From Bacteroidota bacterium (GTDB lineage: Bacteria; Bacteroidota; Bacteroidia; Chitinophagales; Chitinophagaceae): a DNA stretch of 57,870 nucleotides. The stretch is from contig JAUZNZ010000030.1 of NCBI GenBank assembly GCA_030706735.1, forward strand, positions 1-57,870. The letters are read 5' to 3'. Below, piece after piece: positions 1 to 57,870 of this stretch. The translations under genes were made by a program, and so were the position numbers. The notes below the pieces were generated by a model. It was not told the origin of the DNA. It ran no database searches and worked only from the letters and a program-made list of their open reading frames with translations. The stretch's first letter is position 1. Every line of letters starts with the position of its first letter.

Positions 1-515
1 ACAAAAATATCCGCGGAGCGGACAAGGGGCGCCGCCTCCATGATCATCGGCACCGCCTCCTCGAACCAAACGATATGCGGTCGTAATTGCGCGCCATCAT
101 CCGCCAATTGCCCGAGCAGGATATCCTCCCTGATCTCATAGATCAACGATTCGTCCATCTCGCTTCGCATCTTGAATATTTCCCCGTGCAGGTGCATCAC
201 ACGGCTGCTTCCCGCCCGCTCATGCAGGTCGTCGATATTCTGCGTAATGATGTGTACGTCGAAATCCTTTTCGAGTTCCGCCAACCCGGTATGGGCGGCA
301 TTCGGCTTGGAGCCGGCTACGTCGCGCCGGCGCATGTTATAGAAGTCCAGCACAAGTTGCGGGTTCTTTCTCCAGGCCCTCGGAGTCGCCACCTCGGTAA
401 CCTCGTATCCTTCCCAAAGCCCATCGCTGTCGCGGAAAGTGCGCAATCCGCTCTCGGCGCTGATCCCCGCGCCCGTCAGTACCACCAGTTTTTTCTTTGC
501 AGAAGAGGTATTCAT
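1..515 (-). CDS. NAD-dependent protein deacylase, SIR2 family (3' end cut by window edge)
   Basis: Sirtuin that removes acyl groups from lysines using NAD in the cytoplasm. The visible 171 codons start at the ATG at 515. They show the NAD-binding motif GAGISAESG (residues 15-23), then LRTFRDSDGLW, the TQNID motif (91-95) and the catalytic His of HLHGE (His110). The motif FYNMR (58-62) places a Tyr and an Arg three residues apart, the pair that in class III sirtuins (SIRT5/CobB) binds succinyl or malonyl lysine, so a desuccinylase-type specificity is inferred. The C-terminal part lies outside the window. It starts 14 bases downstream of the stop of the secreted hydrolase gene, so the two may be co-transcribed. 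The family call is firm; acyl specificity is inference. Confidence 0.93.
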   Translation of the reverse strand, partial: MNTSSAKKKLVVLTGAGISAESGLRTFRDSDGLWEGYEVTEVATPRAWRKNPQLVLDFYNMRRRDVAGSKPNAAHTGLAELEKDFDVHIITQNIDDLHERAGSSRVMHLHGEIFKMRSEMDESLIYEIREDILLGQLADDGAQLRPHIVWFEEAVPMIMEAAPLVRSADIF

Positions 516-529
516 ATCCTAAAAATAGA

Positions 530-1483
530 TCAGTTCGCTCCCGACCCGCCGCCTTCCAGCATATATTCAAGCACTTGCCTGAAACCAGCCGCTAGCGTGG
601 ATCCGTGGGGATTGTCGGTTGAAATGTCCGTTACAAGAATATGACGGGACGTCCCCGACGGGGTCAGGCCCGGACGGACCATGAGCGTATCGGGGCCCCC
701 CACCACGCCGGAATCGCTTCGTTCGATGCGCATCAGGGCCTCGCAGTTCATACGCTGCTTATTGAAGTCATAGGGATCGCGCGTATGCAGGAAGGCATAA
801 TAACGGGATACATCCGTTGCCGTGCTATCGTATAACCAGCTTGCCGGGGTAAAAAAGGAGTTCAGATAATCCTGCGGACCCGAGAAGATCAGCACCCGGT
901 TCAACTTGAATTTCTTGCCAAAATAGGCCGCATGGCCGGCGCCTTGTGAATGCCCACCCACAAGGATCTTCCCCCATTGGATTTCGTCATTCACCAGGTA
1001 TTCGTCCCATCCCTGACCCGGATAGTTCCGGACGAGATAGCGCAGGAAAAGATGAAAGCGGTTATACAGGCAGTTCATACTGTCGACTTGCACGAGTGAG
1101 CTCACGGGTGAGCCGAACACGATCTCCTGGCGGAAGGCATTGAAACAGGAACTGTCCGGGCTGTTGCTGCAGACCGTCGTGATCACGTTGTTTGGATAAT
1201 CGACGCTGATCACGGAATAACCCAGTAAGGCAATGGACGAGTCGAAGGAGAAAAGATCGCGTGCCGCCGACCCCGTTCCTTCGATCATAAATACCAATTT
1301 ATGCTTGGCTGCCGATGCCGGAGGCGTAAACGCAACATGGTTCCCATGTATAGTGAGAAGAGAAGGGTCTGTGCTGTCGGGCCGGACGGACACCACGCTG
1401 ACCTGGGCAGAAAGCGCGGAAAACAAAAAAAGCGAACATGCAGTGGCCCATCCCTGAATGCCCAATATCTTTCCCTTATTCAT
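530..1483 (-). CDS. Secreted alpha/beta-hydrolase-like protein (BPSS1187-like)
   Basis: 317-residue protein with an N-terminal signal peptide (hydrophobic residues about 10-26, cleavage near ALSAQ), so it is probably periplasmic or exported. The centre carries GGHSQGAGH, a nucleophile-elbow sequence (GxSxG) typical of alpha/beta hydrolases, about residue 195. A later Asp-rich segment and the His in NPHGST could complete the triad. The overall order, with an early MIEGTG oxyanion-like segment, resembles the BPSS1187-type serine hydrolases of unknown substrate. Start is the ATG at 1483. The sirtuin gene follows 14 bases downstream. Substrate cannot be assigned; a lipase/esterase or cutinase-like role is possible. 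Confidence 0.8.
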   Translation of the reverse strand: MNKGKILGIQGWATACSLFLFSALSAQVSVVSVRPDSTDPSLLTIHGNHVAFTPPASAAKHKLVFMIEGTGSAARDLFSFDSSIALLGYSVISVDYPNNVITTVCSNSPDSSCFNAFRQEIVFGSPVSSLVQVDSMNCLYNRFHLFLRYLVRNYPGQGWDEYLVNDEIQWGKILVGGHSQGAGHAAYFGKKFKLNRVLIFSGPQDYLNSFFTPASWLYDSTATDVSRYYAFLHTRDPYDFNKQRMNCEALMRIERSDSGVVGGPDTLMVRPGLTPSGTSRHILVTDISTDNPHGSTLAAGFRQVLEYMLEGGGSGAN

Positions 1484-1525
1484 CTTGCTGATCTTTTGGT
1501 TGTCGCTTGGTCCTTTTATCGAAAA

Positions 1526-1939
1526 TCACTTGCCTTCTCCCGCCATGTCCATGATCAGTTCCCATTCTTTTTCTGTAACCGGCTGCGTCGAAAGACGGCC
1601 GATCCGCACCAGGGCCATATTGGCGAGCCGCTTGTCCGCCTTGATCTGTGCAAGACCGACGGGCTTCTTCAGTCGCCGCAGCGGTTTTAGGTCCACAGCC
1701 ACCCAACGCTCATCGTCCGTGGTCGGATCCTGATAATGTTCCTTGATCACCTGCGCAATGCCTACGATCTCCGTTCCTTCATTGCTGTGATAGAACAGGA
1801 CCTCGTCTCCCTTCTTCATTCCGTTTAAATGCAGACGCGCTGCATAGTTGCGAATGCCGCTCCACACGGTCTTCTTGTCTTTCACCAACTGATCCCAGGA
1901 ATACACCCCGGGTTCCGATTTTACCAACCAGTATGCCAT
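1526..1939 (-). CDS. EVE domain-containing protein
   Basis: 137-residue protein that is one EVE domain from end to end, starting MAYWLVKSEPGVYSW, the hallmark beginning of the family (thymocyte nuclear protein 1/THYN1-like, PUA-related fold). Conserved stretches VWSGIRNYAAR and GDEVLFYHSN line the pocket that in EVE proteins binds modified bases, so a nucleic-acid modification reader is the usual inference. Start ATG at 1939. The alpha/beta hydrolase gene lies downstream on the same strand. The real substrate in bacteria is poorly known. Confidence 0.93.
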   Translation of the reverse strand: MAYWLVKSEPGVYSWDQLVKDKKTVWSGIRNYAARLHLNGMKKGDEVLFYHSNEGTEIVGIAQVIKEHYQDPTTDDERWVAVDLKPLRRLKKPVGLAQIKADKRLANMALVRIGRLSTQPVTEKEWELIMDMAGEGK

Positions 1940-2029
1940 AGTCAGGTATATTGCTCCCGAAATTACGATATCCGCCGAATAGCCCGACCCTTAAAAATAT
2001 TTCGCTTTTACAAATCCATAACGAAATGT

Positions 2030-2193
2030 GGCAACGTATTTAATAGCGTTCAATACCGGTTGGATCCCGGGTCCCTGGCCGACCTGATCAAGGCGGGTAA
2101 CGGTACTGCAGAGCTGAAGACGGTAGCCGGCGGTAAACTCCGGGTCATGCCGAAGTGACCATCCGTGACGATCACGTCTTACTACCCAAATAA
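2030..2193 (+). pseudogene. Decayed fragment of a fasciclin (FAS1) domain
   Basis: A stretch of plus-strand sequence encodes what reads as the middle of a FAS1 domain: about residues SLADLIKAGNGTAELKTV followed by AGGKLRV, ending in a stop at 2156-2158. A shift into another frame at about 2143 continues with EVTIRDDHV, which is what normally follows GGKL in fasciclin domains, and stops at 2191-2193. No start codon, signal peptide or N-terminal part is present. Seen directly: two frame pieces that only make sense joined. Inference: remnant of a lost surface adhesion protein gene. The assignment rests on recognising the FAS1 pattern, not on a search. Confidence 0.55.
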
Positions 2194-2242
2194 ATGATTT
2201 ACAACACCCTAATCGCAGAATCGCGCTGACCCGATCACGCGG

Positions 2243-2275
2243 AAAGGCAGCTTTTGAAAAAAAAGTTGCCTTTTT
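2243..2275 (+). terminator. Hairpin with T-tract, plus strand
   Basis: AAAGGCA (2243-2249) pairs with TGCCTTT (2267-2273) around an A-rich loop, and the 3' arm runs into TTTTT. It has the shape of an intrinsic terminator on the plus strand, although no plus-strand gene ends here other than the fasciclin remnant. Confidence 0.45.
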
Positions 2276-2282
2276 AAAATCC

Positions 2283-2323
2283 AAACCAGGCCGAACTACG
2301 TATGTAAATGTAAGGCCTGGTTT
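2283..2323 (-). terminator. 10-bp inverted repeat downstream of the LutA-like gene
   Basis: AAACCAGGCC (2283-2292) and GGCCTGGTTT (2314-2323) are perfect inverted copies around a 21-base loop. Read on the minus strand the hairpin is followed by a T-rich stretch, so it could end the pdhA-TPR-ribH-LutA transcript. The long loop makes this less than certain. Confidence 0.4.
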
Positions 2324-2363
2324 TAACCCTATTTAACGCTTGCGACAGGTTGTTTTAAGGGTC

Positions 2364-2408
2364 AAGACCATCCGATTACTGAGGTAATATGGGTGGTCTT
2401 ATTTTTTT
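2364..2408 (+). terminator. Intrinsic terminator-like hairpin, plus strand
   Basis: AAGACCATCC (2364-2373) pairs with GGGTGGTCTT (2391-2400), with one G-T pair, and is followed directly by ATTTTTTT. This is a good rho-independent terminator on the plus strand. It is the second plus-strand terminator in a stretch (1940-2463) with no intact plus-strand gene. Confidence 0.6.
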
Positions 2409-2463
2409 GCCCTTCCTGTGCGCACCCTACTCGCTAACCCGTCCCAACTCGTCGCCCGCCGGG

Positions 2464-3180
2464 CTATTCACTCGCCAGCACGTCGGCGATATGCATCGTC
2501 CGCAGGGAATACCCTTTATATCGGATATACCCATCCAGATGCATCAGGCAGGAAAGATCGGTGGAGATGATATAGTCGGCGCCCGTTTCAAGGGCATTGT
2601 TCACTTTCTGGTCGGCCATGGCGATGGAAATGGACTCGAATTTGACGGCAAAGCTTCCTCCGAATCCGCAGCAGGTCTCCACATCCTTCATTTCGAGTAA
2701 TTCCAGTCCCTTTACGTTCGAGAGCAATTTCCGGGGCTCCTCCTTGATCCGGCATTCCCGAAGGCCGGCGCAGGAGTCATGGTACGTGGCGCGGCCCGAA
2801 AGGCTCGCTCCCAGGTCTTCTATGCCCAGCACATTGACCAGGAACTCGGAAAATTCGTAGGCCCGCTTCTGCAGGTCCTTGACCTCATTGTGCATGGAAG
2901 AGTTGTCGAATAAGCCGGGGTAATAGTTGCGGACGAAGCCTGTGCAGGACGCGCTCGGCGCAACCACATAGTCCGCCCCCGCAAAATCCCGTAGGAACTT
3001 GCTGCAGACTTCCCTGGCCTCGTCCCGGAACCCCGCATTATAGGCCGGCTGGCCGCAGCAGGTCTGATTGGTATTGTATGCGACCTCGACGCCTGCTTTT
3101 TCCAATACCTTCACCATATTGAAGGCGGTCTGGGGATAGAGTTGATCTACGAAACACGGTATGAATAATTGTACTCTCAG
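2464..3180 (-). CDS. LutA/YkgE-type (Fe-S)-binding oxidoreductase subunit
   Basis: 238 residues if started at the CTG at 3180; the first ATG is internal at 3117. The family begins with a conserved N-terminus of the type xRVQLFIPCFVDQLYPQTA, and the sequence encodes exactly this upstream of the ATG, so the CTG (or another non-ATG start just upstream) is preferred. Two CCG domains are seen: TCCGQPA near residue 43 and TCCGFGG near residue 180, cysteine motifs that hold Fe-S clusters or bind heterodisulphides. LutA proteins act with LutB and LutC in L-lactate oxidation, but neither partner is nearby. The gene follows ribH by only 11 bases and is probably the last of the cluster. Family firm, substrate open. 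Confidence 0.85.
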   Translation of the reverse strand: MRVQLFIPCFVDQLYPQTAFNMVKVLEKAGVEVAYNTNQTCCGQPAYNAGFRDEAREVCSKFLRDFAGADYVVAPSASCTGFVRNYYPGLFDNSSMHNEVKDLQKRAYEFSEFLVNVLGIEDLGASLSGRATYHDSCAGLRECRIKEEPRKLLSNVKGLELLEMKDVETCCGFGGSFAVKFESISIAMADQKVNNALETGADYIISTDLSCLMHLDGYIRYKGYSLRTMHIADVLASE

Positions 3181-3191
3181 GGTCTCTGCTT

Positions 3192-3707
3192 TCAGGGTGC
3201 TGTGGCTGGTTTGATGGAATTGAGCATATCGATCATCTTCAGGGCGGTCATGGCCGACTCCTCCCCCTTATTCCCATGCCGGCCCCCGGTCCGCTCGTCG
3301 GCCTGCTGCTGGTTATCGACCGTCAATACCCCGAATATGCAGGGAATGGGCAAGGACAGGTTCAATTGGACCATTCCGTCGGTAACGGCCTTGCATACGT
3401 AATCGAAGTGCGGCGTGTCCCCGCGCAAAACGCAACCCAGGGCGATAAAGGCGCTGGGCCGGCCGTCTTTATACTTGTGGATCTCCCAATAGGACTTGAT
3501 GCCAAAGGGAATTTCGAAGGCGCCCGGAACGGTAATGATCTTCCATTCCGCCCCCGCCTTTTTCAATATGTTGATGCAACCTCTTTCCAGTGCGTCCACG
3601 ATCGCAGCATTCCATTCGGTCCGCACAATAACGACACAGGCACCCTTCTTATCCTGAAGAATGCCTGACGGGGATTCAAAAAGTTTGCTGTTGCTGACCT
3701 CTGCCAT
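3192..3707 (-). CDS. ribH: 6,7-dimethyl-8-ribityllumazine synthase
   Basis: Lumazine synthase condenses 5-amino-6-ribitylaminouracil with dihydroxybutanone phosphate, the penultimate step of riboflavin synthesis. The 171 residues include the substrate-site segments RTEWNAAIVDAL, VPGAFEIPFG, ALGCVLRGDTPHFDYVC (catalytic His in the GDTPHFDYV segment) and FGVLTVDNQQQADER. Length fits the family with a slightly extended N-terminus. ATG at 3707 is 14 bases after the stop of the TPR gene and the LutA-like gene follows, so it sits inside a same-strand cluster rather than with other rib genes. Confidence 0.97.
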   Translation of the reverse strand: MAEVSNSKLFESPSGILQDKKGACVVIVRTEWNAAIVDALERGCINILKKAGAEWKIITVPGAFEIPFGIKSYWEIHKYKDGRPSAFIALGCVLRGDTPHFDYVCKAVTDGMVQLNLSLPIPCIFGVLTVDNQQQADERTGGRHGNKGEESAMTALKMIDMLNSIKPATAP

Positions 3708-3721
3708 GAGAATTGTTGGAA

Positions 3722-4408
3722 TTATTTACCCGCGATGACTCCCAGCCGGGCCAGATATTTGTCGATATCATAGCCCCTCTGCGACGCCGGGTATTTATCC
3801 TTGATGATCCGGTACATTTCGATCGCCTCCTGGTTCTTGCCCATGCTCTCATAGAGATAGCCCGCACGGAAAAGATATTCCGGGGAAAACAGGTCGTCCT
3901 TCTCGAAATACGTTCCCGCTTTCTTATACTGATCCGCCGCTTCCGACCGCTTGTTCAATTCGGAATAGGCATCTCCGAGCAGACCGAACGCGCGGATCTG
4001 CACCTGTTCGACGGAACTGGAAAAATCCTTGAGGTATTTGACCGCATTATTAAAATCGCCGAGCTTCAAATAACAGCTGCCGGCATAGAACGAGGCCAGA
4101 TTGGCGGCCCTTGTTCCACTATATCGGGAAATGATCTTTAGGAAGCCTGCATTGACATTGTCCCCATTCAGCGCCAGCCTCGTCGAATCCATCTTGAAAT
4201 ACTCCTCGGCGCGGAACATGGCTTCCGTGGCCTTCGCCTCATTGGGATCCTTGATCCAGTTCTTATATCCCAGGTAGCCGCCCACGACCAGGACGAGAAT
4301 GACCAGGACAGTGCTCAGCATTTTGCCATTCTGCTCCCAGAACTGCTGGAACTTCTCGATCGGGTTCTTTTCTGCTTCCAGATGGGCCGGGCGTTTGATC
4401 TCTGACAT
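3722..4408 (-). CDS. Membrane-anchored tetratricopeptide repeat protein
   Basis: 228 residues. A short cytoplasmic N-terminus is followed by one transmembrane segment (about residues 33-50) and then TPR-like helical repeats from about 70 on, for example the segments around YAGSCYLKLGDFNNAVKYL and PEYLFRAGYLYESMGKNQEA. This topology matches YfgM/BamD-like periplasmic TPR proteins, which scaffold envelope protein complexes. Located 36 bases after pdhA and 14 bases before ribH on the same strand. No enzyme motif is seen. A periplasmic chaperone or scaffold role is inferred from fold and topology only. Confidence 0.85.
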   Translation of the reverse strand: MSEIKRPAHLEAEKNPIEKFQQFWEQNGKMLSTVLVILVLVVGGYLGYKNWIKDPNEAKATEAMFRAEEYFKMDSTRLALNGDNVNAGFLKIISRYSGTRAANLASFYAGSCYLKLGDFNNAVKYLKDFSSSVEQVQIRAFGLLGDAYSELNKRSEAADQYKKAGTYFEKDDLFSPEYLFRAGYLYESMGKNQEAIEMYRIIKDKYPASQRGYDIDKYLARLGVIAGK

Positions 4409-4444
4409 GATAGTTTATTTGGCGTTAATTGGTTTTAGCTTGCG

Positions 4445-5440
4445 TCAGTCCACGATGAAGGGGTATTTCTTATCCACGTAAACGTCCTTCAACAGTTCGC
4501 TCTCATCGGGCAACGGAGATTCTTCCGCGAACTTTACGGCGGCGGCGACGGTATCGCTCACGCGTTTATTGATGACGTCAATTTCCGCCTGTGTGGCGAA
4601 TTTCCTGGTCAGAATGGTATTCAACACGAGCTGGATCGGGTCCTTTTGTTTGTATTCATCGACTTCTTCCTTCGTCCGGTATTTCTGTGGATCGGAGATC
4701 GAATGTCCCTTGTAACGATAGGTCTTGATCTCCAGCAAGGTGGGACCGTCTCCCTGCCTGGCCCGCTTCACGGCGCGGGCGACGCCCTCATGCACCGCTT
4801 CGGGACTCATGCCGTCGATCGAATCGCCTGGCATTTCATAGGCATCGGCCAGTTTGTAGATATCCACCACATTCGAGGTACGCTCGACGGAGGTGCCCAT
4901 GGCATAATTGTTATTTTCACAAATGAAGACCACCGGCAGCTTCCAGAGCATGGCAAGATTGAACACTTCATGGAGCATCCCCTGGCGGGCGGCCCCGTCC
5001 CCGAAAAAAGTCAGAACGGCATGGTCCGTGCCCTTGTATTTTTCGGCAAAAGCCAACCCGGCGCCCGTACCGATCTGGGCCCCGACGATCCCGTGACCGC
5101 CGAAGAACCGGACATCCACGCCGAAGAAGTGCATGCTGCCCCCCTTGCCCTTGGCGGCGCCCGTAGCCTTGCCGTATAGTTCGGCCATGCAGGATTTGGC
5201 GCTGACACCCTTCGAAAGGGCCAGGCCATGGTCGCGATAAGCGGTGATAAAGGGATCTTCAGGCTTGGTGGCCGTCATACATCCGGCCGCGATCGCTTCC
5301 TGGCCGATATAAGCATGGAAAAACCCCCGGATCTTGCCCTCCATTTTATATTTTTCTTCTGCCGTCAACTCGAACTGCCGGATAAGCTGCATCAATTCAT
5401 ACCAGTACAGGTAGGTCTCTTTAGAGAATTTGGTCGCCAC
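4445..5440 (-). CDS. pdhA: Pyruvate dehydrogenase E1 component, alpha subunit
   Basis: Thiamine-diphosphate-dependent E1 alpha that decarboxylates pyruvate in the pyruvate dehydrogenase complex. 331 residues, the normal size. Seen: IRGFFHAYIGQEAIAAG (E1 alpha N-part), FITAYRDHG, the HFFGVDVRFFGGHGIVGAQ segment, the ThDP-binding GDGAARQGMLHEVFNLA with CENNNYAMGT, and the phosphorylation-loop-like YRYKGHSISDP. The start is GTG at 5440, as MATKFSKE matches the family start and no ATG is better. A TATCTTTG element lies upstream. E1 beta, E2 and E3 are not in the window. The TPR gene follows 36 bases downstream. Confidence 0.97.
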   Translation of the reverse strand: MATKFSKETYLYWYELMQLIRQFELTAEEKYKMEGKIRGFFHAYIGQEAIAAGCMTATKPEDPFITAYRDHGLALSKGVSAKSCMAELYGKATGAAKGKGGSMHFFGVDVRFFGGHGIVGAQIGTGAGLAFAEKYKGTDHAVLTFFGDGAARQGMLHEVFNLAMLWKLPVVFICENNNYAMGTSVERTSNVVDIYKLADAYEMPGDSIDGMSPEAVHEGVARAVKRARQGDGPTLLEIKTYRYKGHSISDPQKYRTKEEVDEYKQKDPIQLVLNTILTRKFATQAEIDVINKRVSDTVAAAVKFAEESPLPDESELLKDVYVDKKYPFIVD

Positions 5441-5523
5441 TTGGTGAAAATTTGAGGTTTGCCCGGCGGTTGTCCACCCCGGCGATCGGCCTGGTCGGAT
5501 AGCTGGCCCGCTCTGGGCGGGGG

Positions 5524-5531
5524 CAAAGATA
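5524..5531 (-). promoter_or_regulatory. Bacteroidota -7 element (TATCTTTG) for pdhA
   Basis: The minus strand reads TATCTTTG, a perfect TAnnTTTG match, about 85 bases upstream of the pdhA GTG. No good TTG -33 partner is seen at the usual distance, so the site is tentative. Confidence 0.45.
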
Positions 5532-5581
5532 AGGGGGAAATTGGAATTTATCCCATTATCTTGCAGGGGAATAGGGCCTTT

Positions 5582-6670
5582 TTGTTGCTGTTAAAAGACA
5601 TATCGCTCGTACAGTTCAGGAACTACTCCCAGGCCACATTCCCGTTCAGGGAGCGTATAATCGGCATCTGCGGCAGGAACGGGGTGGGCAAGACCAATCT
5701 CCTCGACGCCATCTATTACCTGTGTTTTACACGAAGCTATTTCATCCGGTCGGATCAGCAGAATGTGGCCGGCGGGGCAGACGGTTTCCGCATCGCGGGC
5801 CGGTTCGAAAAACAGGGCTCCCCCGCCGAAGTGGTATGCATTTTCCGGGGCGAAGGCGGCAAGGAATTTCTCCTGGACGGGGAGCCCTATGAAAAATTCT
5901 CCGCCCATATCGGCCGCTTCCCTTGCGTCATCATCGCGCCGGACGATGTCCAGATCATTACCGGGGGCAGCGAGGAACGGCGCCGCTTCCTGGACTCCCT
6001 GCTTTCCCAGCTCGACCCGGATTACCTGCTTACGCTCATCGAATATAATAAGGTGCTTCAGCAGCGCAACGGCTTTCTCAAATCCCTGGAAGGCAAACGT
6101 CTCCGGGACGAGGATCGTCATCTTCTCGAGGTCTATGACGGCCAGCTGACCCGGCCGGGCATGCATCTGTTCGCCAGGAGAAAGGCCTTCCTGGCAGCCT
6201 TCCTGCCGCATGCAGGCAGGTTCTATACGGAGATCGCCGGTTCCCAGGAGCCGGTTCAAATGTCCTATCGCTCTCAGCTCCTCGATTCGGCCTTTCAACC
6301 CCTGCTGCACCGCAGCCTCGAAAAAGACCTGCACCTGCAAAGGACCGTCGCCGGCATCCATAAGGACGATATCGAACTGACCTTCAGAGGCCAGCCCTTC
6401 AAAGGCGTCGCTTCCCAGGGCCAGCGAAAAAGCCTGCTCTTCGCCCTGAAACTGGCCGAGTACGCGGCACTCCGCGAGGCAAAAGGGTTTGCTCCCATGC
6501 TGCTGCTGGATGACGTCTTTGAAAAGCTGGATGAGGGTCGCATGAGGAACCTGCTGAACCAGGTCTGCCTCCGGGGCGATGGACAGATCTTCATCACCGA
6601 TACGCATCAGGGTCGCATCGAGGCGGCACTGGATCCCCTTTCCCTTCCCTACCAGATCCTTGCCTTGTGA
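5582..6670 (+). CDS. recF: DNA replication and repair protein RecF
   Basis: RecF is an SMC-like ATPase that loads RecA at gapped DNA through RecFOR. From a TTG at 5582 (or 5585) the protein has 362 residues, the family's size, and begins LLLKDISLVQFRNYSQ, matching the conserved RecF N-terminus. The reading frame is open upstream to an ATG at 5459, but that segment looks like translated leader. Seen: Walker A GRNGVGKTNLLDAIYYL, a segment around PDDVQIITGGSEERRRFLD, the ABC signature-like VASQGQRKS, and Walker B/D-loop LLLDDVFEKLDEGR. A DUF721 gene follows, the usual neighbour of recF in this phylum. Confidence 0.95.
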   Translation: MLLLKDISLVQFRNYSQATFPFRERIIGICGRNGVGKTNLLDAIYYLCFTRSYFIRSDQQNVAGGADGFRIAGRFEKQGSPAEVVCIFRGEGGKEFLLDGEPYEKFSAHIGRFPCVIIAPDDVQIITGGSEERRRFLDSLLSQLDPDYLLTLIEYNKVLQQRNGFLKSLEGKRLRDEDRHLLEVYDGQLTRPGMHLFARRKAFLAAFLPHAGRFYTEIAGSQEPVQMSYRSQLLDSAFQPLLHRSLEKDLHLQRTVAGIHKDDIELTFRGQPFKGVASQGQRKSLLFALKLAEYAALREAKGFAPMLLLDDVFEKLDEGRMRNLLNQVCLRGDGQIFITDTHQGRIEAALDPLSLPYQILAL

Positions 6671-6746
6671 CCCTTGGCCCCGCCCGGTGACCTGCCTTCC
6701 CCGCGCCCCCCTTTGTGCCCTCCCCGCATTTTCCTACCTTGCCATC

Positions 6747-7028
6747 ATGAGCGAGATTTCCCTCGGAGACGCCTTGAAGAAGTTCCTCGACCAGAGCCCC
6801 TTGAAAGGTTCCATCCGCGCCTTGCAGATCGAGGATGCCTGGGAACAGATCATGGGCAAGACCATCGCGCGTTATACGGACAAGATCCAGATCCATGGAC
6901 ATACCCTGTTCATCAATACCTCCGTCGCTCCCCTTCGTCAGGAATTGGTCTATCAGAAAGAAAAAATAATCCAGCGTGTCAACGAGGCCATGGGAGATTC
7001 CATGATCAAAGAAGTGGTGATCAAGTGA
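6747..7028 (+). CDS. DUF721 domain-containing protein
   Basis: 93 residues, starting MSEISLGDALKKFLDQ; the whole protein is a DUF721 domain (DciA-related N-terminal fold), with the conserved W in IEDAWEQIMGKTIARYTD and the basic-hydrophobic LRQELVYQKEKIIQRVNE. DUF721 proteins are often found beside recF/gyrB and DciA relatives load the replicative helicase; the short Bacteroidota version may act in the same way, which is inference. The ATG at 6747 was chosen because residues upstream of it do not resemble the family. It follows recF by 76 bases and its end overlaps the convergent permease gene by 8 bases. Confidence 0.9.
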   Translation: MSEISLGDALKKFLDQSPLKGSIRALQIEDAWEQIMGKTIARYTDKIQIHGHTLFINTSVAPLRQELVYQKEKIIQRVNEAMGDSMIKEVVIK

Positions 7029-8067
7029 TGGCCACTCGCGGGTCCACCCATCCATAAAGCAGGTCCGCCAACAGGCCGATCAGGATGAAGAAAAAGGACG
7101 TAATGAGGACAGACCCCATCACGACGGGAAAGTCCAGCTTCTCCAGCGCATCGACGGTCACCTTCCCGATCCCATGCCAGCCGAAAATATACTCTGCGAA
7201 GAAGGCGCCCGCCAGCAATTCCGCAAACCAGCCCGTCACCGCGGTGATCACCGGATTCAACGCATTCCGCAGGCCATGCCGCCAGACCACCGTCCTGCCG
7301 CCCAGACCCTTTGCATACGCCGTCCGGATATAGTCCTTGTCCAGCTCATCGAGCAGGGCGCCTCGCGTGAGTTGAGCGATGATGGCCATGGGCCGGATGC
7401 CCAGCGTAATGGCCGGCAGGATCAGGTTGGCAAGCTGCAGCTGCCTGCCGGAGAAAGGATCGGTATCGAAAAGCCTGCCGGTAATATGCAATCCGGTATA
7501 AGGGCCGAGTAGGAATCCGAACACGTAGGCGATGATGATGCCCATGAAGAATGACGGAACGGAAATGCCCAGCACGCTCACGAATATCGCGGAGCTGTCC
7601 ATCCAGGTGTTCTTCTTCAGCGCGGCCAGCACGCCGAGCAATACGCCGAACAACGTGGCGATGATCATCGCCGCAACGGCCAGCACGATCGTGCCCGGCA
7701 GCGCCTCCATCAGGATCTCACCCACATCCCGTTTCGTTTGATAGGAACGCCGCAAATAGGGCCACTTGATGCCAATGCGCGTTTCGCCTCCCACGAACAG
7801 CCCCCGTAGTCCCTTCTCCGCGATCTCCTTCCTGGAATGGATGCCGATCGGGGACAGATCGTCCAGGTAATAAACAAATTGCTTCCAGAGGGGCTGATCG
7901 AGATAGAGTTCCTTACGGATATTCTCCTGCGTAGCGGCATCCGCCCGCTGTCCCATGATCAGGCGCGAGGGATCTCCGAAACCCTGGAAAAGAAAGAATA
8001 CGACGACCAGTACGCCCAGCATCACCAGGAGCCCATAGATCGATCGCCTGAGAAAGTACCTGGTCAT
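7021..8067 (-). CDS. ABC transporter permease, DppB/OppB type
   Basis: 348 residues, six predicted membrane helices (first at about residues 9-29, then four or five clustered after residue 120, last near the C-terminus). It starts MTRYFLRRSIYGLLVMLGV as DppB proteins do and carries the EAA-like loop around KDYIRTAYAKGLGGRTVVWRHGLRNALNP, which contacts the ATPase. It has the family insertion before the second helix. Normally it works with a DppC permease, two ATPases and a binding protein for oligopeptides or nickel; none is in the window, so partners must be elsewhere. DoxX-like gene 6 bases upstream on the same strand. Confidence 0.94.
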   Translation of the reverse strand: MTRYFLRRSIYGLLVMLGVLVVVFFLFQGFGDPSRLIMGQRADAATQENIRKELYLDQPLWKQFVYYLDDLSPIGIHSRKEIAEKGLRGLFVGGETRIGIKWPYLRRSYQTKRDVGEILMEALPGTIVLAVAAMIIATLFGVLLGVLAALKKNTWMDSSAIFVSVLGISVPSFFMGIIIAYVFGFLLGPYTGLHITGRLFDTDPFSGRQLQLANLILPAITLGIRPMAIIAQLTRGALLDELDKDYIRTAYAKGLGGRTVVWRHGLRNALNPVITAVTGWFAELLAGAFFAEYIFGWHGIGKVTVDALEKLDFPVVMGSVLITSFFFILIGLLADLLYGWVDPRVAIT

Positions 8068-8073
8068 AATGGG

Positions 8074-9213
8074 TTATTCGAGCTGGTCGGGTAATGCGTT
8101 GACGTCGGGCAGGGCCTGCGAAAAATCGGCATAGCTCCACTTGTTCAGAACGATCCCCCGCTTCAGCAGGTAGATCGTGGGGTTGGCGCGCGCAGCCGTC
8201 CGGATCGCCGTCACATCGCAGGTCAGGATAATGACGCCCTTCGTCAGTCCCTGCCGGTCGATCCAGGAGCTCACGCCGTCATAATCGCTGGTGATCAGGT
8301 AAACGGGGATCCCCTTGGACTTCGCCGTGACCAGGATCAGGCCGAGGGCTTTGTCCCAGGAGGGCGATTCCTCGGAGATGCCCATGCTGAAAAGGAATAG
8401 CTTGTATCCCTTCTGTTGCAGGATCTCCTGGGTGCTGTCGACACCCGATGGGGTATGCAGCAGAAAGTCCTTGATCGCCGGTTCCGCATTTCCTTTTCGC
8501 ACCAACTTGTCATATCGCGAAACCAGCGTATAAGTTGCCGGATCATAGTCGTTCGGGATCTTGTCGGCCGTGAATTCCACCTTCTTCCCATTATGCATGT
8601 ACACAAAACTGATCACGGTACTGTCGGGGATCGCCCCGGGAGGGATCTGCATGGCCGCCGGAATATCCTGGCCGACCCGGTAGGGCAGGCAGTCCAAGGT
8701 CGGCAGGTGCAGCAGGACGAACCATTGGAAGCTTACGGATAAGATCAGGGTAAGCAATAAGGTGGCCATGCTGGCCACCTGCGACAAGAGGGGCTTGACC
8801 TTGCCCCGCTGCATGAACAAAAAGAGGATCAGCCCGAGCAGCACCAGGTCTTTCGCAAAAGACTGCCCCGCAGTCAGCGGAATGCAATCGCCAAAGCAGC
8901 CGCACTCGCGCACCTTCCCCGATAAGTAGGCATATCCTGTAAGGAAGGTGAAAAAAACGATGAGCACCAGCAAAAGCCAGCTGAACAGTTTCATCCGCCA
9001 GCCGAGGAGCACCGCCACGCCCGCCACGATCTCGAATACGATCATGATCAGCGAGAAGGCCAGCGTGAAATGATCCAGCAAATGAAAATTCCAGGCCTCG
9101 AAGAATTCGAGCATCTTATAGCTGAGCCCCATGGGATCATTGGCCTTGATGAGTCCGGAAAATATGAACAGCACGCCGACGACAAAGCGCGCCGTATTGA
9201 TGAGGATCTTCAT
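8074..9213 (-). CDS. DoxX-family membrane protein with thioredoxin-like C-terminus (BT_3928 type)
   Basis: 379 residues. The N-terminal half is a four-helix DoxX/MauE-like membrane domain (helices at about 7-25, 45-65, 70-92, 115-135) with the Cys cluster ECGCFGDC in the third loop, typical of thiol-redox members. After a fifth helix the C-terminal 200 residues form an extracytoplasmic domain with a thioredoxin-like layout but no CxxC. The set DoxX - DUF1599 - folP in this order is a recurrent neighbourhood in the Bacteroidota. Role unknown; disulphide or quinone redox at the inner membrane is inferred. It lies 18 bases downstream of the DUF1599 gene. Confidence 0.85.
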   Translation of the reverse strand: MKILINTARFVVGVLFIFSGLIKANDPMGLSYKMLEFFEAWNFHLLDHFTLAFSLIMIVFEIVAGVAVLLGWRMKLFSWLLLVLIVFFTFLTGYAYLSGKVRECGCFGDCIPLTAGQSFAKDLVLLGLILFLFMQRGKVKPLLSQVASMATLLLTLILSVSFQWFVLLHLPTLDCLPYRVGQDIPAAMQIPPGAIPDSTVISFVYMHNGKKVEFTADKIPNDYDPATYTLVSRYDKLVRKGNAEPAIKDFLLHTPSGVDSTQEILQQKGYKLFLFSMGISEESPSWDKALGLILVTAKSKGIPVYLITSDYDGVSSWIDRQGLTKGVIILTCDVTAIRTAARANPTIYLLKRGIVLNKWSYADFSQALPDVNALPDQLE

Positions 9214-9231
9214 GAAAAAATCGGTTTATGC

Positions 9232-9807
9232 CTATCCCCGGTGTTTGCCCTCCCCGATCAGGATCAGGGCAAACAGGGAGTAGTTGATGATGTCGATGAA
9301 ATTCGAGTCAATGCCTTCGCTGATGAGCGTCCGGCCCTCATTGGCGAGGATCTGGCGCACCCGGAGCAGCTTCATGAGGATCAGGTCGGCAAAACTTTCC
9401 TGGCTCATCTCCCTCCATGCCTCCCCATAGTCATGATTCTTATTCAGCATAGTTTCGCGCGCCAGCGCCATTTTCTCGTCGTATAGCGCTTCCACCTCTT
9501 CGACCGGCAGATCCTCCATCGGGTTGCGCCCGCCATCGCCGTTGAACGACAATTGGATCAGCCCGATGATCCCATAGTTCACCATGGCGATGAATTCTGC
9601 CGTCCGGTCATCGCCGACCCGCTGTTCAACCCGTTGCGCTGCCTTTTGCTGCAGCGTGCGGATGCGTTGTGCCTTAATGAATAGTTGATCCGCGATGGAG
9701 ATGATTCGCAACACCCGCCAGGAGGTGCCATAGTCCCTGGCTTTTTTTAGGAAGAGGCCCCTGCACGTCAGTACAGCCTGGTCATATTGCTGGTTCGTAG
9801 AACTCAT
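9232..9807 (-). CDS. DUF1599 domain-containing protein
   Basis: 191 residues from the ATG at 9807; a TTG at 9831 in frame would add eight residues but ATG fits better. The two halves look like internal repeats: KARDYGTSWRVLR near residue 25 and KNHDYGEAWREMS near residue 130, each followed by a helix ending in AxMVNYGIIGLIQL or FIDIINYSLFALIL. That pattern of a repeated DYGxxWR motif defines DUF1599, whose shape suggests an all-helical nucleotide-binding (MazG-like) fold; this is inference. It is divergent from folP, with which it is usually neighbour. Confidence 0.9.
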   Translation of the reverse strand: MSSTNQQYDQAVLTCRGLFLKKARDYGTSWRVLRIISIADQLFIKAQRIRTLQQKAAQRVEQRVGDDRTAEFIAMVNYGIIGLIQLSFNGDGGRNPMEDLPVEEVEALYDEKMALARETMLNKNHDYGEAWREMSQESFADLILMKLLRVRQILANEGRTLISEGIDSNFIDIINYSLFALILIGEGKHRG

Positions 9808-9887
9808 GGCCGGTATTTCGGTCGTTTTCAATTTTATTGTTGAATTTTGTCCAAGGTCTGTATGGTAAAGATAAAGATAATGCGCCT

Positions 9888-10736
9888 ATGTTCACATTGA
9901 ATTGCCGCGGCAAATTGCTGGTCGCACGCAGGCCGCTCATCATGGGGATCCTCAACAGTACCCCCGATTCATTTTATGCGGGGAGCCGTGTAGCAAGTCT
10001 GGAAACGCTGTTGCAGACGGCGGACAGAATGATCGCTGACGGTGCGGATATCCTGGACATCGGCGGCCAGAGCAGCCGTCCCGGTGCGGAAGAGGTGGGG
10101 GTTGAAGAGGAATTGCAGCGGGTCATCGCACCGATCTCCGCAATACATAAACGTTTCCCGCATATCCCTCTGTCCGTCGACACCTGGCATGCGCGCGTGG
10201 CCGAGCAGGCCCTGTCGGTTGGGGCATCGATAGTCAATGACGTCAGTGGCGGAACCCTGGATCCGATGATGATCGAGACCGTTGGGAGATTAGGCGCACC
10301 GTACGTGTGCATGCATATGCGCGGCGATCCCGCCACCATGGCCCGGCACGCTGACTATGAAGACGTGACCAGGGAGGTATTGGATTTGTTCATCCGCCGG
10401 ATCGATGATTGCCGCCGGGCAGGTATCCATGACCTGATCCTCGACCCCGGCCTGGGCTTCGCCAAACGCGCCGTCCATAATCTGGCCCTGCTGAAGAACC
10501 TCGCCCTGCTGGCCGGCATAACCGGTCGCCCCTTGCTGCTGGGGGTCTCCCGGAAATCGTTTATATACAAGGCCCTCGAACTCCCCGGACCGGAGTCGGC
10601 CCTCAATGGCAGCACCGTAATGAATACCCTCGCCCTGCTGCATGGGGCGGCCATCCTGCGCGTGCACGACCCGAAAGAGGCCCGGGAGGCGGTGCGACTG
10701 ACGGAACTCTATAAAAGCGAAAATTCGCGCTCCTGA
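9888..10736 (+). CDS. folP: Dihydropteroate synthase
   Basis: Joins 6-hydroxymethyl-dihydropterin diphosphate to p-aminobenzoate in folate synthesis; it is the sulfonamide target. 282 residues starting MFTLNCRGKLLVARRPLIMG. Seen: MGILNSTPDSF (first DHPS signature), DGADILDIGGQSSRPGA (second signature), PLSVDTW, VNDVSGG, the MHMRGDPATM loop, DPGLGFAKR with the catalytic-site Lys region, GVSRKSF, and RVHDPKEAREAV near the end. An in-frame TTG at 9837 gives a less likely longer form. Divergent from the DUF1599 gene; a strong hairpin overlaps its stop codon. Confidence 0.97.
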   Translation: MFTLNCRGKLLVARRPLIMGILNSTPDSFYAGSRVASLETLLQTADRMIADGADILDIGGQSSRPGAEEVGVEEELQRVIAPISAIHKRFPHIPLSVDTWHARVAEQALSVGASIVNDVSGGTLDPMMIETVGRLGAPYVCMHMRGDPATMARHADYEDVTREVLDLFIRRIDDCRRAGIHDLILDPGLGFAKRAVHNLALLKNLALLAGITGRPLLLGVSRKSFIYKALELPGPESALNGSTVMNTLALLHGAAILRVHDPKEAREAVRLTELYKSENSRS

Positions 10737-10753
10737 GGAACGCGAATTTTCGC
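10717..10753. terminator. 13-bp perfect hairpin between folP and the convergent FKBP gene
   Basis: GCGAAAATTCGCG (10717-10729) and CGCGAATTTTCGC (10741-10753) form a perfect stem around an 11-base loop that contains the folP stop codon; TCC/GGA inside the loop can extend it. The AT-rich stem middle and position between converging genes suggest a two-way terminator, though there is no long T-run. Confidence 0.65.
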
Positions 10754-10776
10754 ATAATTATGATCGTTGCTTACTG

Positions 10777-11712
10777 CTATTTCTGCTGCGGCTGCGGCCT
10801 GCCCGGCATCTGCCGCATCGGCATGGTCCGCATGTTCGGGTTCGCGGAAGGCGGCGGCGCATCGGTGACGTCTTCGACCACCACGTCGAACATCAGCGTC
10901 TCGTAAGGCTTGTGGCCCGGTCCGGCCTGCTGGCCATAGGCCAGGTAGGCAGGGATATATAAGGTGCCCTTTCCACCCTTCTTGAATCGCTGCAGGCCGA
11001 AATCCCAACCGGCGATCACGGCATGCCTGCCCACGACGAATTTAAAGGGTTCGGCGGGCGGCGTCATATTTGATTCGAACGTCTTTCCGGACGGGAAGAG
11101 TTTGCCTGTATAACGAATGGCAACCTGTTTCCCGGTATCTACTTTCGGGCCATCGCCGGGAGACTCCACCTGCACATATACGCCTTCGGGCAATTTGTCG
11201 GCGTGGATCTGTTTGGAGGCCAGGTAGTCCTGCAAGGTCTTATCTTCACGGTCCTTTTCCTTCTGCTCCTCCTTTGCCCGGTCGTCTGTCACCGCGCCTT
11301 CCGTCTGGAAGACGTCCAATACCTTGAAGGAGATGGTGACCTTGTCCTTCTTATGCACGAAGGCGGGCAGCGGCCCGAATTTATGCTCGAGACTGTCGGC
11401 GAGTTCGACGACGATCGCGCTGTCCCCCTTGCGAAGCATGGTGAACACCTCGGCAGGCGTATAGGTCGGGCCGACACTATCGACCTTCGTATAGGCCGGC
11501 ATGCTGTTTTCCGAACTGTATAATAAGGAGTCGCGGAGCTTTTGAACGACACTGATCTTCAGAAAGGATCCCTTTTTTGCGGGCTCGCCCTTGCCGTCGG
11601 AAATGATCTTATAGAGAAGACCGCTTTTAGTCTTTTTGAAACCTTGATTCCGGCACGCCATCGGGACAGTCAGGACGAGTGCAGCAATCACATAAAATGC
11701 AACGTTTTTCAT
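10777..11712 (-). CDS. FKBP-type peptidyl-prolyl isomerase lipoprotein
   Basis: 311 residues. A lipoprotein signal (hydrophobic stretch ending VPMAC, lipidated Cys near residue 20) places it in the envelope. Two FKBP-like regions follow: a degenerate one at about 30-135 (KKGSFLKISVV.. DSLEHKFGPLPAFV) and a canonical C-terminal one at about 185-285 with VAIRYTGKLFPSGKTFESN, FKFVVGRHAVIAGWDFGL and GTLYIPAYLAYG. It probably assists folding of exported proteins. The C-tail is rich in Pro, Met and Gln. It starts 8 bases after the stop of the NrnA-like gene and is surely in the same transcript. Confidence 0.93.
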   Translation of the reverse strand: MKNVAFYVIAALVLTVPMACRNQGFKKTKSGLLYKIISDGKGEPAKKGSFLKISVVQKLRDSLLYSSENSMPAYTKVDSVGPTYTPAEVFTMLRKGDSAIVVELADSLEHKFGPLPAFVHKKDKVTISFKVLDVFQTEGAVTDDRAKEEQKEKDREDKTLQDYLASKQIHADKLPEGVYVQVESPGDGPKVDTGKQVAIRYTGKLFPSGKTFESNMTPPAEPFKFVVGRHAVIAGWDFGLQRFKKGGKGTLYIPAYLAYGQQAGPGHKPYETLMFDVVVEDVTDAPPPSANPNMRTMPMRQMPGRPQPQQK

Positions 11713-11720
11713 TATTGTTG

Positions 11721-12728
11721 TTATTGTAGTTGTGACGAATTCTCTTTTATGGCGGCGATGAAGCGCTGAACCGTCTGCTCCAGCGAATCGTTACTGCGAC
11801 CGCCTGCCGCATTGAAATGGCCGCCGCCTTCGAAATACTTCCGGGCAAAGCTGTTGACGTCGAACCCACCCTTGCTTCGGAATGAACACTTGATCTCCTC
11901 GTCCCTGTCGATAATGAGCGCCGCCATCTTGATGCCCTGGATCGATAAGGGATAATTTACGAGGCCCTCCGTGTCGCCCGTCCGGATCTCATATCGCACC
12001 AGGTCCTTCCAGGGGATGGAGATCAGCGCCGCATTGTGCTCATAAAAAATGTCCATGCGGCTCTGCAAGGCATATCCGATGAACCGCAGACGGTTTTCCA
12101 AAAAATTATCAAAGAGTTCCTCATGGATGATCGTATGATTCAGCCCGGTATCTTTTAGCGCCGCGACCATCCGGTGAACCCCGGCCGAAGCCCCGGGAAA
12201 CCGGAAGGAGCCCGTATCACTCATGACGCCGGCATAGAGACAGGCGGCGATGTCCTTATCGACCCGGTCCGCATGCCCCGAACCAACGATCAGGTCATAG
12301 ATCATCTCCGAGGTAGAGCTCTTCAGGGTATCGCTGATCCCATAGGCAAAATGTTCCGACTCCGGCTGCTGATGATGATCGATCAGGATCTTGATCGCAG
12401 GGAGCTTCCTCAATTTGGACGCCATGCTTCGGGTACGCGCCAGGGTATTGAAGTCCAGGCAAAAAACCCACTCTGCCGCAGCCAGAAAGGTATTGGCCTT
12501 CTCCTGGCTGTACTCATAGTCGATGACTGCCTGGCAGCCGGGCATCCACTTCAACCAGTCGGCCCAGTTTGTGGGAGAAATGACCGTGACCTGGTGACCG
12601 AGCCGGGTTAGGAAATGGCCCAGTCCCAGGGAAGATCCCATCGCGTCGGCATCCGGCTTCTGATGCATGATGATAACCACCTTCTTAGGTTCAGCCAACA
12701 AGGGGTATATTTCCTGGATCACTTTCAT
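11721..12728 (-). CDS. DHH/DHHA1 phosphoesterase, NrnA-like oligoribonuclease/pAp phosphatase
   Basis: 335 residues from the ATG at 12728 (MKVIQEIYPLLAEPKK); the frame is open 12 codons further up but that lies in the promoter region. Seen: VVIIMHQKPDADAMGSSLG (motif I with metal-binding Asp), the DFN motif about residue 100, IDHHQQPE (the DHH motif), SDTGSFRFPG, and the C-terminal DHHA1 GGGHFNAAGGR substrate loop. NrnA enzymes degrade 2-5 nt RNAs and dephosphorylate 3'-phosphoadenosine 5'-phosphate. The FKBP lipoprotein gene follows 8 bases downstream. Divergent from ndk with about 100 bases between the starts. Confidence 0.94.
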   Translation of the reverse strand: MKVIQEIYPLLAEPKKVVIIMHQKPDADAMGSSLGLGHFLTRLGHQVTVISPTNWADWLKWMPGCQAVIDYEYSQEKANTFLAAAEWVFCLDFNTLARTRSMASKLRKLPAIKILIDHHQQPESEHFAYGISDTLKSSTSEMIYDLIVGSGHADRVDKDIAACLYAGVMSDTGSFRFPGASAGVHRMVAALKDTGLNHTIIHEELFDNFLENRLRFIGYALQSRMDIFYEHNAALISIPWKDLVRYEIRTGDTEGLVNYPLSIQGIKMAALIIDRDEEIKCSFRSKGGFDVNSFARKYFEGGGHFNAAGGRSNDSLEQTVQRFIAAIKENSSQLQ

Positions 12729-12778
12729 ATTCGGCGGCAGCAAAGTTGCAGAATAAATAATCAAATCCCAAGTTTAGT

Positions 12779-12808
12779 TTGGGTTTCAGGGGGCATGCCT
12801 TACCTTTG
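12779..12808 (+). promoter_or_regulatory. Bacteroidota-type promoter of ndk
   Basis: TTG at 12779-12781, 19 bases, then TACCTTTG at 12801-12808, followed by GC. This fits the Bacteroidota sigma consensus TTG-N17-23-TAnnTTTG. The ndk ATG lies 23 bases further on, giving a short leader. On the opposite strand, CAACTTTG (12741-12748) is a one-mismatch -7 element for the NrnA-like gene. Confidence 0.75.
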
Positions 12809-12831
12809 CGTGCCAAAAAGAAAAGGAACCC

Positions 12832-13248
12832 ATGAGCAATCGTACGTTTACCATGATCAAGCCGGACGCCTACTCCAAAGGCCATTCCGGCCTCATCCTC
12901 GATCAGATCATCCGGAGCGGTTTTCGCATCGTGGCAATGAAGATGACCAAACTGTCTTTGGAAAAGGCGGGGGAATTTTACGCGATCCACAAGGAACGCC
13001 CTTTTTATGGAGAATTGGTGGACTTCATGAGCAGCGGTCCCATTATCGCCGCCATCCTGGAGAAACCGAATGCCGTCGCCGATTTCCGCAAACTCATCGG
13101 CGCTACCGATCCGGCAAAGGCAGACGCCGGCACCATTCGCAAGCTATATGCGGCTTCAGTCGGCGAGAATGCGATCCACGGCAGCGACAGCGATGAAAAT
13201 GCGAAGATTGAATCCGACTTCTTCTTCAGCGGATTGGAGAGAGTCTAG
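12832..13248 (+). CDS. ndk: Nucleoside diphosphate kinase
   Basis: Transfers phosphate from ATP to other nucleoside diphosphates through a phospho-histidine. 138 residues, the normal size. Seen: [14 protein letters not shown], the Kpn-loop region, and a C-terminal [15 protein letters not shown] segment with the catalytic His in IHGSDS. In the middle, [22 protein letters not shown] replaces the common AxHxxRPFF sequence with family-typical residues. The gene has its own promoter (12779-12808) and ends 27 bases before the convergent TraB gene. Confidence 0.97.
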
Positions 13249-13275
13249 TCGCGCACCGGAAAGCGCCTGCGGCCC

Positions 13276-14238
13276 TCACGGCCCATTCGGCACCGGCGTT
13301 ACGGCATAACCCCTTTTTCTCAGCAGATTGATCACTCCCTGCTCTCCGGGCAGATGCGCCGCACCGACGGCAATCAGCAGGGAACCCTTATTTAGCATCA
13401 TATCCAGTTCCTTCGCCCATTTCCTGTTTCGTCCATAGAGCAGAAGATCCATATATTCGTCCATCCCGGGATCGTCCTTACGGCTTAGCGAATCGATCTT
13501 GTCCAGGTCCTGCGCCTTATAAACGGCGGCCAGATCGAGCGTCATTTGCTTGTACTGCTCCATGCTGTCAATACTGTTGACCAGGTCCTTTGCCTGCTTC
13601 TCATAGGGAATACTGTCGAACAGGCCGGCCTGGAACTCGGCGGTCTCCAGCCCTTTGATCGGCTTGTGCAGCGACTGGGCCTCCTTCATGATCATCAATT
13701 CCATGCCGTCCGTGGTCTTGCAGGCCATGTTGTTTTCTTCGATGATACTGCTGATCAGCATCGGCTTGAACCGCTCCAGCATGCCGAACGGCAGCATAGA
13801 GGAATGATGCGCGAAATAATCTTTTACTTTTCTGTAATCGGAGGAATCCAACAGATCGGAAAGCTTTTTACTATCGTTCATGCGCATGGCCTTCATCGCG
13901 CCGAGCATGCCGCTCATATCGCTCAGGTCGATCTCGAACCAGATCTGGTCGCAGGAGCTGATGACCGCTTTCAGGCTATCACTCAGCGAGGCATCTTCCG
14001 CACAAAGCACGTGCATCGTCCCGAAGAGATAGGACGGTTTGGCCAGCCCCTTGCCGCTGATCCTCCACAGGAGCGTGTGTGGAGTCGCCGCGCCTACCCT
14101 GGCGCCGCGCCCGGACTGCCCGCCCGCACTCCACGACAGCAAGCCCGCATTCAGTATTACGGCGGCGAGGATCCCGGCAGAGAATAGTCCGGCGGACATG
14201 ATATATGGCGGCTTAATTGACGGCTGCTTCTTTTCCAT
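13276..14238 (-). CDS. TraB/GumN family protein
   Basis: 320 residues, with an N-terminal membrane anchor or signal segment (about 13-38). The TraB/GumN signature is seen at both ends: SYLFGTMHV (conserved GTxH) about residue 70 and a C-terminal GAAHLPGEQGVINLLRKRGY with the GxxH..G motif. These proteins fold like the EreA/ChaN/Tiki superfamily and include metalloproteases that act extracellularly; for bacterial members the substrate is unknown. The ATG at 14238 lies inside the 3' end of ubiD (26-base overlap), so translation of the two may be coupled. Confidence 0.9.
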   Translation of the reverse strand: MEKKQPSIKPPYIMSAGLFSAGILAAVILNAGLLSWSAGGQSGRGARVGAATPHTLLWRISGKGLAKPSYLFGTMHVLCAEDASLSDSLKAVISSCDQIWFEIDLSDMSGMLGAMKAMRMNDSKKLSDLLDSSDYRKVKDYFAHHSSMLPFGMLERFKPMLISSIIEENNMACKTTDGMELMIMKEAQSLHKPIKGLETAEFQAGLFDSIPYEKQAKDLVNSIDSMEQYKQMTLDLAAVYKAQDLDKIDSLSRKDDPGMDEYMDLLLYGRNRKWAKELDMMLNKGSLLIAVGAAHLPGEQGVINLLRKRGYAVTPVPNGP

Positions 14239-16138
14239 AGACCTGGTCTTTGAATTTTAATGAGGGTGAGGGAATAAGCGGCCCGATCCCCAGGGCATCC
14301 CATTTTGCATCGACGGCGCGGATCGTTTCGTCGTCAGCGACGATGATATTGGGCCAGTCGCGTTGAAAGTCATCCAATTCCCTGGTTTTCCGGGTGCCGT
14401 CCAACCCAAGGCAGGCAAACTTCCTGGCCGGGTCGATGACCGACCTTTTCTCATACAGCAGGTGATCCCGCCTGGGGTCGAGATTATTGCAGAACCTCCA
14501 CAGGGCCGTGGGCAGATCGCGCGCATCGACCGTATGTTCCACATAAAGAATCATTTTGACGCCTTCCATTTCACTCAGTTCACAGGCCGCCTCATGCAGC
14601 TCGCCGATATGACCCGGACGGTCTTTCCTGACCGACAGGATCAAACAGGGTATTCCTTTCTTGAGCAACTGCAGGTTGACATGCACGATTTCCGGGAATT
14701 TGCGATACAGGGATTCCGTGGTGAGTCCTTTATAATTGCCGGCGTCCAACTGGTACATGCTATCCCGTTCCTCTTCCATCTTATGCGTTCCGTCGATGCA
14801 CATCTTGCCCCCGAACCCAAGCTTGCTGCAGCTATGGTCCAGCACATCCATCGGTCCTTGCGAATAATGCACGTCGGCGGCAGGGTTAAGATTCCTGAAC
14901 ACCGAGCGCGCCAGGCCTTCATAATCCTGTATGCGCACCGCACCGTCCGCCAGCACCAATATTTTATTGAACATCATCTGCCCGGCTCCCCACATGGCAT
15001 TCATGACCTTCAGGCCCTGCCCCGGATATTCCTTATGGATCTTGGCGATCACGAGATTGTGAAAAACGCCTTCTACCGGCATATCCATGTCGAGGATCTC
15101 AGGCACCAGCGTCATCTTGATCGGCGCCAGAAAGATCCGCTCGGTCGCCTTTCCCAGCCAGGCGTCTTCCTGTGGCGGGATGCCGACGATCGTAGCGGGA
15201 TAGACCGCACCCTTCCGGTGCGTGATGGCCGTGATATGGAACTTCGGGTACCAGTCCGGCAGGGAATAATATCCGGTGTGATCGCCAAAAGGCCCTTCCC
15301 AAATGAGGTCTTCCGAAGGATCGACATATCCTTCGATAACGAAATCGGCGTCTTCAGGCACTTCGATCTCCGGTTGGGAAATGCATTTTACCAACTCCAC
15401 CTTCTTTTTCCGGAGAAATCCCGCCAGCATATATTCGTCCACATTCTCGGGCAAGGGGGCGGTGGCGCTGTACGCATACACGGGATCTCCTCCCAGTGCA
15501 ACGGCTACCGGCATCCGCTTATTCATCTTTTTGTATTCGGAAAAATGGCGGGCGCTCACCTTATGCTTGTGCCAGTGCATGCCGGTCAGCCGGGGGCCGA
15601 ACAGTTGCATGCGGTACATGCCCACATTGCGGGTGCCCGTATTCGGGTCCTTGGTATGAATGATGGGAAGAGTAATGAAGGGGCCTCCGTCCTTCGGCCA
15701 GCAGGTAATGACCGGTAGCAGGTTGATATCCGGATCGGCAAGGACGATCTCCTGGCATGCCCCCCTGCCCTTCCTGACCCTGGGCATCCAGCTGGCAAAC
15801 TGCCCCAGTTTCGGCAGCAGCCTTAATTTGTCGATCAACCCCTCTTTCGGGGCCGACAGAAGACTGAACAATCCCTCAATCTCGCGCGTGACGTCATTCA
15901 GGTCATCAACCCCGAGTGCCATGCACATCCGCCGTTCGCTCCCGTAGGCGTTCATCAAAACGGGAAAGTCTTTCCCGGTATTCTCAAACAGCAGGGCCTT
16001 CCCCCCGCCGCCACTCTTGCTCATCCGGTCGGTGATCTCTGCCATTTCAAGCCTGGGATCGACATACGTCTTGATGCGCAGCAGCTCACCCGCCTTTTCG
16101 AGGGCGTCGATGAATTCCAGCTGATTTCTATACGCCAT
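14213..16138 (-). CDS. UbiD family decarboxylase
   Basis: Prenylated-FMN-dependent decarboxylase, 641 residues from the ATG at 16138 (MAYRNQLEFIDALEKAGELL). Seen: AEITDRMSK, the metal/prFMN-site region with TRNVGMYRMQLFG and MHWHKHK, the ExxP-type segment EIEVPEDADFVIEGYV, DLIWEGPFGDHTGYYSLPDWYP with catalytic Glu-Asp residues, and the C-terminal DKRSVIDPARKFACLGLDGT-type end of this family. Bacteroidota homologues are usually annotated as menaquinone-pathway decarboxylases, but the substrate is not established. A TACTTTTG element lies only four bases upstream of the start, so the mRNA may be leaderless. Confidence 0.93.
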   Translation of the reverse strand: MAYRNQLEFIDALEKAGELLRIKTYVDPRLEMAEITDRMSKSGGGGKALLFENTGKDFPVLMNAYGSERRMCMALGVDDLNDVTREIEGLFSLLSAPKEGLIDKLRLLPKLGQFASWMPRVRKGRGACQEIVLADPDINLLPVITCWPKDGGPFITLPIIHTKDPNTGTRNVGMYRMQLFGPRLTGMHWHKHKVSARHFSEYKKMNKRMPVAVALGGDPVYAYSATAPLPENVDEYMLAGFLRKKKVELVKCISQPEIEVPEDADFVIEGYVDPSEDLIWEGPFGDHTGYYSLPDWYPKFHITAITHRKGAVYPATIVGIPPQEDAWLGKATERIFLAPIKMTLVPEILDMDMPVEGVFHNLVIAKIHKEYPGQGLKVMNAMWGAGQMMFNKILVLADGAVRIQDYEGLARSVFRNLNPAADVHYSQGPMDVLDHSCSKLGFGGKMCIDGTHKMEEERDSMYQLDAGNYKGLTTESLYRKFPEIVHVNLQLLKKGIPCLILSVRKDRPGHIGELHEAACELSEMEGVKMILYVEHTVDARDLPTALWRFCNNLDPRRDHLLYEKRSVIDPARKFACLGLDGTRKTRELDDFQRDWPNIIVADDETIRAVDAKWDALGIGPLIPSPSLKFKDQVYGKEAAVN

Positions 16139-16141
16139 GTG

Positions 16142-16149
16142 CAAAAGTA
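16142..16149 (-). promoter_or_regulatory. -7 element (TACTTTTG) abutting the ubiD start
   Basis: The minus strand reads TACTTTTG then CAC and the ATG of ubiD. TTA lies 18 bases upstream in the -33 position. Transcription starting the usual 5-7 bases downstream of the -7 element would begin at or next to the ATG. Confidence 0.5.
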
Positions 16150-16187
16150 AAACACTTCCTGGCGAATTAAGTTCGGCTTGGGAACTA

Positions 16188-17063
16188 TTAATAGACTTTT
16201 TTGGGGCAGTCGAGCGAGCCGTTCCGGCCCCGGTGCGAAGAGGACATGAACCGGTTCGAGTTCGTAAACAGGTCGATGCTTGCACGGATGCCGGAGAAAT
16301 AATACCAATCCTTATGCCCTGGATTCCCCCTGATCGTGCCGTCCGCCGGATACGTCGACGTCGATCCCTTCACTTCGCCTCCACGATACGCCATTTGCAC
16401 GGCCTGGGCGCCGCGCGCATTGAACAGCGTCGTCTGATCCACATAACGCGTACTGACATCGTCCAGGTAGTCGGTGAATAATTTTCGCAGACCGATCTCA
16501 TAGGCGAGGACTACATGCTCGGAAACGCGCCATTTTATGCCGCCGCCCATCGGGACGGCCATCTGCGTAAGCGCATAGGGATGTCGATCCGGATATTGCG
16601 GCAACCCCTCTCCTTCCGTGCTCAACGGCTGAAGAAATACCCGCTGCCCGAGGCTGTCGAAAGCATAGGGGTTGAAATGATAAACCGCAATGCCGGCAAA
16701 TACATACGGGGTGAACCGGTGGGTACTCAGATCGAGCAGATTATATTCGGCCAACACGTTAAGCTCGACGATCGAGGTTTGAAAGCTTAAATTGCGCGCC
16801 TTCAGGTCCGCCTGCATATTATACTTATCCGCCGCACCGACCTGCCCGTAAGAGAGATTCGAGAGCAGCGAAAAATGGCCGGTCAGGTCGTACTGAATGC
16901 CGGCGCCGAACGCCCCATGCGCCTGCTGGGTCGTATAAGCCTTTGACTGAAGGTCTCCAAAGTAATTCGCAAACCCGCCAAACAGATTCAGGTGCCATTG
17001 CGCATGGACCATGCTAAAAGCAGGGGCAAAGATCGCCACTAACAAGAATTTCTTCATTCTCAT
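16188..17063 (-). CDS. DUF6089-type outer-membrane beta-barrel protein
   Basis: 291 residues with a signal peptide (MKKFLLVAIFAPAFSMVHAQ, cleaved after HAQ). The mature part is a run of amphipathic beta strands with aromatic girdles, for example WHLNLFGGFANYFGDLQ at the start, FTPYVFAGIAVYHFNPYA in the middle and YYFSGIRASIDL near the end. This is the layout of the DUF6089/porin-like beta-barrels common in Bacteroidota, which are thought to sit in the outer membrane. Two ATGs (17063, 17057) are possible starts. The tail after the last strand (SSHRGRNGSLDCPKK) is basic. Function unknown. Confidence 0.85.
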   Translation of the reverse strand: MRMKKFLLVAIFAPAFSMVHAQWHLNLFGGFANYFGDLQSKAYTTQQAHGAFGAGIQYDLTGHFSLLSNLSYGQVGAADKYNMQADLKARNLSFQTSIVELNVLAEYNLLDLSTHRFTPYVFAGIAVYHFNPYAFDSLGQRVFLQPLSTEGEGLPQYPDRHPYALTQMAVPMGGGIKWRVSEHVVLAYEIGLRKLFTDYLDDVSTRYVDQTTLFNARGAQAVQMAYRGGEVKGSTSTYPADGTIRGNPGHKDWYYFSGIRASIDLFTNSNRFMSSSHRGRNGSLDCPKKVY

Positions 17064-17123
17064 TTTAATTTGTTGAATAAGTGGTGGATACCGGTCGGTT
17101 TTGCGTAAGGAAGTGGATCAGAG

Positions 17124-17169
17124 TAAGCTGAACGGTTCTGTTCGAATAAGCTGAACGGTTCGGTCGTAA
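17124..17169. repeat. Two tandem 23-bp repeats, each with a GAACGGTTC palindrome
   Basis: TAAGCTGAACGGTTC occurs at 17124-17138 and again at 17147-17161, an exact 23-base period; the following 8 bases are similar. Each copy holds the odd palindrome GAACGGTTC. The pair lies about 60 bases upstream of the DUF6089 gene start, so it could be a double operator site spaced by about two helix turns. Confidence 0.7.
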
Positions 17170-17338
17170 GTGGGTTATTGGTAGAATTCTCTGATAGATT
17201 CTTGTTTGTAGGTTGAGCTCATAACGCAATAAATGAGCCAATTATTAAATATTACGGGAAAATGGCGCCGCGGGTTGCCTGAAAAAGGCATATGTTTCGC
17301 CTTAAAGAGTCATGCTCGTCGCCACTACCATATTTTTT

Positions 17339-17360
17339 CGGAAAAAGTCCCTTTTTTCCG
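17339..17360. repeat. Inverted repeat upstream of tRNA-Pro
   Basis: CGGAAAAA (17339-17346) and TTTTTCCG (17353-17360) form a stem with a six-base loop, 50 bases before the tRNA. TAATTTCG directly after it is a near match to a -7 promoter element. The repeat may insulate the tRNA promoter from upstream transcription. Confidence 0.35.
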
Positions 17361-17409
17361 TAATTTCGCAGCCCTTAATCTCCCATTGATCCTGCCCTCT
17401 GGCTTTCCT

Positions 17410-17483
17410 CGGGACGTAGCGCAGCCCGGTAGCGCACTTGCATGGGGTGCAAGGGGTCGCAAGTTCGAATCTTGTCGTCCCGA
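17410..17483 (+). tRNA. tRNA-Pro (anticodon GGG)
   Basis: The 74 bases fold as a cloverleaf: acceptor CGGGACG pairs with CGTCCCG (17476-17482), D-arm GCGC..GCGC, anticodon stem CTTGC/GCAAG around loop ATGGGGT (anticodon GGG), and T-arm GCAAG-TTCGAAT-CTTGT. Discriminator is A at 17483; the CCA end is not encoded. It reads the proline codons CCC and CCU. A terminator hairpin follows at 17511. Confidence 0.97.
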
Positions 17484-17510
17484 CAGAAAGGGTGACCACT
17501 CCACCCAAAG

Positions 17511-17546
17511 GCTCGTAAACTCAGTGTTTACGGGCTTTTTCTTTTT
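17511..17546 (+). terminator. Intrinsic terminator of tRNA-Pro
   Basis: GCTCGTAAAC (17511-17520) pairs with GTTTACGGGC (17526-17535) around a five-base loop, followed by TTTTTCTTTTTT. This is a strong rho-independent terminator 27 bases after the tRNA. Confidence 0.9.
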
Positions 17547-17755
17547 TCCATACCTACCTATAAATGGGCCCGACAGCATGAACTAAAATACCCTTGCTTC
17601 AGGCGATCAATTTAGCCGGCGCAGGATGGTCTATTCAACCGGCGTTTGCACTATTTCGCCAATAGTGATAATTTAGCTGCATTGCCGCAATAAGATTACG
17701 CCAATGATAGCGTTGGGTGTCAGTTTGACAAAAATCTGCTTTTCAATTACTAATA

Positions 17756-18238
17756 ATGTTTTGCATGAAGAAAATACTCCAATTATTAAGCCTGGCACTC
17801 TTGGGTACAAGTGCTTATTCACAAGAAGTAACTGATACAACAACTTTAAGACAATCACTCGAAAAAGCAACTGCAGCAATTAGAAGTGCTTTTGAAAAAG
17901 GCGATGCATCTTTAGTAGCACAATTACATAGTCCTGATATCATTAAATACTTTGGTGGAAATAATGTGATAGTTGGCAGAGATGCCGTAGAAAAAGGGGC
18001 AAGAGAATGGTTTCGGAATTCAAATGTAGAATTTATTGAAAACATTATTGAAAACACAGAGTTTGTTGGAAAAATTGCAATACAGACATCAATCTTCTCA
18101 ATCAAAACGACGCCAAAGGATGGATCAAAATCTTCCATAGGCAGAGGACGTTCTATGGTAATTTATATTCAAGACAAAAGTAGTCCGACTGGTTGGTTGA
18201 CATTGCGTGAATTCGTGCAAGAGGCGCCTCCTAAATAA
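17756..18238 (+). CDS. Secreted SnoaL/DUF4440-like protein
   Basis: 160 residues (157 if started at the second ATG, 17765, which gives the cleaner signal peptide MKKILQLLSLALLGTSAYSQ). The mature part looks like an NTF2/SnoaL fold: an N-terminal helix LEKATAAIRSAFEKGDASLVAQLHSPDIIKYFGG-type pattern followed by strands ending GWLTLREFVQE. DUF4440 members of this kind have no agreed function. The DNA is clearly AT-richer than its neighbours, with codons such as ACA, ATT and AAA dominating, which suggests transfer from another genome. No neighbour gives a functional hint. Confidence 0.8.
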   Translation: MFCMKKILQLLSLALLGTSAYSQEVTDTTTLRQSLEKATAAIRSAFEKGDASLVAQLHSPDIIKYFGGNNVIVGRDAVEKGAREWFRNSNVEFIENIIENTEFVGKIAIQTSIFSIKTTPKDGSKSSIGRGRSMVIYIQDKSSPTGWLTLREFVQEAPPK

Positions 18239-18590
18239 GATCCTGGAATTCGGCAGACGTAATTCCAATCAGCTTTGGTTTATCTGATGACTCCCCCAAG
18301 AGTGCTGTCCTTGATCCTCCCCCTTTAACATAGGTGCATACCCCTAGCTACCCAAACCATCGCAAGTTCCTACCCTCCCAGAAGGTAAACAGGCAACATT
18401 CCTTCCAGGTTCACCGTTACGTGTTGTACAAGGGCCGCTTATTCAATTCCTTTCATTCTTCACCATTCTTTCCAGCCCCACAGCCAACAATCGCAAAATG
18501 TCATGTTCAGCATGGCGCCATTCATTTGGCCTGTGCAAAAAGAGCATTTCCTTAAGTATTTTTTCATCACGTAAATAAAATTCAAAATCA
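18239..18590. other. Intergenic stretch without recognised gene
   Basis: About 350 bases between the SnoaL-like gene and the ice-binding lipoprotein gene. No convincing reading frame, RNA or terminator is visible. The last 40 bases are AT-rich and likely hold the promoter of the downstream gene. Confidence 0.6.
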
Positions 18591-19646
18591 ATGAAGTTTT
18601 TCAAAATGATTCCGGTGTTAATGATCTTAGGTGTATTTGGTTGTACGAAAAATAGCAACCCGAATGGCAATCCGACCGTGACGTCTACGACTCCAGGTAA
18701 CCAGGGTTCGGGCGTTGGGCGTAACCAGGCGGTCAGCTTTACCTTCAGCCAGGCCATGGACTCCTCCACTATCAATGATTCGACCTTTATAGTCACGCAG
18801 GCCGGAGTGAGAGTCACGGGTACCGTGACCTATTCCGGGAAGACCGCTACGTTTACGCCAACGGTAATTTTTGCGGCCGCCACCGCCTATACTGCCACGA
18901 TAAATACGGGAGCTAAGGATGTGGCCGGCAAGAGCCTGGCCAGCAATGTAGTGCTGAATTTCACCACCGGTGGCACCACGTCCACCCTGGCAGCTGTCGA
19001 CCTGGGAACGGCGGCCAATTTCGTCGTTGTCGCCAAATCGGCAATCAATAACAGTTCCACCTCGGCCATTACCGGCGATCTGGGCCTGAGCCCCGCAGCT
19101 GCTTCCTATATCACAGGACTTTCCCTGACCGCTGCAACAGGCTATGCTACCTCGGCACAGGTGACAGGAAAATTGTATGCTGCGGATATGGCAGCACCGA
19201 CTCCTATCAATCTGACCACCACGGTGAGCAATATGGCGACGGCCTACACCAATGCGGCAGGACGCCCTTCTCCTGATTTTGTGGAACTCGGTACCGGCAA
19301 TATCGGCGGCAAGACCCTTGCTCCCGGACTGTACAAATGGTCGACCGCGGTTACCGTGCCGACTGACGTAACCATTTCCGGCGGCGCGAATGACGTATGG
19401 ATCTTCCAGATCTCCGGTGATATGACGACCAGCTCGGCTGTCAAGGTCATCCTCGGCGGAAGCGCTCAAGCTAAGAATATCTTCTGGCAGGTCGCCGGCA
19501 AGGTCACCATCGGGACCACCTCGCATGTCGAAGGAACGATCTTATGCAAGACAGGAATTACCTTCCTCACAGGGGCTTCGCTGAATGGCCGGGCTCTCGC
19601 GCAAACCGCGGTGATCCTGGATGCCAATACGATTATGAATCCCTAG
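18591..19646 (+). CDS. Ice-binding-like (DUF3494) lipoprotein with bacterial Ig-like domain
   Basis: 351 residues. Lipoprotein signal ends LGVFGC (Cys about 18). Residues about 28-128 form an SbsA-type Ig-like domain (VTSTTPGNQGSGVGRNQAV.. ending VVLNFTTGG). From about 135 to the end is a DUF3494 ice-binding beta-solenoid: LGTAANFVVVAKSAINN, SAITGDLGLSPA, the TGKLYAAD segment, LAPGLYKWST, DVWIFQISGDM and the closing HVEGTILCKTGITFLTGASLNGRAL, all family hallmarks. DUF3494 proteins bind ice or act as adhesins; here it is lipid-anchored on the cell surface. It stands alone and ends in a hairpin at 19681. Confidence 0.93.
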   Translation: MKFFKMIPVLMILGVFGCTKNSNPNGNPTVTSTTPGNQGSGVGRNQAVSFTFSQAMDSSTINDSTFIVTQAGVRVTGTVTYSGKTATFTPTVIFAAATAYTATINTGAKDVAGKSLASNVVLNFTTGGTTSTLAAVDLGTAANFVVVAKSAINNSSTSAITGDLGLSPAAASYITGLSLTAATGYATSAQVTGKLYAADMAAPTPINLTTTVSNMATAYTNAAGRPSPDFVELGTGNIGGKTLAPGLYKWSTAVTVPTDVTISGGANDVWIFQISGDMTTSSAVKVILGGSAQAKNIFWQVAGKVTIGTTSHVEGTILCKTGITFLTGASLNGRALAQTAVILDANTIMNP

Positions 19647-19680
19647 ATCCTTGCGCTGATGCAAATGCTTGCGCAAAATA

Positions 19681-19714
19681 AAGAAGGCCCCGGAAAAAAT
19701 CCCGGGGCCTTCTT
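19681..19714. terminator. 13-bp hairpin between convergent genes
   Basis: AAGAAGGCCCCGG (19681-19693) and CCGGGGCCTTCTT (19702-19714) pair perfectly around an eight-base loop; the 3' arm ends in TTCTTGTTT. It serves the ice-binding protein gene and possibly the convergent membrane gene. Confidence 0.75.
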
Positions 19715-19762
19715 GTTTAAACACTAATTCCCGTTTCGGTATTCCCGGGCCGTCAAAATGCA

Positions 19763-20392
19763 CTAAGATCCCTCCTCGACGTTCCTCGCCACAACCAGAT
19801 CCCAGATACCGGTCCGGTGATGGATCTTGTCCAGCAACCAGGTATTTCCACTGCGGAGAAAGTGCAGAACAACAGTGAATTCATGGTCGGCCTCACTAAA
19901 GGAGAGGGTGCCGTCGATAAAAGCGGCGAACTTATCGTCATTGTTGTTTTCGTGATCCTCGCAACAGATGATCCTCGTCTCCTGAATATCCAGCACATCG
20001 GTCGGATCGGCGTCTTTAACGGGTCTATTCCTTATTTCGGAATCAAATGAAGTATAACAGGCCGGCGTTGAGCAGTCCTTGATTATGGATGCATCGCGCC
20101 TGTCCCATGCATTTTGTAATTGATAGATCGTTGACCTGGCTTGCAACTGCATATCGTTCAGGTTCCAGAAAGGGTCCCTTGCGGCAGCTTCCCCGATGAT
20201 CGTACTCGCTTTCCGTTCCTTGTAATTGGCATATACGAGGACCACTGACAAGGAAACGCTAAGTAAAGCGCCAAGTATCATCACAATATAGTTGGCCTCA
20301 TTCAGACTGTCATTTATCATTGGCGGGACAACCACCGTGAGGAGTGCGCTGACCAATATCCAGGTGATAAAAGACTTGGTATTTTTATCCAT
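19763..20392 (-). CDS. Membrane-anchored protein of unknown function, Tim44/NTF2-like C-terminus
   Basis: 209 residues from the ATG at 20392; a GTG at 20479 in frame would add 29 residues with no membrane or family feature. Two transmembrane helices at about 8-26 and 33-56 are followed by a soluble domain. That domain begins DPFWNLNDMQLQARSTIYQLQNAW-like, continues with paired Cys in IICCEDHE, and ends FLRSGNTWLLDKIHH. The pattern (helix, then a curved sheet, WLLDKI ending) resembles Tim44-like/NTF2-fold domains found after membrane anchors. I do not recognise a specific family. Divergent from the next gene with a shared 130-base control region. Confidence 0.7.
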   Translation of the reverse strand: MDKNTKSFITWILVSALLTVVVPPMINDSLNEANYIVMILGALLSVSLSVVLVYANYKERKASTIIGEAAARDPFWNLNDMQLQARSTIYQLQNAWDRRDASIIKDCSTPACYTSFDSEIRNRPVKDADPTDVLDIQETRIICCEDHENNNDDKFAAFIDGTLSFSEADHEFTVVLHFLRSGNTWLLDKIHHRTGIWDLVVARNVEEGS

Positions 20393-20520
20393 CAATTGAA
20401 TCTTTGGAAACAACCATCCCCTGCCCGACAATATATTACCTAATATCAATCTAATATCGTATTTTATCTGCCATTTCACGGACCTCTGCGAACAAATTGC
20501 CGGTCTTAAATTGGCGCCCG

Positions 20521-21036
20521 ATGAAAAAGCGATTGCTTGTGTTCAGCCTTTTGGGGATGGTTCAATACGCTTTCGGTCAGCAAGGCAAGGAGTCCCTGAC
20601 GATCGGATGGCCACCCCAATATCTCTGGCAAATCGTTCAGCATCAAAATGATAGTAATAAACAGGTTCTCACGATCATACCCGGAAATGAAACCGTGAAG
20701 ACGGCAACGATAATCGGGAACAGCGTAGTCTATAAAGGGTTGACACGCCCAAACGTCGATGAACTCCTGAATTCCTATCAAAATAACCTCGGCGCCGGCA
20801 CGAAGTTTACGCTGATATCCCGTCACGACCAGGCAGGCAAGCTTTGGGCGCTTTTTAAATTGGAAACACCCAAAATGCCTCAATACCCCGACGCAGAATC
20901 TGATCTATATTATGTAGTCCAGGGAAAATATGGACTGTATGAGGTCCATGTAGCGATCAAATCACCTCATCTGAACGCCTCCTTTGTCGACCAATGGAGC
21001 CGGATCTTCCTGGCAGGCAAACTGGAACTTCATTAA
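20521..21036 (+). CDS. Secreted protein of unknown function
   Basis: 171 residues from the ATG at 20521, with a clean signal peptide (MKKRLLVFSLLGMVQYAFGQ). The mature part has the sequence LTIGWPPQYLWQIVQHQND, then GNSVVYKGLTRPNVDELLNSY and a C-terminal segment SDLYYVVQGKYGLYEVHVAIK. No family is recognised. Possibly a small periplasmic or extracellular protein. The 3' end overlaps the convergent metallopeptidase gene by four bases. Confidence 0.7.
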   Translation: MKKRLLVFSLLGMVQYAFGQQGKESLTIGWPPQYLWQIVQHQNDSNKQVLTIIPGNETVKTATIIGNSVVYKGLTRPNVDELLNSYQNNLGAGTKFTLISRHDQAGKLWALFKLETPKMPQYPDAESDLYYVVQGKYGLYEVHVAIKSPHLNASFVDQWSRIFLAGKLELH

Positions 21037-21887
21037 TTCAACGACGGATCGTGAAACGTATCCCCCTGCTTCAGATCGCCCGTTTCATACCCCTTCTTAA
21101 ACCAATACACCCGCTGCGCCGAAGTGCCATGCGTGAAGGCGTCCGGTACGACCGTGCCCGTAGCTTGCCGCTGTAACCGGTCATCGCCAATGGCATTTGC
21201 CGCGCTCAAAGCGGATTCAATATCGCCCGGCTCGATGATATTTTGCATCTTATCCGCATAATGCGCCCAGACCCCCGCCAGGAAGTCTGCCTGCAGCTCC
21301 AATTTAACCGAGTACTTATTGTACGCCGTCTTGTCCAGTTGAGAATGCAGTTCCTCCATCTTTGCCGATATGCCCTTCAAATTTTGAATATGGTGGCCCA
21401 CCTCATGGGCAATCACATAGGCAACGGCAAAATCGCCCGGAGCCTTGAAACGGTCTTTCAGCTCCTGGCAAAAGGACAGGTCAAGGTATAACTTACGGTC
21501 TCCCGGGCAATAGAACGGACCCGCCGCCGCGCTGGCAAACCCGCAAGCCGACTGTACCTCGTCACGGAATAATACCAACGTGGGGTACTGGTAGGTCTTC
21601 CCTTCATCGGCAAACAACTTGGTCCAGACATCCTCCGTGTCCCCCAGCACCACTTTCACGAACTTCACCTCCCGGTCTTCCGCAGCCTGATCTTCCGGCG
21701 ACTGCTGCGCCGACTGGGTTTGGCCCGGCAGCTGCGGTGCTTGCCCCGATGGACCCGATCCTCCCATCAAAGAGTATATTATATAGATAATTAGACCGAT
21801 CACCCCTCCGCCGGCCGCAACATGACCCCCGGTGATCCCCCGGTCATCCTCGACGTTCGAACTTTCCCTGCCGCCTAACCACTTCAT
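21033..21887 (-). CDS. Neutral zinc metallopeptidase (YpfJ family)
   Basis: 284 residues. A short N-terminal cytoplasmic part and one membrane helix (about 25-43) are followed by a linker rich in Gln and Pro. The protease-like domain has the zinc motif VIAHEVGHHIQN about residue 165 and the downstream ELQADFLAGVWAHYAD segment, where the Glu of LQADFLAG is the likely third ligand region. GCAFCGFAS-type elements typical of the family are replaced by SACGFASAAAGPFYCPGDRKLYLDL. Activity is predicted from motif only. Start ATG at 21887. Confidence 0.93.
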   Translation of the reverse strand: MKWLGGRESSNVEDDRGITGGHVAAGGGVIGLIIYIIYSLMGGSGPSGQAPQLPGQTQSAQQSPEDQAAEDREVKFVKVVLGDTEDVWTKLFADEGKTYQYPTLVLFRDEVQSACGFASAAAGPFYCPGDRKLYLDLSFCQELKDRFKAPGDFAVAYVIAHEVGHHIQNLKGISAKMEELHSQLDKTAYNKYSVKLELQADFLAGVWAHYADKMQNIIEPGDIESALSAANAIGDDRLQRQATGTVVPDAFTHGTSAQRVYWFKKGYETGDLKQGDTFHDPSLN

Positions 21888-21945
21888 AGTATTGATTTTT
21901 AAGTATAGTCAAGCTTACTCTAAAAAGCATGCCACGGCCGTTTCG

Positions 21946-22356
21946 TCAGTTCGCCTTCCAGGTTCTCAACTTGGAGTGCTTGCTGATCAGGTCAAAATCC
22001 TTATCTGAATGAACAAGGGGTATAGAAAATTCAATTGCATAATACGCGATCAGGCAATCATTGCTTCTCCGGATAGTGAGACCCTTTTTGCGAAGGTCCC
22101 GGTAAAGTTCGGCAGCCCCTATGGCCGCCTGAATAGGCGAAAGCTGGAGAATAGTAAAATAAGACAATATATCCTTCATTTCATGGTTCCGGGCGTCTTC
22201 ACGGATACCTTGCAAGACCTCTTGCAGAATAGTAGGCACCAAAATGACCAGGTCGTCGCCTGCGATATAGCTTGTCAGCAGATCAGAAGCCTTGGTTCGC
22301 CTATTCCTCAAAAAATCGATCCAAATCGACGTATCGAATATCAGCGGCTCATTCAT
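21946..22356 (-). CDS. vapC: PIN-domain RNase toxin of a VapBC module
   Basis: 136 residues, one PIN domain. Acidic active-site residues are visible: Asp8 in FDTSIWIDFL, Glu45 region in ILQEVLQGI, Asp in RSNDCLIAYYA and Asp in HSDKDFD. PIN toxins cleave tRNA or rRNA when freed from the antitoxin. It overlaps vapB by the ATGA sequence at 22353-22356, so synthesis is coupled to the antitoxin. Confidence 0.93.
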   Translation of the reverse strand: MNEPLIFDTSIWIDFLRNRRTKASDLLTSYIAGDDLVILVPTILQEVLQGIREDARNHEMKDILSYFTILQLSPIQAAIGAAELYRDLRKKGLTIRRSNDCLIAYYAIEFSIPLVHSDKDFDLISKHSKLRTWKAN

Positions 22357-22544
22357 ATTCTCCTCATGTCCTTTAAATTTCCCTCCCAGGTCACTTTCCC
22401 CTTCAGGTTCAATAATTCCTTCCTTTTCATAGATGAGACATAATTTTTCAACGCCTCATGGACCACTTCTTTTTTTGTCTTCAGTTTGCTGAGTTTAATG
22501 GCTTGACCGACAAGAGCGTTGTCCAATTCGATATTTGTCCTCAT
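22353..22544 (-). CDS. vapB: VapB-type antitoxin
   Basis: 63 residues from the ATG at 22544: MRTNIELDNALVGQAIKLSK is the ribbon-helix-helix VapB start (DUF2191 type), with KTKKEVVHEALKNYV forming the helix pair. The C-terminal part (MKRKELLNLKGKVTWEGNL) is the segment that wraps around the toxin in known VapBC pairs; GKVTWEGNL matches that role. A 10-bp inverted repeat upstream (22557-22592) is the likely autorepression site. Confidence 0.92.
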   Translation of the reverse strand: MRTNIELDNALVGQAIKLSKLKTKKEVVHEALKNYVSSMKRKELLNLKGKVTWEGNLKDMRRI

Positions 22545-22556
22545 ATAGATGTCACG

Positions 22557-22592
22557 TTTATGTGTACAAACATACAAATTTATACACATAAA
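22557..22592 (-). promoter_or_regulatory. Likely VapBC operator: 10-bp inverted repeat
   Basis: TTTATGTGTA (22557-22566) and TACACATAAA (22583-22592) are exact inverted copies with 16 bases between, ending 12 bases before the vapB ATG. RHH antitoxins bind such paired sites over their own promoter. Confidence 0.6.
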
Positions 22593-23035
22593 AACAAAAA
22601 ATAAAACTTCAGTCGGTTCGTCATTATTCCGATTTTAAAACGGCTGTTACCGCATATTTCTTCCAGGACGAGGCTAGAACGGATAGCATCCTGGATAGCA
22701 GCTTCAATATGGTGTCATGGTATTCTAGTTACAATGACACCATTGACCTGGTAGCTCATATTGGCGAATTCGAAACCGCCGCCTTATTGCTTCGATTTCA
22801 GAAATATTTCCGCTCATCGGCCAACGACTCCTTCTCAGATCACATCGAGGTTCCGCCAACATACTCAAAACTCGAGCTCTCAGAGATCCCGGATACGCTT
22901 AACAAGCAACTCATATATGGTCATATTGATATGGAAAGTGCAGGATACTATGATGCGCGTGATACGACCAACCATAAGCATAAGATCAAAATGGCTTTCT
23001 ATTTTCGGTCACAATGCAGGAAGTTTGACAAATGA
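22592..23035 (+). pseudogene. 5'-truncated gene of unknown function next to vapBC
   Basis: The frame is open from 22592 to the stop at 23033-23035 and its codon use looks coding from the first bases (residues around HYSDFKTAVTAYFFQDEART), yet the first ATG comes only at 22709 (MVSWYSSYNDTIDLVAHIG). Upstream of 22592 is a stop followed immediately by the vapB operator. This looks like a gene that lost its 5' end where the vapBC module begins. The remaining protein (108 residues from the ATG) matches no family I recognise; it ends FRSQCRKFDK. A short functional protein from 22709 is the alternative. Confidence 0.4.
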
Positions 23036-23095
23036 TTCCCCTGGAAAATTCCTACCTTTCTTCGTAAATTCATATGGTTGAATTTTATAAATACC

Positions 23096-23995
23096 ATGCA
23101 CATGGCCGGCTATTCAGCTGATATCGAGCACAAGAGGAAAATAAGCCATGTGATCGACCATATCTTAGGCAATCCCGATGGCCGGATTTCCTTACAGGCC
23201 TTAGGCGCCGTGGCCAATTATTCGCCCTTTCACCTGCAAAAGGTATTCAAACAGGTCGTAGGCGAATCACCCAAGCAGTATATGATCAAACTACGTCTCG
23301 AAACCGCCTTCCACCTGCTGATCATCCATCCCCACAAATCTATCCGGGAGATCTCCATCGACGGCGGATTTTCCTCCCCCGCCGTATTCTCCAGGGCGAT
23401 CAAAAGTTATTTCGGACACTCCCCCGAACAACTCCGCGAGCTCAGCCACAGAGAAAGAATGAAGCTCCTGCACACCGCTACCCGAAAGGCGGCACGCGAA
23501 CCCATACCGATCACCTACAGCTCCCTGTCCTCCGGAAATACGATCATTCACAGCATCAGGAGGGAATCGATCAAAGGAATATACCTCCTCGCTCCCTTTG
23601 ATAACCCCCGGGAGATCCAGCGCGCATTCAAAGAACTGTCAAAGATTGCCATCTCCCATGACTGGGTCACGCCCGCAACGACGCCATGCGGTATCTTAAG
23701 TCCCCACCAACGGAATATGTACAGAGCCTTCCTTCCGGTCGACCCAACAGCCGCTGGAGTGGATTGCTTCCCCCACACCGTGATCAAAGGCGGAAAGTAC
23801 GCCTCCTTCAAAGTGAGGGGCGACCTGAGACAGACCAACAAAATGGCGCATTATTTTTATCAGCGTTGGCTGCCGGAAAGTGGATATAAGATTTCCGGGG
23901 TTACCGGGTTTGAGACCTTTTCAGGCGACCCCGCTAATACCCCCTACGACCAGGTGGAACGGGAAATCCATATACCCATCGAGCCGGCGCAATAA
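23096..23995 (+). CDS. AraC family regulator with GyrI-like effector domain
   Basis: 299 residues (ATG at 23096 or 23102). Residues about 10-115 are an AraC-type double HTH (ISLQALGAVANYSPFHLQKVFKQ.. and IREISIDGGFSSPAVFSRAIKSYFGHSPEQLRE). From about 145 to the end is a GyrI-like small-molecule domain (ESIKGIYLLAPFDN.. ending DQVEREIHIPIEP), as in SoxS-Rob type multidrug regulators such as Rob. The ligand is unknown. A TACCTTTC element (23053-23060), one base off consensus, lies upstream. No target gene is obvious; the following microprotein and membrane protein are candidates. Confidence 0.93.
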   Translation: MHMAGYSADIEHKRKISHVIDHILGNPDGRISLQALGAVANYSPFHLQKVFKQVVGESPKQYMIKLRLETAFHLLIIHPHKSIREISIDGGFSSPAVFSRAIKSYFGHSPEQLRELSHRERMKLLHTATRKAAREPIPITYSSLSSGNTIIHSIRRESIKGIYLLAPFDNPREIQRAFKELSKIAISHDWVTPATTPCGILSPHQRNMYRAFLPVDPTAAGVDCFPHTVIKGGKYASFKVRGDLRQTNKMAHYFYQRWLPESGYKISGVTGFETFSGDPANTPYDQVEREIHIPIEPAQ

Positions 23996-24087
23996 GAAGG
24001 GCAAGATTTGCAAAGTCCTTCCCCATTTCCGTCAAGACCAAACCAGCCAGGACCTGCAACTTTGCGGGCATAAACACCTGACTCACC

Positions 24088-24210
24088 ATGACGCCACAAA
24101 ACAAGCAGCCCACCCCCCGATGGGTAAAGGTCTCCGGTCTCCTTGCGATTCTTCTGCTACTGGGCCTGATCATCAGGCACCTCACCGGCCATGGCTTCCA
24201 TCACCATTAA
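24088..24210 (+). CDS. 40-residue single-helix microprotein with His tail
   Basis: A 40-codon gene: polar N-terminus MTPQNKQPTPRW, one transmembrane helix (about residues 14-30, SGLLAILLLLGLII), then a C-terminus RHLTGHGFHHH with five His in ten residues. The TAA stop shares its last A with the ATG of the following membrane protein (TAATG), so the two are translationally coupled. AACTTTGC just upstream (24058-24065) resembles a -7 element. No family recognised; a metal-binding membrane peptide is inferred from the His cluster and the copper island that follows. Confidence 0.65.
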   Translation: MTPQNKQPTPRWVKVSGLLAILLLLGLIIRHLTGHGFHHH

Positions 24211-24716
24211 TGGACATGACTCCTGCCCTCCGCAAGCTGGTGCTGCTCGCGCATATCACCGCCTCCGTCGCCTGGTCCGGCGCCGTGGCCGCCTTCCTGG
24301 CCCTGGCTATCACAGGTCTTAACAGTGCGAACGCACAGATCGTCCGATCCTCCTATCTGGTCATGCCACCCATCACCTGGTATATCATCATACCCCTCGC
24401 CTTCGCCTCCTTGTCTTCCGGCGTCGTGCTCTCCCTGGGTACCAAATGGGGACTATTCCGATATTATTGGGTCCTGGCGAAACTCCTGATAAACAGTTTG
24501 TCCATCCCCATCTTGTTGCTCCATACCCAGGTCATCCGCGCAGTAGCCGGCGCAGCCGCGAAGGCTGCCTTGTCCCCCGCCGATCTCCACGATCAGCGCG
24601 TTCAGCTCGTGACTATTTCCATCGCCGCCCTGCTGGCGCTGCTCGCCGCCGTATTCCTGTCCGTTTACAAGCCCCGCGGCCTGACCCCGTATGGCCAGCG
24701 TAGTCCGCTCAAATAG
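24210..24716 (+). CDS. Four-helix membrane protein (DUF2269-like)
   Basis: 168 residues, starting MDMTPALRKLVLLAHITASVAWSG. Four membrane helices at about 10-35, 50-72, 85-108 and 135-155 dominate. HITASVAWSGA near the start and KWGLFRYYWVLAKL between helices 2 and 3 resemble the DUF2269/CopD-like small membrane proteins. Function unknown. The start overlaps the stop of the microprotein gene by one base. Another frame of the same reading direction is open back to 23880, but that part overlaps the AraC gene and is not coding-like. Confidence 0.75.
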   Translation: MDMTPALRKLVLLAHITASVAWSGAVAAFLALAITGLNSANAQIVRSSYLVMPPITWYIIIPLAFASLSSGVVLSLGTKWGLFRYYWVLAKLLINSLSIPILLLHTQVIRAVAGAAAKAALSPADLHDQRVQLVTISIAALLALLAAVFLSVYKPRGLTPYGQRSPLK

Positions 24717-24744
24717 CCGGAAATTTATTGCGATCTTTGCGTCC

Positions 24745-25317
24745 ATGCGCCTTTATGTCAAAAATATGGTCTGCCAACGATGCGTCCTGGTCGTAAAGCA
24801 GGAGCTCGAAAAGCTGCACCTTCAACCAATACGGATCGTATTGGGGGAAGTTGACCTGCCGCAGCCCCCGACCGATGAACAATTAGACCAACTAAATAGT
24901 CAATTAAAAGCATTAGGCTTTGAATTATTGGACGATCAGAAAAAAAAGCAGATCGAATCCTTCAAAAACCTGATCATCCAGAAAGTTCAAACAGGAGACA
25001 TTGAAGAACATTTCAGCCTTAGCAAATTTCTTTCCAACGCAGTACATAAAGAATATGCTCCCATTACCCGGTTGTTCTCCGAGGTAGAAGGCATCACCAT
25101 CGAGCAGTTCTTCATTTTACAGCGTATCGAAAAGGTCAAAGAGTGGTTGATCTATAATGAATTGACCCTTAGTGAAATTACCTGGAAACTGGGCTACAGC
25201 AGCGTGGCCCACCTTTCCGCGCAATTCAAAAAAGTAACTGGCCTTACGCCAAGCGCCTTCAAAAAAATGGGCGGCAAACGAAATTCAATAGACGACCTTT
25301 CGTCAGCCATCATTTAA
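24745..25317 (+). CDS. HMA-AraC fusion transcription regulator, likely copper sensor
   Basis: 190 residues starting at the ATG at 24745. The N-terminal 65 residues read as a heavy-metal-associated (HMA) fold: MRLYVKNMVCQRCVLVVKQE has the MxCxxC copper-binding pattern (Cys9 and Cys12) and continues as beta-alpha-beta. A linker helix leads to an AraC-type HTH (about 95-180) with LSLSKFLSN-like start, ITIEQFFILQRIEKVKEWL and LSEITWKLGYSSVAHLSAQFKKVTGLTPSAFK. Such a fusion would sense Cu(I) with the HMA part. It lies 75 bases upstream of copA and opens the copper island. Confidence 0.88.
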   Translation: MRLYVKNMVCQRCVLVVKQELEKLHLQPIRIVLGEVDLPQPPTDEQLDQLNSQLKALGFELLDDQKKKQIESFKNLIIQKVQTGDIEEHFSLSKFLSNAVHKEYAPITRLFSEVEGITIEQFFILQRIEKVKEWLIYNELTLSEITWKLGYSSVAHLSAQFKKVTGLTPSAFKKMGGKRNSIDDLSSAII

Positions 25318-25330
25318 ATATAAACCTTTT

Positions 25331-25358
25331 GCAAGATCCTGTAACAATTGCAGGATCT
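25331..25358. promoter_or_regulatory. Inverted repeat between the HMA-AraC gene and copA
   Basis: AGATCCTG (25334-25341) and CAGGATCT (25351-25358) are exact inverted copies with a nine-base spacer, 34 bases before the copA ATG. No T-run follows, so an operator or RNA attenuator is more likely than a terminator. Confidence 0.5.
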
Positions 25359-25392
25359 GCTGATCGAACTTTGGCTCATCAAACGAATAGCC

Positions 25393-27660
25393 ATGCGTTC
25401 CGACAATAAAGATCAAATTGAACCACCCGTCCGCTCGATGCAATTCCCCCTCACCGGCATGAGTTGCGCGTCCTGCGCCGGTTCCATAGAATCAATACTG
25501 AATGCGCAGGCAGGGGTAGCCAGGGCAGTCGTAAATTTTGCCGCTAACAACGTGCTCGTAGAATTTGACCCTGCCATTGTCCAGCCGAAGGATTTGAAAC
25601 TTGCCGTAAATGGTATCGGATATGATATGATCATCGATGATACGGAAGAGCGCCGGGAAGAATTGGAAGACCTGCGCCGGAAAGACCTGGATCGATTACG
25701 CAACCGCACAATAATAGCGATCCTCCTGGCCACCCCGCTCGTGATTATCGGAATGTTTTTCACGCATGTCCCGTATGTAAATTTCATTTTATGGGGGCTT
25801 TCAACGCCGGTTATATTGTGGCTGGGCCGCCAGTTCTTTATAACCGCCTGGAAGCGTGCAAAACATCGATCCGCCAATATGGATACGCTGGTGGCCTTGA
25901 GTACGGGTATGGCTTACCTGTTTAGCCTCTTTAATATGCTGTTCCCGGAGTTCTGGGAGAGCAGGGGGCTGAAAGCGCATGTTTATTTTGAAGCCGCTTC
26001 AGTGGTGATTGCCCTTGTCCTGTTAGGCAAGCTATTGGAAGAAAGGGCCAGGGCGAAGACCTCATCGGCGATCAAAAAGTTGATCGGTCTGCAGCCGAAT
26101 TCAGTACATATCGTCCACGCAGACGGTCATACCATGGAAATCCCCATCTCCCGGGTTAAGATCGGCGACGTATTGCTGGTTAAGCCAGGGGAAAAGATAG
26201 CCGTGGACGGCATCGTGAAGGAGGGGCAATCCTATGTGGATGAAAGCATGATAACGGGTGAACCGATACCCGTTCTAAAGGAAAAGAGCAGCAGGATATT
26301 TGCCGGGACCATCAATCAGAAAGGCAGCATTCAGCTGGCAGCCGAAAAAGTGGGCGGCGATACGTTACTGGCTCAGATTGTCAAAAAGGTGCAGGAGGCG
26401 CAGGGCAGCAAAGCGCCGGTACAAAAACTGGTAGATAAGATCGCCGGCATCTTTGTACCCATCGTGATCGGCATTGCCGTTCTGGCCTTTATTGCATGGG
26501 GCATATGGGGCGGTCAAAATGGCTTCACCCAGGGGCTTCTGGCCGCGGTCACCGTTTTGGTGATTGCCTGTCCCTGTGCATTGGGATTGGCGACGCCTAC
26601 GGCAATCATGGTCGGAGTGGGCAAAGGGGCCGAAAACGGGATCCTGATCAAGGATGCGGAAAGCCTGGAATTATCCTATAAGGTTAACGCCATAGTCCTC
26701 GATAAGACGGGAACGGTAACGGAAGGCAAACCTGCCGTATCCGATATCTACTGGCTCAACAATCCAAAAACAGAGCTTGAGAATATCCTGTATAGTATCG
26801 AGCAATCATCCGAACATCCATTGGCGGAAGCCGTAGTAGCCCATCTCAGGCCAAACGCGCGGCTGGTCTCCTTGACGGGCGTCTACAGCGTGACAGGCAA
26901 AGGAATTCAAGCCATCCACGAGGGCACGACCTACTATGTTGGCAACGAACGCTTCCTGGAGGAAAAGAACTGCGCGGTCACTGCAGAACTTCGCGAAAAA
27001 GCCGGGATATGGGCCGGTGACGGAAAAACGATCATCTACTTTGCAAAAGGTCAGGATACGATAGCCATACTGGCTATCTCCGACCAGGTGAAGCCTTCCT
27101 CCAAAGACGCCGTATACGCTTTGCAGAACATGGGCATCGAGGTATACATGCTGACCGGGGATAATCGCCAAACGGCCGCGGCGGTAGCCGGCCAGGTCGG
27201 CATTAAGGAATATCGGGCGGAATGTATGCCGGATGAAAAAGCCGCGTTTATCAGGCAATTGCAGGAACAAGGCAAAGTCGTCGCGATGGTGGGGGACGGC
27301 ATCAATGATAGTCAGGCGCTGGCCCAGGCAAACGTGAGCATGGCAATGGGCAAAGGAACCGATATAGCGATGGATGTGGCGAAAATGACGCTGATGAGCG
27401 CCGACCTTTCCCGAATTCCGGCAGCTATCCGGTTGTCAAAAATGACGATCGCCACCGTTCGCCAAAACCTGTTCTGGGCATTTGTCTACAATATTATCGG
27501 CATTCCCATTGCAGCAGGGGTATTATACCCGTTTACGGGGTTTCTGTTGAATCCAATGATCGCCGGTGCGGCCATGGCATTAAGCTCTGTTTCCGTTGTC
27601 ACGAACAGTTTGCGATTGAAACGTGTTAAATTAATGCGCCATAATAATCTCAATAGATAG
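25393..27660 (+). CDS. copA: Cu(I)-exporting P1B-type ATPase
   Basis: 755 residues from the ATG at 25393. One N-terminal HMA domain (GMSCASCAGSIESIL, about 22-85), eight membrane helices, the actuator TGEPIPV motif, CPC in transmembrane helix 6 (Cys393-Pro-Cys395), DKTGT with phosphorylated Asp437, the SEHPLAEAV ATP-site His-Pro, and the hinge GDGINDSQALAQA. The helix 7-8 MSSVSVVTNSLRL-type end is the Cu/Ag P1B-1 signature. It pumps Cu(I) or Ag(I) from the cytoplasm to the periplasm, where the Cus-like pump encoded downstream can take over. The open frame before the ATG belongs to the leader. Confidence 0.97.
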   Translation: MRSDNKDQIEPPVRSMQFPLTGMSCASCAGSIESILNAQAGVARAVVNFAANNVLVEFDPAIVQPKDLKLAVNGIGYDMIIDDTEERREELEDLRRKDLDRLRNRTIIAILLATPLVIIGMFFTHVPYVNFILWGLSTPVILWLGRQFFITAWKRAKHRSANMDTLVALSTGMAYLFSLFNMLFPEFWESRGLKAHVYFEAASVVIALVLLGKLLEERARAKTSSAIKKLIGLQPNSVHIVHADGHTMEIPISRVKIGDVLLVKPGEKIAVDGIVKEGQSYVDESMITGEPIPVLKEKSSRIFAGTINQKGSIQLAAEKVGGDTLLAQIVKKVQEAQGSKAPVQKLVDKIAGIFVPIVIGIAVLAFIAWGIWGGQNGFTQGLLAAVTVLVIACPCALGLATPTAIMVGVGKGAENGILIKDAESLELSYKVNAIVLDKTGTVTEGKPAVSDIYWLNNPKTELENILYSIEQSSEHPLAEAVVAHLRPNARLVSLTGVYSVTGKGIQAIHEGTTYYVGNERFLEEKNCAVTAELREKAGIWAGDGKTIIYFAKGQDTIAILAISDQVKPSSKDAVYALQNMGIEVYMLTGDNRQTAAAVAGQVGIKEYRAECMPDEKAAFIRQLQEQGKVVAMVGDGINDSQALAQANVSMAMGKGTDIAMDVAKMTLMSADLSRIPAAIRLSKMTIATVRQNLFWAFVYNIIGIPIAAGVLYPFTGFLLNPMIAGAAMALSSVSVVTNSLRLKRVKLMRHNNLNR

Positions 27661-27691
27661 AAAATTATTCTAACTTTATGAGGAATTCGGG

Positions 27692-28108
27692 ATGAAAAAG
27701 TTCGTAACGACCATATTGGCCCTCGTCTATCTCACTACATCAGTCGGAGCAACCATCCATTGGCATTATTGCATGGGTAAACTGATCTCTTGGGGCTTAA
27801 CCGATCGGGCTACCGGGAATTGTTCGTACTGCGGCATGCCCAAAAGCAATCACGACAACCATGCCCGGTCAGGCAGGAACGGTTGCTGCAAAGACGAGCA
27901 CAAGCACATTAAGCTGGATAAAGATCAAAACCTCACCGGATCCGCCTATAAACTGCCGCCTCTTCCCTTGAACATCCCGGCTACACACCCGGCCCCGCTC
28001 ACGGATACCTTCGTTTCTGCATATACAGTGATCTACCCCACGTCCAATGCGCCGCCGGACCCGGTCAAAGTGCCCGCATTCCTTCGCAATCGCAATTTCC
28101 GCATTTAG
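27692..28108 (+). CDS. HYC_CC_PP-type secreted protein, Cys/His rich
   Basis: 138 residues with a signal peptide (MKKFVTTILALVYLTTSVGA). The mature N-part has IHWHYCMGKLISWG (the HYC motif), then CSYCGMPK, a His-rich segment SNHDNHARSG, NGCCKDEHKH (the CC motif) and a Pro-rich PPLPLNIP (the PP motif). These features define a Bacteroidota family that NCBI calls HYC_CC_PP; its function is not known. Cys and His clusters and its position between copA and the RND pump suggest a periplasmic copper-binding protein; that is inference. It starts 31 bases after copA. Confidence 0.88.
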   Translation: MKKFVTTILALVYLTTSVGATIHWHYCMGKLISWGLTDRATGNCSYCGMPKSNHDNHARSGRNGCCKDEHKHIKLDKDQNLTGSAYKLPPLPLNIPATHPAPLTDTFVSAYTVIYPTSNAPPDPVKVPAFLRNRNFRI

Positions 28109-28204
28109 TACCTCCCCAATCCCCGACATCCTGTCCGGGAAGGTCTTCCGACTCATGGCCCTTACCATGACCTCCGCACATTCTTTTTACCTATTGACAA
28201 TCCT

Positions 28205-29491
28205 ATGGTTCATAAATTAATTGAGCTGTCCCTCCGCAACAGGTACGTGGTGCTCGTCATAGCGCTGGGCCTGTTCGTCTGGGGAATACTTGCGGTAAAG
28301 CAAAATCCGGTAGATGCCATACCGGATCTTTCCGAAAACCAGGTCATTGTATTCACCGAATGGATAGGACGAAGCCCCCAGATCATCGAAGACCAGGTCA
28401 CCTACCCGCTGGTGAGCAATTTGCAGGGTATACCCAAAGTAAAGAACATCCGGGGCACTTCGATGTTCGGCATGAGCTTCGTTTACGTGGTCTTCGAAGA
28501 TAACGTGGATATCTATTGGGCCCGCACCCGCGTGCTGGAAAGATTGAACTACGCGCAGCGATTATTGCCGCCCGGCATAACCCCGGCGCTTGGACCGGAC
28601 GGCACCGGCGTGGGTCATATTTTCTGGTATCATCTGAATGCGCCGAAGATGGACCTTGGCGAACAACGGGCATTGCAGGATTGGTACGTCAAATTTGCCC
28701 TGCAAACGGTTCCGGGCGTGGCGGAAGTCGCTTCTTTCGGCGGTTTTGAAAAGCAATACCAGCTTGTCGTCGACCCGGTTAAGCTGCAGTATTATAATCT
28801 TTCGCTCATGGATATCATAACAAAGGTGAAGGCCGGCAATAGCGACGTCGGAGGGAGAAAATTTGAAATGAGCGATAGGGCCTATATCATTCGGGGACTG
28901 GGCTATATCAAAAATAAGGAGGATATCGAAAGCATTGCATTGGCCAATAATGGCGGCATACCGGTGCGTGTCAGAGATGTTGCCACCGTGCAAATGGGAG
29001 GCGATTTGCGGCTCGGCATATTCGATGCCAATGGACAGGGAGAAGTAGTAGGCGGCATCGTGGTCATGCGTTACGGGGAAAATGCGGACAAGGTGATCAA
29101 CGCCGTAAAAACGAAAATGACCGATGTGCAAAAAGGCTTGCCCGCAGGGGTCACGTTTAAGATCGATTATGATCGCAGCGACCTCATTGAGGCGGCCATC
29201 GGCAACATAAAGGATAAGCTCATCGAAGAGATCAGTATCGTATGCATCATCGTGATCCTTTTTCTTTTGCATTGGCGGAGTGCCATGAGCATTATCATCC
29301 AGATACCGATCACTATCGGGATCAGCTTTATCCTCCTCAATGCATTTGGCCTTTCCTCGAATATCATGTCACTGACCGGCGTGGCGCTCGCCATTGGGGT
29401 CATCGTGGACAATGGCATCATTATGAGTGAGAATGCCCATCGGCATTTGTCCGAATGGCAAAACAGTCAGCCCCCTAACCAGTCAATATGA
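28205..29491 (+). CDS. CusA-type RND metal efflux pump, N-terminal half
   Basis: 428 residues covering the first part of a CusA/CzcA pump: transmembrane helix 1 (about 12-30), the first periplasmic loop with NPVDAIPDLSENQVIV and YPLVSNLQGIPKVKNIRGTS, then helices 2-4 at about 340-410. Asp402 in AIGVIVDNG is the transmembrane helix 4 proton-relay residue (E. coli CusA Asp405). The protein stops after SENAHRHLSEWQ and a short polar tail, in the cytoplasmic loop between helices 4 and 5. The second half is the next gene, overlapping by ATGA (29488-29491). In most bacteria this is one protein of about 1,040 residues. Confidence 0.93.
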   Translation: MVHKLIELSLRNRYVVLVIALGLFVWGILAVKQNPVDAIPDLSENQVIVFTEWIGRSPQIIEDQVTYPLVSNLQGIPKVKNIRGTSMFGMSFVYVVFEDNVDIYWARTRVLERLNYAQRLLPPGITPALGPDGTGVGHIFWYHLNAPKMDLGEQRALQDWYVKFALQTVPGVAEVASFGGFEKQYQLVVDPVKLQYYNLSLMDIITKVKAGNSDVGGRKFEMSDRAYIIRGLGYIKNKEDIESIALANNGGIPVRVRDVATVQMGGDLRLGIFDANGQGEVVGGIVVMRYGENADKVINAVKTKMTDVQKGLPAGVTFKIDYDRSDLIEAAIGNIKDKLIEEISIVCIIVILFLLHWRSAMSIIIQIPITIGISFILLNAFGLSSNIMSLTGVALAIGVIVDNGIIMSENAHRHLSEWQNSQPPNQSI

Positions 29492-31431
29492 ACAATAAAG
29501 CAAATAAACGAAAATGGTGGAGGTCGGATTATCGGAAGATCCCGGAAGCCGAACGCCTGAGCATTATTGAGCGCGCATGCAAGCAGGTTTCCCGCGGGGT
29601 ATTCTTTTCGACCGTCATCATCATAACGTCCTTTCTGCCGGTCTTTTTGCTGACGGGTCAGGAAGGAAAACTATTTCATCCCCTGGCATATACCAAATCC
29701 TTTATCCTGATGGTGGACGCCCTCCTGGTGGTGACGCTCGCCCCGGCATTGATCTCCTTTTTTATGCGGGGTAAATTCAAGGCGGAAACGGCTAACCCGA
29801 TCAACCGTTTTTTGGAGGGGGTCTATGAGCCAATCATACGCGCTTGCATCAAATGGCGAAAGACGACGATTGCCATTAATCTCATCGCCCTGATGATCAG
29901 CATCCCGATGCTGATGAGCCTGGGAACGGAATTTATGCCCCCCCTGGATGAAGGCACCGTCCTGTTCATGCCTGTTACCTTGCCCGACGTCTCCAACGGA
30001 GAGGTTAAACGCATCTTGCAGGTACAGGACAAGATCATCTCCACCGTTCCGGAAGTAAGAACGGTCTTGGGAAAGGCCGGGAGAGCCAACACGGCTACCG
30101 ACAATTCCCCCGTCAGCATGATCGAAACCATTGTCATGCTGAAACCAAAAGAGGAATGGCGGAAAGGGGTCACAAAAAATGACATCATCAATGAACTGAA
30201 TAGCAAATTGCAGATACCCGGGGTGACCAATGGGTGGACGCAACCCATTATCAACCGTATCAATATGCTTTCGACCGGCATTCGTACGGATGTGGGCGTA
30301 AAGGTATACGGCCAAAACCTCGACAGTATTTATGCGTTCTCGCAGGTAATAAAAAAGGAACTGGAAGGCATCAACGGCGTAAAGGATCTGTATGTCGAAC
30401 CCATTACCGGCGGCAAATATATCGATATCCGCATCAAACGGGAACAGATCGCCCGCTACAACCTGAGCGTGGATGATGTCAATTCGGTCATTGAAACCGC
30501 CTTGGGAGGCGTTCAGATAACCACTACCATTGAAGGCCGCCAGCGCTTCTCGGTAAATGCCAGGTTCGGACAGGATTTCCGGAACAATATCGAGGCATTA
30601 AAGCGGTTGCAGGTACAAACGACGGGTTTTGGCCCCATCCCTTTGCAGGCCGTCGCGGATGTGGCCGTGACCGAAGGGCCGCCCATGATCAATTCGGAAA
30701 ATGCATTGCTTCGTGGCACGGTGTTATTTAACGTGCGCGAGAGGGATCTGGGCAGCACCGTGTCGGAAGCACAGCAACGATTGGATCAGGTGATCGGAAA
30801 AATGCCAACAGGTTATTTCCTGGAATGGAGCGGCCAATACGAGAACCTGATACGAGGCGAAAAGACCTTGAAGATGATCTTGCCGGTCGTGCTCCTTGTT
30901 ATCTTCTTCAGCATGTATCTTGCCTTCCATTCTGCCAGGGAAGCCCTCCTCAGTCTGATCACCATTCCCTTTGCGCTCATCGGAGGAGCCTACCTGATCT
31001 ATTTCTGGGGAGTGAACCTGTCGATCGCCGTGGCCGTTGGATTTATCGCCTTGTTTGGTCTGGCGGTCGAAACCAATATCGTCATGATCATCTATCTCAA
31101 TGACGCCATGCAGCAGCTGGTAGCCAAAAAAGGGAACTCCGGGACAGCAATTACCAAAGAGGATCTGAGAGAGTACACGATCCACGGCGCTGCTAAGCGG
31201 TTGCGTCCCAAGATCATGACCGTGAGCGTGACGCTCTTCGCGCTCGTTCCGATCTTATGGAGCTCCGGCGTAGGCAGCGACGTCATGAAACCCATCGTGC
31301 TTCCCATGGTAGGAGGCGTCATTACGTCCGCCATCTATATTTTGTTGGTTACCCCCCTGGTCTTTTTGATGGAGAAGGAATATGAGTTAAAGAAATTCGG
31401 CAAAATAGACGTGCAGGAAATAACCCATTAA
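29488..31431 (+). CDS. CusA-type RND metal efflux pump, C-terminal half
   Basis: 647 residues starting in the cytoplasmic loop before transmembrane helix 5 and running to the normal C-terminus. After a basic start (NNKANKRKWWRSDYRK) it resumes CusA sequence at SIIERACKQVSRGVFFSTVI. Three methionines at 161, 211 and 260 (LFMPVTLP, VSMIETI, INMLSTGIRT) match the E. coli CusA copper triad Met573, Met623 and Met672 in both context and spacing (50 and 49), so Cu(I)/Ag(I) transport is strongly suggested. The second half also has the transmembrane helix 7-12 part and ends normally. A TAA four codons upstream in its frame shows the start is a true re-initiation. Confidence 0.93.
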   Translation: MNNKANKRKWWRSDYRKIPEAERLSIIERACKQVSRGVFFSTVIIITSFLPVFLLTGQEGKLFHPLAYTKSFILMVDALLVVTLAPALISFFMRGKFKAETANPINRFLEGVYEPIIRACIKWRKTTIAINLIALMISIPMLMSLGTEFMPPLDEGTVLFMPVTLPDVSNGEVKRILQVQDKIISTVPEVRTVLGKAGRANTATDNSPVSMIETIVMLKPKEEWRKGVTKNDIINELNSKLQIPGVTNGWTQPIINRINMLSTGIRTDVGVKVYGQNLDSIYAFSQVIKKELEGINGVKDLYVEPITGGKYIDIRIKREQIARYNLSVDDVNSVIETALGGVQITTTIEGRQRFSVNARFGQDFRNNIEALKRLQVQTTGFGPIPLQAVADVAVTEGPPMINSENALLRGTVLFNVRERDLGSTVSEAQQRLDQVIGKMPTGYFLEWSGQYENLIRGEKTLKMILPVVLLVIFFSMYLAFHSAREALLSLITIPFALIGGAYLIYFWGVNLSIAVAVGFIALFGLAVETNIVMIIYLNDAMQQLVAKKGNSGTAITKEDLREYTIHGAAKRLRPKIMTVSVTLFALVPILWSSGVGSDVMKPIVLPMVGGVITSAIYILLVTPLVFLMEKEYELKKFGKIDVQEITH

Positions 31432-31446
31432 GTACAATCATTGATC

Positions 31447-32700
31447 ATGAAACCTATTATTTCGCTTTGCCTGCTCATCGGCGCCTTTCATCAGGGGGCA
31501 ACAGCACAAACCCTGAAATTGACCGATATTTTGGATACGATCAGGCGATCGCATCCTTCAGTAAAAATGTACGATGCAGAGATCCGATCGATGGATGCGG
31601 CAGCTAAAGGCGCTCATAGCTGGATGGCCCCCGAGATTTCAACCGGCTTCTGGATGACGCCTTATAACGTCAACTTGTGGAAAAGAGACGCCTCGGGTGC
31701 AGCAGGCATGGGGCAATACATGATCTCGGGGGAACAAATGTTCCCCAATAAGAAATACAACGATGCCAATGCGGCCTATATGGAGTCCTTGTCCTCCGTA
31801 GAGAAGGAAAATAAGAATGCCGGGCTGAATGAACTGTTTGCCGCCGCAAAGGAGAATTATAATAGCTGGATCGTCATCCAAAAGAAAATAGCCCTGATCG
31901 AAGAGGACGGCAGACTGCTGCAACTGATGGTCACCAATGCAGAAACAAGGTATAAGAACGGACTGGGAAAGATCAGCGCGTATTATAAGGCTACGGCGGC
32001 ATTGGCCAACCTGGCCAATTTGCGCGTCATGCTGGAAAACGACGCCATTCAACGACGCATTGCGCTCAATACGCTGATGCACCGGGACAGATCGACGGCA
32101 TTTTCCATCGATACGGCCTATACGGTATCCGACTACAGCGCTACCCTGTTTGACAGTACCCTATTTTACGCAGGCCGCAGCGATATCAAAGCCATTGACA
32201 GGAATATCCAATCGGTGTACCTGAAGGAACAAATGGAAAAGCAGAGTCTTGCTCCCCAGTTCGGCGTGCAGTTCAGTCACATGTTCGGGTTCGGCGGGCT
32301 CCCCCAGCAGTTCTCCCTGATGGGTATTATGCGGATTCCGTTTGCCAGATGGTCGGCCAGGGAAAGCAAAGCAAACATCGAAAGCCTCAGGTGGAAAGCG
32401 GTCTCGCTGGAAGGTCAAAAAGAGGCCATGGCCAATGAATATGCCGGGATGGCCGATGGCATCCGGCAGGATATGGCGGCAAAACAACGGCAGTTGCAAC
32501 TTTTTGAAAAGAACATCATTCCGGCACTGAGAAAGAATTACCAAAGTATGCTCCTGGGATACGAGCAAAATACGGAAGAATTGTTTGCCCTCTATGATGC
32601 CTGGGAAACATTGAACAATACACAACTCGAATACCTGGACCAGGTGCAGCAATTGCTCAGCTTGCAGGTTAACCTGGAAAAGATACTGGAGATTAAATAA
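31447..32700 (+). CDS. TolC-family outer-membrane channel of the Cus-like pump
   Basis: 417 residues with a signal peptide (MKPIISLCLLIGAFHQGATAQ). The mature part is TolC-like: long alpha-helical coiled segments (about 70-190 and 290-400) with two strand regions around 40-70 and 230-270 that form the outer-membrane barrel. Segments such as NAGLNELFAAAKENYNSWIV and LGKISAYYKATAALANLAN fit the helical barrel. It gives the exit duct for the RND pump encoded just upstream; the start is 15 bases after the pump gene ends, and the adaptor gene follows 7 bases downstream. Confidence 0.9.
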   Translation: MKPIISLCLLIGAFHQGATAQTLKLTDILDTIRRSHPSVKMYDAEIRSMDAAAKGAHSWMAPEISTGFWMTPYNVNLWKRDASGAAGMGQYMISGEQMFPNKKYNDANAAYMESLSSVEKENKNAGLNELFAAAKENYNSWIVIQKKIALIEEDGRLLQLMVTNAETRYKNGLGKISAYYKATAALANLANLRVMLENDAIQRRIALNTLMHRDRSTAFSIDTAYTVSDYSATLFDSTLFYAGRSDIKAIDRNIQSVYLKEQMEKQSLAPQFGVQFSHMFGFGGLPQQFSLMGIMRIPFARWSARESKANIESLRWKAVSLEGQKEAMANEYAGMADGIRQDMAAKQRQLQLFEKNIIPALRKNYQSMLLGYEQNTEELFALYDAWETLNNTQLEYLDQVQQLLSLQVNLEKILEIK

Positions 32701-32707
32701 GTCGATC

Positions 32708-33976
32708 ATGAAATGGAAACGACCTGTTCTGGTTTTTGCGGTTGGGGCGCTTTTTGCGGCGGCTTCCTGCCGAACCAAACAAAAGGAGGCAGAGCAGCCG
32801 GTTCGGCGGGCACAAGATATACCGGCACAAGACATATATACCTGCTCCATGCATCCGCAGATCCATCAGGATCATCCCGGCAACTGTCCCATTTGCGGCA
32901 TGATCCTCGTCAAAAAAGACCGGGGCTCTGCCGGAACGGACGTCAATACGCTGCAGCTCGAAACCCTGCTGAGACCCACCGATCGGTTCGTCGTGGCCTC
33001 ATTGCCCGTTATCACGCTGCACCAACGGACAGATAGCGCGCCCATCAGAGTTTACGGCGCCATCGAATACGATACCCGCGCAGAAGGCATCCTGTCCGCC
33101 CGGGTCTCCGGACGAATTGAAAAGATGTATGTCAGGTACAGGTATCAGGCGGTACAAAAGGGCCAGAAGATAATGGACATTTACAGCCCGGAATTACTCA
33201 CCGCGGAACAAAACCTTCTTTTCTTATTGGAGAACGATTCAAATAATTCCTCCTTTATTCAGGCCGCCCGGGAAAGGCTATTGCTGTTGGGAATGAGCGA
33301 TCAGCAAGTGCAGGAGCTCATACGAACCCGCAAACCGCTGCTTTCCGTCGGCATATACAGCAATTACAGCGGGCATGTGCACGACGCCGGAATAATGCGG
33401 CAGGACCTGCAATCCAAAGAAATGAATGCCGTAGAATCGACTACGCAGGAATTATCTCTCAAAGAAGGGATGTATATCCAAAAAGGGCAACCCATTGTCA
33501 TGATCATGAACCATGATCGCGTTTGGGCGGCGCTGCAGATATTTCCCAATGACCAGGCGCTGGTCAGGGTCGGAGATCCGGTCCGGCTGATCCCGGAAAC
33601 GGACACGACCTCGGTGACCTATGGGAAGATCGATATGATCGAACCTTTTTTCCGGCCTGGCAGCAAAACGCTCACGGCACGGGTATATTTTCACAATATG
33701 AATATGTTGCCCATCGGCAGTCATTTGTCCGCCGAGATCTCCACCGGCAGCCAGGTTGCCCGGTGGTTGCCCCGCACAGCGGTACTCTCGCTGGGATTGA
33801 CCGAAGTGGTTTTCTTGAAAAGGGCCGGCGGGTTCATGCCGCACAAAATTACGACCGGCATCCGCAGCGGCAACGATGTCCAGGTGCTGAGCGGTATGCA
33901 GGATTCAGATTCGGTGGCGGCAAACGCGCAATATTTCATGGACAGCGAAAGTTTCGTAAAACCTTCTTCAAAATGA
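32708..33976 (+). CDS. RND periplasmic adaptor with heavy-metal-binding domain (CusB-like)
   Basis: 422-residue lipoprotein (signal ends AAASC, Cys21). Directly after it comes a heavy-metal-binding domain with YTCSMHP and CPICGM, the motif of CusB-type adaptors of Bacteroidota, then the barrel-sandwich and beta-barrel adaptor domains (VYGAIEYDTRAEGILSARVSGRIEKMYV; WAALQIFPNDQALVRVGD). It joins the inner-membrane pump to TolC and may pass Cu(I) to it. ATGA overlap with the second adaptor (33973-33976). Confidence 0.93.
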   Translation: MKWKRPVLVFAVGALFAAASCRTKQKEAEQPVRRAQDIPAQDIYTCSMHPQIHQDHPGNCPICGMILVKKDRGSAGTDVNTLQLETLLRPTDRFVVASLPVITLHQRTDSAPIRVYGAIEYDTRAEGILSARVSGRIEKMYVRYRYQAVQKGQKIMDIYSPELLTAEQNLLFLLENDSNNSSFIQAARERLLLLGMSDQQVQELIRTRKPLLSVGIYSNYSGHVHDAGIMRQDLQSKEMNAVESTTQELSLKEGMYIQKGQPIVMIMNHDRVWAALQIFPNDQALVRVGDPVRLIPETDTTSVTYGKIDMIEPFFRPGSKTLTARVYFHNMNMLPIGSHLSAEISTGSQVARWLPRTAVLSLGLTEVVFLKRAGGFMPHKITTGIRSGNDVQVLSGMQDSDSVAANAQYFMDSESFVKPSSK

Positions 33977-35133
33977 TAAACCCTTCCTTTTCTTCACCGG
34001 GCCGACGCCTCCTGGAGTTAACGCTTTATGCAGGCGTACTTACAGCGGTCGTTCTATCATCCTGCAAGCCGGCTCCCCGCAATCCCCCGCCGGCATCCGG
34101 CAATCCCCCACCGGCGCCTGCCAAAGGCGCGAATGACGAAATTCACCTGAATGATCGACAGATCTTGCTGGGCAACATACAACTGGATACGATCAGCAGC
34201 GGAACGATCGGCGACAAGCTCGTGCTCACGGGCACGTTGAATTTTAACCTGCAGCGGCTTTCCACCGTTAGCACCCGGGTGGAAGGAAGGGTCGAAACCC
34301 TGTACGTTAAGAAAACGGGCGATTTCGTGCACAAAGGCGACAAACTCTACGACCTGTATAGCGAGCCGCTCAATAGCGCCAAACAGGAATACAAGACCGC
34401 CCTTCAACAACAAAAGACCATCGGCAATTCGCTCATCAACTATGCAGCGATCGTGGAAAGCGCCAGGACCAAATTGCTGCTCTGGGGCATGACGAGGGCC
34501 CAGATCGTGGATTTGGAAACAGCCGCCCGGGTACCGACGGTCACTACGTTCTATAGCCCGGAGGACGGCTATGTCACGGCGGTAAATATTCAGGAGGGCG
34601 GTTATGCCATGGAGGGCGTTCCGATAATCCAGCTCGCCGACTTATCCACGTTGTGGGCGGAGGCACAGGTATACACCACCCAATTGGCTTCCATGAGTAA
34701 GGGTCAGCGCGTTGTCGTCCGGGTCCCCGATCTGGGCGATCTGACTATCCCGGGACGGATCGATTTTATCAATCCTGAGATCAACCCCGATACACGAATT
34801 GACCTGGTCCGGGTTACTGTTCGCAACACCGATAACCGCCTGCATCCCGGCATGCCTGTCTATATTGTGTCCGGCGAGACACGCCATCATGCGATCACCA
34901 TCCCGACCAATGCAGTCCTGACGGACAGCAAAGGCACAACAGTCTGGGTTCAGACCAGGCCTGGCGTATTCGTCGTTCGTATGGTGCTGACGGGAATTAC
35001 CAGCGAAGACAGCACGGAAATAGTGAGCGGCCTGGCTCCGGGTGACGTCGTGGTGAGCAGCGGCGCCTATTTGATCAATAGTGAATACATCTTTGAAAAT
35101 GGGACAAATGCCATGGACGGGATGAAGATGTAG
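33973..35133 (+). CDS. Second RND periplasmic adaptor subunit
   Basis: 386 residues from the ATG at 33973, which overlaps the stop of the first adaptor. A lipoprotein signal ends LSSC; a Pro-rich linker (PRNPPPASGNPPPAPAK) follows. The adaptor fold is clear: LTGTLNFNLQRLSTVSTRVEGRVETLYV (barrel-sandwich), a helical hairpin about 110-165, LWAEAQVYTTQLASMSKGQ (beta-barrel) and a membrane-proximal end VSGLAPGDVVVSSGAYLINSE. Unlike the first adaptor it lacks the CxxC metal-binding domain. Why one pump has two adaptors is not clear; they may form a heteromeric ring. Confidence 0.92.
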   Translation: MINPSFSSPGRRLLELTLYAGVLTAVVLSSCKPAPRNPPPASGNPPPAPAKGANDEIHLNDRQILLGNIQLDTISSGTIGDKLVLTGTLNFNLQRLSTVSTRVEGRVETLYVKKTGDFVHKGDKLYDLYSEPLNSAKQEYKTALQQQKTIGNSLINYAAIVESARTKLLLWGMTRAQIVDLETAARVPTVTTFYSPEDGYVTAVNIQEGGYAMEGVPIIQLADLSTLWAEAQVYTTQLASMSKGQRVVVRVPDLGDLTIPGRIDFINPEINPDTRIDLVRVTVRNTDNRLHPGMPVYIVSGETRHHAITIPTNAVLTDSKGTTVWVQTRPGVFVVRMVLTGITSEDSTEIVSGLAPGDVVVSSGAYLINSEYIFENGTNAMDGMKM

Positions 35134-35134
35134 G

Positions 35135-35329
35135 TTATGTGGCCTTATCATTAGTCCTCTTTACCAACCCGATGCCGGAAAAGAAGAATATCGCTCCCAG
35201 AATGCCGAATACCACGATCGACTTGATGTTTCTCGTTCCTTCTCCCCCATTGATGAACATGACGGCGGCGATAACAAGGCCGATCAAACCGAGGATAGCC
35301 AGGATAATTCCCAATACTCGTTTTTCCAT
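35135..35329 (-). CDS. Small two-helix membrane protein
   Basis: 64 residues with two membrane helices (about 5-25 and 39-57) joined by a short hydrophilic loop NGGEGTRNIKS; the end is basic, KRTNDKAT. Small proteins of this layout are frequent in the Bacteroidota, without known role. ATG at 35329. It converges on the second adaptor gene, with one base between the stops. Confidence 0.7.
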   Translation of the reverse strand: MEKRVLGIILAILGLIGLVIAAVMFINGGEGTRNIKSIVVFGILGAIFFFSGIGLVKRTNDKAT

Positions 35330-35434
35330 ATTTAGATAATTGACTTGTTTATAGTGACTTATGCCTAATCGATGGGAACGTCCTTACACGCCAGCAATAA
35401 TGATGCCCTCCCCCCGCTTTCCCGTGGAATTGAC

Positions 35435-36796
35435 CTATTTCAGCATCAACTCGATCACCGGTATTTCATACGGCGGTCTCGCTTTCGGCATTTTCAACAC
35501 GACATCACTTCCTTCCGTCGTGTACAAGATCTCCGATTCGTCATTTAAAAGCTGCGCATACTTTATCTTCCCGGCATAACCCGGCAGCGTTAATGTCCCC
35601 CCGGCCATAAATTGGTACAAATGAACGTACAATCTCTTAGCCGCAGGGTTATACGTGAGCTTTGTCCCCTCAGGCTGCGTAAACGAACCGGGCGCATACG
35701 TACAATCATAGATCGACTTGCTGTTTGCATGCATCCAATAAGAAAGGCTGTCGAGCGCACCGGTCGCGCGGTAGTCAAATTCTCCCCGCGCCGTGGGACC
35801 CACATTGAGGATCAGGTTGCCCCCATTGGCAACAGAGGTGATCAATAGGTCCAATAGCTGGCGATGCGTCTTCCACGACGTTTCGTCCCGGTAATAGCCC
35901 CATGAGCCAGAAAAAGTCTGGCAGGTCTCCCAGGTCTTCCCTTTATATTTCTCCAGGGTCTTTGTGGATACCTGCTCAGGCGTGACAAAGTCGCCGCCAT
36001 CCGGATAGTCGTCGAGCCCCAGCCTGTTGTTAATGATGATCCCCGGCTGCAATTTTCTAACCATTTTGATCAACTCGACCGCATCCCAATCCTCGGCATG
36101 TTTCCCCCGTTTGTCGCCCTTGTTCCAGGTCCAGTCAAGCCACAGGACATCGATCTTCCCATAATTCGTCAGCAGTTCCGTGATCTGATCCCTCAGATAC
36201 TGCCTGTATTTCGCCATGTCACGGCCTTTGTTCAACCGATCGTAATTGGCCTGGCTGGTATCCGTCTGTACCAGCGGGTGCACGTCGTCCATGGTATAGT
36301 CCGGATGATGCCAGTCCAGTAATGAATAATAAAAGCCGATCTTCAGGCCCTGGGCCCGGAACGCATCGACGTATTCTCTTACCAGGTCCCGCCTGGCAGG
36401 GGTATTGGTCGCCTTATAATCGGTGTACTTGCTGTCGAACAGACAAAATCCGTCATGGTGCTTGGTGGTGAGCACGGCATACCTCATTCCCGCGGCCCTT
36501 GCTTCGGCAGCCCATTTCCGCGGATCGAAATAGTCGGGGTTATACAACTCGAAGTACTTTTGATACTCCTCATTGGTCATGTGCTCATTATGTTTCACCC
36601 ATTCATGCCTGGCGGCGAGCGAATACAGTCCCCAGTGGATGAACATCCCGAAGCGGGCGTCAGCCCACCATTGCATTCGCTCTTGTTTGTGAGCGGCGGA
36701 TTCATTGAAAATGGGAGGTTTGCCTTGAGCAGCGGCCGACGCAGCCAGCACAGCCACGCACGTGCCGGATAAGAAGACTTTCTTGAGAGAACCCAT
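35435..36796 (-). CDS. Alpha-L-fucosidase, GH29 family
   Basis: 453 residues from the ATG at 36796 (MGSLKKVFLSGT, signal peptide to about AAAQ). Seen: WWADARFGMFIHWGLYSL and HEWVKHNEHM at the start of the (beta/alpha)8 barrel, MRYAVLTTKHHDGFCLFDS, the nucleophile strand IDVLWLDWTW (Asp in LDW), GRLD-like INNRLGLDDYPDGGDFVTPEQ, and SLITSVANGGNLILNVGPTARG-like end of the barrel, followed by a C-terminal beta-domain. It removes terminal fucose from glycans and acts outside the cytoplasm. It is not in a polysaccharide locus here; no SusC/D pair is nearby. Confidence 0.95.
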   Translation of the reverse strand: MGSLKKVFLSGTCVAVLAASAAAQGKPPIFNESAAHKQERMQWWADARFGMFIHWGLYSLAARHEWVKHNEHMTNEEYQKYFELYNPDYFDPRKWAAEARAAGMRYAVLTTKHHDGFCLFDSKYTDYKATNTPARRDLVREYVDAFRAQGLKIGFYYSLLDWHHPDYTMDDVHPLVQTDTSQANYDRLNKGRDMAKYRQYLRDQITELLTNYGKIDVLWLDWTWNKGDKRGKHAEDWDAVELIKMVRKLQPGIIINNRLGLDDYPDGGDFVTPEQVSTKTLEKYKGKTWETCQTFSGSWGYYRDETSWKTHRQLLDLLITSVANGGNLILNVGPTARGEFDYRATGALDSLSYWMHANSKSIYDCTYAPGSFTQPEGTKLTYNPAAKRLYVHLYQFMAGGTLTLPGYAGKIKYAQLLNDESEILYTTEGSDVVLKMPKARPPYEIPVIELMLK

Positions 36797-36814
36797 GTTT
36801 AACCGTTTGTGCCT

Positions 36815-36822
36815 CAAATATA
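36815..36822 (-). promoter_or_regulatory. -7 element (TATATTTG) of the fucosidase gene
   Basis: The minus strand reads TATATTTG, matching TAnnTTTG, 18 bases before the ATG. No clear TTG is seen at the -33 spacing. Confidence 0.4.
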
Positions 36823-36951
36823 CGCCGCGCGGCCTACCCTTTTCCCGGATACTCTCAAATATTTCATATAAACTTAACCTCGATTTCCCAGGCGGACGAC
36901 CTAATCTGACTATAATTGATTCGATTAACGAACTGACTAAACTGAATAAAA

Positions 36952-37629
36952 TTGAACCTGCTGATTGTTGAAGATGAGCCGGGCTTGTTGAAAACGATTT
37001 CCACCTATCTGCTGCAAAGCAATTTTGCCTGCGATCTGGCCCCCGACTTCAACGATGCCCAACAAAAATTAGAATGCGCGGACTATGATTGCGTCATACT
37101 GGACATTTCCCTTCCAGATGGGAACGGCCTCGCACTCCTGAAGCAATTGAAAGAGGAAAAAAAATCGGACGGGGTCTTGATCATTTCTGCCAGGAACTCC
37201 CTGGACGATAAGCTCGAGGGCCTCGAACTTGGCGCAGACGATTATCTTACAAAACCATTTCACCTTGCCGAGCTTGCCGCCAGAGTAAACGCCATTATCC
37301 GGCGAAGATCGTTTGAAGGAAATAATATGATCGAACTGGATAAACTAACCATCAATATGGTCGACAAAAGCGTGCAGACTGAAAATGGACTGATCGATCT
37401 GACCCGCAAGGAGTATGAACTTTTGCTCTATTTCACCAGCAATAAGAACAAGGTGGTCACCAGAGAATCCATTGTGGATCACCTTTGGGGCGACTCCGCC
37501 AACATGGCGGATTCATTTGACTTCATTTACTCCCATATAAAGAACCTTCGAAAGAAGCTCTCCGAAGCGGGTTGTCCCGACTACATCAGGTCGGTATATG
37601 GGATCGGCTATAGATTCTCAGTGGAATAA
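36952..37629 (+). CDS. OmpR/PhoB-type response regulator
   Basis: 225 residues beginning NLLIVEDEPGLLKT with a TTG start at 36952, as no ATG matches the family start. The receiver domain has the acidic pair Glu-Asp, phosphorylated Asp51 in DCVILDISLPDG, Thr/Ser and Lys in the later YLTKPFHLAEL segment. The C-terminal winged helix (about 130-222) ends IRSVYGIGYRFSVE. The sensor kinase follows 8 bases after the stop, with its own AGGGAG ribosome site. Likely controls the outer-membrane protein gene at 38978. Confidence 0.95.
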   Translation: MNLLIVEDEPGLLKTISTYLLQSNFACDLAPDFNDAQQKLECADYDCVILDISLPDGNGLALLKQLKEEKKSDGVLIISARNSLDDKLEGLELGADDYLTKPFHLAELAARVNAIIRRRSFEGNNMIELDKLTINMVDKSVQTENGLIDLTRKEYELLLYFTSNKNKVVTRESIVDHLWGDSANMADSFDFIYSHIKNLRKKLSEAGCPDYIRSVYGIGYRFSVE

Positions 37630-37637
37630 ATAGGGAG

Positions 37638-38888
37638 ATGAAACTGACCGCCCGCTATAACCGTCTGATCATTCCATCCATAACCCTTGTATTTTTGATT
37701 TCCATCGTCTGCAGTTACTTTCTTATCCGGCAGGTTTTGCAACGGGAATTGGATGGCGCCATCCTGCGATCAAAAAAACGGATCGAGACCTATATACAAA
37801 ATAATAAAGCAATTCCCGGGATCACTTCATTTGACGATCAGATCATCCGCTTTGAAGAACATAATGCTCCGCTTGAAGACAGCGGCTTCCACTCGGCCAC
37901 TCAATATATTGCAGAACAGCAAAAATACCATATCTCACGATCGTTGGTATTTGCCGTCACCCTGAAAAAGGAGCGATGGAAAGTAACCATTAGTCAACCT
38001 TTGGAAGGCACAAGTCACCTTACCATCCTGATAGCGAAGGTCGCCATTGTGACCATTTTGGTAATGCTTCTTTTATTGATACTTATCAATACCAGGGTAT
38101 CCAACAGGATCTGGGAGCCTTTCTACCAATCGCTTGCTCAAATAAGGACCTTTACGGTAAACAACAACGCCACCCCGGCCTTCCCTGATTCCAATATCGA
38201 AGAGTTTAAATTGATGAACGCCCACTTCAGGCAAGCTGCCGAAAATGCGACCCGCGATTACCGCAACATGAAAGAGTTCAGCGAAAACGCCTCGCATGAG
38301 ATACAAACTCCGCTGGCCATCATGCGCTCTAACCTGGACCTGATCATGCAGGAAGACCTGACTGAGAAGCAAAGCGAATCATTTAAGTTCGTTTATTCCG
38401 CTGTAAGCAGGTTGTCGAAGTTGCAGGAATCCTTGTTGCTGCTGACCAGGATCGACAACAACCAATTTACCAAAAGCGAGGACATCCGGTTGGATCATGC
38501 CATAGTGAACAAAGTCCTCCAATTCCAGGAATTGTGGCACAACAAACAACTCAAATCCTCGGTCGATCTGTCGCCGGCGGTCATTCACAGCAATAAAGAA
38601 CTGCTGGACATCCTGCTCAATAACCTGCTGGGCAATGCCACCCGGCATAACCTTCCCGGCGGGGTTTTGCATGCGGAACTCAAAGAGGACCGTTTAACGG
38701 TCAGCAATACCGGAACCAATCAGCCGATCGACCCGGATCGCATATTCCGCCGCTTCTATAAGAATTCTTCCCAAACCGGAAATAACGGTCTCGGTTTATC
38801 GATTATTAAGCAAATTTGCGATACGTCTTCGCTTAAATTGAGCTACGAATACGATAATGGGTGGCATAGATTTATTATCCTTTTGTGA
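37638..38888 (+). CDS. Sensor histidine kinase
   Basis: 416 residues: membrane helix about 10-32, a periplasmic sensor of about 95 residues, a second helix about 128-150, then HisKA with SENASHEIQTPLAIM (phosphorylated His220) and an HATPase domain with N box LLNNLLGNATRHNLP and G2-like GNNGLGLSIIKQI. Cognate kinase of the preceding regulator. The signal is unknown; the short periplasmic sensor has no known fold visible. Confidence 0.95.
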   Translation: MKLTARYNRLIIPSITLVFLISIVCSYFLIRQVLQRELDGAILRSKKRIETYIQNNKAIPGITSFDDQIIRFEEHNAPLEDSGFHSATQYIAEQQKYHISRSLVFAVTLKKERWKVTISQPLEGTSHLTILIAKVAIVTILVMLLLLILINTRVSNRIWEPFYQSLAQIRTFTVNNNATPAFPDSNIEEFKLMNAHFRQAAENATRDYRNMKEFSENASHEIQTPLAIMRSNLDLIMQEDLTEKQSESFKFVYSAVSRLSKLQESLLLLTRIDNNQFTKSEDIRLDHAIVNKVLQFQELWHNKQLKSSVDLSPAVIHSNKELLDILLNNLLGNATRHNLPGGVLHAELKEDRLTVSNTGTNQPIDPDRIFRRFYKNSSQTGNNGLGLSIIKQICDTSSLKLSYEYDNGWHRFIILL

Positions 38889-38948
38889 AATATTTCAGGA
38901 GAAAACCGGCGATTGGCGAACTTTCAGAAACTCTACAGAATTGATCCC

Positions 38949-38956
38949 TACTTTTG
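38949..38956 (+). promoter_or_regulatory. -7 element (TACTTTTG) of the outer-membrane protein gene
   Basis: TACTTTTG ends 21 bases before the ATG at 38978. It suggests that the gene has a promoter of its own, apart from the two-component operon. No clear TTG partner was found at the usual distance. Confidence 0.45.
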
Positions 38957-38977
38957 CCGTCTTAAATTCGGCATGGG

Positions 38978-41449
38978 ATGAAAGTAGGTTGGATGATATG
39001 TTTTTGGCTCTTATTCGCAAAAATGGCCTTCCCGCAAAATAGTCCCCTTTCAAAGGCCCTCCGGATCTCCGGATACGTAAAGGACTCGGCAACAGGCAAT
39101 AGCCTGGAAAAAGCGACACTCATATTAAGACAAGCCGGCGTTTCTCCTGATCGCAAGGTTATATCCGACAAAAGCGGCTATTTCCTTTTTAATGACCTGC
39201 AACCGGCGAAATATGAGCTGTACGTCGATTTTGTGGGGTACAGATCCTTTGCCGGTTCATATCTGCTGAATGCGGCAAATACGCCCTCTGCCCAAACTAT
39301 TTATCTTGTGCCGGCAGTAACCGTATTGCAAAATGCGACGGTGACGGCAAGAAAGCCGCTCGTGGAATATGGAATGGACAAGATCGTCTATAACGTGGAT
39401 AGGGACATTACCTCACAGGGAGGAACGGCTATCGATGTTTTGAGAAAAGTGCCGCAAGTCTCGGTGGATGTAAATGGAAATGTGGAATTGCTGGGGAACC
39501 CCAGTGTCGGTTTCCTGATAAATGGGAAAATATCCGCTATGTTCGGCAGCACGATTTCCGATGCCCTGCAATCGATACCTGCCTCACAGATCCAAAGCAT
39601 TGAGGTGCTGAGCAGCCCCGGCGCCAGTTACGATGCCAACGGCACCGGCGGGGTGATCAATATCATACTTAAGCAGAACAAAGCCCGGGGATTCAGTGGC
39701 ATCATAAATGCAACTGGAGGAACGAGAGCAGAGAACGGTTCCCTGAACCTTAACTACAAAATAGATAACCTTTCCTTTAACGCGTATTTTAACGGCAGTT
39801 CCCAGTTGAAGGTGAATACGCTGTCCGAACTCACCCGCAATGCGGTAGATACCGCCACCGGCAACCAGTACCGCCTGCACCAGCAGGGAAATAGCGATTT
39901 CACCAGGAACTCCTCCAGATCCGGGGTCGGGATGGACTGGGATATTACCTTGAAGGATAATATTTCCCTGTCCATGGCATACAGCCATTTTGGAAATAGC
40001 AACATGGGCTATTCCGACCAGTATGATAGTGAGCAGGATAAATATGGAACGACTCTTGACGAGTTGACCAGCCGCCGTTTCTCCAATACATTATTCAATA
40101 ACGGGAACCTGGATGTCAATGCAGATTACAAAAGAAAATTCGGCAAAGATAAGCAGGAACTGACCTTCTCCTTTTTATACAGCGCTTCCGATAACACGAC
40201 CGGGTATCGGCAATCACAGCAGTATGTCGGCAATGACTCCCTCTTCTCGGGATCGACAAGCAATAATCCCGGCAAAGATCACGTAAACAGTTTTGCCATA
40301 AGTTATTCCACACCGGTGGCAAAGAATATAACGCTGGAGGCAGGGGCCAAAATGGAAATGGAAGAACTGTTGAGCAATGCAAATGTCTTTACGTTTTCAC
40401 CGCAGGTATACGACTATGTATTTGACACACAGCAATCTTACAGCTCGACCTTCAAACGAAAAGTGGTCGCCGGGTATTTTTCGGGAACATGCAGGTTGTT
40501 CAACAGGTTTGATCTGATAGGTGGCCTCCGATGGGAACATACCGCAAACAACGCATGGTACAGCAATTCCGGCAAAGCCGATATTCCCGACTATAGTAAC
40601 CTGGCGCCTTCGCTTATCGTTTCTCACACTTTCCCCAACCAACAGATCATCAGGTTTGCCTATTCATACAGGCTGGAACGCCCCGATTTCAAGGACCTCA
40701 ATCCCTTTGTAAACTTATCTGATCCGCATAATATCGTTACCGGCAACCCGGAAATCAGACCGGAAATTGGCAGGAATTACCAGCTGAGTTACAACCTGGA
40801 TCTGCCAAATGACAATAGCCTCAACATCATGCTGCTGTATACCCATAACAGCCCCGACATCAAATCCTATACTACGTTCTACCCTCAATATGTCGTCGGG
40901 GATTCGACGTACAGTAACGTGAATGTGGTGCAGCGCGGCAATATCGCCGGCGAACAACGCTACGGACTTAATCTTTCCGGGTCATTCGTCATCGGCAAAC
41001 TACTCACCCTGAGGCCAACTATTCAATTGTACGACCGGCAGGTAAACAATGTTTATGCGATCCCTCAAAGATCCGGCGGGTTTGAGTCCAGAGGCAATAT
41101 GAACGTCAATTACCAGGTTAGCAAGACATTGGTGGCAGAGGTATTTGGCAATTACCGCTCCGGAATAAAATGGCAGGGCAGGCAGGCAGGCTTTTATTCT
41201 TATTCCCTGGCTCTCCGCCAGCAGATCCTTAACGGAAATGGCAGCATAGGACTGGTCGCGGTGAATGCGTTCGGCGAATATCTTACCCAAAGAACAACCC
41301 AGGAGGCCGTTGGCTTGAATGCCGCCACCGTTTTACGGATACCTTACCGTTCGTTCGGATTGAACCTAATGTATAAATTCGGAAAACGGAAGATCAAGGC
41401 AAGGGAGGCAGAGAACCTGCTCGCCGCACCGCCCGTTGATAATCAGTAA
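38978..41449 (+). CDS. Outer-membrane beta-barrel family protein (TonB-receptor-like)
   Basis: 823 residues with a signal segment, a carboxypeptidase-regulatory-like domain (about 30-110, ISGYVKDSATGNSLEKATLI), a plug-like part (GTAIDVLRKVPQVSVDVNG.. GVINIILKQNKARGFSG) and a C-terminal beta-barrel to about 800 (OMP_b-brl_3 type). This family resembles TonB receptors but has no clear TonB box and its members are often regulated by a neighbouring two-component system; such a system lies immediately upstream. The ligand is unknown. Convergent with the phosphatase operon. Confidence 0.9.
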   Translation: MKVGWMICFWLLFAKMAFPQNSPLSKALRISGYVKDSATGNSLEKATLILRQAGVSPDRKVISDKSGYFLFNDLQPAKYELYVDFVGYRSFAGSYLLNAANTPSAQTIYLVPAVTVLQNATVTARKPLVEYGMDKIVYNVDRDITSQGGTAIDVLRKVPQVSVDVNGNVELLGNPSVGFLINGKISAMFGSTISDALQSIPASQIQSIEVLSSPGASYDANGTGGVINIILKQNKARGFSGIINATGGTRAENGSLNLNYKIDNLSFNAYFNGSSQLKVNTLSELTRNAVDTATGNQYRLHQQGNSDFTRNSSRSGVGMDWDITLKDNISLSMAYSHFGNSNMGYSDQYDSEQDKYGTTLDELTSRRFSNTLFNNGNLDVNADYKRKFGKDKQELTFSFLYSASDNTTGYRQSQQYVGNDSLFSGSTSNNPGKDHVNSFAISYSTPVAKNITLEAGAKMEMEELLSNANVFTFSPQVYDYVFDTQQSYSSTFKRKVVAGYFSGTCRLFNRFDLIGGLRWEHTANNAWYSNSGKADIPDYSNLAPSLIVSHTFPNQQIIRFAYSYRLERPDFKDLNPFVNLSDPHNIVTGNPEIRPEIGRNYQLSYNLDLPNDNSLNIMLLYTHNSPDIKSYTTFYPQYVVGDSTYSNVNVVQRGNIAGEQRYGLNLSGSFVIGKLLTLRPTIQLYDRQVNNVYAIPQRSGGFESRGNMNVNYQVSKTLVAEVFGNYRSGIKWQGRQAGFYSYSLALRQQILNGNGSIGLVAVNAFGEYLTQRTTQEAVGLNAATVLRIPYRSFGLNLMYKFGKRKIKAREAENLLAAPPVDNQ

Positions 41450-41471
41450 CAACCGCAAGCCGCCGGAAGGA

Positions 41472-42911
41472 TTAATCCTTTATGATGCTAAACTCGTCGA
41501 TCGTATTTCCGTTCATATCCACCTGCCGTAACCTGAAGCTTTTCCCGTTCACATCGATGACGCCAAAGGAATGAACGGTGGATAGGAATCGATAGGTAAA
41601 TTTTTGCCACGAGTCCGGATCTTTTGCTTGTTCCGGATTATACAATTCCTGACCGCCGGCGCCGGTTACTATATAAATAACGCCGATGGCCTTGGTGTTC
41701 GTGCTGCCGTCAAAATGCTTATCGAGGGTCCATTTCCCGTTTACCACCCTTCCCCGGATGGTTTTATTATCTTTTCCACCGACCAGCATGACCCCTTTAT
41801 TGTCCGGTACAAAGCTCATCGGAAAAGAACGCTGGTAATTATGCACATGACCGCTAAATACGACATCCACTTTTGCCTCATCGAAGATCGGCGATAGCAG
41901 ACGCATCTGTTGCTGCTCAAAATGTTCACGCGATGAACTGAAACCGGGATGGTGAAAGACAACGAATTTCCATGTACTACCCGAAGCCGCGGCCAGGTCC
42001 TTTTTGAGCCAGTCCTTCAGTGCGGGGCTTGTCCAATCGACATAGGGGTTGGCGTCCAGCATCAGAAAATGTGCATTGCCATAATCAAATGAAAAATTGG
42101 TCATGGTGGGAAAGCGGGATCCCGTGGCCGACACAAATGACTTTCGGGCGGAGTCCGAGATGATCAACGAAGGATAAGCAGGCCCGCCCTCTTTCGAAGC
42201 AGGGCCATTCACCGGCTGATCCCAAAACATAAAATAGGCCAAAGCGTCCGGATAGTTGTTGAAATTCCTCTCCTCCGTATCATGATTCCCCGGGGTTGCC
42301 ACAAAGGGGACTGAACGCATCAGGGTCGCACCGCTATGCGTCGTGGAATCGGCATTATATACCGGCCAGAAGTTCTTGTCATATTCAGATACCAACCCAT
42401 GTTCATACACGATGTCTCCGGGAATGACTACCATGTCCGGTTTTGCCAAGGCGGCCTGTTCCGCGATCAATTTGGCATCCGTGGTTCCCGCTCCGATATC
42501 CCCCATAGCTACAAACCGGAATGCTTGTTGCGGGGATTTGGACGCACGCCCTTCACTGGAAAATACCACCTTCTTGTTCCTGATGAGCCTGTAGGAAAAT
42601 ACGGAACCTGCAGCCAGATCAGCCACACTGACGGTAAAGATCCTCCTCGGTGCAACATTTGGGACCGATACGGTCCTGACCAGCAGTTTCGGCTCGGCGA
42701 CCCATTTTTCACCCCCTTCTGCCTTAATTTCAACGCGCCAACTCGCGTCTTCATCATTTGTCTGCCAGCAGATATCCATGGTACCGGCCGAAGGAGTTTC
42801 ACCGATTTGCAGATAGGGGTTGGCGACGAATATCGTATGGCCATCATTTTTATCCTGCGCATCGACAAAGAGGGAAACGAAAAAGAAAAGGAGGTAAATG
42901 AGCTGCTTCAT
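41472..42911 (-). CDS. Purple acid phosphatase-like metallophosphoesterase, secreted
   Basis: 479 residues with a signal peptide (MKQLIYLLFFFVSLFVDAQ). A fibronectin-like N-domain (about 25-130) precedes the phosphatase: MGDIGAG, the GDIVYEHG block, GNHDTEERN, FVVFHHPGFSSSREHFEQQ and GHVHNYQRSFP supply the Asp, Asn and His ligands of a two-metal site, as in purple acid phosphatases. The usual Tyr of the Fe ligand set is not obvious. It would hydrolyse phosphate esters in the periplasm or outside. Its ATG overlaps the PepSY gene stop (ATGA), so it is the last gene of a four-gene operon. Confidence 0.9.
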   Translation of the reverse strand: MKQLIYLLFFFVSLFVDAQDKNDGHTIFVANPYLQIGETPSAGTMDICWQTNDEDASWRVEIKAEGGEKWVAEPKLLVRTVSVPNVAPRRIFTVSVADLAAGSVFSYRLIRNKKVVFSSEGRASKSPQQAFRFVAMGDIGAGTTDAKLIAEQAALAKPDMVVIPGDIVYEHGLVSEYDKNFWPVYNADSTTHSGATLMRSVPFVATPGNHDTEERNFNNYPDALAYFMFWDQPVNGPASKEGGPAYPSLIISDSARKSFVSATGSRFPTMTNFSFDYGNAHFLMLDANPYVDWTSPALKDWLKKDLAAASGSTWKFVVFHHPGFSSSREHFEQQQMRLLSPIFDEAKVDVVFSGHVHNYQRSFPMSFVPDNKGVMLVGGKDNKTIRGRVVNGKWTLDKHFDGSTNTKAIGVIYIVTGAGGQELYNPEQAKDPDSWQKFTYRFLSTVHSFGVIDVNGKSFRLRQVDMNGNTIDEFSIIKD

Positions 42912-43456
42912 ATCCTTATTTTTGATTGCTTGATCCGGCGGGGCTTATACCAAAGGTAAAAACCACTGATGGCCAGGAAAAGAAGGGACAGCGCCATAAT
43001 GGAAGTATACGCTTTTTTAGAGACCCCTGATTTGCTTGCGAACAATCCGTCAAGTATGGCACCATCATGAATGTCCTGTATCCAGCCGCCATTCTTCTGT
43101 TCGATGTGAATAGCAGTACCCGTGCCGCCATCAACCTGGATGTTATAATAATCCTCAAAAGAGAAATTGATGTACCCCTTGGAGGGTTTCAATAAGACAT
43201 TTTCCGCGTGCAGGAAATGGCCCTTCGTTCTTTCATTTAATGAAGAGACGGCCAATTTTTCCAGGGAATCCAGGGGAAGCCATTTCTTCAGGGCCGTTTC
43301 CGCCCTGACATTCCTTTTATCGAATATTACGTTGGTAAACATGGCTTTCCAACCCAGCATAAGGCCGGTAAGTCCGATCAGGCAGAAAAAGATAAATAGC
43401 AGAGAGGCGATCCTTCGATGCCATATACGGGATGAAGCCAGAAGCGATTGAGACAT
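42908..43456 (-). CDS. PepSY-domain membrane protein
   Basis: 182 residues from the ATG at 43456 (MSQSLLASSRIWHRR); the frame is open upstream but that part overlaps the preceding gene. A membrane helix at about 17-37, a periplasmic PepSY domain (about 50-140, with FSFEDYYNIQVDGGTGTAIHI) and a second helix at about 150-168 followed by a basic tail. Such PepSY_TM proteins next to TonB receptors include iron-siderophore reductases of the PiuB/FoxB type, but those are larger; a redox or metal-release role is therefore only inferred. It lies between the beta-helix lipoprotein and the phosphatase. Confidence 0.85.
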   Translation of the reverse strand: MSQSLLASSRIWHRRIASLLFIFFCLIGLTGLMLGWKAMFTNVIFDKRNVRAETALKKWLPLDSLEKLAVSSLNERTKGHFLHAENVLLKPSKGYINFSFEDYYNIQVDGGTGTAIHIEQKNGGWIQDIHDGAILDGLFASKSGVSKKAYTSIMALSLLFLAISGFYLWYKPRRIKQSKIRI

Positions 43457-43469
43457 ACGCTGGATTAAA

Positions 43470-44867
43470 CTAATGATGGTTGCCCGCCCCGTTGACCTGG
43501 TATGCGCCGATGTCCTTGCCTGGCAACGTGATCTCCGTAGCGCCATATACCGGATCCTCGCGAACGTCTTTTCTTGGATTAAATCCGGTATATCCCTTGC
43601 CTGCGCACGGCGAAGTGGGTTTCAAGGCAAAATTATACTTACCCACAAACGCAATATCCCTCAATAGCAAACCTTCAGGCATGGGTACAGGCCCGTCGAT
43701 AAACTGTGGATCATTGGCGCCCAACAAGGACAAAGGAGCCGTATAGGAATCTCCCGGGTGCCAGCCTGCGGGCAGGTAACTCAGCGGGTTGGGAATATCG
43801 GTAGGAATGGCATTACTTATGCACGTGCTGACCGCCAGATTGGGAATGAAATTGTCGGCCACCGACCCCGAATCGGCATAATACCAATTATATCCATAAC
43901 GCAGATTGGCGGTATCTGCTATGGGATTTTGCACCACGCGCAACCCAAACTTGCAGTTAACGATCAGGTTATTATAGGCCATGCCACCGGCGCCTTCCTC
44001 AAAATTGATGGACCCGCCCCGGCCTGCTGCCGATCTCCTGAATCCGCAGTTCACGATCGTATTGTTATACATCCGCACATTGGATCCGGGGACGCCTACC
44101 GCGGCGCCGGAATTGGATAGTTTTGGACCATTGGTCGCCATGCCGATGCAAAGATTGTAGGCAAAATCGCCGATGGTTCCGGCCTTTGCATTCATGGCTT
44201 CACCCCCGGTATATCCGCATTTTTCAAAAGTGCTCCTCAGTACCGCTATTTTTCCTCCCAGGATCCGGAAAGGATCATCCGTACTTCCGTATAGCCAGGA
44301 GTCTTCAAAAACAAAGATGCCCGCGGGATTTTGAAAGAATATTGAATACGGCTTGCTGGAGATTGGATAAATAGGACTCGATTTGGGAACGGCAATGCCC
44401 GCAAATTCCACATGGGTCCATTTAAGGATCATCATGGGACAGGTCGTTCCGCCGATGATCCCTATCCACCTGCCCATATAGGCGGAGTCCAGGGAGGGAT
44501 CATACCCATAGGTGTCGGTTTTCTTCGCTCCATCATAAGTGATCCAATTGGGATGATCTTTTGTGCCCAGGCAAATAAATGATCCATTGACCCCAATCCC
44601 GTACTTTCCTGTAAACTTGATGGTGACGCCCTCCTGAACGGTCAGGGTATCACCCACGTTGATAATAATATCCCCGCAAACCGTATACGTTTTCCCCGAC
44701 AGCATGGTGCCTTTAATGGCGCCCGACAAACACGCCGCGTCACTCACCGGCGCCGCAACGGCCTGGACCGCTTTCCATAGTTCTTTTTCCTCAACGGCCT
44801 TTTTACAGGAGCCCAACGCAAGCCCTGTTATCACCGCCGGTAATAGTACTGAATAATGCCATTTCAT
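43470..44867 (-). CDS. Lipoprotein with right-handed parallel beta-helix
   Basis: 465 residues. Lipoprotein signal ends LALGSC (Cys21). The rest reads as a parallel beta-helix with repeated rungs: Asn/Gly-rich turns such as GIGVNGSFICLG, VRMYNNTIVNCG and GGMAYNNLIVNCKFGL. Cys pairs recur (for example in TCPMM and TCISNA). No catalytic residues of pectate lyase or polygalacturonase are seen, so a binding role on the cell surface is more likely than an enzyme role. It starts 20 bases after the TonB receptor and ends 13 bases before the PepSY gene; it may be the surface partner of the receptor. Confidence 0.8.
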   Translation of the reverse strand: MKWHYSVLLPAVITGLALGSCKKAVEEKELWKAVQAVAAPVSDAACLSGAIKGTMLSGKTYTVCGDIIINVGDTLTVQEGVTIKFTGKYGIGVNGSFICLGTKDHPNWITYDGAKKTDTYGYDPSLDSAYMGRWIGIIGGTTCPMMILKWTHVEFAGIAVPKSSPIYPISSKPYSIFFQNPAGIFVFEDSWLYGSTDDPFRILGGKIAVLRSTFEKCGYTGGEAMNAKAGTIGDFAYNLCIGMATNGPKLSNSGAAVGVPGSNVRMYNNTIVNCGFRRSAAGRGGSINFEEGAGGMAYNNLIVNCKFGLRVVQNPIADTANLRYGYNWYYADSGSVADNFIPNLAVSTCISNAIPTDIPNPLSYLPAGWHPGDSYTAPLSLLGANDPQFIDGPVPMPEGLLLRDIAFVGKYNFALKPTSPCAGKGYTGFNPRKDVREDPVYGATEITLPGKDIGAYQVNGAGNHH

Positions 44868-44887
44868 ATACTTCTTTTAATAAAGTT

Positions 44888-47683
44888 TTAAAGTTTGAAC
44901 CGTAACCCGAACAGAAAGGATGATTTCACATAATCCTTTTGCACGATGATCTGCTTCTCAGGGTCAGTTTGGAGGGATAACGCCTTCGAACCGCTTGCAG
45001 ACAAATACGTTTTGTAAGGAATATGCAAACTCCCTACAGTAGGCGAATTGGTCAGGTTATTCAGCTTGCCATAAAAGGTAAGGTTCCTTGCGATCCTCTT
45101 TTCGAACGAGAGATCCAGCCCCGAAAAAGGCTGTTGCCAGTAATGCAAACCGGCATAAGGACTAACCAGCGAAATTCTTTCTCCGGTATACGTAAATGCC
45201 AGTTGCGCATCGAGGCCCGATCTGGCATTCTTATAGATCAGGGAAAGATTGCCGATATGATTAGCCTGCCCCTGGAGCGGCCTTGTTTCTGAAACATATT
45301 TTGAGGTATACCCCAATGTATTGTCGAAATAATAATACAACAGACTGTCATTCGTTACCCTCGACCGGGTATAGGTATAATTCGCAGAGATCCCGAATGA
45401 TCCGAAATACTTGGTGATTACGGCCTCAAAACCGTAATTGGTCGCATTTCCGATATTGATGGGTTTTAATTGCTGACTCGTAGGGCCTGATTTTACCGCC
45501 GCATATTCAATGGGATCCTGGATATTTTTGTAGAATACTCCCAACAATACCTGGTCTGCGCCCTTTCCCGGGAACAGTTCATATCGCAAATCATAGTTGT
45601 CGGCCAGGGAATGTTTCAAACCGGACGGATTACCTACTTCCTTAAAGGTTTCGAAATCGTCCGGGCCATCAGGGATCAATTCAGCAAACTGAGGTCGCGC
45701 TATAGCCCTGTAATACGAAAAACGCAGGGCCTGATCCGGCCTCAAGGCATATTTTACCTGGCCGCTTGGCAGCGGATCGGTATACGTTATGGTTCCCGAT
45801 CTCGCCTCGGTAGCCTCGCCCAGTTGTGTTTCGTACTTTTGACGGGTACCCTCTATCCTCACGCCTCCCAGGATCTCCAGTTTTGGCGACAGGTTCCATT
45901 TGCCCTGTACATAACCCGCCACGATATCTTCGGTGAACGTATAATTATTCCCGTTCAGATCAGGCGTGGCATTTGAGCCGATAAAAGTGTACTGTGCGGA
46001 GTTGATATCAGTATAGAGCTGGTTGCCGGTTTGACCCTGCTTCGGATTCAAAGAATAGGCATTGTAAAAATTATCCCTCTTTTTATCGCGGATCATCCCG
46101 CCCAATTTCAACTCGAACGGCCTGGCGAAAAGATTCCCCTGCTTGGTTACATTCACATACGCCGACAGGTCTTTGTCGCTGTTACGCAACCAATTGCGCG
46201 ACATCCCCTCGAGTATATCCTGCACCCTCGAATAAGACTTGGAGGCACTATCGTAACCGACCTGGAACTGATGACCGAACTGTGCCTCGTCCGGGATATG
46301 ATTGTTTGCCATGGAATAAACGGCAGACCAGTCTACCAGGACGGATCCTCCCAACTCGTGAACGCCCTGTAGGGTCGAATTATATATCGACTGATATTGC
46401 CATGCGCTTCTGAAAGATTCGGTAACCAGGGAATTTAGTACGACCGTATCGGAGTTCAACCTTGTCTGGAACATATCCAGTCTGACAAATGTATTGAACC
46501 AGGATATCTTATTCTTCTTGTCGATCCGATAGTCGACCTTGGCGTTCAATCCGAGGCGGCGGTTATCTGTGGAGTACTGGCGTGAATACAGATCGATGAA
46601 ACTGGGTATGTTGTTGATGCTGGGTTGCGCATTGGGCAGGAAAAAGGTGGACCTCGTTCCGCTGTTTATATTTTGAAAACTGCCGGAAAACAATACGCCC
46701 AGCCGTTTATTCTCCCCGAAACGATTGCCTGCGGTTAACCCGAATGTAGTATTGACAGGGGCGTTTCGGGCTGTGTAGTTTAAATGGCCTACCGGGAAAT
46801 CGGCGGGTGTGGCCTGATAGGTACTCCCGTTTATTTCAGCAGGCGATCTTTGGTTGATCGTACGCTTATCAAAATGCAGGAAGGGTTGAACGCCAAAAAT
46901 GTCATTATACCCGGCGGCAAGATTTACCTGGAAGAGCTTGGTGGCAGGAGCATCCTTCATCACCAGGTTAATGGTGCCGCCAATGGCGTCTCCTTCCATA
47001 GACGCCGTGAGGCTCTTGCTTACTTCCAGTCTTTCCAGCAGTTCCGAGGGAAAAAGATCCAGCGGGATGAAGCGGTTCTTATTATCCGGGCTTGGTATCT
47101 TAATACCATTGATCAGCGTATTTATATATCGTTTTTCCATGCCCCGGATTATCGGATAACGGCCCTCTCCCGAACTGTTTTTTTCAACAGCAACGCCGCT
47201 GACCCGCTGCATTACATTTGCCACCGTGATATCCGGAAGCAACTCTATATTCCTGGATGAGACGATATTCACAAGCTGGTTGGCATTCTTTTCAAGAGAA
47301 CGGGTATTTCTTTCTGAGCCATTTCCCCCACCGGTTATGATCACACTGGATAACTCGATGGCCGCCGGTTGAAGATGTATTTCAAGATTTACAGGTTGTT
47401 CCGCCGATACTTCAATATGCTCTTCAAACATCTTATAGCTTGCATGGGTAATTTGAAGATCATACGACCCGGGTTTCACATCTTTAAAATTGAACGTGCC
47501 GTCCAGTTGGACGAATTTCCTCTTGCCTGTTTCCTTTATCACAACCGTAGCTCCGGTCATCGGCTCGCCCGTCTGCAAATCCGTGACTAATCCCCTTATT
47601 TGCTGAGCCCGCCCTGTAAATCCGGAGAGAAGAAAGACCAGTGAGATGAATAGTGCAGTGGAGAATGTCTTGGTTCTGCGCAT
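44888..47683 (-). CDS. TonB-dependent receptor
   Basis: 931 residues from the ATG at 47683 (MRRTKTFSTALF, signal peptide to about GRAQ). N-terminal carboxypeptidase-regulatory-like domain (IRGLVTDLQTGEPMTGATVVI, about 35-115), a plug with VANVMQRVSGVAVEKNSSGEG and YINTLINGIKIPSPDN, and a barrel ending in FLFGLRFKL. FecA/siderophore-type plug sequences are visible but the ligand cannot be read. It heads a four-gene operon with a beta-helix lipoprotein, a PepSY protein and a phosphatase, and so differs from SusC-type glycan loci. An AAAATTTG near -7 element lies upstream. Confidence 0.94.
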   Translation of the reverse strand: MRRTKTFSTALFISLVFLLSGFTGRAQQIRGLVTDLQTGEPMTGATVVIKETGKRKFVQLDGTFNFKDVKPGSYDLQITHASYKMFEEHIEVSAEQPVNLEIHLQPAAIELSSVIITGGGNGSERNTRSLEKNANQLVNIVSSRNIELLPDITVANVMQRVSGVAVEKNSSGEGRYPIIRGMEKRYINTLINGIKIPSPDNKNRFIPLDLFPSELLERLEVSKSLTASMEGDAIGGTINLVMKDAPATKLFQVNLAAGYNDIFGVQPFLHFDKRTINQRSPAEINGSTYQATPADFPVGHLNYTARNAPVNTTFGLTAGNRFGENKRLGVLFSGSFQNINSGTRSTFFLPNAQPSINNIPSFIDLYSRQYSTDNRRLGLNAKVDYRIDKKNKISWFNTFVRLDMFQTRLNSDTVVLNSLVTESFRSAWQYQSIYNSTLQGVHELGGSVLVDWSAVYSMANNHIPDEAQFGHQFQVGYDSASKSYSRVQDILEGMSRNWLRNSDKDLSAYVNVTKQGNLFARPFELKLGGMIRDKKRDNFYNAYSLNPKQGQTGNQLYTDINSAQYTFIGSNATPDLNGNNYTFTEDIVAGYVQGKWNLSPKLEILGGVRIEGTRQKYETQLGEATEARSGTITYTDPLPSGQVKYALRPDQALRFSYYRAIARPQFAELIPDGPDDFETFKEVGNPSGLKHSLADNYDLRYELFPGKGADQVLLGVFYKNIQDPIEYAAVKSGPTSQQLKPINIGNATNYGFEAVITKYFGSFGISANYTYTRSRVTNDSLLYYYFDNTLGYTSKYVSETRPLQGQANHIGNLSLIYKNARSGLDAQLAFTYTGERISLVSPYAGLHYWQQPFSGLDLSFEKRIARNLTFYGKLNNLTNSPTVGSLHIPYKTYLSASGSKALSLQTDPEKQIIVQKDYVKSSFLFGLRFKL

Positions 47684-47790
47684 GGCGAAAAATTTAATGC
47701 GCAAATTTTAGGAATACGCTCGCCTTAAAATGCAGGAAGACCAATAATTAGGAATTTGGTAACCCTAACCTAACAGAGGATTAATATTCA

Positions 47791-48152
47791 CTACAGAAAG
47801 TCTTCAGAATGTCGTCCGCCGCGCCCGGAACTCCCCGCCGGCCGGGGACAAATGGTAACCACGCCCACTATATGAAGCAGCCACGAGAAAAAGACAAAAG
47901 GATAAAGAAGGAAGAAAACCGCCCGACCCTCAAGCCCGACCCGGAAACAGCAGGCAAGAGCGATCCCCAGGAACATATGAAAGGCCCCATCTCTTCGATG
48001 GTCAGAAAGGCGGAGGCAGCGATGGACGGTCAAGAGACCAAAAAGGAGCTTAGTATATCGTCCTCCAGGGCCTGGCTGCCTGTCGTTAAAGCAGTTCCCG
48101 CAGCCAGGATGGCGGCCAGCATCAATATGACCAAAATGTTTATTTGCTTCAC
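47791..48152 (-). pseudogene. Frameshifted small membrane protein gene
   Basis: A GTG at 48152 begins a 40-codon frame with a signal-like hydrophobic start (KQINILVILMLAAILAAGTA), ending at TGA 48030-48032. If one base is added in the T5 tract (minus strand, 48040-48044) the reading passes into the frame that ends at 47791 and gives about 119 residues with further hydrophobic helices (for example FLLYPFVFFSWLLHIVGVV). The two-part frame suggests a recent homopolymer frameshift or an assembly error. No family is recognised. It lies between the TonB receptor and DUF488 genes, in an otherwise empty region. Confidence 0.45.
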
Positions 48153-48237
48153 GAAATTAACCGGACCGATAGGCGCGCCTCATTAAAAATACTAATTTCA
48201 GTTCCCTTTTGTGTACTTCAACCGATATTTAATCGCC

Positions 48238-48594
48238 ATGAATATTAAAGTAAAAAGGATTTACGAGCCTTATGCGACGGGAGACGGTTACCGGATCCTC
48301 GTCGACCGCTTGTGGCCGCGGGGGATAAAAAAGGAGAACGCCCACATCGACAAATGGCTGAAGGAGGTCGCCCCGTCCACCGAACTTCGCAAATGGATAC
48401 ACGCCGATCCGGACAGATGGACGGGGTTCAAGACAAAGTATCGGGCCGAATTAACCCGCTCCGCCGCGCTAAAAGAATTGAGCGCGGACGTCCGCGCTCA
48501 TCAAACCGTAACCCTGCTTTATGCAGTCAGGGACGAACAGCATAATCACGCTCTGATCTTACGCGAGGTCATCCTGGATCAGCAAGCCACATGA
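48238..48594 (+). CDS. DUF488 family protein
   Basis: 118 residues beginning MNIKVKRIYEPYATGDGYRI. The family motif VDRLWPRGIKKENAHIDKWLK, then WIHADPDRWTGFKTKYRAEL and a final LLYAVRDEQHNHALILREVI segment show a complete DUF488 (YeaO-type) protein. Its function is unknown. Start ATG at 48238; divergent from the frameshifted membrane gene. Confidence 0.95.
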   Translation: MNIKVKRIYEPYATGDGYRILVDRLWPRGIKKENAHIDKWLKEVAPSTELRKWIHADPDRWTGFKTKYRAELTRSAALKELSADVRAHQTVTLLYAVRDEQHNHALILREVILDQQAT

Positions 48595-48630
48595 ATGCTC
48601 ACCCAGCCGGCCACGGCTCGGACGCCGGCA

Positions 48631-49038
48631 TCACGCTCCGTTCGGATGCGCGACAAGCGAGCGGAATTTCGCATTCCGGAAATAAAAGCCTACCCAAAGC
48701 AGGATGCCGAAAAGGATCGGAAAAATGAAATTCTCGCCGGCACGCACCATGATCGCTACCGCCCCGCCCAGGTAGGCGGACAGTAATATGGCCCCCGGCA
48801 ATGCGGTCCGCGGAATGACATAGAGTATGGTGGCGACCAGCAACACCAGGCCGATCGCTTGGTTCTGTTCCGCCGGCCACCCCAATTTAGCGGAAGCTTC
48901 GATCGTATGCTTCTCCTTGAAGATCTTCATGATGGCGTCGAAAAGTAAAAATAAAATAACGAGACCGTTGATAATCCAGCCGGCCCAGCGCGCGCCCTGC
49001 GGGCGCGCCGTCGTCAGGGGCATGTTTTGCGTAGTCAT
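48631..49038 (-). CDS. DoxX-like membrane protein
   Basis: 135 residues, starting MTTQNMPLTTARPQ. Four membrane helices at about 20-38, 60-78, 84-104 and 110-125. ARWAGWIINGLVILFLLFDAI with K and E-rich loop and the short length match the DoxX-like (DUF4267-like) family. Function unknown, electron-transport or osmotic roles have been proposed for the wider group. A start at 49038 is chosen; upstream residues do not resemble a protein. Convergent with the DUF488 gene. Confidence 0.85.
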   Translation of the reverse strand: MTTQNMPLTTARPQGARWAGWIINGLVILFLLFDAIMKIFKEKHTIEASAKLGWPAEQNQAIGLVLLVATILYVIPRTALPGAILLSAYLGGAVAIMVRAGENFIFPILFGILLWVGFYFRNAKFRSLVAHPNGA

Positions 49039-49169
49039 GTTTTTTGTTTTTTTGTTTTTCAAGATCGACAACACAAACTTACGACCGGAGGGCATGATCC
49101 GTGAGGGGGAATGGCGACAATCTGGGGGGCCATTCACGACAACAAAAGAAAATAATGTATTTTAGGATC

Positions 49170-49631
49170 ATGCCAAAGGAACAAATCAAGGACCTGAACA
49201 AATTCCTGAAACCCTTTCCCGCCGAAACGCGCGAGATCGCCCACTGGCTGCGGGAATTCGTTTGGGACCTGTATCCCCAAACCAATGAGCTGATCTATGA
49301 TAATTACAATGCCCTGGCCATTGGCTGGTCGCCGACCGATAGGGTCGGCCATACCTTCTGTTCGATCGCCGTCGGCCGCACCCCGAAGCATAATGTGCAC
49401 TTCGGCTTTTATTGGGGCAGCGAGATCAGCGATCCGGAAAAACGACTGATCGGACAAGGAAAGCAATACCGCTATCTGCTGGTCGGCTCAATAAAGACAT
49501 TCCCGAAGACCTACATCAAGCGACTCCTCAAAGAGGCCTACGCCAATTCCCTCGGTAAGGTCAGGGACATGGATCAGATCCGGAAAGGCCTCACGATAAC
49601 CAAATCCGTTTCGGCAAGCAAAAGGAAGTAA
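49170..49631 (+). CDS. DUF1801 domain-containing protein
   Basis: 153 residues from the ATG at 49170 (MPKEQIKDLNKFLKPFPAE); an ATG at 49155 would add five residues. The middle shows the YdhG-like/DUF1801 features: NELIYDNYNALAIGWSPT, FCSIAVGRTPKHNVHFGFYWG and a helical end with LLKEAYANSLGK. The family's role is unknown and its fold resembles FlgC-linked iron donors. It ends 21 bases before the terminator of the convergent transpeptidase gene. Confidence 0.9.
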   Translation: MPKEQIKDLNKFLKPFPAETREIAHWLREFVWDLYPQTNELIYDNYNALAIGWSPTDRVGHTFCSIAVGRTPKHNVHFGFYWGSEISDPEKRLIGQGKQYRYLLVGSIKTFPKTYIKRLLKEAYANSLGKVRDMDQIRKGLTITKSVSASKRK

Positions 49632-49651
49632 CCGGGAAGGGACATTCGGGC

Positions 49652-49681
49652 AAAAAAAAAAGCCGCCGGGCAATAAGCGGC
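49652..49681 (-). terminator. Intrinsic terminator of the L,D-transpeptidase gene
   Basis: On the minus strand GCCGC (49681-49677) and GCGGC (49666-49662) pair around a 10-base loop, followed by ten Ts (49661-49652). This is a good rho-independent terminator for the convergent transpeptidase gene. Confidence 0.85.
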
Positions 49682-49713
49682 GACCTTCCCTTTTGTTATG
49701 AATAGATGGCATT

Positions 49714-50565
49714 CTAACTGTTGAGCACCGTAGACTGGGCGATATACTTCTTAGAGGGGAAGTAGATAAAGAAACAGCTTCCGTTCTTCACCGTAGGAAT
49801 GATCTGTTCGGTCATTTCCGTCGGGATCGCAGGGCAACCGAAGGTGGTGCCCATCACGCCATATTTGTGCAGGATGCGCTGGCTGACATACGAGGCGCCG
49901 TGGATGACGATACTCCTTCTGGCGGCATGATCGTTGAAACCCCTGTCGAGTCCATTGATGCGCAGGGAAAGACCGTTGCTGCCGTAGTACGTCGTGCTGG
50001 TCACGTAGAAACCGAGGCTGCTCTTGCAGGATTCATCGGTATTCGAAAAAGAGTTGGCGAATTCTTCACCGGAATTGATCCCGTGGGCAACATAGGTGCG
50101 ATACAACAACCGCCTGTTACGCACATCGATCACATACATCCGCTGATTGGCCGAAGACTGGCTGAAGTCACAGATCGAAAGGACATTGGTATTATGCAGC
50201 TTGCCGGTCTTCTGTAATTTGATATAACCAACCCACGCATATTCGAACGCTTTTTCGCTCAGACCGGAATCAGCCAGGCTCATTTCATTATAGATGGCCA
50301 TGGCCACATTCATCACTCGCCTCTGCTCCGACCTTCTTGCAATGGCCTTCAACATGCTTTGCATCTCGACAGAGCTATTGGCAGCGGCAACGGATACTTT
50401 ATAATTGATGATATGTTTAATGGCATCGGCAGCGTGAAAGGCCAAACGCGAAGCCTTGTTCTCCGCTCTTGCACTGAATTCTTTTTTACCTTCCACCAGA
50501 GTAGCGGGTGCAATAAGCACCATCAGGATCACGGTGATTTTCAGGAGGTGGTTGACAGTTTTCAT
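49714..50565 (-). CDS. Murein L,D-transpeptidase-like protein (YkuD_2 family)
   Basis: 283 residues from the ATG at 50565 (signal segment MKTVNHLLKITVILMVLI). The catalytic domain lies in the C-terminal half, with RSIVIHGASYVSQR and GTTFGCPAIPTEM, where the Cys of GCPAI and the His of IHGASY are the expected active-site pair, in a YkuD_2-type arrangement. Such enzymes make 3-3 crosslinks or attach proteins to peptidoglycan. The gene stands alone with its own terminator. Confidence 0.93.
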   Translation of the reverse strand: MKTVNHLLKITVILMVLIAPATLVEGKKEFSARAENKASRLAFHAADAIKHIINYKVSVAAANSSVEMQSMLKAIARRSEQRRVMNVAMAIYNEMSLADSGLSEKAFEYAWVGYIKLQKTGKLHNTNVLSICDFSQSSANQRMYVIDVRNRRLLYRTYVAHGINSGEEFANSFSNTDESCKSSLGFYVTSTTYYGSNGLSLRINGLDRGFNDHAARRSIVIHGASYVSQRILHKYGVMGTTFGCPAIPTEMTEQIIPTVKNGSCFFIYFPSKKYIAQSTVLNS

Positions 50566-50794
50566 AACTACGAATTTCCATATTAAAGTCAACTGGCATA
50601 CCAATTTGCCACTTCCTGAATATCAATGAACTATGAAGATCGGCGTTTGGGACATTCTCCCATTTTCGGAATTTTTTCCAAATTAGGCCGGGCCGGGAAT
50701 AGAAATCGCATCGTAAAAACCCTACAAAAACCCTCCAATCGCCCTTCTGCCTCCCCAATCACCCGCCCGCTTCCTCAAAACGCCAGACGCTTCC
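50566..50794. other. Intergenic region with a short direct repeat
   Basis: About 230 bases between divergent/convergent neighbours. CGCTTCCTCAAAAC occurs at 50768-50781 and again at 50788-50801, the second reaching the stop of the oxidoreductase gene. Nothing else is recognised. Confidence 0.5.
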
Positions 50795-51871
50795 TCAAAA
50801 CACTACCCTCCTCCCCTCTTTTGCCGACTGTTTCGCTGCTTCGAGGATCCGAACCACGATGACATTATTATCAAGGCTCGAAAGATCGCCAGTCGGATTG
50901 GTCTGTCCACGCAGCACCGACGCCAGGTAGGTCAGGTTATCCGTGTAGGGAGCAGCCGCCGCCTCCAGCGGCACAGGATCATAGGTATCCTTCGTTCTCT
51001 CCACCAGCGTGTTTCCATTCAGTGCATGCAGATACCCCGTCTTGCCGAAGACCTCCAGGTCCTTGATGCCGAAAGGCCAGTTCCAGGACGCCTCGATAAA
51101 ACCGATCGCCCCCGGATATTCGACCACGATCGTGGCATCGTCATCCACATTCGGATAGACTTCCGGCTTATAGTGCCTGATCACGGCCGTAACGGCGATC
51201 GGAGCATGGCCCCCCATCAGCCAGGTCATCAGGTTGGCGCCATAGCATCCGAAATCGACAACGGCCCCGCCTCCATTTTTGGCCGGATCGGTCAGCCATT
51301 TCAGGAAATCCGGGCTGCACCCGATCTCCCTGGGGCCCTGGTGCCCGTCATGCGTAACCATGCGACGGATCTCGCCGATCGCACCTTGTTCATGCGCCAT
51401 CGCATACACGCGCTGGTTGCTCGGATACCAGGTGGTCTCATAATTGGTGAGCACCCTGATATGCCACTTCTCCGCAAGCTCCGCCATCCGTTTGGCCTGC
51501 CGCGTATCGATGGCCAGCGGTTTTTCCACCATGACTGAAATGCCCTTCGGCGCACAGGCCTCGACCACGGCGAGGTGATCCACAATGGCATTGTAGGCCA
51601 ATACCGCATCGGGCCGGATATGTTCCAGCATGGCCGGCACGTTGGTATAGAACAGGGAATCGGGCAACTGATAGCGCAATTTGTATTTCTGCACCAGTTG
51701 CTGATCCGGTTCGGCAATGCCCAGGATGATCACCCGCCCCTTCTTGTAGTTCTCCATCAACCCGAACACATGGTCATGATTGAGGCCGGCCACGCCCACC
51801 TTAAGAGGCTGTTGCGCACCGGCGAGTAGGGCGCATACCCACAGTATGCCGGATAAGCTGATTGCTTTCAT
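50795..51871 (-). CDS. Gfo/Idh/MocA family oxidoreductase, secreted
   Basis: 358 residues with a signal peptide (MKAISLSGILWVCALLAGAQ), as several Bacteroidota members have. Rossmann start VGVAGLNHDHVFGLMEN, then VMVEKPLAI with the catalytic Lys of the EKP motif, HQGPREIGCSPDFLKWL, and DFGCYGANLMTWLM with the His/Asp-containing substrate region. The family oxidises sugars or inositols, using NAD(P) held tightly in exported members. The substrate is unknown. It is preceded by a palindromic repeat and the Nramp gene upstream on the same strand. Confidence 0.93.
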   Translation of the reverse strand: MKAISLSGILWVCALLAGAQQPLKVGVAGLNHDHVFGLMENYKKGRVIILGIAEPDQQLVQKYKLRYQLPDSLFYTNVPAMLEHIRPDAVLAYNAIVDHLAVVEACAPKGISVMVEKPLAIDTRQAKRMAELAEKWHIRVLTNYETTWYPSNQRVYAMAHEQGAIGEIRRMVTHDGHQGPREIGCSPDFLKWLTDPAKNGGGAVVDFGCYGANLMTWLMGGHAPIAVTAVIRHYKPEVYPNVDDDATIVVEYPGAIGFIEASWNWPFGIKDLEVFGKTGYLHALNGNTLVERTKDTYDPVPLEAAAAPYTDNLTYLASVLRGQTNPTGDLSSLDNNVIVVRILEAAKQSAKEGRRVVF

Positions 51872-51920
51872 TATTCTTGATTTGACCTGAAAATAGGACT
51901 TTTCCCGGGGTTTCGTTGCG

Positions 51921-51960
51921 CGACCGTTCCGTGAACGTTTCCACGACCGTTCCGCGAACG
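51921..51960. repeat. Two 17-bp direct repeats with nested palindromes
   Basis: CGACCGTTCCGTGAACG (51921-51937) and CGACCGTTCCGCGAACG (51944-51960) differ at one base. Each contains CGTTC-nnn-GAACG, so each can form a small hairpin. They fill the gap between the Nramp stop and the oxidoreductase start and may be a terminator or processing site. Confidence 0.7.
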
Positions 51961-51962
51961 GC

Positions 51963-53231
51963 TCAATGCGCGAACTGGAACCAAAGCAAGGCCACGGCGG
52001 CAGCGGTCATCAGGATCAGCGCGGTGACACCCAGGATATTCGTCCCTTTCCTGTTCACCGAGGTGCCCATGATCTTCGGATTGTTGCAGATATGCAATAC
52101 CACGGCGATCATCACGGGAGAAGTAAGGCCATACAGGACGGCTGTGTAGATCAGGGCCTGGATCGGACTGATGTTCAGAAAATCCAGACAAAGCCCCGCC
52201 ATCAGCGAAACGATCAGGGTCACATAAAATCCCGGCGCCTGATTGAACTTCTTGTCCAACCCCTGACGCCAGTTGAACGTTTCCGCTACGATATAGGACA
52301 GGGATCCACCCAGGACAGGGATCGCGAGGAATCCGGTGCCGATCACCCCAATGGCAAAAAAGGCATACGTGACCTTGCCGGCGAGAGGCTCCAGGGCCTT
52401 GGCCGCCTGCTCCACGGTGTCGATCTGGCGGATACCGGCCGTATACAGGACGACGCCGGTCGTCAAAATGATGAAAAACATCACCACATTCGAGAATAGC
52501 ATGCCCAGATAAACGTCCAGTTTCATTTTTTCCATGAAGCGCTTGTCGACAATGACCCTCTTTCGCGACAAATGGATATCCTCCGCCTCCATCGTCGCCT
52601 GCCAGAAAAATAGGTAGGGCGAAATGGTCGTACCCAGAATGGCGACCAGGATCGAGAAGAATTCCTTATTCATATGGATCGTAGGGATCACCGTATGCTT
52701 CAATACCTGTGCCCAATCGTTCTTGACCAGGAAGGGGATAATGATATAGAGCAGTAAGACCATGCAGAGCCATTTCAGGATGCCCGCGATCTTCTGATAA
52801 GGATAAAGGATCACGCCGAAAAGGATCATCCCGGTGAACAGGATCTCGAAGGCGAAAACAGGCATGCCGGGCAGGAGCAGGTGCGCCACAGCCCCCATCC
52901 CCTCGATATCGGCGCCGATATTGAGCACAATGGCCGGAAAACTGAAGGCCATCATCAGGTAGATAATGCCTTTGGGATAATGCGATTTCAGCACGCCCGT
53001 CAAGCCCTTGGAAGTGACCGCACCGATCCGGGCGCACATTTCCTGGATGGAAGCCATCAGGGGAAAAGTGATCAGCGCCGTCCACAGCGTGGCCATCCCG
53101 AATTGTGCACCGGCCTGCGAATACGTCGCGATACCGGATGGATCATCATCGCTCGCCCCGGTGATCAAACCGGGCCCCATTATTTTCAGGGCCTTCTTTA
53201 TTTTTGCGGAAAATTTCGTCTTCGGCTTCAT
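51963..53231 (-). CDS. Nramp-family metal transporter with divergent metal site
   Basis: 422 residues with eleven predicted membrane helices. The first helix keeps GPG..DDDPSGIATYSQAGAQFG, clearly Nramp-like, but the usual DPGN metal-site motif reads DPSG. Helix 6 should have MPH and instead reads ISPYLFFWQA. So the Asn and Met ligands for Mn(II) or Fe(II) are replaced. Related proteins with such changes transport Mg(II) or Al(III). Substrate here is open. Divergent from gpmA. Confidence 0.9.
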   Translation of the reverse strand: MKPKTKFSAKIKKALKIMGPGLITGASDDDPSGIATYSQAGAQFGMATLWTALITFPLMASIQEMCARIGAVTSKGLTGVLKSHYPKGIIYLMMAFSFPAIVLNIGADIEGMGAVAHLLLPGMPVFAFEILFTGMILFGVILYPYQKIAGILKWLCMVLLLYIIIPFLVKNDWAQVLKHTVIPTIHMNKEFFSILVAILGTTISPYLFFWQATMEAEDIHLSRKRVIVDKRFMEKMKLDVYLGMLFSNVVMFFIILTTGVVLYTAGIRQIDTVEQAAKALEPLAGKVTYAFFAIGVIGTGFLAIPVLGGSLSYIVAETFNWRQGLDKKFNQAPGFYVTLIVSLMAGLCLDFLNISPIQALIYTAVLYGLTSPVMIAVVLHICNNPKIMGTSVNRKGTNILGVTALILMTAAAVALLWFQFAH

Positions 53232-53289
53232 GACGGCTCAAGATACCAATACCCTGCCACAGTTCCGAAGATGATCGGTACATTTACCT

Positions 53290-53895
53290 ATGCCACTACT
53301 CGTTATCGTCCGACACGGACAATCCGTTTGGAACCTGGAAAACCGTTTTACCGGGGAGACAGATGTTGATCTGACCGCGCTGGGCCGGGACGAGGCCCGC
53401 GCGGCGGGGAAAAAATTAAAGGGATTCACCTTCGCCCATGGATTTACCTCCGTACTCCGGCGGGCGGAAGAGACCCTGCAGCTGATCCTTGAAGAGATCG
53501 GCCGGACCGATCTCCCCATTTCGAGGAATAAAGCCCTCAATGAACGAAACTATGGACAATTGCAGGGAATGAACAAAGCCGAGACGGCTCTCAAATACGG
53601 TGACCGGCAGGTGGCGCTCTGGCGAAGGAGCTATGACGTGCGACCGCCCGGCGGGGAAAGCCTTCAGGACACCGTCGCCCGCGTGATCCCCTATTACCAG
53701 GCCGCGATCGAACCCTTGCTGGCCGCCGGCCAAAACATCCTGATCGTCGCCCATGGAAATAGTCTGCGCGCCTTGATGATGCATCTGGAACACATCAGCG
53801 AATCGAAGATCGCGGAAGTCGATATTCCAACCGGCGACCCGAGGCTCTATACTTTCGACGCGCAACTCCACCTGGAAAAAGCAGCCTACCTCTAA
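53290..53895 (+). CDS. gpmA: 2,3-bisphosphoglycerate-dependent phosphoglycerate mutase
   Basis: Interconverts 3- and 2-phosphoglycerate through a phospho-histidine. 201 residues, shorter than E. coli GpmA (250) but with RHGQSVWNLENRFTGETDVDL (His9 catalytic), the SVLRRAEETLQLILE segment, NERNYGQLQGMNKAETALKYG and VAHGNSLRALMMHLE (second His). The deleted residues are in the loop before the C-terminal tail, as in other Bacteroidota enzymes. Confidence 0.95.
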   Translation: MPLLVIVRHGQSVWNLENRFTGETDVDLTALGRDEARAAGKKLKGFTFAHGFTSVLRRAEETLQLILEEIGRTDLPISRNKALNERNYGQLQGMNKAETALKYGDRQVALWRRSYDVRPPGGESLQDTVARVIPYYQAAIEPLLAAGQNILIVAHGNSLRALMMHLEHISESKIAEVDIPTGDPRLYTFDAQLHLEKAAYL

Positions 53896-53898
53896 CCT

Positions 53899-54867
53899 TC
53901 AAACCTCCAGCACGATCTTGCCGGTATGACCCCCACTCTCCATCAGGGCATGCGCCCGCGACGCTTCCCCCAACGGAAAACCCGCAAAGATCATGGGCTT
54001 ATAACGGCCCGTTTCCAGGACCGGCCATACCTTCTTTTCGATCTCGGCAGCCAGGGCCGCCTTAAAGGAGGGATCCCGCGCCCGCAGCGTACTGCCGGTG
54101 AGGGTCAGACGCCGGGACATGATCTCGAACGCATCGATCTCGGCCTTGGAGCCGCGCGGGGCATTGATGAAGACCAGCCGGCCATCGGGCCGCAGCAGGC
54201 GCAAATTCTTGCCGATATAATCTCCCCCGACCATATCCAGGATCAGATCGGCGCCTTCAGCCCGGAACGCCTCCGAAAAGTCTTCTTTCTTGTAATTGAT
54301 ACATCGGTCCGCACCCAGCGAGACGCAGACCGCACATTTTTCTTCGCTGCCGGCCGTCGCCAGTACGATCGCGCCAAAAGCCTTCGCAAGCTGGATCGCT
54401 GTGGTTCCGATCCCCCCGCTTCCCCCGTGCACGAGAAAGCGCTCTCCCTCTTTCAATCGCCCCCGCTGAAACACATTGTGCCATACCGTGAAAACGGTCT
54501 CCGGCAGGCAGGCTGCTTCGACCAGGCTCCATCCCCGGGGAATGGGCAGGCATTGTCCTTCCGGAACCGTTGCATATTCCGCATATCCCCCGCCGCCAAG
54601 CAGTGCACAAACTTTGTCGCCCGGCTTCCAGCGACGAACGGCCGCACCGCACTGCTCAACGACGCCGGCGATCTCCAGCCCGGGAATATCGGGCGAAAAA
54701 CCCGGTGGCGCCGGGTAATTGCCTTTGCGTTGGCTGATGTCGGGCCTGTTGATGCCGGCGGCCCTGACCTGAACCAAAACCTCGCCCTCGCCCGGCAAAG
54801 GGATCGGCCGGTCCTGCAATTGCAGCACCTCCGGCGCGCCCGGAGAAGTAATGACGATCGCTTTCAT
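53899..54867 (-). CDS. NAD(P)H-quinone oxidoreductase, zeta-crystallin/PIG3 type
   Basis: 322 residues of the medium-chain dehydrogenase family without zinc: GINRPDISQRKGNYP at the N-part, the Rossmann motif GGSGGIGTTAIQLAKAFG (about 150), AGSEEKCAVCVSLGADRCINY and the C-terminal SGGHTGKIVLEV. PIG3-type enzymes reduce quinones one electron at a time with NADPH. ATGA overlap with the end of bshC (54864-54867), so it is co-translated with bacillithiol synthesis. Confidence 0.94.
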   Translation of the reverse strand: MKAIVITSPGAPEVLQLQDRPIPLPGEGEVLVQVRAAGINRPDISQRKGNYPAPPGFSPDIPGLEIAGVVEQCGAAVRRWKPGDKVCALLGGGGYAEYATVPEGQCLPIPRGWSLVEAACLPETVFTVWHNVFQRGRLKEGERFLVHGGSGGIGTTAIQLAKAFGAIVLATAGSEEKCAVCVSLGADRCINYKKEDFSEAFRAEGADLILDMVGGDYIGKNLRLLRPDGRLVFINAPRGSKAEIDAFEIMSRRLTLTGSTLRARDPSFKAALAAEIEKKVWPVLETGRYKPMIFAGFPLGEASRAHALMESGGHTGKIVLEV

Positions 54868-56462
54868 ACAGTTTCCTGCAATACCACAAATTGTTGTTCC
54901 AGCGTCAGGGAATGGTCATAAAGGTCTTTTAGGAACTGTCGTCCATGCCTGGCATACCAGGGCATGAAATTATCGACGCGCTCCTGCAGACTATTCAAAG
55001 GGAAAAGAGAGGTCTGAATGGCATGGATCTGCCGTTGCTGATCCTTGAATTTCCGCTTTTCGGCTTTGAGCAATTTTTTTTCCAGCTCCCGGACCGGTTC
55101 AAGGGCCTTGGTTTCGAGCGCATCCACATGCTGGACAAGCGTGGGATCGACCGCTGCGGAGACCTGCTTCAGGCGGGTATAATAGGACTGGGCTTCCCCG
55201 ATCTCCTTTTCCAGGCTAAGCTGCAACGTCGATTGCCGTTTTACCAGCTCATTCATCAATTCGTCTTCGGCACGAAAAACATCGATGGCGGAAAGACCGG
55301 CCCGCTCCAGCTTCTCGGTCCATTGAGCCTCCACGAGCAGGAAGGAATTGCGCATCACGAGGACAGGATAGGGCACGCCATAATGCCGGAAAAGATCTTT
55401 CAATTCCAGCCAGTAGGCCGTCTCACCCCCGCCGCCGATAAAGGCGATATTGGGAAGAAGGGTCTCCTGAAAAAGTCCCCGCAGGATCACATTCGGACTG
55501 AAGCGTTCCGGATGGCGGTGCAATTCCTCCCGCAGTTCCTCTTCGCTGAACACGATACTTGACTCGTGCACATAGAAGACGCCATCCCGCTTTTCAATGC
55601 GGCCCCGCAGGTCATCCTTCAAATAGAATAAATTGATCATCCTCGGATTCGCCTGCACCTTGACATGCTGGGACAACGCCCGCGTGGTCTCTTCGACGAT
55701 CCGGGAGGGGATATTCCGGAAAAGATCATCTTCGAATACCGGGATCATCAGCCGTTTCAACTCCACGTCATCGGCATTCAGAACGACCAGGCCGTAGTCG
55801 GAGAACAGATGGTGCAATAATCGGAAGGTCGCCGTCTGGATATCCGGGCTTTCCAGGTAGGCCTCCCGAAGGATGCCGACCAGCTCGGCGCCGAATGGCT
55901 GAACCGATAACTCGCCTTCGATCCGATGGAAGAGTGGTTCCAGTCCCTTCGTGCTCATCCTGCCCACAGCCCCCTTTTGCTTCGTGTCCCACTCCAGCTT
56001 CTCGCCATGGAGATAGACCTTTCCCAATTCCTCCAGGTCAGCGTCTTCGCTACCCATGTAAAATACGGGTACGAAGCGTTTTCCGGGATGATCCTCCCCC
56101 AGCTTCGCCGCCAGCCGGATGCAATGCAGGATCTTGTAGATGAAATAAAGCGAGCCCGTAAAGATGGCGGGCTGATGCGCCGTGCACACCGTGAACACCT
56201 CCTCGTCGAGCAAGGCTTCGATATTCCGCTGAACAGGCGCCGCAGCATGTACCCCCTCATATTGTCGCCTCAACCGGTCCACCAATGCCGGACGGTTCAC
56301 CCTGAACCCCTGCCGGGCCTTGATGGAGGCCATTATGCCTCCGGCATTCGCGGGATGCTCGTAAAATGGCCTGAGGGTGTCGGCCTGGTCCAGATAATCC
56401 GTAATTATTTTCGAGAAATAGCCTGTCTGACGATAGGACAAAAGAGTCGGTTTCCAATCCAT
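54864..56462 (-). CDS. bshC: Putative bacillithiol synthase BshC (cysteine-adding enzyme)
   Basis: 532 residues, the family's length. Rossmann-like core with FVPVFYMGSEDADLEELG (substrate site), TAHQPAIFTGSLYFIYKILH, and GGGGETAYWLELKDLF; then a long coiled coil of about residues 400-480 with ETKALEPVRELEKKLLKAEKRK. BshC adds cysteine to glucosaminyl-malate as the last step of bacillithiol production. BshA and BshB are not in the window. A TACTTTTA near-consensus promoter element lies 11 bases upstream of its ATG. Confidence 0.96.
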   Translation of the reverse strand: MDWKPTLLSYRQTGYFSKIITDYLDQADTLRPFYEHPANAGGIMASIKARQGFRVNRPALVDRLRRQYEGVHAAAPVQRNIEALLDEEVFTVCTAHQPAIFTGSLYFIYKILHCIRLAAKLGEDHPGKRFVPVFYMGSEDADLEELGKVYLHGEKLEWDTKQKGAVGRMSTKGLEPLFHRIEGELSVQPFGAELVGILREAYLESPDIQTATFRLLHHLFSDYGLVVLNADDVELKRLMIPVFEDDLFRNIPSRIVEETTRALSQHVKVQANPRMINLFYLKDDLRGRIEKRDGVFYVHESSIVFSEEELREELHRHPERFSPNVILRGLFQETLLPNIAFIGGGGETAYWLELKDLFRHYGVPYPVLVMRNSFLLVEAQWTEKLERAGLSAIDVFRAEDELMNELVKRQSTLQLSLEKEIGEAQSYYTRLKQVSAAVDPTLVQHVDALETKALEPVRELEKKLLKAEKRKFKDQQRQIHAIQTSLFPLNSLQERVDNFMPWYARHGRQFLKDLYDHSLTLEQQFVVLQETV

Positions 56463-56512
56463 AATAATTGGGTAAAAGTAAGGAGTTCGCCGGAATTTAC
56501 TCTACCGCTGAT

Positions 56513-57355
56513 CTATTTCAGACTGTAGGCGGCAATCGAGTTCTTAAAGAAGGTAGGAACATATACGACGCGATGCACCGGATCGTATCCGATATCCGCA
56601 GAGTTGATCTTTTCAGGCCTGGTGTCCAGCATGATCTGCTTGCTTCCGTCACCCTTGACATAATAGATGGCGCCCGCCCAGCACGACACGATGAACTCGT
56701 TGTCCTTTACTCTCTCGATGCCGTCCGTGCTGGCATCCATGCCGTCCGCGATCTTGACCGCTTTGCCGTCCGGGCCGGCCTTCCATAGCGCGCCATTACC
56801 GAGGACGTACAGGTCACGGCCCACGCATAGCACGCCATTGGCGCCGGTAATGCCTTCGAGCCAGGTGCTCACTTTCCCGCCCTCGATGCGATGCACTTTA
56901 GCCGTGCGCGTGTCCGAAACATAGACGACCCCTTTGCTGTCGACGCTGATGTCGTTGAGAAAAACGGCGCCAGGCACCGGTATGCGCCTGACGATCTTTC
57001 CAGCTTTGATATCGATGACGACGACCGCATTCGGATCGGCGGCATAGAGCAGATTACCAAATCGGCCGAGACCCTTGGGCGCATTCAAACCGGTCACCCA
57101 ATCCACCTGGATGGGCCTGCCATCCAATCCCACCTTGCCGATAGACCCCTTGCCTTCCTTCCCGTCGACGTCGCCGCCAATATTGGACTGATACAGGAGC
57201 TTGTCTTCCGGCGAATACAACACGGACTCCGGCTGCCTGAGCACGGAATCGGTTTGCCAGATCTTTATGAGCTGGTGCTGCGCACGCACCGTATTATTCA
57301 GAACCAGGGATAAAAGACAAAGTAAAAAGGCGTAGGGGAAACGTGAACCTTTCAT
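56513..57355 (-). CDS. SMP-30/gluconolactonase-like beta-propeller, secreted
   Basis: 280 residues with a signal peptide (MKGSRFPYAFLLCLLSLVLNNTVRAQ). Six-bladed propeller repeats are seen as ESVLYSPEDKLLYQSNIGG, GLGRFGNLLYAADPNAVVVID, FLNDISVDSKGVVYVSDT and ADIGYDPVHRVVYVPTFF. The Glu-Asn-Asp metal triad of SMP-30 family is in part recognisable (NDIS, SD). A lactonase role is possible; members in Bacteroidota are often annotated only as ATP/GTP-binding or propeller proteins. Stands alone. Confidence 0.88.
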   Translation of the reverse strand: MKGSRFPYAFLLCLLSLVLNNTVRAQHQLIKIWQTDSVLRQPESVLYSPEDKLLYQSNIGGDVDGKEGKGSIGKVGLDGRPIQVDWVTGLNAPKGLGRFGNLLYAADPNAVVVIDIKAGKIVRRIPVPGAVFLNDISVDSKGVVYVSDTRTAKVHRIEGGKVSTWLEGITGANGVLCVGRDLYVLGNGALWKAGPDGKAVKIADGMDASTDGIERVKDNEFIVSCWAGAIYYVKGDGSKQIMLDTRPEKINSADIGYDPVHRVVYVPTFFKNSIAAYSLK

Positions 57356-57460
57356 ACGAAACGTTTTTGGTTAGCAGGTCTAACAGCCAAGATACCCAGT
57401 TGTTCGGCAACCTCCCCCCGTCGATCCACTACGAATTGCCGTAGCTGCGAATTGCCGTAG

Positions 57461-57870
57461 TCATAGCACCTGGAACCCGTACGCATAAGGATCGTCCTCC
57501 GGATCGATCGTAATGGTATTGTGGCCATACACCCGCGCCCAACCCTCGATGCTCGGGAGAATGGCAGGCAGGCCGCCCACCGTCGTCGTCCCTTCGATCC
57601 GCCCGGTGAACAAGGATCCGATGATGCTCTCATGGAGAAAGGGCTCTCCCGGTTTCAGCTTTCCTTTAGCCCACCATTGCGCCATGCGCGCCGACGTGCC
57701 CGTACCGCAGGGAGATCGGTCGATAGCCTTGTCCCCATAAAAAACCGCATTCCGGGCCGTGGCCTCCGGACTGATCGGGCGCCCGGTCCAAAGGATATGC
57801 GAACAACCGGCGATGGTCGCATCCTCCGGATGAACATATACGCCCGCATCATTGATCCGTTTCCGAATAA
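57461..57870 (-). CDS. Proline racemase/4-hydroxyproline epimerase family, 5' end cut by window edge
   Basis: The C-terminal 136 codons are visible. Residues around IDRSPCGTGTSARMAQWWAKG hold the second catalytic Cys (CGTGTS), and the part before and after it, AGCSHILWTGRP and STTTVGGLPAILPSIEGWARV-like segments with RIEGTTTVGG, match 4-hydroxyproline 2-epimerase more than diaminopimelate-like enzymes. The first catalytic Cys lies outside the window. It would feed hydroxyproline to catabolism; no partner gene is visible. Confidence 0.92.
   Translation of the reverse strand, partial: IRKRINDAGVYVHPEDATIAGCSHILWTGRPISPEATARNAVFYGDKAIDRSPCGTGTSARMAQWWAKGKLKPGEPFLHESIIGSLFTGRIEGTTTVGGLPAILPSIEGWARVYGHNTITIDPEDDPYAYGFQVL

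Follow-up and report, generated by a model that had tools for sequence, protein, structure and literature searches.

To our knowledge, RND pumps of the CusA type are known as single chains. CusA of E. coli, the closest described system (HME-RND, TIGR00914; PDB 3k07, 3t51, and 3ne5), is one chain of 1047 aa. We analyzed a window of 57,870 nucleotides from a Bacteroidota genome of the Chitinophagaceae (GCA_030706735.1, contig JAUZNZ010000030.1) in which a permease homologous to CusA over its full length comes in two pieces, encoded by two genes, here termed A and B, and cut in the loop between transmembrane helices (TM) 4 and 5. The likeness to CusA includes the methionine triad, equivalents of Asp405, Glu939, and Lys984, and the adjoining channel and adaptor genes. 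Unlike CusA, the permease has two adaptors, and some of the CusA methionines are absent.

Some membrane proteins of two chains have been described. The available portions of PMC8277102 present SecD/SecF, an RND-superfamily membrane domain of two chains with two six-TM halves, and the MdtBC heterotrimer, an RND pump of two different polypeptides. SecD/SecF is a protein-secretion factor divided into six plus six TM helices, whereas A and B are predicted to be a metal pump divided into four plus eight. The chains of MdtBC are whole permeases, whereas A and B are each a part of one, with partial and complementary coverage of the ACR_tran family; the locus does not encode two full-length permeases of the MdtBC type. 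Split-Doa10 of Kluyveromyces, as described in the accessible part of PMC3464245, is a polytopic membrane protein that underwent fission in a cytosolic loop; the split became fixed in a taxon, and the halves were shown to assemble. Split-Doa10 is a eukaryotic ubiquitin ligase of one genus, whereas A and B make up a predicted bacterial pump found in many families and with apparent re-fusions. No account of a split CusA was found among the papers listed by searches of the open-licence PubMed Central literature (two of the listings giving 30 of 52 and 15 of 17 papers), nor does one appear in the available parts of PMC11213822, PMC6316836, PMC3711429, PMC6260751, PMC8277102, and PMC3464245.

The Copper Cluster and Its Two Permease Genes

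The source genome (5.05 Mb in 100 contigs, 99.98% complete) carries a copper cluster on the plus strand of the window. It begins with an AraC-type regulator (24691..25317; PF12833), a CopA-type copper P-type ATPase (25348..27660; above the TIGR01511 cut-off, with PF00403 and PF00122), and a small HYC_CC_PP family protein (27692..28108; NF047658) located upstream of A. Gene A (28205..29491) and gene B (29488..31431) are followed by a CusC-like outer membrane channel (OEP; 31441..32700; PF02321), the start of which is that of the mechanical listing, an ATG being present a few codons inside. The region 32708-35133 encodes two different CusB-like adaptors in tandem, and these could form a mixed adaptor ring. 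The first, CusB1 (32708..33976; PF16576, PF19335), has a heavy-metal-binding (HMBD) domain. For the second, CusB2 (33973..35133; PF16576), we set the start at the ATG overlapping the CusB1 stop as ATGA (33973-33976), the same way as A and B overlap; the listed GTG start is at 33763.

Profile searches and alignment to the CusA structures confirmed A and B as predicted complementary halves of a CusA-type HME-RND pump. Together they cover the whole family, since ACR_tran aligns to A over positions 2-420 and to B over positions 418-1019 of 1021. The TIGR00914 profile (HME-RND, CusA/CzcA) is likewise covered from 1 to 427 by A and from 426 to 1034 by B, out of 1051 positions. A scored 468.5 bits and B 599.2 bits, each on its own part of the profile, and neither reached the curated cut-off of 701.45 bits. 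Instead of a single chain of about 1,040 residues there are two genes encoding 428 and 647 aa. A and B thus do not form a single chain and score under the family cut-off, and we class them as a split variant of HME-RND, the lineage in which their sequence places them; this variant should work like CusA. CusA was the best solved relative of both halves, in line with descent from the CusA lineage.

With overlapping peaks merged, the hydropathy profile is consistent with four TM helices for A and eight for B, so that the 12 helices and, by family coverage, the two porter halves of an RND permease are found jointly in the two proteins. A would hold TM1-4 with the first periplasmic porter half and Asp402 on TM4, and B would hold TM5-12 with the second porter half, Met161, Met211, Met260, Glu528, and Lys575. 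A preliminary description of this DNA had placed the cut after TM4 and before TM5, which fits the hydropathy. It had also equated Asp402 of A with CusA Asp405, and Met161/211/260 of B with Met573/623/672 at a spacing of 50 and 49 residues; the alignment to E. coli CusA gave exactly these correspondences.

The ATGA by which the start of B overlaps the stop of A (29488..29491), also reported there, is borne out by the coordinates of the open reading frames. Simple read-through had been ruled out on account of a TAA four codons upstream of the B start. This TAA does exist (29476-29478) as the next upstream stop in the B frame; however, the decisive point is that B lies in another frame than the TGA of A, and the TAA is additional.

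A profile search of the assembly for an intact cusA elsewhere found a single protein above the TIGR00914 cut-off, on contig C46. It is no spare copy in the sense of the methionine triad, since its triad columns hold V, N, and E. Two more RND genes of this genome run off contig ends (C82 and C86), and both scored below the TIGR00914 cut-off.

Occurrence of the Split Permease

The preliminary description had suggested a search for the same split in related genomes, where it proved common. A search of 195 family genomes with B recovered 78 loci, spread over 68 genomes (E 6.6e-223 or better; at most six candidates scored in most genomes). At 76 of the 78 loci the permease was not one long frame (416-690 aa) and the cut lay in the same loop; two of the 76 were B fragments (G194 and G129). 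Only G065 (1057 aa) and G179:C32 (1065 aa) had one long frame. With A as query (E <= 1e-130), the same 68 of the 195 genomes were found as with B. The carriers of the split include assemblies consisting of a single contig, e.g., G055 and G141.

A sample of 295 genomes from the class gave 47 loci in 41 genomes at E <= 1e-180, and overlapped with the family sample in four family genomes. Here 44 of the 47 loci were split, with frames of 631-728 aa, as judged by frame length and, where the sequence was fetched, by the junction. The three loci read as one frame were those of G285, G199, and G205, the last being cut by a contig start. In a phylum sample of 395 genomes, 99 of which matched at E <= 1e-160, frames of 643-728 aa were found at identities of at least 56%, including two such loci outside the class (G640 and G655). 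Frames outside the class at 41-54% identity measured 1031-1101 aa, except for two of 913 and 720 aa. Intact homologues outside the split clade had 41-54% identity; divergent loci within the class at 52-54% identity were also split (G411, G291, G240, G350, G288, and G410).

Named carriers of the split include species of Niastella, Flavobacterium, Sphingobacterium, Pedobacter, Chryseobacterium, Kaistella, Runella, and Chitinophaga, although one search for named carriers favours near relatives because it was based on the best 80 of 567 matches. Plasmid-borne copies were found in Mucilaginibacter, Runella, Haliscomenobacter, Adhaeribacter, and Hymenobacter. Five plasmid records annotate each half alone as an "efflux RND transporter permease subunit," and on a Spirosoma plasmid neither half is in the gene table, which is incomplete. 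The pump of Pelobium manganitolerans (L155) nests in the Chryseobacterium/Kaistella group on a very short branch. Because of this placement and of the several copies on plasmids, horizontal transfer is likely.

Some copies were broken or fragmentary. On the plasmid of Hymenobacter sp. HDW8 (L183) B is in pieces, and the B of G129 (G129:C151), the A of G018, the third A of G141 (C1:5016050), and the A of L136 are also affected; these may represent either real decay or sequence error.

An arrangement opposite to the split was seen on an Adhaeribacter radiodurans plasmid (L236; NZ_CP055152.1 31694-36088), where a CusA/CzcA-type protein of 1464 aa beside the split pump carries both an RND permease domain and an outer membrane channel (OEP) domain in a single polypeptide. 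Other genomes contained A-like matches with frames of about 1,450-1,490 aa.

Gene Junctions and Unlinked Halves

The junctions were analyzed in 225 loci, which gave 150 deduplicated adjacent split pairs and 20 rows first read as intact; set aside were 23 duplicates, 11 loci where B matched only in part, and 16 rows lacking a complete A next to B. The duplicates include L115 (Terrimonas) and L164 (Hydrotalea), which repeat L021 and L081 from genomes of the family sample; this makes Chitinophagaceae the probable identity of that family. Two of the rows first read as intact (L117 and L123) are split, the tblastn match of B having run into A. Eight of the 16 rows set aside for lack of a complete A turned out to hold separated pairs, and L231 brought these to nine. 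Eight others were left out, mostly because of cuts at contig ends (L027, L039, L121, L132, L136, L137, L143, and L188); the A of L136 is divided in two, and L188 (G205) resembles a single frame.

All three relative frames of A and B are used by the 150 adjacent pairs (75/51/24). With the B start taken as the ATG nearest the stop of A, the spacing ranged from -14 to +196 nt: 46 pairs overlap, 90 are 0-12 nt apart, and 14 are 22-196 nt apart. The -4 arrangement (ATGA) of the window was found in 32 of the 150 pairs.

Six genomes (G640, G655, G438, G413, G292, and G462; loci L226-L231) have the order B-CusC-CusB1-CusB2-...-A, in which A starts 3.6-5.9 kb downstream of where B ends; each of the genomes has a single A of this type. 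In three further loci another gene lies between A and B, namely L173 (Chitinophaga japonensis), L195, and L218. The intervening gene is of methyltransferase type in L173 (7265-7996) and L218 (minus strand, 6967-7662), and has no Pfam match in L195. L173 and L218 are two distant members, and a similar methyltransferase-type gene follows A in L228. Since they lie far apart or have a gene between them, A and B are separate proteins in these nine loci.

The tail of A had a median length of 17 residues and the head of B of 29 in the 130 loci that could be read by motifs. These figures hold for the main clade only, because the motifs misfit 18 loci, largely of a divergent branch, and four loci were left out by name. 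For comparison, the whole TM4-TM5 loop measured 26 residues in five intact outgroup rows and 28-37 residues in the intact rows of the ingroup. In 124 of the 130 loci the head of B carried a net positive charge (mean +3.9).

CusC, CusB1, and CusB2 follow B in 92 of the 107 split loci with enough flanking sequence, and they do so in 7/7 intact ingroup loci. The adaptor pair is therefore a feature of the clade rather than of the split itself.

Selection and Residue Conservation

Both halves are under strong purifying selection in relatives of the window. The median dN/dS was 0.021 for A (maximum 0.051; 32 of 40 close pairs computable) and 0.024 for B (maximum 0.058; 35 of 40 computable), dS being saturated in the rest of the 40 pairs and between the window and its nearest relatives.

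The methionine triad (Met573, Met623, and Met672) and Asp405 were kept in all 161 split rows, the window included. Among the periplasmic transport residues, a list of which was taken from the accessible part of PMC11213822, Arg83, Glu567, Asp617, Glu625, and Arg669 were kept in 161/161, and the Lys678 position is Arg in 161/161. Glu939 was kept in 159/161 and Lys984 in 152/161 (not read in the other nine), and the window has Asp405, Glu939, and Lys984. These three residues we take to be the proton relay of CusA. Of the methionines in the transmembrane and periplasmic pairs of CusA, Met391 (158/161), Met410 (160/161), and Met1009 (161/161) were mostly kept, Met486 was kept in 72/161 and Met501 in 9/161, and other residues predominate at the positions of Met271, Met403, and Met755. 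Because some CusA methionines are lost and Lys984 was not read in 9/161 rows, the metal path may differ from that of CusA.

Phylogeny of Split and Intact Forms

A FastTree phylogeny of 179 rows separated 168 ingroup rows (161 split and 7 intact) from 11 intact outgroup rows at a support of 100. It required six changes between the split and intact states. Shuffling gave a mean of 17.3, and in 0 of 500 cases was the number as low as that observed. An IQ-TREE quick tree of 84 of the 179 rows also gave six changes.

The single-chain forms of the ingroup are nested in the split clade at five places: L187; L186; L050; L083 together with L141 and L171; and L118 (Flavihumibacter profundi). With the root placed on the intact outgroup, the simplest reading that fits the tree is one fission and five later re-fusions. 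AU tests under LG+G4, with groups named after the first tree had been seen, rejected a placement of all intact forms on one side (p 2e-37) and a single re-fusion (p 4e-71). That re-fusion was repeated suggests that both the split and the single-chain form work. The six loci with A far downstream of B (L226-L231) formed one clade (FastTree support of 100).

Discussion

A and B are two separately encoded, conserved, and co-occurring halves under strong purifying selection. It is very probable that they are the two subunits of one copper/silver-type HME-RND efflux pump, which would assemble from both chains and which would go back to one ancient event that split the gene of a single-chain CusA within the part encoding the cytoplasmic TM4-TM5 loop. 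The view put forward in the preliminary description, that this is a functional split RND and not a pseudogene, is supported by the recurrence of the split in related genomes and by the lack of the methionine triad in the one protein of this assembly above the CusA/CzcA cut-off; on this view the halves would assemble and export copper.

In such a pump the protomer would be a pair of A and B, and a trimer of pairs would dock to CusC and the CusB-like adaptors. The methionine triad resides wholly in B and the proton relay is divided, with Asp402 of TM4 in A and Glu528 and Lys575 in B. If the protomer is CusA-like, proton coupling would have to cross a non-covalent interface, because the relay residues are divided between A and B. 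The topology was presumably easily kept, since the cut placed both new ends in a cytoplasmic loop and left an even number of TM helices on either side. B has gained a Lys/Arg-rich N-terminal head, which probably retains the beginning of TM5 on the cytoplasmic side. Translation of B in the window is probably coupled to that of A at the ATGA. Coupled translation is plausible for this junction and for most adjacent pairs; the family as a whole does not need it.

The halves might instead have ceased to make up a CusA-like pump and be separate proteins by now, with separate tasks such as work with other partners. Such a divergence would fit the up to three A and three B in some genomes and the remote position of A, at the end of the cluster, in one clade. 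It is nevertheless unlikely, given that the same 68 of 195 genomes hold both A and B, that five re-fusions bring back one chain, and that relay residues are kept on both sides. We give an equally small chance to a two-chain pump that does assemble and transports a metal other than copper or silver. The full methionine triad in 161/161 split rows and the CopA-type ATPase adjoining the pump in the window argue against it, even though several membrane methionines of CusA are missing.

A programmed ribosomal frameshift or stop read-through, joining A and B in one chain, is very improbable. The window would need a -1 shift inside the 13-nt open stretch shared by both frames, and no heptamer of the X XXY YYZ type was found in 29401-29500; moreover, the relative frames vary among relatives, and an A located downstream of B, as in six genomes, cannot yield one chain. 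Least probable of all is a mistake in sequencing or assembly, or an ordinary cusA that has recently become a pseudogene by frameshift, for although a single base decides the frame in this genome and a few copies are broken elsewhere, such a single-base error is excluded by the same-loop cut at 76 of the 78 family loci, single-contig assemblies among them, by the very low dN/dS of both halves in relatives, and by the six genomes in which the halves lie kilobases apart.

For the pump of two subunits, it is a tentative and rather doubtful idea that the split is not neutral, and that cells can regulate or combine the proton-carrying half (A) and the metal-binding half (B) independently of each other. 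Where several A and B are present, hybrid pumps might then be made from exchangeable parts on a ring of CusB1 and CusB2, and gene position might set the A:B ratio in the clade where A closes the cluster.

The findings also expose a blind spot in annotation, as both halves fall under the CusA/CzcA cut-off and are listed singly as permease subunits in five plasmid records. The repeated return to one chain is a rare case in which both fission and fusion of a membrane pump can be traced on one tree. Altogether, the split permease is a natural two-chain form with wide conservation, in which the cut separates the TM4 aspartate from the remaining relay, and it suggests that the link between TM4 and TM5 need not be covalent. 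Because one can delete, tag, or exchange each half in trans, it would offer a ready-made system for questions of proton-metal coupling.
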